Source: a virus. Taken from it: 23,672 bases of DNA. The stretch lies in the IMG/VR virus record IMGVR_UViG_3300018421_000211, positions 1 to 23,672 of that record; one strand, written 5' to 3'. Positions 1 through 23,672 of this stretch are shown one piece after another. The translations under genes were made by a program, and so were the position numbers. Position 1 is the stretch's first letter, and the number at the start of each line of letters is the position of its first letter. The notes beneath the pieces are model-generated. The model did no database searches. It had not been told where the DNA came from and saw only the letters and a list, made by a program, of their open reading frames with translations.

Positions 1-249
1 ACAAGAGAATATAGTACACTAGCTAATATTGATATAGATTCTTTACCCAAGAACTTAATCATTAGAGCAAGTGCTGTTAAAGTAAATGGTAAGCCACCTA
101 AGTTTTGGAAGTGGACATCTACTGTACACACCAAAGGCACAAAGCATATTGGTAGGGCATGTCCTGCACTTAAACAAGATGGAGAGTGTAGAGATTGTAG
201 GTCATGCTGGAAGAAGTCTATCAAGAATATTTCATATGAACAACACTAA
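1..249 (+). CDS. gp88-like phage protein, C-terminal part (5' end outside window)
   Basis: An open frame runs from the first base to TAA at 247-249, giving 82 residues with no start inside the window, so this is the 3' end of a longer gene. The visible part has the C-terminal signature I associate with the phage 'gene product 88' family: a Cys-Pro-Ala at residues 54-56 of the fragment, then C63, C66 and C69 followed by Trp (CRDCRSCW), then a short basic stretch ending in 'ISYEQH'. The four cysteines could bind a metal or an Fe-S cluster. The biochemical role of gp88 proteins is not established to my knowledge. It lies first in the rightward early module, 15 bases upstream of the next gene. 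The family call rests on the motif; the function is unknown. Confidence 0.7.
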   Translation, partial: TREYSTLANIDIDSLPKNLIIRASAVKVNGKPPKFWKWTSTVHTKGTKHIGRACPALKQDGECRDCRSCWKKSIKNISYEQH

Positions 250-264
250 CTGAAAGGATAACAT

Positions 265-612
265 ATGGAAACGTCAGCAATAAAAGAAGCAGTTGAAATG
301 CGTAGAGCACATCTTAATTTAATTAAGTATGCATTAAATAAAGATTGTTCTATAACAGTAAACTATGGTGCGTATGATGATGAAGATGCATGTACTAAAT
401 CAAAAGACTATAAAGAAATAAAAGAACATGCCGAAGCATGTGATGAAAGCTATCTACATATCTATGATGCAGAAGGTAAAAGGAAAGGTTGGGCATGGGT
501 TATCTTTGGTAATGAAGATAATGAACTTGTATCTGATTATAGTTGTAATCCTTTCATGGAAGATTGGTGGCAACAATTTGATAAAATGTATGAGGAAACA
601 AGTGCATGGTAA
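265..612 (+). CDS. Hypothetical acidic early protein (115 aa)
   Basis: I do not recognise this 115-aa protein. The ATG at 265 follows a purine-rich ribosome site (gaaagga, 252-258). The product is acidic and soluble with no signal peptide or membrane segment. The N-terminal 25 residues look helical. The C-terminal third is aromatic-rich (GWAWVIFG, then MEDWWQQF), which suggests a compact alpha/beta fold. Its stop overlaps the start of the next gene (ATGGTAA at 606-612), so the two are probably translationally coupled. Position between the gp88-like gene and the primase suggests an early accessory or host-takeover protein, but that is only inference from context. Confidence 0.7.
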   Translation: METSAIKEAVEMRRAHLNLIKYALNKDCSITVNYGAYDDEDACTKSKDYKEIKEHAEACDESYLHIYDAEGKRKGWAWVIFGNEDNELVSDYSCNPFMEDWWQQFDKMYEETSAW

Positions 613-944
613 AGTATGTAGAGGGAGAGCCAGCACCCAGATGGGAAGATAAAGAGGCATGGAATAAATGGTTTAAATCTTTTATTGATTATTATAATAA
701 AGATAAAAGACCTAACACTTATAACCTTGTCTTTCCTGTTGTTGTAGATTTAATAAAAGAAAAAGAAAAACTAAAGCCAAGAGTTTTAACTAGATTGACT
801 AGAGAACAATTACCTAAATTAAATGGTACTCAAATCAATAGAGTTATTAAACGAATGATATCTTATGGCATACTTGAATATGAACATAAGAAGTCATATA
901 AAAATATAATCAAAGGACATTACTGGAAAAGTCATGTCAGATAA
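606..944 (+). CDS. Hypothetical basic protein with winged-helix-like segment (112 aa)
   Basis: This is a 112-aa basic protein whose ATG overlaps the previous stop codon. A gagga site at 591-595 lies about ten bases upstream. Residues ~60-95 (REQLPKLNGTQINRVIKRM, then a short 'SYGILEYE' strand) resemble a helix-turn-helix with a beta wing, where the hydrophobic spacing fits a recognition helix followed by a wing. A DNA-binding regulator or replication accessory protein is therefore possible. No family is recognised, and the fold is inferred from pattern alone. The N-terminal part is rich in Trp, Lys and Tyr. The next gene follows nine bases later with its own strong ribosome site. Confidence 0.65.
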   Translation: MVKYVEGEPAPRWEDKEAWNKWFKSFIDYYNKDKRPNTYNLVFPVVVDLIKEKEKLKPRVLTRLTREQLPKLNGTQINRVIKRMISYGILEYEHKKSYKNIIKGHYWKSHVR

Positions 945-953
945 GGAGGACAT

Positions 954-1157
954 ATGAGTGCACCTAATGAGCCATTAAAAATAATGGGTTGGAATCTAAA
1001 GATATCATGGACAGATGGTACATCAGAAGTTATTACTGATTTACCTAAAGATGTAGAACAAGGTCTAGAGGATTACTTCTCTGATTTAGAAACAGAAAAA
1101 GCACATGAACACGCATTAAAGTATGGAGAAAAATATTTAGATAAGCGTGGAGTTTAA
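954..1157 (+). CDS. Hypothetical small acidic protein (67 aa)
   Basis: This 67-aa ORF has one of the best ribosome sites in the window (aaggagg, 943-949) five to six bases before ATG 954. The protein starts with a short beta-like stretch (WNLKISWTDGTSEVITDLP) that reads like a hairpin. A charged helix rich in Glu, Lys and His follows. No membrane segment, cysteine motif or known family is visible. It ends at TAA 1155-1157, directly before a promoter-like sequence. I cannot assign a function; the ribosome site and the tight packing support it as real. Confidence 0.65.
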   Translation: MSAPNEPLKIMGWNLKISWTDGTSEVITDLPKDVEQGLEDYFSDLETEKAHEHALKYGEKYLDKRGV

Positions 1158-1158
1158 C

Positions 1159-1187
1159 TTGACACATGATTAATTTTATGCTAGAGG
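1159..1187 (+). promoter_or_regulatory. Possible sigma70-type promoter before gene at 1195
   Basis: A perfect TTGACA (-35) lies at 1159-1164. Seventeen bases later is TAGAGG (1182-1187), a poor -10 box preceded by an extended TGC (1179-1181). The -35 and the spacing are good and the -10 is weak. A start would fall almost at the ATG of 1195, leaving little leader. It occupies the 37-base gap between two genes, one of only two notable gaps in the rightward module. Confidence 0.3.
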
Positions 1188-1194
1188 AATAGTT

Positions 1195-1404
1195 ATGAAA
1201 ATAAAAGCAAGAGTCATAGCATTGGGTCATATGGGCGACATTGAATTTGGAATGTTGCCACATGAATCTTTGTTTGATAATAAAAAAATAGAAGAAGCAA
1301 GTAAACTGGTACGAGAAGAAGTCTTAAAAAGAATTTTAGATATAGAATTTAAACCTTCAGGTACAGTTAAAGAACTAAAACAAATTATATGGGAGGTATT
1401 ATAG
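1195..1404 (+). CDS. Hypothetical small protein upstream of primase (69 aa)
   Basis: This 69-aa ORF starts at ATG 1195 after an agagga ribosome site (1183-1188). The N-terminus is a likely beta strand (MKIKARVIALGHMGDIEFG). Two charged amphipathic helices follow (EEASKLVREEVLKRILDI and a C-terminal KELKQIIWEVL). There are no cysteines, membrane segment or recognised motif. The last codons contain the ribosome site of the primase (ggaggt, 1392-1397), whose TTG start follows the TAG without a gap, so the pair is likely co-translated. Function unknown. Confidence 0.6.
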   Translation: MKIKARVIALGHMGDIEFGMLPHESLFDNKKIEEASKLVREEVLKRILDIEFKPSGTVKELKQIIWEVL

Positions 1405-2193
1405 TTGGGATATAACGAACAATTAAGAATACTACATTCGTATTTGATACCACCAGATACGACAATGCGATTGGATTGTCCATTCTGTAATCATAAGAAT
1501 ACATTAAGTGTAACTAATGATGACAACAGATTAAGTTGGCATTGTTTTCATGCTTCATGTGAAGCTAAAGGTACAGAAAGAAAACGTATGTCTATGGCTA
1601 CGATTAAAAAAATATTTAATTCGGAACCAGTAGAAGAAATAGATAAGTTTAATGTACCTGATTATTTTAAACCAGTCTATTCAAATGAAAGAGCCATAAA
1701 ATATTTACAAAAGAATAACTGTTGGGAATCCTATACATGGAGAAGAGCCGATATCAAGTATGATGTCAAACAGGATAGAGTAGTCTTTATGATTAAAGAA
1801 TACGACAACATACGAGGTGGAGTAGGTAGAGGTTTATCTAAAGATGTACAACCTAAATGGTTTATGTATGGAAATAAAAATGTACCATTTAAATGTGGAG
1901 AGTATGATGATGCTGTACTTGTAGAGGATTGTGCAAGTGCATGTGCTGTATCTAATGTACTTACAGGTGTAGCACTTATGGGTACAAGTTATAATGATAT
2001 GTTTGATAAACATTTAAAACAATATAAAACTATTTATGTTGCACTTGATAGAGATGCTACAACAAAAGCATTTGACATAGCGAATCGTTTAAGATATAGA
2101 GGATTTGATAATGTTCAAGTCAAGATACTTGAAGATGATTTAAAATACTACGATACTAAACAGATAGGAGATATATTTTATGCCAATAGATGA
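1405..2193 (+). CDS. DNA primase, zinc-finger plus TOPRIM (T7 gp4 primase type, stand-alone)
   Basis: This is a 262-aa primase that makes RNA primers for replication. The N-terminal zinc-binding module has C25, C28, C47 and C52 (CPFC ... CFHASC) for template recognition. The TOPRIM catalytic core follows, with the conserved acidic residue in LVED (E174) and the metal-binding D-x-D in LDRDAT (D215, D217). The start is a TTG at 1405, set by the stop of the previous gene immediately before it and by ggaggt at 1392-1397; no ATG is better placed. In T7 the primase and helicase are one polypeptide. Here they are separate genes with a 58-aa gene between them. It belongs to the replication cluster with helicase and polymerase. 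Weak TTG initiation may keep primase levels low. Confident in family. Confidence 0.92.
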   Translation: MGYNEQLRILHSYLIPPDTTMRLDCPFCNHKNTLSVTNDDNRLSWHCFHASCEAKGTERKRMSMATIKKIFNSEPVEEIDKFNVPDYFKPVYSNERAIKYLQKNNCWESYTWRRADIKYDVKQDRVVFMIKEYDNIRGGVGRGLSKDVQPKWFMYGNKNVPFKCGEYDDAVLVEDCASACAVSNVLTGVALMGTSYNDMFDKHLKQYKTIYVALDRDATTKAFDIANRLRYRGFDNVQVKILEDDLKYYDTKQIGDIFYANR

Positions 2194-2356
2194 TAGAGGA
2201 GAATTAGATTTGACTAAACAAATAGATACTCTTAAAGAATCTAGAGATAGATTTAAAATGTTATTCCTTGAAGTATCTGAATTATTACATAGAGAAAAGA
2301 AAAAGATAAAAAGATACAGAAGATTTGTAAAATTTTTGGAAGGTGGTTGTAAGTGA
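2180..2356 (+). CDS. Small charged coiled-coil protein between primase and helicase (58 aa)
   Basis: This short gene overlaps the primase end by 14 bases and the helicase start (GTGA at 2353-2356). The ATG at 2180 follows an aggag site (2166-2170). The 58-aa product is almost entirely helical and strongly charged: after 'MPIDDRGELDL' comes a heptad-like helix (leucines and Phe spaced in ESRDRFKMLFLEVSELLH), then a very basic tail (KKKIKRYRRFVKF). This fits a short coiled coil with a nucleic-acid-binding tail. The location suggests a primase-helicase coupling factor or helicase loader, but that is inference. No homologue is recognised. The exact overlaps on both sides support it as a real gene. 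Confidence 0.65.
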   Translation: MPIDDRGELDLTKQIDTLKESRDRFKMLFLEVSELLHREKKKIKRYRRFVKFLEGGCK

Positions 2357-3570
2357 TAGAAAAACAAATTATTAAATTACTTTTAGAAAAAGATTTTTAT
2401 AATAAATATAAAGGGCACATAGCTTCATCTGTATTTGAAGGTAGCTATGGGTCTTTGTTCTCTACTATTGAGAAAGCACATGAGGAATATGAACAAGATA
2501 TAAGTCTTGATGATTTATATTCTTTACATACAACTAAATATAATCCTGCATTAACTAGAGCAATGAAGATTGCGATTAGTGAATTGATTGAGGACATAAG
2601 AGAAACTGAAAAACCAAACAATAAAATAGCAGAAGACATAATAAGAATACTACAAGAGAGAGATGTGGCACAGAAGATTGCAGTTGAAGCAACTGAAATA
2701 TACAATGGTGCACCTGCTAACTTTTCACAAATAAAAAATATAATAGAAGAATTTGAAACTAAAAAACCAGTAGAAGAAGTTGATGCTGTTACAGATAACA
2801 TTGGAGAGTTAATTAATAAACTAACTGTAACAACTAAATGGAAATTTAATTTAGATGAGTTAAAAAATAATGTAGATGGAATTGGTCCTGGAAATTTTAT
2901 GATAGCATTTGCTAGACCAGAAACAGGTAAGACAGCATTCTGGGTAAGTCTTGTTGCAGGAGATAATGGTTTTGCACAACAAGGTGCAAAGGTACATGCA
3001 TTTATAAACGAGGAACCTGCAGTACGTACACAGATGAGAGCCATTACAGCATGGACAGGCAGAACTAAACAAGAGATTATAGATAACTTACAAGAATCTC
3101 ATGAGTTATGGAATGAGATAAAAGATAATATTAAAATGTTAGATGTAGTTGATTGGTCAATAGATGATATGAATGCACATTGTGAAAAATATAAACCAGA
3201 TATTATTGTTATAGACCAGCTTGACAAGGTAAGTGTTAAAGGTACATATGCCAGAACAGATGAAAAACTACGAGCAATATATACAAGTGCAAGAGAGATT
3301 GCAAAGCGACACAACTGTGCAGTTATTGCAATATCACAAGCGTCAGCAGATGCACACAACAAAAGAGAATTATCTTTTGACATGATGGAAAATTCTAAAA
3401 CTGGAAAAGCTGCAGAAGCAGATTTAATTATCGGTATAGGTAAATTTCAAATATCTCCAGAAGACCCAGATTTAGATAGATACTTATGTATAAGTAAGAA
3501 TAAGATTACTGGTTTTCATGGTATGAAAACAGTTAGATTAGATAAAAAAACTAGCAGGTATACTAATTAG
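2353..3570 (+). CDS. Replicative DNA helicase, DnaB-like RecA-fold ATPase
   Basis: This 405-aa protein is predicted to unwind DNA at the fork as a hexamer. A helical N-terminal domain (about residues 1-130) resembles the DnaB N-domain, and a RecA-like ATPase core follows. The Walker A loop is ARPETGKT (residues 187-194), Walker B is IIVIDQLD (D288), and a sensor/H4-type motif is AVIAISQ (Q329). The start is GTG at 2353, overlapping the stop of the small gene upstream as GTGA, with aaggtgg just before it. The ORF ends 10 bases before the polymerase. The protein lacks a fused primase; that function is supplied by the separate gene two positions upstream. A DnaB/gp4 helicase is well supported, and the exact subfamily is not decided. 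Confidence 0.92.
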   Translation: MIEKQIIKLLLEKDFYNKYKGHIASSVFEGSYGSLFSTIEKAHEEYEQDISLDDLYSLHTTKYNPALTRAMKIAISELIEDIRETEKPNNKIAEDIIRILQERDVAQKIAVEATEIYNGAPANFSQIKNIIEEFETKKPVEEVDAVTDNIGELINKLTVTTKWKFNLDELKNNVDGIGPGNFMIAFARPETGKTAFWVSLVAGDNGFAQQGAKVHAFINEEPAVRTQMRAITAWTGRTKQEIIDNLQESHELWNEIKDNIKMLDVVDWSIDDMNAHCEKYKPDIIVIDQLDKVSVKGTYARTDEKLRAIYTSAREIAKRHNCAVIAISQASADAHNKRELSFDMMENSKTGKAAEADLIIGIGKFQISPEDPDLDRYLCISKNKITGFHGMKTVRLDKKTSRYTN

Positions 3571-3580
3571 AAAGGACAAT

Positions 3581-5629
3581 ATGATAACTGTAATTGATTT
3601 AGAAACTTCATTTATAAAAGAAGAATCTGGTAGGATAGACCCATTACCATTCAATCCAAAAAATATATTAGTGAGTTGTGGTATTAATTCTAAATATGGA
3701 GATGAGTATTATTTTTTAAATCACTCAGAAAAAACAAGTAAAGGTGCAGCACCAAGAATACAAGAAGTACTAGATGAAACAACATTACTTGTAGGTCACA
3801 ATATTAAATTTGATTTAGCTTGGTTGTTAGAATCTGGATTTAAGTATAGCGGTAGAATATATGATACCATGATAGGAGAATATATCTTATTAAGAGGAAT
3901 TAAAAATAGTCTTGCATTAGATTCTATTTGTAAGAAAAGAAAGATAGGAAAGAAAGATGATAAGATAAAAGAATTTTTAGACAGAGGTGTATCCTTTGAA
4001 AACATACCACATCATATTGTAGAAGAATATGGTAGGCAAGATGTTATGATTACTAAAACATTATTCAATGCACAGATGAATGATTTTAAAATGGATAAGA
4101 ATAAACATCTATTAAAGACAGTTAAGATGATGAATGAGTTTACAGTTGTGCTAACTGATATGGAACGTAATGGTATTCATGTAGATATAAATGCACTTGC
4201 AGATGTTGAGAAACAATATAGAGCAGAGTATGCATACTTGCGTGCAGAAATTGAGAAAACTATTTATAATAAAATGGGAGATACAAAGATTAATCCTAAT
4301 AGTACAGAACAATTATCTTGGTTAATTTATTCTAGAAAAGTTAAAGACAAAGAAAGATGGAGGTCTATATTTAATATAGGTGTAGACAAGATTACAAAGA
4401 AACAAAAGCGAAGACCACAGATGAGTGTATCTCAAATTGTTAGGCACATAAATGAGAATACAGATGTAATATATAAAACTTCATCTAGTCAATGCGTAGA
4501 TTGTTTAGGTAAAGGCGTAATTAAAAAACTTAAGAAAGATGGAAGTCCATATAAAAATTATAGTAAATGTGCTACATGTGATGGAGAAGGATTAACTTAT
4601 TCTAATCTAGGTAAGGTAGCAGGATTTAATCAGAAACCTAAAAGCATATATGATTTAGCTGATGGTGGATTTAAAACTGATAGAATCACATTACAAAAAA
4701 TGGGAGCCAAAGCTAGTGGAGAACTAAAAGACTTCATTGATAATATCATGAGATACAATGCTATTGATACTTATCTATCTACATTTGTAAATGGTATTAA
4801 AGAATATACTAATGAAGATGGATTACTACACCCTAAATTTATGCAGTGTGTTACAGCTACAGGAAGATTATCTAGTCGTGACCCAAACTTTCAAAACCAA
4901 CCTAGAGCAAAAACATTTCCTATACGTAGTGTAATCAAATCTAGATTTGAAGGTGGTAGAATACTAGAAATAGACTTTGCACAATTAGAATTTAGAACTG
5001 CTGTATTCTTATCTCAAGATGCACAAGGTATAGAAGACATTAAAAATAATGTAGATGTGCACCAGTATACTGCAGATATTATAGGTTGTAGCAGACAAGA
5101 TGCAAAGGCACATACCTTTAAACCTTTGTATGGTGGAGTTACAGGTACAGAAAATGAAAAGAAATATTACTCTGCATTCTTAAAGAAATATAAACAGATA
5201 GCTGAATGGCATGATAAATTACAGACAGAAGCTATCACTTATAAACGAGTTAAACTACCTACAGGTAGAGAATATGCATTTCCATATGCAGAACGTATGC
5301 CTTGGGGTGGGTCAAGTTATGGTACACAAATTAAAAACTATCCAGTACAAGGATTTGCGACAGCAGATATTGTACCATTAGCATGTATAAAAATATATAA
5401 GTTAATGAAAGAACAAAAGGTTAAGAGTTTACTTATCAACACAGTTCACGATTCAATCGTAGCTGATGTTTACCCTGGAGAAGAAGATGTGATGAGTGAT
5501 ATATTTAAACAGGGCACATCATCTGTAGTTCCTACCATGAAGGAATACTATGGAATTAACTTTAACGTACCACTTGACTCTGAATTAAAAATAGGGTATA
5601 ATTGGTTAGACATGGAGGAGGTAGCATAA
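3581..5629 (+). CDS. DNA polymerase I-like (family A) with 3'-5' exonuclease and zinc-type insertion
   Basis: This 682-aa polymerase is predicted to replicate the phage genome. The N-terminal proofreading exonuclease has D6-x-E8, N74/D78 (GHNIKFD) and Y150xxxD154. The polymerase core has motif A with D465 and E470 (EIDFAQLEFR), motif B with R505, K509, F513 and Y517 (RQDAKAHTFKPLYG), and motif C with H623-D624 (VHDS). F513 matches E. coli Phe762; the following Gly is replaced by Lys. Between exonuclease and palm, two CxxCxGxG units (C305/C308 and C330/C333) form an apparent DnaJ-type zinc site not found in Pol I or T7 polymerase. The start at ATG 3581 follows gaaagga. There is no 5' nuclease domain. 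Its stop overlaps the next ATG (TAATG at 5627-5631). Confident in function; the role of the insertion is unknown. Confidence 0.95.
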   Translation: MITVIDLETSFIKEESGRIDPLPFNPKNILVSCGINSKYGDEYYFLNHSEKTSKGAAPRIQEVLDETTLLVGHNIKFDLAWLLESGFKYSGRIYDTMIGEYILLRGIKNSLALDSICKKRKIGKKDDKIKEFLDRGVSFENIPHHIVEEYGRQDVMITKTLFNAQMNDFKMDKNKHLLKTVKMMNEFTVVLTDMERNGIHVDINALADVEKQYRAEYAYLRAEIEKTIYNKMGDTKINPNSTEQLSWLIYSRKVKDKERWRSIFNIGVDKITKKQKRRPQMSVSQIVRHINENTDVIYKTSSSQCVDCLGKGVIKKLKKDGSPYKNYSKCATCDGEGLTYSNLGKVAGFNQKPKSIYDLADGGFKTDRITLQKMGAKASGELKDFIDNIMRYNAIDTYLSTFVNGIKEYTNEDGLLHPKFMQCVTATGRLSSRDPNFQNQPRAKTFPIRSVIKSRFEGGRILEIDFAQLEFRTAVFLSQDAQGIEDIKNNVDVHQYTADIIGCSRQDAKAHTFKPLYGGVTGTENEKKYYSAFLKKYKQIAEWHDKLQTEAITYKRVKLPTGREYAFPYAERMPWGGSSYGTQIKNYPVQGFATADIVPLACIKIYKLMKEQKVKSLLINTVHDSIVADVYPGEEDVMSDIFKQGTSSVVPTMKEYYGINFNVPLDSELKIGYNWLDMEEVA

Positions 5630-5847
5630 TGATATTAGATAAAGTATCAATAGAATTACTTGGAGACAAGTATGAAGAAGGTAAAGATAAACCTATAAAG
5701 GATTCTGTACTTTCTAATTTTAACTTTGACGATGGTATAGCTGCAAAAGACTTGGCTAAATTTCTTGAGCACTTAAGAGATGAGCATGGTCATAGATTTT
5801 CTGGAGAGATAGATTGTCATATAACTATAAGGGAGAGGGATTACTAA
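5629..5847 (+). CDS. Hypothetical small protein downstream of polymerase (72 aa)
   Basis: The 72-aa product starts at ATG 5629, which overlaps the polymerase stop as TAATG and follows the ribosome site ggaggagg (5613-5620). An ATG 27 bases upstream in the same frame lies inside the polymerase and has no ribosome site, so I chose 5629. The protein is acidic, soluble and mostly helical, with a His-rich patch (LRDEHGHRFSGEIDCH) that could bind metal, though no known pattern is met. The stop overlaps the next gene as TAATG. Function unknown. Confidence 0.6.
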   Translation: MILDKVSIELLGDKYEEGKDKPIKDSVLSNFNFDDGIAAKDLAKFLEHLRDEHGHRFSGEIDCHITIRERDY

Positions 5848-6056
5848 TGGTTGAACTACTAGAAACATTAGATGACTTTGAAGATGATAGCTATGGTGCA
5901 TATTTAGACTACACTGTACTTATGCAGGAGTGTGAGTTTGAACCTAGGAAATTATTAATTGACGCAGGTCACCCATTCTATGAAGAAATGAAAACCTTTG
6001 CTCAAGCAGATAAGCTTGAAGTTATAGCAACAGAAGGAGTAACTAAGATATGTTAG
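5847..6056 (+). CDS. Hypothetical acidic protein (69 aa)
   Basis: I place the start at ATG 5847, coupled to the previous stop by a TAATG overlap and preceded by gggagagg (5831-5838). The in-frame ATG at 5814 lacks a comparable site. The 69-aa product is strongly acidic at the N-terminus (LLETLDDFEDDSYGAYLD) and likely helical, ending 'VTKIC'. Acidic small early phage proteins are sometimes DNA mimics or inhibitors of host enzymes, but nothing here goes beyond composition. No family recognised. Confidence 0.6.
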   Translation: MVELLETLDDFEDDSYGAYLDYTVLMQECEFEPRKLLIDAGHPFYEEMKTFAQADKLEVIATEGVTKIC

Positions 6057-6130
6057 ATTTAATACTACAAATAACCCTTATAATTATGGGTATTTTTCTT
6101 ATAACAGATTTTATCTTTAAAAAAAGATAA
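6050..6130 (+). CDS. Membrane microprotein (26 aa)
   Basis: This tiny ORF starts at ATG 6050, overlapping the previous stop (ATGTTAG), with a clear aaggag at 6034-6039 about ten bases upstream. Of 26 residues about 20 form one hydrophobic segment (LILQITLIIMGIFLITDFIF) ending in KKR, typical of a single-span peptide with its basic end inside. The last codons also form an AT-rich inverted repeat (6111-6118 with 6123-6130). It closes the first rightward gene cluster. A membrane-active early peptide is plausible. The ORF is very short, so chance cannot be excluded. Confidence 0.45.
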   Translation: MLDLILQITLIIMGIFLITDFIFKKR

Positions 6131-6138
6131 ATATACTA

Positions 6139-6169
6139 TTGACATTTAATGCAAAACATGTTATATAAT
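6139..6169 (+). promoter_or_regulatory. Strong sigma70-type promoter for the nuclease/recombination cluster
   Basis: TTGACA (6139-6144) matches the -35 consensus exactly. It is followed at 17 bases by TATATA (6162-6167) and at 19 bases by a perfect TATAAT (6164-6169). It lies in the only real gap of the rightward module (6131-6204), before the candidate ssDNA-binding protein gene, and leaves an untranslated leader of about 25-30 bases with ribosome site aaaggagg. This implies use of host RNA polymerase for this cluster. Confidence 0.7.
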
Positions 6170-6204
6170 GAATCAATAATTGACATCAAAGGAGGAAATT
6201 ACTT

Positions 6205-7065
6205 ATGTCAGATTTAATTAATTTAAATACAATGTCTAAACAGGAAATAATGAAAGCCATTGGGCAATATTCTGGTGGCTCTGAAAGAGAAAACATTATT
6301 CCTAGATTGACAATCAATCGTAACCCAGAAGATGACAATGGTAATCAATTACCTATTGGACATTTTACTGTTTATGATTCTAGAGAAAATAAAAACTATT
6401 ATGGTAAGGCAGTTACATTAAGACCATTTATATCTGGACTTCAGTACATGCACTATGACCCAGAGAAAACTGAATATGTAAATAGGTCAGTAATCTTTTC
6501 TTCATGGAAAGAAGAAGCTATTGATATTCAAGGTGGTACTAAATGTAATAAAGTTCCATACAAAGAACGTGATAGATTAACTGCAGAAGAATTAGCTGTA
6601 CAAAAACAAATCAGATGTTATAGATTAATATATGGTCTAGTATCTTTTGATGGTGTAGATGCAGAAGGTAATGCTAAAAAGGTTACAAACTTTCCTGTAA
6701 TGTGGAGAGTAACTGGTACTAGCTTTAAACCTGTATCTGATGCTATCATAGAATTAGAAAATAAAGATAAGCTAATGTTTACTTGTACATTTAAATTAGA
6801 AAGCAAGCGTCAGAAAAAAGGAAGTAATGTATTTTATGTTCCAGTCATCAACGCTAATGCGGAAGCTAATCTGAAAATGTCCAAAGAAGATGTAGATACT
6901 TTACAAGTATTTCAAAATTCTATCAGAGCAGAGAACGAGGAAGTAGCTAGGCTATGGAAATCTGCTAAAGGTAAGAAATATAATGGTGAAGATGCAAAGT
7001 CTGCCGAAGTGGTTGAAGAGTTAGATGATGACTTACCAGACCCAGCAGAAATGTTATCAGCATAA
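6205..7065 (+). CDS. Candidate ssDNA-binding protein (286 aa, acidic C-terminal tail)
   Basis: This 286-aa protein starts at ATG 6205 behind aaaggagg (6188-6195) and the best promoter in the window, so it should be abundant. The middle is beta-rich with aromatic and basic residues (for example IGHFTVYDSRENKNYYGKA). The C-terminus becomes acidic (EELDDDLPDPAEMLSA), as in bacterial SSB and T7 gp2.5, where such a tail recruits replication partners. The next gene is a nuclease whose start overlaps this stop (TAATG). High expected expression, the tail and the neighbours argue for single-strand binding or an annealing co-factor. I cannot see a diagnostic OB-fold signature, so the call is inference. 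Confidence 0.5.
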   Translation: MSDLINLNTMSKQEIMKAIGQYSGGSERENIIPRLTINRNPEDDNGNQLPIGHFTVYDSRENKNYYGKAVTLRPFISGLQYMHYDPEKTEYVNRSVIFSSWKEEAIDIQGGTKCNKVPYKERDRLTAEELAVQKQIRCYRLIYGLVSFDGVDAEGNAKKVTNFPVMWRVTGTSFKPVSDAIIELENKDKLMFTCTFKLESKRQKKGSNVFYVPVINANAEANLKMSKEDVDTLQVFQNSIRAENEEVARLWKSAKGKKYNGEDAKSAEVVEELDDDLPDPAEMLSA

Positions 7066-7958
7066 TGAACGATATACTTCACAAAGTACAGATTTATCTC
7101 GACCAGGTGTCTAAGGCACCTGTCGAGGTATCTGATGAACTCGTTGAGGAATTTGGCGAAGCTTGTAAAAAGGCATTACGTAAACAATTTAGTGACGAAA
7201 GAAAAGATAAGTTTCAAATACGAATGAGTAATATTGGTAGACCATTGTGTCAATTACAAATGGAATCTAAAAATATTAAAGGAGAAGGTCAACCTTATAA
7301 TGCTAAAATGAGAAACACATTTGGTGATTTGATTGAAGCATTAGCTATATTCGTAATGAAATCTGCTGGAGTAAATGTTGAAGACCAGCATAAAAAAGTT
7401 GTTTATAAATATAATGGGAGTAAGATAGATGGTGAATATGACATACGTATAGATAAAAAGATTTGGGATATTAAAAGTGCATCACCTTATTCGTTTGATA
7501 AAAAGTTTGGAGAGAATGGTGGCTTTGGAGCCATGGCAGAAGATGATGCATTTGGATATATACCACAAGGTTATCTGTATGCTGAAAGTGAAAAGCTTCC
7601 TTTCGGTGGGTGGATAGCTATTAATAAATCTACTGGAGAGTGGACAATATGTGAAACTCCTATTGAAGATTCTGAATACAGAGAGAAGGCATTATCTACT
7701 GCAAGAGAAAATGCAAAAGCTTTAAAAGCTAATGAAACATTTAAAAGATGTTATTCAGATATAGAAGAAACTTATAGAGGTAAGAAGACAGGTAATAAAG
7801 TATTAGGTAGCGTCTGTTCTTTTTGTCCATATAAGATTCCTTGTTGGGGTAAGAAGTTGCAAATGTTACCACAGCAACAGTCACAAGGAAAGAACCCTAA
7901 ATGGGTTTGGTATACTGAAGTTAATAACCCTAGGAAAGAAGATGAGTACAGTACGTAG
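7065..7958 (+). CDS. PD-(D/E)XK nuclease with Fe-S cluster (Cas4/RecB-like exonuclease)
   Basis: This 297-aa nuclease probably acts as a phage exonuclease in recombination or host DNA degradation. Nuclease motifs are visible in order: GDLIEA (E91), G-E-Y-D (D126), DIK (D135, K137) and a Q-x-x-x-Y-type motif in IPQGYLYAE (Q168). One cysteine near the N-terminus (C62 in RPLCQL) and three near the C-terminus (C251, C254, C260 in CSFCPYKIPC) match the split four-Cys [4Fe-4S] arrangement of Cas4 and AddB nucleases. The ATG overlaps the preceding stop as TAATG. There is no helicase domain and no CRISPR array, so a CRISPR role is unlikely. A GC-rich hairpin lies 33-62 bases into the gene. Family confident; precise polarity and substrate unknown. 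Confidence 0.85.
   Translation: MNDILHKVQIYLDQVSKAPVEVSDELVEEFGEACKKALRKQFSDERKDKFQIRMSNIGRPLCQLQMESKNIKGEGQPYNAKMRNTFGDLIEALAIFVMKSAGVNVEDQHKKVVYKYNGSKIDGEYDIRIDKKIWDIKSASPYSFDKKFGENGGFGAMAEDDAFGYIPQGYLYAESEKLPFGGWIAINKSTGEWTICETPIEDSEYREKALSTARENAKALKANETFKRCYSDIEETYRGKKTGNKVLGSVCSFCPYKIPCWGKKLQMLPQQQSQGKNPKWVWYTEVNNPRKEDEYST
7098..7127 (+). repeat. GC-rich hairpin inside the 5' end of the Fe-S nuclease gene
   Basis: CTCGACCAGGTG (7098-7109) pairs with CACCTGTCGAG (7117-7127) with a single bulged C, leaving a seven-base loop. An 11-bp stem this rich in G and C is exceptional in such an AT-rich region. No T-tract follows, so it is not a classical terminator. It could affect translation, mRNA processing or protein binding. 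Confidence 0.6.
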
Positions 7959-8337
7959 TCGGAAAGCTAAAGGTCGTAGACTTCAAGATTGGGTAAGGGA
8001 TAGTCTGAGGGGTCTATCCCTTGCTCTATCAGAAGATGATATAAGAGTAGCTATCATGGGAGAAACTGGTGCAGATATTAAGTTATCTAAAACAGGTAAG
8101 AAATATTTTCCATATGATATTGAATGTAAGAATAATGAAACGTGGAAAGGAATTTATAAAGCATATGATCAGGCATCTGCTCATGGAGATTTAGAGCCAC
8201 TTGTATTTATTAAGATGAATAAGAAAAGACCATTAGCTATTGTAGACGCAGAACATTTTTTAAAATTAAATGTAAACCGAGTGGCAGTAATACCACCAAC
8301 AAGTAGGAGTAACCATGACCAAGATGAAAAAAAGTGA
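7942..8337 (+). CDS. PD-(D/E)XK endonuclease, Holliday-junction-resolvase-like
   Basis: This 131-aa basic protein has the layout of small phage resolvase-type nucleases. An N-terminal basic helix (KAKGRRLQDWVRDSL) is followed by GADI (D45), IECKN (E61, K63) and a Gln in AYDQAS (Q77), which together match D...E-x-K...Q of the PD-(D/E)XK superfamily. The canonical N-terminal glutamate seems replaced by Gln/Asp (Q15-D16). It probably resolves branched DNA before packaging, a job comparable to T7 gp3, though the sequence is closer to Hjc/VRR-like proteins. The ATG lies 17 bases inside the upstream nuclease gene. A hairpin sits 53-81 bases into this gene. Superfamily well supported; substrate inferred. 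Confidence 0.75.
   Translation: MSTVRSRKAKGRRLQDWVRDSLRGLSLALSEDDIRVAIMGETGADIKLSKTGKKYFPYDIECKNNETWKGIYKAYDQASAHGDLEPLVFIKMNKKRPLAIVDAEHFLKLNVNRVAVIPPTSRSNHDQDEKK
7995..8022 (+). repeat. Inverted repeat inside the 5' end of the resolvase-like gene
   Basis: AAGGGATAG (7995-8003) and CTATCCCTT (8014-8022) form a perfect nine-base stem with a ten-base loop. Flanking G-C and G-T pairs could extend it. No T-tract follows. It is the second hairpin near the 5' end of a nuclease gene in this window. Confidence 0.55.
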
Positions 8338-8668
8338 TATAGATAGTGCTACAAAAATAGTTATTATGCCATGGGAAAATGGTTTTACTTGTGGTATTGT
8401 ATTTGGAGATACTGCTGAATATGGATATGAAGAAGATGATATGATTTCAATTATGGCTAGAGGTATGATTAAACAAGCTGTGACAGACCCACATTCAACA
8501 TACTTACTAGGATTGAAAGGATTTGCTGAAGATAAACAAAAAGTAGATAGTGGTGAACAAGGTTTAGATGAACCATTTTTATCTTCTGCAGATTTGACAG
8601 ATGGAGAAGATAATGTTATAGACTTCTTTGATCATTATAAACCCCGTAAACCAAAGGACATAAACTAA
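8315..8668 (+). CDS. Hypothetical acidic protein (117 aa)
   Basis: The start at ATG 8315 follows aggag (8305-8309) and lies inside the end of the resolvase-like gene. The 117-aa product is acidic. Its N-terminal half (KIVIMPWENGFTCGIVFGD, then a charged helix) suggests a small alpha/beta fold. The C-terminal part is polar and probably flexible, ending in a basic KPRKPKD. No motif is recognised. The stop overlaps the ATG of the phosphoesterase (TAATG), so it probably belongs to the same nucleic-acid-processing cluster. Confidence 0.65.
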   Translation: MTKMKKSDIDSATKIVIMPWENGFTCGIVFGDTAEYGYEEDDMISIMARGMIKQAVTDPHSTYLLGLKGFAEDKQKVDSGEQGLDEPFLSSADLTDGEDNVIDFFDHYKPRKPKDIN

Positions 8669-9405
8669 TGGCTACACATTTAATAATTGGTGATCCTCAT
8701 TGTACACCTAAAGCAAACAATGATAGATTTCTGTGGGCAGGAAGACTTGCAGCAGATGCTAAAGCTACACATGTAATATGCATGGGTGATTTTTGTAGTG
8801 TAGATTCTCTATGTTCATATGATAAAGCCAAGTTATCATTTGAAGGTAGAAGATTTAATAAAGATGTAGAGCATACTGAAGATGCACTTCAACAATTTGA
8901 TAAAGGATTAGGTAAACATAAAGTTAAAAAGATTATGATACTAGGTAATCATGAAGATAGAATTGATAGAGTAGTACAAGATAATCCTGAACTTGAAGGT
9001 ACACTAAGTATTAATATGTTACAATATAAAAAATATGGTTGGAAAGAAATACCATATAAAAAAGGTACAACTATTAATGGTGTTTATTATACACATCATT
9101 TACCATCAGGTATTACAGGTCGTGCTATCTCTGGAGAAAATATAGCTAGAACTATTTTAAATAAACATAAAGTATCTGCAACTGTAGGTCATTGTCATTT
9201 ATTAGATTATGCTATATCTACATTACCTAATGGTAAAAAAGTACAAGCTTTATCTGCAGGTTGTTATTTAAATCATACTGAAGCTTATGCAAAAGAAACA
9301 CAGCATCTATGGTGGAGTGGTTTGATTGTAAAGTATAATGTATCTAATGGTGAATATGATTTAGAAACTGTGAGTTATAATCAAGTAAGGAGGTTATATG
9401 GTTAA
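8668..9405 (+). CDS. Calcineurin-type metallophosphoesterase
   Basis: This 245-aa protein carries the full binuclear-metal signature: GDPH (D9, H11), GDF (D41), GNHED (N94, H95), a His pair at H143/H144 and GHCH (H175, H177). Such enzymes cleave phosphomono- or diester bonds; the substrate here cannot be read from the sequence. Length and motif spacing are normal and no residue is missing. ATG 8668 overlaps the preceding stop and follows aaagga (8654-8659). It sits among nucleases and a DUF3310 gene, so a role in nucleic acid or nucleotide turnover is more likely than protein dephosphorylation. Homologues occur in marine phages. Family confident, substrate unknown. Confidence 0.9.
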   Translation: MATHLIIGDPHCTPKANNDRFLWAGRLAADAKATHVICMGDFCSVDSLCSYDKAKLSFEGRRFNKDVEHTEDALQQFDKGLGKHKVKKIMILGNHEDRIDRVVQDNPELEGTLSINMLQYKKYGWKEIPYKKGTTINGVYYTHHLPSGITGRAISGENIARTILNKHKVSATVGHCHLLDYAISTLPNGKKVQALSAGCYLNHTEAYAKETQHLWWSGLIVKYNVSNGEYDLETVSYNQVRRLYG

Positions 9406-9646
9406 TTCATCTTTTTTTAATAATGACGAAGTAAACTCTCCTAAACATTACAAGCAAGGTAAGAGAGAAACGATTGAAGTCATACAAGACTATATGACTT
9501 CAGATGAATTTGTAGGATACTTAAAAGGAAATATATTAAAGTATGTTGGCAGATTTAAATTTAAAGGAAAACCATTACAGGATTTAGAAAAAGCTGAATG
9601 GTATTTAAACAAATTAATTAAGGAGGTTAAAACATGGGACATATAA
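9398..9646 (+). CDS. DUF3310 family protein
   Basis: This 82-aa protein matches the DUF3310 phage family well: VNSPKHYKQGKRETIEVIQ at residues ~12-31, then YLKGNILKYVGRFKFKGKP and DLEKAEWYLNKLI. The family is sometimes annotated as nucleotide-kinase-like, but its biochemical role is not established. The conserved His/Tyr/Lys-rich segments suggest binding of a phosphate compound. ATG 9398 lies in the end of the phosphoesterase gene behind aaggaggt (9386-9393). The pairing with a phosphoesterase suggests nucleotide metabolism, as inference. Confidence 0.85.
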   Translation: MVNSSFFNNDEVNSPKHYKQGKRETIEVIQDYMTSDEFVGYLKGNILKYVGRFKFKGKPLQDLEKAEWYLNKLIKEVKTWDI

Positions 9647-9828
9647 AAGCAGCAGTTATGGAGGTGCAAGATGAAGTTGCTAATTGTATTGAATCAGGTA
9701 TGACATTAGAAGAAACTATTACACATTGTAGTAATGTATTTCATAGAGAAGCTAGTCCGAATACTTATTTAGCTGATAAGAATTATGTTACACAAGTATA
9801 TGAAGATTGGAGGGGAGGAAGAATATAA
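9634..9828 (+). CDS. Hypothetical small protein (64 aa)
   Basis: ATG 9634 overlaps the DUF3310 gene and has a near-ideal aaggaggt (9620-9627). The product is helical and acidic, with two cysteines (C18, C32) and a polar C-terminus ending GGRI. No known motif. Its stop is directly followed by the next ATG at 9829, so the two are co-translated. Function unknown. Confidence 0.6.
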   Translation: MGHIKAAVMEVQDEVANCIESGMTLEETITHCSNVFHREASPNTYLADKNYVTQVYEDWRGGRI

Positions 9829-10035
9829 ATGGATAGAACATTTTTAATAACATCAACACAACTACAGGAGATAATGAGATATCTAATGAGTAGACCATAT
9901 GCAGAAGTTGTAAAGCTTATGAATATGTTAGCAGCATTAGAACCCTTAGACCCTAGACTAAGTAAAGACTTCGTAAAACAATATAAAGGAGAAAGTGAGA
10001 ATGACAACAAAAAAGAAACTACCAAAAGAAGTTAA
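9829..10035 (+). CDS. Hypothetical small protein (68 aa)
   Basis: The 68-aa ORF begins at ATG 9829, immediately after the previous stop, with ggggagga (9812-9819) upstream. The first 45 residues are amphipathic helices with many Met and Leu (LQEIMRYLMSRPYAEVVKLM). The tail is charged and flexible (GESENDNKKETTKRS). The hydrophobic face suggests dimerisation or docking to a partner, not membrane insertion. The 3' end overlaps the next gene by 35 bases. No family recognised. Confidence 0.55.
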   Translation: MDRTFLITSTQLQEIMRYLMSRPYAEVVKLMNMLAALEPLDPRLSKDFVKQYKGESENDNKKETTKRS

Positions 10036-10249
10036 TAAACATGTTGGCTTGTTGTTTGAACTTAAGATTGGATTAAGCGAAGATAATCAAATAGTATTAG
10101 ACTACGGTGGAAAACCTGTAGGTAAAATACGAGAAGCATTAAAAGGATATAATTATCATGCAAATTTATGTGCGGCAGTTATTAACCACTGCAATTCAGC
10201 AGGGAAAAAACTTGAAGACGATATTAAGAAATTACTGCAATCAATGTAG
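10001..10249 (+). CDS. Hypothetical basic protein (82 aa)
   Basis: I place the start at ATG 10001, about nine bases after aaagga (9985-9990). A GTG at 9995 in frame is too close to that site. The product is basic and soluble: a Lys-rich N-terminus, a beta-like segment (NQIVLDYGGKPVGKI) and a C-terminal helix pair. It contains no catalytic motif that I recognise. It overlaps the previous gene in another frame. Function unknown; a nucleic-acid-binding role is possible from charge only. Confidence 0.55.
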   Translation: MTTKKKLPKEVNKHVGLLFELKIGLSEDNQIVLDYGGKPVGKIREALKGYNYHANLCAAVINHCNSAGKKLEDDIKKLLQSM

Positions 10250-10253
10250 AGTT

Positions 10254-10385
10254 ATGCTTTGGCATAATCCATTGGTTGATATGCTGGATAAAAATCTAGC
10301 AAGACTCAGTAGCTGGATTTGGAGAAAGAGGTGGTCTGGTAAAACTAGAGAACTTCGTTTCCAAATAAAAAAGGCTCCCAAATAA
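10254..10385 (+). CDS. Short basic Trp-rich peptide (43 aa)
   Basis: The ORF from ATG 10254 lies four bases after the previous stop and runs to TAA 10383-10385, inside the loop of a terminator hairpin. Its 43 residues include a Trp/Arg-rich stretch (LARLSSWIWRKRWSGKTREL) with an amphipathic, strongly basic character. The ribosome site is weak (gtagag), so expression may depend on coupling. An in-frame ATG at 10158 would overlap the upstream gene and is unlikely. It is the last gene of the rightward module. Real-gene status moderately uncertain. Confidence 0.45.
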   Translation: MLWHNPLVDMLDKNLARLSSWIWRKRWSGKTRELRFQIKKAPK

Positions 10386-10392
10386 GGAGCCT
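10366..10392 (-). terminator. Rho-independent terminator for leftward (late) transcription
   Basis: AGGCTCC (10372-10378) pairs with GGAGCCT (10386-10392), a 7-bp stem around a seven-base loop. Read leftward, the hairpin is followed by a T-run (A-run at 10366-10371 on the plus strand). It lies about 50 bases past the last leftward gene. Confidence 0.8.
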
Positions 10393-10410
10393 GTCATGTG
10401 TTGCCTTTGG

Positions 10411-10440
10411 GGGGAGTCTTCGGGCTCCCCTTTTTTATTT
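10411..10440 (+). terminator. Rho-independent terminator for rightward transcription
   Basis: GGGGAGTC (10411-10418) pairs with GGCTCCCC (10423-10430) through a TTCG tetraloop closed by C-G, the most stable tetraloop known, with one T-G wobble. TTTTTTATTT follows at once. It ends the rightward module, 26 bases after its last stop codon, and its tail overlaps the stop of the last leftward gene. Confidence 0.92.
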
Positions 10441-10556
10441 TAGTGGTGAGATAATATATACCATAATACTAAAAATAATATAAAATATTTTATAGCATCT
10501 GTTTTATTTCCTTTAAAGTATTTATTAAATTTAAATGGATCCTCACCGAATGTCAT
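10440..10556 (-). CDS. Membrane microprotein at the end of the late module (38 aa)
   Basis: On the minus strand, ATG 10556 overlaps the stop of the upstream gene as TAATG, and the TAA lies at 10440-10442, beside the terminator. The 38-residue product has a polar N-terminus (MTFGEDPFKFNKYFKG) and one membrane-spanning segment (YFILFLVLWYIL) ending in SHH. No recognised family. A late membrane peptide could help lysis or be a minor virion component. The exact stop-start overlap supports translation. Confidence 0.55.
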   Translation of the reverse strand: MTFGEDPFKFNKYFKGNKTDAIKYFILFLVLWYILSHH

Positions 10557-10888
10557 TACGCTGTACCCTTCTTGTGTTTCTGTCCTTTGGGAGGAGATTT
10601 TTTTGAACCTCCTGGTCCAGCCCAGAAAAACTTATCAGCCCAATAAGCTGCACTTGTTTTTCCTTTAGCTATATTTGATGCATGTCTAGCTTTGAAACTC
10701 TTTCTAGCTTCTGGACTATAATTATGTCCCATCTTTTGATCACCAAATCTAATAATCTTAACCTTGCCATCATCTTTAACAGCAACGATTCCTTTTTTAG
10801 TAGGATGATTAGGTGTTCTTTTAGGTTTATTTAAACTTGTTAAACCATATTTTTTTAATTTGTCTTTAGTACTATTATCTTTAGACAT
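10556..10888 (-). CDS. Lys-rich marine-phage protein (110 aa), putative virion-associated
   Basis: This 110-aa, very basic protein has a pattern I associate with marine phages: 'LNKPKRTPNHPTKKG' near the N-terminus, a short strand carrying IIRFGDQ, then RKSFKARHASNIAKGK and SAAYWADKFFW. The C-terminus is a flexible Gly/Lys/Pro tail. There is no enzyme motif. Given the charge and late position it is probably a DNA-binding or virion-associated protein. Its start is directly next to the stop of the upstream gene, another Lys-rich protein. Family recognised by pattern; function not established. Confidence 0.7.
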   Translation of the reverse strand: MSKDNSTKDKLKKYGLTSLNKPKRTPNHPTKKGIVAVKDDGKVKIIRFGDQKMGHNYSPEARKSFKARHASNIAKGKTSAAYWADKFFWAGPGGSKKSPPKGQKHKKGTA

Positions 10889-11133
10889 TATACCTTCCTA
10901 TATTTTTTAACCTTCTTGGCTATACCTTTAGGTTGTTTTACAAATTGTTTGCCTTGTGCTTTACCTTTTCTTTTTGCACTGGTTGTTGCGGCATACTCTG
11001 AAGCAGATAGGCTTTTTATAGCTTTCTCTGGTAAATACCTCTCTCCAGTAACGCTGGATTTCTTCCCAGATTTTGTTTTCCATTTTTGTTTTGTCCATGC
11101 CTTTAAACTTTTTTGCGATTTAGCAAGAGCCAT
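10888..11133 (-). CDS. DUF5872-like Lys-rich protein
   Basis: The 81-aa product is extremely basic and shows the recurrent pattern WTKQKWKTKSGKKSS-x(3)-GERYLP, then SEYAATTSAKRKGK and GKQFVKQP, which I recognise as DUF5872-type, common in marine phages. Function is not known; nucleic acid binding is likely from composition. The start at ATG 11133 follows aggag (minus strand, plus 11139-11143). The stop overlaps the following gene's start. It precedes another Lys-rich protein, and both lie downstream of beta-rich structural candidates. Confidence 0.75.
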   Translation of the reverse strand: MALAKSQKSLKAWTKQKWKTKSGKKSSVTGERYLPEKAIKSLSASEYAATTSAKRKGKAQGKQFVKQPKGIAKKVKKYRKV

Positions 11134-11141
11134 ATGATCTC

Positions 11142-11483
11142 CTAGTTAAATTGTTTAGGTACATACTCTTCTTCAACATTAATACTAATTTGTACAGATG
11201 CACTAGCACTAGCTAATCCTCTTATCTTATCAGCTTTATGTAGCCAGAATCCTTCTGTAATTTGAATGAGAGCATTTGCTTTCAATGTTGTTGCCTCTGC
11301 TATAGTGTGATATGTTGTACTTGCACTATCATACCAATCTAAACTAAATGTAACTGTACTACCTGTAAGATTACTTATGAATATACTTTTAATATTAGAT
11401 TCATGATTTGCAGGTACAGTATAAATATCTTGATTGCCTGTTGTTAATACTAATCCAACTGTTCTTTTTTTAGTTACTATCAT
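11142..11483 (-). CDS. Beta-rich putative structural protein (113 aa)
   Basis: This 113-aa protein is almost all beta strand, with alternating Thr/Ser/Val (TVGLVLTTGNQDIYTVPAN, SLDWYDSASTTYHTI, ASVQISINVEEEYVP). The 'YTVPAN' and 'SNLTGSTVTFSLDWYD' segments resemble small beta-sandwich capsid-decoration or tail-associated proteins of marine phages. There are no cysteines, signal peptide or enzymatic motif. It follows a larger beta-rich protein with one intervening base (TAACATG), so the pair is likely made together and may be part of one virion structure. Structural role inferred from composition and position. Confidence 0.65.
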   Translation of the reverse strand: MIVTKKRTVGLVLTTGNQDIYTVPANHESNIKSIFISNLTGSTVTFSLDWYDSASTTYHTIAEATTLKANALIQITEGFWLHKADKIRGLASASASVQISINVEEEYVPKQFN

Positions 11484-11484
11484 G

Positions 11485-12258
11485 TTAATTATCTATGAGT
11501 ATTAACTCAAATCCTCCCGATGCTGAAGAAGTAGAATTTGAAATTGCTTGTAATTCTATATCTGTTTTTTCCGTAATTTGAGTTATAGCTCTTTTAGGAA
11601 AGTATGTAAAACCACCTCTAATATTTAAATATTCTTTTGTTTGAAATGCAGCATTAGCAATTGTATTATCTCTAGTTTTTAACTTACAAGTTTGTTCCTG
11701 ATCTTTTGAAGATCCAAAATTCATAGCTACAATATATCCTGTTTTACCAGCAGGTATAGTGTATACTGCCATAAGTGTTTGACCATTTCCTGCTGTTATA
11801 GTTGCAGCAACATCAGATCCACCTGTATAAGTTACAGATATATTACCTTCATTATTTCCAGATGTTCCTGCTGTTTCGACAGACATTCTAAAAACTCTTA
11901 AAAATTCTTGTGTAGTTGTAACTGTAGTTGTTCCATCCATGTCAACAGTTTCTTCAGCTAAATTATAAGAACCATCCAGACCTTGTATTTTTAAAGTTCT
12001 AGCACCCGTTCCTGCTACATCGTCATTAGCATCATCACTCACTACATCCACAGTAACTGCCGAAGATTGATAGGGATACTGTCCACCTGTTTCCCAAATA
12101 ACTTCAAAAGAACCTGATCCAATTGAATCATTATATCCAAACTTATTTACTTTTGAATAACCAGGTATATTACCTTTAGCAACTTCTAGGTAAAAAGGTA
12201 TTCCAGATTCACTACCACTAGAGGTAGTAATTAGCATGGGGTAATGTGTTATACTCAT
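11485..12258 (-). CDS. Beta-rich putative virion structural protein (257 aa)
   Basis: The 257-aa protein is rich in Thr, Ser, Gly and Asn with repeated beta strands and no helical domain. Recognisable phrases include 'GTGARTLKIQGLDGSYN', 'MDGTTTVTTTQEFLRV' and 'VYTIPAGKTGYIV', a pattern common in marine phage structural proteins of unknown exact location. The internal VYTIPAGKTGYI stretch resembles YTVPAN in the next protein, so the two may share a fold unit. The start ATG 12258 overlaps the stop of the SpeD-like gene as ATGA. A decoration, tail-tube or adhesion role is possible; I cannot choose between them. Confidence 0.65.
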   Translation of the reverse strand: MSITHYPMLITTSSGSESGIPFYLEVAKGNIPGYSKVNKFGYNDSIGSGSFEVIWETGGQYPYQSSAVTVDVVSDDANDDVAGTGARTLKIQGLDGSYNLAEETVDMDGTTTVTTTQEFLRVFRMSVETAGTSGNNEGNISVTYTGGSDVAATITAGNGQTLMAVYTIPAGKTGYIVAMNFGSSKDQEQTCKLKTRDNTIANAAFQTKEYLNIRGGFTYFPKRAITQITEKTDIELQAISNSTSSASGGFELILIDN

Positions 12259-12635
12259 TTAATATCTACTAATCCTGTTTCTCTATTTAAAAATTTATAT
12301 TCTATCTTAGTTATATCAAAATCTTTTTTAATTTTTTCGCATACTTGTATGGGATCAAATTCACCACAAGAATATACATCCATTTGTATTAATGCAGGCA
12401 TAGGTTCATCCCATATGTGCACTACAATGTGTGATGTTTCTATAATTGCAGCTACAGTTAATCCTCTATTTCCTGGTATATCTAAATACTTTGCAAATGG
12501 ACCTACTAATGGTTTCATATCTATAAACTTTATAAATTCAGATAACCATTCACAGCTTTTATCTTCTTCCATAGGAGGCTTCATTGCCTCTGCACGAATA
12601 ATTAAATGCTTATGTACGAGTAAACTATCCTTCAT
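12255..12635 (-). CDS. speD: SpeD-like pyruvoyl-dependent decarboxylase (AdoMet decarboxylase family)
   Basis: The 126-aa protein has the length and core of prokaryotic class 1b S-adenosylmethionine decarboxylase, which self-cleaves to form a pyruvoyl group and makes the aminopropyl donor for spermidine. Residues aligned with T. maritima SpeD are S68 (pyruvoyl-forming Ser), H73 (processing His) and C90 (catalytic Cys) in ETSHIVVHIW and DVYSCG. The residue before the Ser is Thr instead of the usual Glu, and there are two extra residues before the Cys. No speE, speA or speC is in the window. SpeD-fold proteins repurposed as arginine or ornithine decarboxylases are known, so the substrate is not certain. 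It overlaps both neighbours by ATGA. GGTGG precedes ATG 12635. Confidence 0.85.
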   Translation of the reverse strand: MKDSLLVHKHLIIRAEAMKPPMEEDKSCEWLSEFIKFIDMKPLVGPFAKYLDIPGNRGLTVAAIIETSHIVVHIWDEPMPALIQMDVYSCGEFDPIQVCEKIKKDFDITKIEYKFLNRETGLVDIK

Positions 12636-12814
12636 GATTTATAACCACCACCTGCAGCTTTATATTTCTTTGCTAATAGCTGTGCTTTACGTGCACTCCA
12701 TTGTCCAGCTTTAGTACCTTGTGTACTTGAAGCTTTGATTTGATTAAATAATTTTTTTCTTAATCCTGGTTTTGTGTAATTGCCTGCTTTGTTGACTGTA
12801 CTTTTTTTACTCAT
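12632..12814 (-). CDS. Lys-rich small protein (60 aa) of marine-phage type
   Basis: The 60-aa highly basic protein reads VNKAGNYTKPGLRKKLFNQI near the N-terminus and GQWSARKAQLLAKKYKAAGGGY at the C-terminus, a pattern I recognise from many marine phages. It has no enzymatic motif. Charge and lack of hydrophobic core suggest a disordered or helical nucleic-acid-binding peptide. ATG 12814 follows aaggag (plus 12826-12831). The stop overlaps the SpeD-like start as ATGA, so the two are translationally coupled. A link between a polyamine-type enzyme and a basic protein is suggestive but unproven. Confidence 0.75.
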   Translation of the reverse strand: MSKKSTVNKAGNYTKPGLRKKLFNQIKASSTQGTKAGQWSARKAQLLAKKYKAAGGGYKS

Positions 12815-13457
12815 CTTTTAACTCCTTAAAGTTGTAGTCATAGCTGCCTTCTTCATACTCATCAGTTATCCATTTAGAACTTGTTTCAACTGACCATCTC
12901 CTATCACTTACTAATCTGTGAATAATAGGTGGCTTATCTAAATCAGTACCCATAGATGCATCAAATACTCTTAATCTATTATTAGGTTGTATTGCATAGT
13001 TACCATCATCTAATTCAATAACATGCCCGCATTTATGCTGGTCTGGTTTTTCCGAATAACCAAAGTTTAATTCATTGTAATCTCCGCCACACCAATCAAT
13101 AGTAAATAGATATGTTCCTTTTCTTTTTACTTTACGTCTTGATATGTATTGCATTTTACAACCTGCAAGTTCATAGAATGTAGTAACTCCTACATTATAA
13201 CTAAAGCTATCCCACATAACTAATTCATTAAGTGGTAATTCTTCTACATTAGGTTTTTTACAAAATGCAGATATAGGTGCTCTCCACCATATGCCCCCAT
13301 CTTCCATAAGAAAATGAAACAAAGGTACTTGATTTGGTATTGAACTAAATCCAAATATAGCACACTCAAAATATTTATCGTGAGAATCTTTTTGATTTCT
13401 TAAATAATTACCTCTAACGTAGCACTCAATGACTGGTATGTTTGCGTTTAAATACAT
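12807..13457 (-). CDS. Conserved marine-phage hypothetical protein (216 aa)
   Basis: The 216-aa soluble protein is rich in aromatic residues and cysteines (IPVIECYVRGNYLR, DGGIWWRAPISAFC, TIDWCGGDYNELNFGY, HVIELDDGNYAIQPNNRL). It is mixed alpha/beta with no signal peptide or membrane segment. I have an impression of similar proteins in marine phages near the speD gene but know no function for them. The cysteines do not form an obvious metal motif. The ATG at 13457 lies inside a 39-aa ORF in another frame, and the stop overlaps the Lys-rich gene. Its length and packing make it a real gene. Enzyme, host-modifying factor and virion protein all remain possible. Confidence 0.7.
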   Translation of the reverse strand: MYLNANIPVIECYVRGNYLRNQKDSHDKYFECAIFGFSSIPNQVPLFHFLMEDGGIWWRAPISAFCKKPNVEELPLNELVMWDSFSYNVGVTTFYELAGCKMQYISRRKVKRKGTYLFTIDWCGGDYNELNFGYSEKPDQHKCGHVIELDDGNYAIQPNNRLRVFDASMGTDLDKPPIIHRLVSDRRWSVETSSKWITDEYEEGSYDYNFKELKDE

Positions 13458-13545
13458 TTCTTGAGTAGCTTCCTTTTCCCTTTTTAGGTTTTATTGTTTT
13501 AGGTTTATTAAATTTATTTAAATATTTTGCAACAAAATTTTTCAT
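13426..13545 (-). CDS. Small Lys-rich peptide (39 aa)
   Basis: ATG 13545 overlaps the stop of the preceding short ORF as ATGA, and the gene runs into the next one by 32 bases. The 39 residues are mostly Lys, Asn, Arg and Ser (MKNFVAKYLNKFNKPK, then PKKGKGSYSRNVFKRKH). This resembles the other basic peptides of this module, and binding to nucleic acid is likely. Because the sequence is short and overlaps another frame, its status as a gene is uncertain. Confidence 0.4.
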   Translation of the reverse strand: MKNFVAKYLNKFNKPKTIKPKKGKGSYSRNVFKRKHTSH

Positions 13546-13610
13546 TGCCGCCATTCGCATTCAGCATATTCATTATTATAATCATACTCTTGAAATACAC
13601 CAGCATTCAT
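13542..13610 (-). CDS. Very short acidic ORF (22 aa)
   Basis: ATG 13610 overlaps the stop of the upstream gene (TAATG), and TGA 13542-13544 overlaps the next ATG (ATGA). The 22-residue product is acidic and Tyr-rich (MNAGVFQEYDYNNEYAECEW). No ribosome site of its own is clear. It could be a real coupled microprotein or a spacer. Low confidence. Confidence 0.3.
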   Translation of the reverse strand: MNAGVFQEYDYNNEYAECEWRQ

Positions 13611-13831
13611 TATTTACTTTCTATTATAATCTTTTTTATACTTTCGCTACCATCTACGTTTTTTTCCATGATAGCTTTGACTTGACCACACATAAGTTGT
13701 TTATCAGTCATGTTCATATTTCTTGTTGCAATTCTTTTACCTTTTAAACATTCAGACATAGACGCTTGAACACGATGCTCAATAAGTTCACCATTTAAAA
13801 ACAAACATAATGCAATAACCATTTTAGTCAT
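13610..13831 (-). CDS. Small protein with hydrophobic N-terminus (73 aa)
   Basis: I choose ATG 13831 because TTGAGGAAAA lies just upstream (plus 13838-13846) and the start overlaps the stop of the 43-aa gene (TAATG). The longer frame from 13891 would overlap that gene. The 73-aa product begins with a short hydrophobic stretch (MVIALCLFLNGELI), possibly a weak signal or a beta strand, followed by a polar region with two further cysteines (SMSECLKG, QLMCGQV). Marine phages often carry a protein of this type near the lysis genes; its function is unknown. Confidence 0.6.
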   Translation of the reverse strand: MTKMVIALCLFLNGELIEHRVQASMSECLKGKRIATRNMNMTDKQLMCGQVKAIMEKNVDGSESIKKIIIESK

Positions 13832-13962
13832 TATTTTTTCCTCAATAAAACAATCAAGATCACTGTAAAAAATCCCCAGTACCAAAAGCAATAACTAAAT
13901 GCTTTGCTAAAAAAGTTCGGATCTAAGTATTTTAAAAAGAAATTAATAAGTTCTGTTTCCAT
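13831..13962 (-). CDS. Membrane microprotein in lysis region (43 aa)
   Basis: The 43-aa ORF overlaps both neighbours by TAATG (stop of the gene at 13964 and start of the one at 13831). The N-terminal half is amphipathic (METELINFFLKYLDPNFF). The C-terminal half is one aromatic-rich membrane segment (AFSYCFWYWGFFTVILIVLL) ending RKK, which orients the C-terminus to the cytoplasm. Position a few genes after the amidase and overall design fit a small holin, antiholin or holin-like peptide. This is inference from topology and location. Confidence 0.6.
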   Translation of the reverse strand: METELINFFLKYLDPNFFSKAFSYCFWYWGFFTVILIVLLRKK

Positions 13963-14339
13963 TAATGTTTACCATTTCCATTTGCAAATTTAATATCTCT
14001 TGTTGCATCCTTTAATTTTTCTACATCTTTTTTAATTTTTTCAATTTCTTTTTCATGTTGATCTAGCATCACACCTGTATGTACATTGTCCTCTAATTGT
14101 TTTTGCATTTTTTCTATTTGTTTTGCCTGCCATTCTAAGAGCATAAATTGTTCCTGATCCACTGGCTTTTGAACACTTGCTTCTAATAAATCTTTTTCAA
14201 ATAACTTGTTTCTTGTTTCTAAATTATTAAGTCTTTCAATGACTGTAAATGCAAACCATGCACCTACAACAATAGCACTAATTAAACCTAATAAATTTTT
14301 TAATGGTAAACCAATATTAGTGTTTTCACTAATTTTCAT
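13962..14339 (-). CDS. Membrane-anchored coiled-coil protein in lysis region (125 aa)
   Basis: The 125-aa product has one N-terminal membrane segment at about residues 12-34 (LKNLLGLISAIVVGAWFAF), followed by a long charged coiled coil with heptad repeats (LNNLETRNKLFEKDLLEA, then EKMQKQLEDNVHTG and IEKIKKDVEKLKDATRD). One membrane anchor plus a periplasmic coiled coil is the architecture of an inner-membrane spanin (i-spanin) or holin-associated factor. No paired outer-membrane spanin is identified with certainty; the secreted cysteine protein at 15264 is a candidate. The ORF starts 10 bases inside a basic-peptide gene upstream. Function inferred from topology. Confidence 0.6.
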   Translation of the reverse strand: MKISENTNIGLPLKNLLGLISAIVVGAWFAFTVIERLNNLETRNKLFEKDLLEASVQKPVDQEQFMLLEWQAKQIEKMQKQLEDNVHTGVMLDQHEKEIEKIKKDVEKLKDATRDIKFANGNGKH

Positions 14340-14466
14340 TTCTTAAAATATCCTTCTTCACTCGTGGTCTGCTTTGTCTTTGTTTATAAGAATACACAGA
14401 TAAAGCTTTCTTACTCGTTTCAGAAACTTTTTGTTTAATCATTTTTAAAAAATCTTTACTATCCAT
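14329..14466 (-). CDS. Small basic peptide (45 aa) in lysis region
   Basis: ATG 14466 lies just after the stop of the holin-like gene, whose last codons carry the ribosome site AAGAGGAAA. The product is a hydrophilic, strongly basic helix (MDSKDFLKMIKQKVSETSKK) with a basic tail (SRPRVKKDIL). No hydrophobic segment and no family. It overlaps the next gene by 11 bases. The good ribosome site makes a real gene likely; function unknown. Confidence 0.5.
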   Translation of the reverse strand: MDSKDFLKMIKQKVSETSKKALSVYSYKQRQSRPRVKKDILRNEN

Positions 14467-14468
14467 TT

Positions 14469-14849
14469 TTATTTCCTCTTAATTAAGTCTGTTGCTTTCA
14501 AACCATACACGCTAGCTATAACTCCTACAAAAATAGTTTGATACCAGAATGGTAGTTGTGAAAAATACTCAAAGAATAATTTCATTTTTTCCATAGCTGT
14601 AGGGTCATCACTAAATACTGCCCAAGCTAATAAACCTATAGGCAGCGATAATAGTATGAGTATGAATTCATCTTTCCAGTCTGATTGTCTTGCTTCAAGT
14701 AATTTACCTTGATACTCTGCCTCACCTTTTGCCATCGCTAATGCATGACGTTTCTGTGCATCAGACATTAACATTTTTGTTTCCTGTCTGTTTTTATAGA
14801 TGTGACTTCCTGCTTTTACTGCAAGACTTATTAAATTAAACCAAGCCAT
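14469..14849 (-). CDS. Holin-like membrane protein (GTA_holin_3TM-like)
   Basis: The 126-aa protein has an N-terminal helix (MAWFNLISLAVKAGSHIYKN), a charged cytoplasmic-type linker with an AMAKGEAEYQ motif, and then two clear hydrophobic segments: EFILILLSLPIGLLAWAVF and YQTIFVGVIASVYGL, ending in KRK. The pattern 'GEAEYQ ... WKDEFILILLSLPI' is similar to the three-span holin family of gene-transfer agents and marine phages. It starts inside the end of the amidase gene (14-base overlap), so holin and endolysin are produced together, as is usual for lysis cassettes. Holins open the inner membrane to release the endolysin. Family by pattern, not search. Confidence 0.65.
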   Translation of the reverse strand: MAWFNLISLAVKAGSHIYKNRQETKMLMSDAQKRHALAMAKGEAEYQGKLLEARQSDWKDEFILILLSLPIGLLAWAVFSDDPTAMEKMKLFFEYFSQLPFWYQTIFVGVIASVYGLKATDLIKRK

Positions 14850-15267
14850 TTTTCTTTAACCACTCCTGTACATTAAATGATGGACAATCTTTATTAGATT
14901 CTACTTCATTATGTCCTATAATTTTATCTATAGTTTCATATTTACTTTTAAGTATTTTTATAATACTAATTAAACTTTTAAATTGTGCATCATTAAAATT
15001 ATTTTCCCATTTTAAATTATCATCAACTCCACCTATAAGGCATATACCTATAGATGTACCATTAACAGCAACTGCATGAGCACCTTGAAATTCATCATCT
15101 CTTCCTTTCTCTACAACTCCTGAACGTCTAATAACATAATGATAACCTATATCTTCAAATCCTCTTTCTTTATGCCATTCACGTATTTCTTTTACACCTA
15201 CATCCATATGAGGTCTTGTAGCTGCACAGTGAATAACAATAGTATCTGTAGTTTTTCTCATAATCAT
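14836..15267 (-). CDS. Endolysin: N-acetylmuramoyl-L-alanine amidase, T7-lysozyme type
   Basis: The 143-aa enzyme should cut the amide bond between N-acetylmuramic acid and L-alanine in peptidoglycan. It has the Zn ligands of T7 lysozyme: H13 (IVIHCAAT), H119 (IGHNEV) and C128 (KDCPSF), plus the catalytic Y42 (IGYHYVI) and K126. Length and motif order match T7 gp3.5. No signal peptide is present, so a holin is required. The start is ATG 15267 with AAGGAG seven bases upstream; it overlaps the preceding stop as ATGA. T7 gp3.5 also inhibits T7 RNA polymerase, but no such polymerase is in this window, so that role is untested. Confidence 0.92.
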   Translation of the reverse strand: MIMRKTTDTIVIHCAATRPHMDVGVKEIREWHKERGFEDIGYHYVIRRSGVVEKGRDDEFQGAHAVAVNGTSIGICLIGGVDDNLKWENNFNDAQFKSLISIIKILKSKYETIDKIIGHNEVESNKDCPSFNVQEWLKKNGLV

Positions 15268-15494
15268 GCTGGATCTCCTTTGTCTTTAACACACCAGATA
15301 ATTTGTTCCATTATCTGTACTCCACCTTTATTTAGTTCTTCAGCTATAGTATCTCCAGTTAATTTAGAGTGTTCATAGCATTCTTTTTTAGTATATACTT
15401 TACCTTTTGGTTCAGTATATTCTAAACAAGTTATACCTCTAGGTGCTTCAGGATTAGCGAAGCATATTATTCCAAATATTACAAATAGTTTCAT
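15264..15494 (-). CDS. Secreted small cysteine protein of lysis region (76 aa)
   Basis: The 76-aa product starts with a short hydrophobic segment (MKLFVIFGIICFANPEAP) resembling a signal sequence with a possible cleavage near Ala13. There are four cysteines (C11, C23, C39, C68), three of them in the mature part, suggesting a periplasmic location. The phrase 'NPEAPRGITCLEY' occurs in marine phages as I recall. It overlaps the upstream gene and the amidase by ATGA. It might be an outer spanin-like or cell-wall-binding factor. No lipobox is clear (FGIIC is atypical). Role inferred from topology and position. Confidence 0.6.
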   Translation of the reverse strand: MKLFVIFGIICFANPEAPRGITCLEYTEPKGKVYTKKECYEHSKLTGDTIAEELNKGGVQIMEQIIWCVKDKGDPA

Positions 15495-15709
15495 GATAAT
15501 ATATAACTGATAAGTGCAAGAGCCAATGCACCAAGTCCTCCAAGAAGTACATACAATAATGTATCAACCTTTGTATGAATTTTTTCTATGTCTTCATGCA
15601 TATGTTTAAGGTGATTATTTTTTATTGTGTATATTTCTTTTTTGAGTCCAGTTATATATCCATAAATTGCTATAAGATGTTCACTTGTTGTCTTTGGTTT
15701 TTTTGTCAT
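15491..15709 (-). CDS. Tail-anchored coiled-coil membrane protein (XhlA-like)
   Basis: The 72-aa protein has a polar N-terminus, a helical coiled-coil segment (HMHEDIEKIHTKVDTLL) and one C-terminal membrane span (YVLLGGLGALALALISYIL). This topology recalls XhlA-type haemolysin/holin partners in phage lysis cassettes. The start overlaps the stop of the 1218-aa gene as TAATG, and its stop overlaps the secreted protein. It is the first of the lysis-region genes. A holin or antiholin role is plausible from topology alone. Confidence 0.55.
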   Translation of the reverse strand: MTKKPKTTSEHLIAIYGYITGLKKEIYTIKNNHLKHMHEDIEKIHTKVDTLLYVLLGGLGALALALISYILS

Positions 15710-18700
15710 TATTTATTTTCAAACATTTTTTTGGTTTGTTCATAAACAGGTAAACCTGGTATTCCAAGTTCGCCTGGTAATGCAAGTAATCCTGGTATCA
15801 AAGCTTTAGGTTCAATCTTTTTACCAGTAGTTTCAAATTTAACTCCATAGCTATCAGCTATCTTGCCAATTCTTTCTGCTTTCTTTTCTATAACACTTTC
15901 AAATTCTTCTTCTGTTATAATACCTTTTGTAAATTTAGAATACTCTACTGCCATCTGCTCTCTGATACCAGTAATTTTTTTCTTAAGTTCTAAAGCTTTA
16001 GTTGCAGTTAATTTATCTATATCTGCTTCTTTAACTTTAAATCCAAGACCTCTAGCTAATGCTCCTAGTTCTGTTTGTTCTGGTCTAAATGGAGATTCTA
16101 CTATTTGGTTTCTTGCTCTTTCAATATTTTGTGTAGTGTATGAGCCAGGTGCAAATGGAAAGTTTGGTATTAAATTTGTTAAAGCTTTACCAAATCTTAT
16201 CTTCATATCATCTGTAGTAGATACACCAAGACCTTTTAGTTTTTCTCTTCTGAATACATCATATCCAAATAGAGGAGGTATAATATCTCCAATCAATCCA
16301 AATGATGGTTGAATAGGTGCAGGTAATCCAGGAACAGGTCCTAAATTATTTAAATCTAATACATCTCCACCAGGTACATATCTTGTTACATCTACATAAT
16401 AAGATTTTTGTTCAGCACCTTCTTCACTTTTTATAACACCTTGTGGTATAGGTAATTTAATATTTCTATGTGGTAAGAAAGGTATACCCATAACTCTTCC
16501 ACTTTCCATTTCAGACATTAATGCTCTTTCTTCAGCTTCATCACCACCACCATAGTAACCACCTAAAGCATTTAAACCATATCCTAATGCTGCCCATTTA
16601 GCATACTTCCATGGTCTAACCACAGCAGTCTCTGCAAGTAATGGTACAATTCTATATGTATATGCTAAGAATGGAGTTGCAGTTTGTCTTAAGAAATTAA
16701 TAACAGGTGCATTAATATCATAATCAACAAATCCTCTTCTTGCATCTAAAGCAGCATCAACTGGACTAAATCCTTTTGCAAGTCTATCTCTAAATAATGC
16801 AATACGAAATACTGTATCTTCTGCTCTGTATAAATCAGTAGCAAATTTAGCACCAGACTTTAATCCAAATGCACTTCTTTTTAAATCATTAAAAATAATA
16901 CTAGCAGCACTTACAGAATTATTAAAAGGATCTTGTTTATTATTTTTAAATACACTATATGGATTTTCTTTTAATACTTTTGTAATATTTTTTAATTCAT
17001 TAGTAACAAAGTCAGCTTCTAATACTCCATACTTTTGTGCTAAATCAAATAACTCTGATTTCTTACCTTTGCCTGCTTGAAGCATTGATCTACTAGCAGC
17101 AGTTATATTTTCAGCAAATCTAGACCCATCCATTAAGTCATATAATACTACATTACTAAATGTATTATTGATATGAACGGTAGGATTAAATGCAGTTTTA
17201 GAAACTTTCCATAATGAATTTAATTTTTTATATTGTCTATAAAATTCATTAGGAGTTTTTGTTAGATAATTATCTGTTCTAATTAAATTATCATAAACTT
17301 CTTCTGGTACCCATTTACCAGCTAATGGACCAAATCTTTTTTTACCAGCAGTATTTTGAATTACAGTATTAGGTATTTGCTTTAAAGTATACTTAGCAAT
17401 ATCTGCACCTGTTGGTTTTGTATAAACATAATTTGCTTTTGATAATTCACTATAGAAAAATGAACGACCTAATTGTCCACTTAAAATTCTACCTGTTTCA
17501 GAAATAGCTAATGCACCATCTTCAATTTCACCTAGTGCAATTCTTTCCTGTTTAGTTAATTCCCATCTGATTTTAATACCATCATCTTTTTTTAATTTAG
17601 CAAATTTCTTTGGATCTAAATCAAATAATTCCCAACCAACATGTCCTTCAATAGCACTATCTTTTTTAATTTGTTTTTCTAAAGCTTTGTATTCTGGACT
17701 ATTAATTTTTTCTGGTGTTTCAAATCTTATCTTTTGTATTTCTTTAATAGCTTTCGCATCACTACCTGCACCAATGTAATAAGCTTTATCATTTTTAAAT
17801 CTTTTTAAATATTCGCCTTTAGGAACTTCAATAATAATTCCTCTTGGTTTTAATTCATCACCAATTTGTGCAAGCTTAGGGTCTTTCATGTATGTTCTTC
17901 TTAAGTATCTATTAACATTTCTTTGAACGGTTTCTTTATTTAACAATCCAAAGTCAACAAACATTTGACCTAATGTTTTAACTTCTTTTCTAAACTCATC
18001 AGATAACTTTTTAATTTTTGTTGGACCATATTTAATATCACCTTCCATTAAATTTAATAGAAGTTTTCTTTCATCAGTAGTTAGTTGCATAGCTTTTTCA
18101 GCTAACTCTGTGAATCGTCCACTAATCTCATTTTGTTTTCCTAATGCTTTTGCTTTAATTGCACTAGCATCTTTAGGTAATCCATAGTTATCTTGAATAC
18201 CTCTCGCAAGTACTTCAGAGAATGGTACTGTTTTTGTGTATTCATCTTTAGTACCTTTTAAAAATGTTCTTTTTACTGGAACTCTTTTAGCAATACCTAC
18301 ACCAGTAAATCCTGCTAAAAATCCTATAGATGCTGCACTAAATTTTTGCATAGCTGTTGCATCTTCTTCTAAATATTGTGGACCAAGAAATGCACCAACA
18401 GCACCCGTAGCAATATCTGGACCAAATTTTCCAGTAGATAAATATTCAAACCCAGGTTTACCAATATACTCCTGATAAGGTCTTACAAATGTATTATTAA
18501 AAAATAATCTAACTGGATTTAATATATATTTATTTGGTAAATCTCTAACTAATTCTCTTTCTGTAAACTTTATATCTTTATCTGTTCTAACTCTAATTTG
18601 TCTAAACCTTTCACCCATTGCACCTTGCAATCTTGAAGTTGTAAATGCAGATTGATTTAATGTTTTTACATTTACATCTGCTTCTGGATATAAACCACCT

Positions 18701-19365
18701 GGAGTTTTTCTACCAACTAATTTACCTAGACTTCCTACAACAGGTGCTATAATTGCACCACCTAGTATACCTGCACCAGCTTGTTTAGTTCTAGTATTAA
18801 GTATACTATCTTCATCTACATATCCAAGTGCACCTACAAGTCCACCAGATACAGCACCCATTTTTGCCATACTATAAATAGTTTTAGCTTTAGCAAAAGG
18901 AATAAGCCAAGTAACAGGATCTAATAAAGCACCACCAAAGTAACCTATAGTAGTCCATATACCATCTTCAGCTTGCATACGGGCATAGAGATCCTGTTGT
19001 TCTTCCCTTAATTTCTCAAGGTCAGAACCTGCCATTTGTTTAAAACCACGAACAGTATCAGAGATACCTAATTTAAAACCGTATGAAAAATTATCAAACC
19101 AACTAGCATTACCATCAATAGTACCTGGACCAACCTTAGCCATAGGTCCAGCTTGTGTAGAACGATCTAATAATAAACCTTGATAATAAGGTGCCTTATC
19201 ACTAATACCAAATTTTTCAGTACTAGGTCCAATATCATCAAATGGATTTTTAGTTTTTGTTTCTGATGGTGCCTGACCAAAAGAACTAAAAGGATTTACA
19301 AGTATATCTTGTTTAACCTCTTTCTTTTCTGGTTGAGGACCAATCGCACTAAATGGATTGTCCAT
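15709..19365 (-). CDS. Large internal virion / DNA-ejection protein (1218 aa)
   Basis: The longest gene in the window; it probably encodes an internal virion protein that leaves the capsid with the DNA, comparable in size and position to T7 gp15/gp16. The N-terminus holds three copies of an NPFxx(I/F)G motif at residues 3, 24 and 40. Residues ~134-210 contain several hydrophobic, Gly/Ala-rich segments (TIGYFGGALLDPVTWLIPF, AGAGILGGAIIAPVVGSLG) that could insert into a membrane. Near residues 840-910 a conserved-looking block (EDTVFRIALFRDRLAKG, then PFLAYTYRIVPLLAET) resembles proteins of marine podoviruses. I see no transglycosylase catalytic motif. The remainder is mixed helical and charged. 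The gene follows the 414-aa coiled-coil protein. Ejection function is inferred. Confidence 0.7.
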   Translation of the reverse strand: MDNPFSAIGPQPEKKEVKQDILVNPFSSFGQAPSETKTKNPFDDIGPSTEKFGISDKAPYYQGLLLDRSTQAGPMAKVGPGTIDGNASWFDNFSYGFKLGISDTVRGFKQMAGSDLEKLREEQQDLYARMQAEDGIWTTIGYFGGALLDPVTWLIPFAKAKTIYSMAKMGAVSGGLVGALGYVDEDSILNTRTKQAGAGILGGAIIAPVVGSLGKLVGRKTPGGLYPEADVNVKTLNQSAFTTSRLQGAMGERFRQIRVRTDKDIKFTERELVRDLPNKYILNPVRLFFNNTFVRPYQEYIGKPGFEYLSTGKFGPDIATGAVGAFLGPQYLEEDATAMQKFSAASIGFLAGFTGVGIAKRVPVKRTFLKGTKDEYTKTVPFSEVLARGIQDNYGLPKDASAIKAKALGKQNEISGRFTELAEKAMQLTTDERKLLLNLMEGDIKYGPTKIKKLSDEFRKEVKTLGQMFVDFGLLNKETVQRNVNRYLRRTYMKDPKLAQIGDELKPRGIIIEVPKGEYLKRFKNDKAYYIGAGSDAKAIKEIQKIRFETPEKINSPEYKALEKQIKKDSAIEGHVGWELFDLDPKKFAKLKKDDGIKIRWELTKQERIALGEIEDGALAISETGRILSGQLGRSFFYSELSKANYVYTKPTGADIAKYTLKQIPNTVIQNTAGKKRFGPLAGKWVPEEVYDNLIRTDNYLTKTPNEFYRQYKKLNSLWKVSKTAFNPTVHINNTFSNVVLYDLMDGSRFAENITAASRSMLQAGKGKKSELFDLAQKYGVLEADFVTNELKNITKVLKENPYSVFKNNKQDPFNNSVSAASIIFNDLKRSAFGLKSGAKFATDLYRAEDTVFRIALFRDRLAKGFSPVDAALDARRGFVDYDINAPVINFLRQTATPFLAYTYRIVPLLAETAVVRPWKYAKWAALGYGLNALGGYYGGGDEAEERALMSEMESGRVMGIPFLPHRNIKLPIPQGVIKSEEGAEQKSYYVDVTRYVPGGDVLDLNNLGPVPGLPAPIQPSFGLIGDIIPPLFGYDVFRREKLKGLGVSTTDDMKIRFGKALTNLIPNFPFAPGSYTTQNIERARNQIVESPFRPEQTELGALARGLGFKVKEADIDKLTATKALELKKKITGIREQMAVEYSKFTKGIITEEEFESVIEKKAERIGKIADSYGVKFETTGKKIEPKALIPGLLALPGELGIPGLPVYEQTKKMFENK

Positions 19366-19367
19366 GA

Positions 19368-20612
19368 TTAATACCCGTAAGTTTTAGGATCTACACGTAA
19401 TTGTTGTAGTTGTAATCTTGTCGTTGCTCTTATAACTTCTATGTCTTGGGAAGGATCATAATTAGCAGATGCATTTTTTTCTAATTCAGCTATTCTCTGA
19501 TTAGCAAATGCTACTAATTGATCTGGTTCAATACCACTCATTTTTTCCTGCATTTCATTTACTCTTTCCTGTACTTGTAATCTAAATTTACCTGTACCAG
19601 GTTTAGCAGTTACCTGTGTTTTAAATGGAGTAGTAGTTTGTACAGGAGTCTGTACTTGGGCAGGTTGTGTTGTTTGTGCAGGTTCAGTTGTTACAGGTTT
19701 AGTTGGATAGTAATTAATACCAGCAAATGTTTCTACATAAGATGGTAAGAATTTTTTAAATGCATAATCAACTTTACTTAATGGATATGCTTCGCCTGTT
19801 TTAGCTTCATATTCTTTTTTAATTTTTTCATATTCTGCTTTAAACTTTTTATCAATAGCGTATTGATTAGCATATATCTTTCTTCTTTCAAATGCTTGTT
19901 CAGCATCATTCATAATTTTACTTACTCTGTTTACAGATGCACTATCTGTTCTCTGTTGTAATTCAGTAAATGATAATTGACTGTAAGGTTTAACACCTAA
20001 GAATGTACTAATGTCTTGTGATGGAGCACCAGCTAATTCAGTTGTAGGTAATTGTAATCCTTCAGCTAATCTTTGAGTTGCACCTGGTACATCTTCTTTT
20101 CTAATTCTATCACCAAATAAGAAGCCAGATACACCACTTCTTTTTTGTTCTGGGTCAATCATTAATCTCTTTAGATTTGCTCTATCAGAAAACTGCTCAT
20201 TAATAAAATCTTTTTTATCTTTAATAGATTTTTGTCTAGCTGTAATAGGATTTTGACCAAACAACTTTTGAAATGATTTAGAGTCTTTAGCTTTTTCATC
20301 AATCATATTTTTAATAGAACCTAAATCATCAGTTCCAAAATAATTTTTAATTAATGCATCAGCTTCTTTTTCATCACCACTTTCTAATAGATTAGCATTA
20401 GCCATAACTTGTGCAAAGTTATTTCCATATCTTCTTGAATATCCATTAAATAATTTAGTTTGTTTTTCAGACAATTTCTCTGCATTAAATACTTTATCTA
20501 ATATATAAGGTGCAACTGTATCTACAACTTTACCTACAATATCATCAGTCTCTTGTCTTTGCCTTTGGATTTCTCCTACTGCTCCCATTAAAAAAGGTGT
20601 TACAAACGCCAT
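19368..20612 (-). CDS. Putative internal virion protein, coiled-coil rich (414 aa)
   Basis: This 414-aa protein starts with a hydrophobic patch (MAFVTPFLMGAVGEI) followed by long charged helices (AEKLSEKQTKLFNGYSRR, EQAFERRKIYANQYAIDKK). A Thr/Gln/Pro-rich linker at ~310-345 (TTEPAQTTQPAQVQTPVQ) precedes a C-terminal helical block. No enzyme motif. It lies directly before the 1218-aa ejection candidate, and its ATG overlaps the stop of the upstream gene as TAATG. In T7-like phages the same position holds internal core proteins, so a core or ejection component is the best reading. The flexible linker would suit unfolding through a portal. Inference by synteny and composition. Confidence 0.6.
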   Translation of the reverse strand: MAFVTPFLMGAVGEIQRQRQETDDIVGKVVDTVAPYILDKVFNAEKLSEKQTKLFNGYSRRYGNNFAQVMANANLLESGDEKEADALIKNYFGTDDLGSIKNMIDEKAKDSKSFQKLFGQNPITARQKSIKDKKDFINEQFSDRANLKRLMIDPEQKRSGVSGFLFGDRIRKEDVPGATQRLAEGLQLPTTELAGAPSQDISTFLGVKPYSQLSFTELQQRTDSASVNRVSKIMNDAEQAFERRKIYANQYAIDKKFKAEYEKIKKEYEAKTGEAYPLSKVDYAFKKFLPSYVETFAGINYYPTKPVTTEPAQTTQPAQVQTPVQTTTPFKTQVTAKPGTGKFRLQVQERVNEMQEKMSGIEPDQLVAFANQRIAELEKNASANYDPSQDIEVIRATTRLQLQQLRVDPKTYGY

Positions 20613-21151
20613 TACATTCCTCCCATTAATTCAGGTCTAGCCATTAAACCACCAGCTTGTTGTGGCATTTCTTCTACTTCTTCAGCATCAGCTAATCTAG
20701 GCTCTTTAACTTCTTTACCTGCATATTTCATTTTACCCATATCATTAATAAAGCTTTCATTATCTAAATCTTGTAATGATATTCTTAAATTTTTAATACC
20801 TGCTCTTACACCAATTGCAGTAACCATTTCCATTAAAGGTTCAATAATTAAGAATCCTACATCTGGACTAAATTCACCTTCAGTAAATCCTGCAAATGTA
20901 ATAACTCTAACAATAGCTTCTACAGGTACACCTGCATCCATCATAGCAATCATCTCTTCTAATGCTTGAGGTGTAGTAATTCTTTCCCAAAGATTTTCTA
21001 ATAATTCTTCTGGGTCAGTATGTTTTGGTGGATGCTCCCAAGGATAATTACCTGGAGTATCTGTTAAAGATTGACCTGGTACTGGAGCATCAAATGGATT
21101 GACTTGAGGCTCTTGTGTTGAATCTGATAAAGGTATATTACGATTTGCCAT
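20612..21151 (-). CDS. Putative structural protein with NPF motif (179 aa)
   Basis: I place the start at ATG 21151; an in-frame GTG at 21157 lies six bases upstream and either is possible, since the ribosome site (cagga/aggtgg) is ambiguous. The N-terminal ~45 residues are Pro-rich and flexible and carry NPFDAP at residue 18, like the repeated NPF motif of the 1218-aa protein. A helical domain follows (EELLENLWERIT, EEMIAMMDAGVPVEAIVRVI), then an acidic C-terminus ending in Met/Gly-rich residues. It resembles small virion proteins of marine podoviruses. A scaffold, core or assembly factor is possible. Function inferred from context. Confidence 0.6.
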   Translation of the reverse strand: MANRNIPLSDSTQEPQVNPFDAPVPGQSLTDTPGNYPWEHPPKHTDPEELLENLWERITTPQALEEMIAMMDAGVPVEAIVRVITFAGFTEGEFSPDVGFLIIEPLMEMVTAIGVRAGIKNLRISLQDLDNESFINDMGKMKYAGKEVKEPRLADAEEVEEMPQQAGGLMARPELMGGM

Positions 21152-21572
21152 ATCCACCTATTCCTGCATAATATTTTGCCGTTGCGAATCTTCTCATTCT
21201 TGATTGTACTTCTCCTAGTTTTTCTTGATAACTTGCAGTTCCAACTTTACTTCTTCCAGGTGCTTGACCACCATAAGTTCTTGGAGATTCCATACCAATA
21301 CCTACTTTACCTGGTAATGTTTTCTTTTGTTTCATTAACATATTTAATGTATTTAAATAGGTATTATAAAAAGTACCTTTAGCTGCTTCTTGTGAAGTTT
21401 TCTTATATGCTTCTTTTATTTTTTCCCAAGGACTTTTCTTTGATGGTTTCCAAACACCATCTTCATAAGTTCCACCTGGGTCTGGATCTGTACTTCCCAT
21501 TGTCCAATCTGTAGCTGCTCTTGTTGCTACATTTCTTACAGCATTATTAAATATTGTTTTTAAGTCTTGCAT
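21138..21572 (-). CDS. Putative structural protein (144 aa)
   Basis: The 144-aa basic protein starts at ATG 21572 behind GGAGTAATC. It has an N-terminal helix (MQDLKTIFNNAVRNVATRAA), a Gly/Asp/Pro-rich loop, a charged helix (SPWEKIKEAYKKTSQEA) and a Gly-rich, basic C-terminus (YYAGIGGYGKS). No catalytic motif, membrane span or signal peptide. It overlaps the start of the next gene and follows the 456-aa Ala/Gln-rich virion protein. Synteny suggests a minor virion or tail protein; not recognised as any named family. Confidence 0.55.
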   Translation of the reverse strand: MQDLKTIFNNAVRNVATRAATDWTMGSTDPDPGGTYEDGVWKPSKKSPWEKIKEAYKKTSQEAAKGTFYNTYLNTLNMLMKQKKTLPGKVGIGMESPRTYGGQAPGRSKVGTASYQEKLGEVQSRMRRFATAKYYAGIGGYGKS

Positions 21573-21580
21573 GATTACTC

Positions 21581-22951
21581 CTATGGATTATAATTACTAA
21601 ATACACTCATACCAAATTGACCTAACATTGCATAGAGTGCTGATTTCTGTGCAGAGTTTTGTAAGTCAAAGGTAGTTGTTCTTTCTAAAGCAGCAATAGC
21701 TAAGTTGTGATTTCTATTAGCTTCGTTTTCAGATGCAGCATTAACCCATGATGCTTCATCTCTCCATTGTTGCCATAGTGATGATAATGCAAAGTTACTT
21801 AAGTTTAATAAGTTCATTGCATTCGTTTCATTAGCAGCATTAATAGCTGCTGTATTTGCAGTATTGATTTGTCTTCTCCAAGTTGTATTGGATTGATCAA
21901 TAATTCTTTGATTCTCTACATTAAATCTTTGTCTAGCATCTTCAAGTGTAGCATTAAATTGTGCTATTGCAGCTTCTCTTTGTGCATTTGCATCAGCTAT
22001 TGCTGTAGCATTTTTAGCATTTAAAGCTTCTACTTTATTAACTTCAGATATATTAAATTGATTCATAGCATCCATTCGTTTAGCATTTTGTTCTTGAATG
22101 TTTGCATTTAATGAATCATAAAATTGATTTACTTGATTTTGACTAGTCGCATTAAACTGAAGTGCAGCATTTCTTGCAGCATTATCTGTTAGTAACTGCT
22201 GTTGTCTTGCTTGTAAATTTTGTAGGTTAGCTTGTTGCTGATTAGATAGATTTGATAAATCCATCTGTAAGTATGATTGAGCATTAACTAACGCAGCTTG
22301 CTGGTTATTAGCTAAATTCTGGAATATAACTTGTTTATAAGTTTCAGCATCAGCAGCAGCAATAGGAACAGAAGATTGTAATATACCTTCAGCTAAAGCT
22401 TCTCCTAACATTGTAGAAGAACCTAAACCTCTAGCTTGCATTGTAGCTTTTGCAGCTTCAGCAGCACCTCTAGCAAATGCAGGTAAAGGTGAACCTGTTT
22501 GTACTGACTGTTGTATATCTTGAGAGATACTTGCTAATTGACCTTGTACAGTTGCTCTAGGATCTAGATTAGCTAAAGACTGTTGGGCTGCAGTCATAGG
22601 AGCCGTTACAGTTCCTTGTGCAGCTTGCATTGTAGGTGCTTGTCCAATTAATGCAGCTTGATATTGTGCAGCTGTTTGTGGAGTTATAGCACCCACTTGA
22701 GCCGCTGTACCCGCAGCAGAAGTTGCAGCCAAACCTGCAGTTGCTGTAGGGGATGTTGCAGCTACCGTTCCAGTTACACCTGGAGTTGATAATAATTCTT
22801 GTTGTTGTACCTGCTGTACTTGAGGAGTTATTGTTGTACCTTGAGGTAATGTAGGAGTACTTAATAAACTCTCAACTAAACTTACAGCAGACTTACTGCC
22901 TGTCTGTTGTGCTTGTGAAGGTGTTACTGCACCTGTTGCTAGATCTGCCAT
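21581..22951 (-). CDS. Ala/Gln/Asn-rich coiled-coil virion protein (456 aa)
   Basis: The 456-aa protein has a low-complexity N-terminal half rich in Ala, Gln, Thr and Pro (TGTVAATSPTATAGLAATSA). From about residue 200 a long series of helices with many Asn/Gln and Ala follows (NLSNQQQANLQNLQARQQQL, NAQREAAIAQFNATLEDARQ), ending in a more hydrophobic tail (LYAMLGQFGMSVFSNYNP). A long helical bundle of this kind fits an internal core or ejected protein (compare T7 gp14, a smaller Ala-rich protein) or a fibre shaft. Its ATG overlaps the stop of the basic peptide gene as TAATG. Placement just before the other internal-protein candidates supports a virion role. Confidence 0.6.
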   Translation of the reverse strand: MADLATGAVTPSQAQQTGSKSAVSLVESLLSTPTLPQGTTITPQVQQVQQQELLSTPGVTGTVAATSPTATAGLAATSAAGTAAQVGAITPQTAAQYQAALIGQAPTMQAAQGTVTAPMTAAQQSLANLDPRATVQGQLASISQDIQQSVQTGSPLPAFARGAAEAAKATMQARGLGSSTMLGEALAEGILQSSVPIAAADAETYKQVIFQNLANNQQAALVNAQSYLQMDLSNLSNQQQANLQNLQARQQQLLTDNAARNAALQFNATSQNQVNQFYDSLNANIQEQNAKRMDAMNQFNISEVNKVEALNAKNATAIADANAQREAAIAQFNATLEDARQRFNVENQRIIDQSNTTWRRQINTANTAAINAANETNAMNLLNLSNFALSSLWQQWRDEASWVNAASENEANRNHNLAIAALERTTTFDLQNSAQKSALYAMLGQFGMSVFSNYNP

Positions 22952-23085
22952 TATACTCTTCCTTGTCCTTTATATTTTTTTTTGTGTGATAATCTTTTAC
23001 GTTTATTAGGTGACTTTGAATGTCTACCTGGTCTCTTTGCTCTTTTTGTATCTAACTTTGTAAATTCCTTAAATTTTCTAGCCAT
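22951..23085 (-). CDS. Very basic small peptide (44 aa)
   Basis: ATG 23085 overlaps the stop of the tail-fibre-like gene and TAA 22951-22953 overlaps the next ATG, both as TAATG, which strongly supports translation. The 44 residues are about half Lys and Arg (MARKFKEFTKLDTKRAKRPG, then SPNKRKRLSHKKKYKGQG). I have seen similar 'RPGRHSK-SPNKR' peptides in marine phages. No hydrophobic core; probably disordered and nucleic-acid binding. Its position inside the virion cluster suggests a DNA-associated virion component. Confidence 0.65.
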   Translation of the reverse strand: MARKFKEFTKLDTKRAKRPGRHSKSPNKRKRLSHKKKYKGQGRV

Positions 23086-23672
23086 TATCTCGCAGTTGCT
23101 GGAATGTTATTTGTTCCTACTAATGGGTTTTCTGCAAATGCCATATAGATATATGTACTTCCTGAAGCGTTCATAAAGGCAGAAGTTGCTTTTAATTTAA
23201 AACCTTGTGATAAAAAATCTATTGCTCCATTTACTTCTTCTGCATCAGATGCATTAGCTTTTAATTCTGCTGTTGCAACATTAAATGAATCTCTTTTATT
23301 ATCAAACATTCCCCACTCTCCTGTGGTATTAGTTCTTTTCATCATAACAAAAGCTGGTTTAAATCCAGTATAAACAAACGTACCATCGGTGCTTCCGTTA
23401 CCTGTGTAACTACCAAACTTGCTGTAGCCTTTTTTCTCTGCGAAGCAGTAGGATATGTAATCTGTGCCAGAATTATTGACTGAAGTTCCAGAACCTACTG
23501 TAAATAAACTAGAAGTCGGTTCAGTATCATTAAAATAAGCTGAAGCTGTTCCTGACGCATCTGTTAAATTTAATTTAATAAATTTTGTTGCACCTAAATC
23601 TTTATGATAAACAATCCAATCTCTAGTATTATCTCTATCTTTAAATATCATTAATGAAGGTGTTGTTCCAAG
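23085..23672 (-). CDS. Tail-fibre-like protein, C-terminal part (5' end outside window)
   Basis: An open minus-strand frame runs from the right edge to TAA 23085-23087, so at least 195 residues of a longer protein are seen. The first Met of the window (23651) is preceded in frame by LGTTPSL, which continues the domain, so it is not the start. Features are beta-rich strands with Asn/Gly/Ser, 'SLMIFKDRDNTRDWIVYHKD' near the visible start, 'GNGSTDGTFVYTGFKPAFVM' in the middle and 'YIYMAFAENPLV' near the end. This combination is common in tail-appendage proteins of marine phages and is probably part of a receptor-binding fibre or tail-tip protein. Family-level identity is by pattern. Confidence 0.7.
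   Translation of the reverse strand, partial: LGTTPSLMIFKDRDNTRDWIVYHKDLGATKFIKLNLTDASGTASAYFNDTEPTSSLFTVGSGTSVNNSGTDYISYCFAEKKGYSKFGSYTGNGSTDGTFVYTGFKPAFVMMKRTNTTGEWGMFDNKRDSFNVATAELKANASDAEEVNGAIDFLSQGFKLKATSAFMNASGSTYIYMAFAENPLVGTNNIPATAR

Follow-up and report, generated by a model that had tools for sequence, protein, structure and literature searches.

We conclude that a gene carried by a pelagiphage probably encodes a pyruvoyl-dependent arginine decarboxylase (SpeDA), a relative of the S-adenosylmethionine (AdoMet) decarboxylase SpeD, and that the host would convert its product, agmatine, to putrescine; this reading is built on sequence comparison and on analogy with an assayed relative. 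The gene occupies positions 12255–12635 (minus strand) of a 23,672-nucleotide stretch of viral DNA (IMG/VR record IMGVR_UViG_3300018421_000211), the whole of which is referred to here as the window. It specifies 126 amino acids, with an ATG start and a TGA stop, and is a real gene, beyond chance: it is under purifying selection (dN/dS of about 0.08 in comparisons with its three nearest relatives), relatives of its product are encoded by at least 587 candidate stretches in a scan of IMG/VR, and it shares ATGA overlaps with the genes on both sides (12632–12635 and 12255–12258), which places it in a tightly packed operon. The neighbors, considered as context only, are an operon-upstream 60-residue basic protein (12632–12814, minus strand; phrog_17747) and an operon-downstream 257-residue protein (11485–12258, minus strand; phrog_8198), both of unknown function.

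Profile searches place the protein inside the SpeD family. It matches Pfam PF02675 (AdoMet_dc; E 2.2e-13, 50.9 bits against a cut-off of 25) and PHROG 3125, "S-adenosylmethionine decarboxylase" (E 8e-15). An AlphaFold2 model (mean pLDDT 90.2) has a predicted AdoMet decarboxylase fold: its best six PDB matches are all AdoMet decarboxylases, from Aquifex, Thermotoga, and potato, and 2iii, 1vr7, and 1tlu align with TM-scores of about 0.65–0.72. Residues E66, T67, S68, H73, W75, D76, and C90 can be read directly in the sequence. We aligned 84 members of the family with 8 reference SpeDs, and the three residues that the original prediction had singled out as needed for self-processing and catalysis are invariant in both sets. 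S68 (codon 12432–12434, minus strand; 84/84 family and 8/8 reference rows), the predicted self-cleavage site and pyruvoyl-forming serine, is equivalent to Thermotoga maritima S63 (PMC10407285); H73 (12417–12419, minus strand) corresponds to T. maritima H68, which acts in processing and catalysis, and C90 (12366–12368, minus strand) to the catalytic C83.

The departures from the usual SpeD sequence that had been pointed out are equally consistent. The residue preceding the serine, T67 (12435–12437, minus strand), is Thr in all 84 family rows, including the assayed protein of phage HTVC201P discussed below, and Glu in all 8 references, and the two-residue insertion ahead of the catalytic Cys, M79-P80 (12396–12401, minus strand), falls in a gap in every reference, with P80 invariant in the family. 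Two further features had been missed: a second insert, "PGN" around residues 53–56, in which N56 is invariant, and the replacement of the usual SpeD motif HTWPE by H-x-W-D-E. The window protein has the residues by which the family differs from SpeD (T67, D76, P80, and Q84), and the idea that its odd residues are peculiar to it alone was rejected, as they are fixed in all 84 relatives. The window protein resembles class 1b AdoMet decarboxylases (T. maritima, Aquifex aeolicus, cyanophage S-PM2) in fold, size, and pyruvoyl Ser, His, and Cys, but differs from them in having Thr for Glu, the two inserts, and H-x-W-D-E, in scoring below the cut-off of the NCBIfam equivalog TIGR03330, and in belonging to a separate clade.

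The closest biochemical evidence comes from pelagiphages. Isolates HTVC103P, HTVC104P, and HTVC115P encode proteins 48–50% identical to that of the window, and the Pelagivirus relatives include HTVC201P AXH71538 (43% identical, E 1e-22). AXH71538 has been assayed and is an arginine decarboxylase (Km 0.87 mM, kcat 0.25 per s, kcat/Km 290 per M per s); it had no AdoMet decarboxylase, ornithine, or lysine activity and did not restore spermidine in an E. coli delta-speD strain, and a related protein from an uncultured phage raised agmatine in E. coli (PMC9992855). HTVC201P and the window phage are both phages of SAR11, speE was found in neither record, and their proteins have in common T67-S68, the P80 insert, Q84, W-D-E, and the catalytic Ser, His, and Cys. 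Both score below the TIGR03330 cut-off of 75.65 (window protein, 43.7; HTVC201P, 38.4). Built on an alignment of only 132 columns, with the assayed ornithine decarboxylases of Lake Baikal and freshwater phages left out and the deep forks uncertain, our tree separated the family from the reference AdoMet decarboxylases with support of 100/100 and put the window protein, HTVC201P, and their cellular relatives in one group.

That the assayed homolog with the same family-invariant residues decarboxylates arginine, and that it and the window protein group apart from bona fide SpeDs, are two of the grounds for reading the window protein as a SpeDA. The original prediction had offered three possibilities, namely that decarboxylated AdoMet feeds a host aminopropyltransferase, that the enzyme has changed substrate, or that it depletes AdoMet; the second gains from the HTVC201P assay, and the other two do not hold up well. 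A true AdoMet decarboxylase supplying a host aminopropyltransferase is improbable, in our judgment. The family name and the retained Ser, His, and Cys speak for it, as does the presence of speE, reported for SAR11 (PMC8437039) and seen beside the cellular homolog in nine gammaproteobacterial genomes described below. Against it stand the inactivity of the assayed relative on AdoMet, the replacement of the Glu before the serine by Thr and of the HTWPE Pro by Asp, the class 1a-like SpeD that those gammaproteobacteria already possess, the lack of SpeE in other cellular carriers and in the phage relatives checked, and the 100/100 separation in the tree. The Pro is not decisive by itself: a Pro has been published as separating SpeD from SpeDA, at a position that the text of the publication does not give, and the assayed AdoMet decarboxylase of phiYS40 also lacks the HTWPE Pro, so we set this discriminator aside.

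The strongest rival is a pyruvoyl-dependent ornithine decarboxylase (SpeDC), which would yield putrescine directly. We regard this as unlikely, but it has a real basis. Freshwater phage SpeD homologs described as HTVC201P-like are ornithine decarboxylases, and one ornithine decarboxylase, UCP01, also uses arginine (PMC9992855); substrate can therefore switch over short distances, which counts against the assignment of arginine, as does the identity of only 43% between the window protein and the assayed enzyme. Furthermore, the JBC tree groups HTVC201P itself with SpeDC (PMC10407285). Four residues, Gln, Thr, Phe, and Tyr, are described there as diagnostic of SpeDC, their positions being marked in a figure (Fig. 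8). On the other side, HTVC201P has no ornithine activity, and the cellular gene neighborhoods described below point to an agmatine intermediate. The phage SpeDCs (Lake Baikal phage, UCP01-04; PMC9992855) resemble the window protein as phage-borne SpeD homologs without AdoMet decarboxylase activity and differ in their use of ornithine, a comparison that we draw from their published description.

If the window protein is a SpeDA, we infer the following course of events. The class 1b SpeD-fold proenzyme would cut itself before S68, which would become the pyruvoyl group of the alpha chain, and this group would decarboxylate L-arginine to agmatine. Agmatine would then be converted to putrescine by the agmatinase of a SAR11 host or, in other hosts, by AguA and AguB. 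The pool of diamines and polyamines would thereby grow late in infection, with possible benefits for translation, nucleic acid binding, and packaging. The host step is in keeping with the view that both cultured SAR11 strains turn agmatine into putrescine by agmatinase (PMC8437039), which is a further ground for the arginine reading.

The window is a fragment of an HMO-2011-type pelagiphage, as judged by its DNA polymerase and by a gene order resembling that of HTVC033P. Pelagiphages infect SAR11, the most abundant bacteria of the ocean. The polymerase (3581–5629, plus strand) is 70% identical to that of HTVC033P and is a DNA polymerase A with a partial DnaJ domain, although the DnaJ match is weak (20.4 bits against a Pfam cut-off of 32.7); this combination is a signature of HMO-2011-type phages (PMC9038755). 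As in HTVC033P, the early genes run along the plus strand and the late genes converge on them from the minus strand. The neighborhood of the speD-like gene includes an amidase, an Rz-like protein, and virion structural proteins, in agreement with the late-module position that had been proposed, and no speE was found in the window (a fragment of about 24 kb, where relatives have about 53 kb) or in 15 related phage records. HTVC033P was missing from the phage matches of the window SpeD protein, and AdoMet decarboxylase goes unmentioned in the published survey of HMO-2011-type phages.

The position of the gene had also suggested a link to the neutralization of DNA charge during packaging, by way of its Lys-rich neighbors. 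This did not fare well: one of these neighbors, an 81-residue protein (10888–11133), has a relative in HTVC033P, a phage in which no speD was detected, and nothing specific speaks for a role in packaging. Another Lys-rich protein, of 110 residues (10556–10888, minus strand), is weakly similar to phage minor head and DNA pilot proteins. A 216-residue protein (12807–13457, minus strand) belongs to a cyanophage and pelagiphage family labeled PurM, ferredoxin, or phosphoribosylaminoimidazole synthetase; no Pfam family matches it, and these names look unfounded.

To find cellular relatives, we scanned genome contigs for the window SpeD family and obtained 48 loci, most of them 44–54% identical and mostly from marine Gammaproteobacteria, Thioglobus/SUP05, and Pelagibacteraceae-like Alphaproteobacteria; some resemble phage or mis-binned contigs (e.g., L117, L129, and L149). 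Genes of the polyamine pathway were then sought in 20 genomes, which are drafts (MAGs or SAGs) and may be incomplete. In nine gammaproteobacterial genomes of 0.8–1.2 Mb the family gene lies divergent to speE, and in one of these genera it is present in 7/7 genomes. We had considered the adjacent speE as a sign of AdoMet decarboxylase activity and rejected it, because a separate, class 1a-like SpeD occurs in all nine. At the seven loci where this second SpeD was read (L185–L191, in six genomes), its E-S-H, H, and C are intact, and it lies near genes that by eye resemble trpC and coq7; these proteins fall far short of the TIGR03331 cut-off and so are divergent.

The same nine genomes lack other visible means of decarboxylating arginine. 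Each has one PF02784 (Orn_Arg_deC) protein of the size of LysA (about 415–440 residues), one of which was confirmed as LysA. The exception is G014, in which a second PF02784 protein occurs with SpeY and agmatinase on contig C30 (L199), a cluster similar to one published for Pelagibacter and probably a contaminant. No OKR-type decarboxylase was found in the nine genomes, and no agmatinase-family protein apart from that on contig C30. Adjacent AguA-like and AguB-like genes are present in 7/9; their products fall well short of the NCBIfam equivalog cut-offs and may therefore act on something other than agmatine. The Pelagibacteraceae-like genomes G001, G002, and G004 present a similar picture, with adjacent AguA and AguB (the latter close to its cut-off), one PF02784 protein each (LysA in the two that were checked), and no SpeE, which is missing from several of the cellular carriers.

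With no other arginine decarboxylase visible and AguA and AguB side by side, the family gene is the sole visible candidate for the step from arginine to agmatine, and this gap in both groups of relatives is a further reason to favor arginine as the substrate of the window protein. Ornithine decarboxylation would also close the putrescine gap of the gammaproteobacterial genomes, but the adjacent AguA–AguB homologs of the gammaproteobacteria and the Pelagibacteraceae-like genomes point to an agmatine intermediate. The reasoning from pathway gaps matches that of PMC10407285, applied here to a branch for which no cellular members were named there. A literature search on polyamine genes of marine Gammaproteobacteria returned nothing on this point.

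The chromosomal relatives also bear on AdoMet depletion or another non-decarboxylase role on the SpeD fold, such as anti-restriction of the kind attributed to phage SAMases. AdoMet-degrading enzymes are indeed encoded by phages (PMC7877911), but all of the catalytic and processing residues are retained here under strong purifying selection, and a role in biosynthesis suits the relatives on chromosomes. We found no support for depletion and consider such a function highly improbable.

In the tree, the clade of the window phage adjoins the Pelagibacteraceae-like clade, its nearest cellular neighbor (support of 86/87), and the HTVC201P clade adjoins the gammaproteobacterial clade (89/76, which is weak); the split between the HTVC201P and window clades has only moderate support. 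Evidence for arginine decarboxylation, from the assay or from a pathway gap, is thus found on both sides of the tree. In previous work, which introduced the names SpeDA and SpeDC and argued that the phage genes derive from bacterial hosts, HTVC201P was listed as what may be a fourth emergence of SpeDA (PMC10407285). The published bacterial and archaeal SpeDAs resemble the family described here in their SpeD fold, their arginine substrate, and their occurrence without the usual speE or beside a second SpeD, but they belong to other lineages. The enzyme type is therefore already known; what seems to be new is the bacterial relatives and how widely uncultured phages carry the gene in their late modules, and the marine gammaproteobacterial and Pelagibacteraceae-like members appear to be the missing cellular clade of HTVC201P-type SpeDA.

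A broader proposal, to which we give slightly less than even credence, is that the marine SpeDA lineage, previously known only from pelagiphages, is also chromosomal in Pelagibacteraceae-like bacteria, Thioglobus/SUP05, and small Gammaproteobacteria of the sea, in which it would replace the PLP-dependent arginine decarboxylase, and that such hosts passed it to phages on at least two occasions, one leading to replication modules and the other to late modules. The chromosomal relatives provide a testable cellular source of the phage enzyme; the 2023 papers inferred such a source, but left it unidentified for this branch. They also suggest that some marine bacteria with small genomes make polyamines with a PLP-free decarboxylase. 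Labels of "AdoMet decarboxylase" lead surveys of phage metabolism to record spermidine synthesis where agmatine or putrescine is the more likely product.

The two phage settings differ in their neighbors. The gene of HTVC201P is beside exonuclease and ribonucleotide reductase genes, and in the isolates examined speD adjoins these or other replication genes, whereas that of the window is in a late operon on the strand opposite the replication genes. In most of the approximately 40 IMG/VR relatives that we compared, speD comes last in the late module or adjoins genes related to those that flank it in the window; in the late-module relatives it follows a protein of about 1400 residues and often also an M15-peptidase endolysin.

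Several observations on gene neighborhoods were made along the way. An Hsp20 gene adjoins or lies near speD in several IMG/VR relatives (e.g., L010, 6187–6618), and in HTVC103P one is found a few kilobases from speD. At an alphaproteobacterial locus (L127, 6633–7673), the gene after the family member encodes a histone-deacetylase-family protein that may be an acetylpolyamine amidohydrolase. Finally, in Microcystis phage MaAM05 (L034, 32–1515) two successive speD paralogs come directly before speE; the second paralog is divergent and may decarboxylate another substrate, so that the three genes may constitute a phage-borne spermidine pathway.
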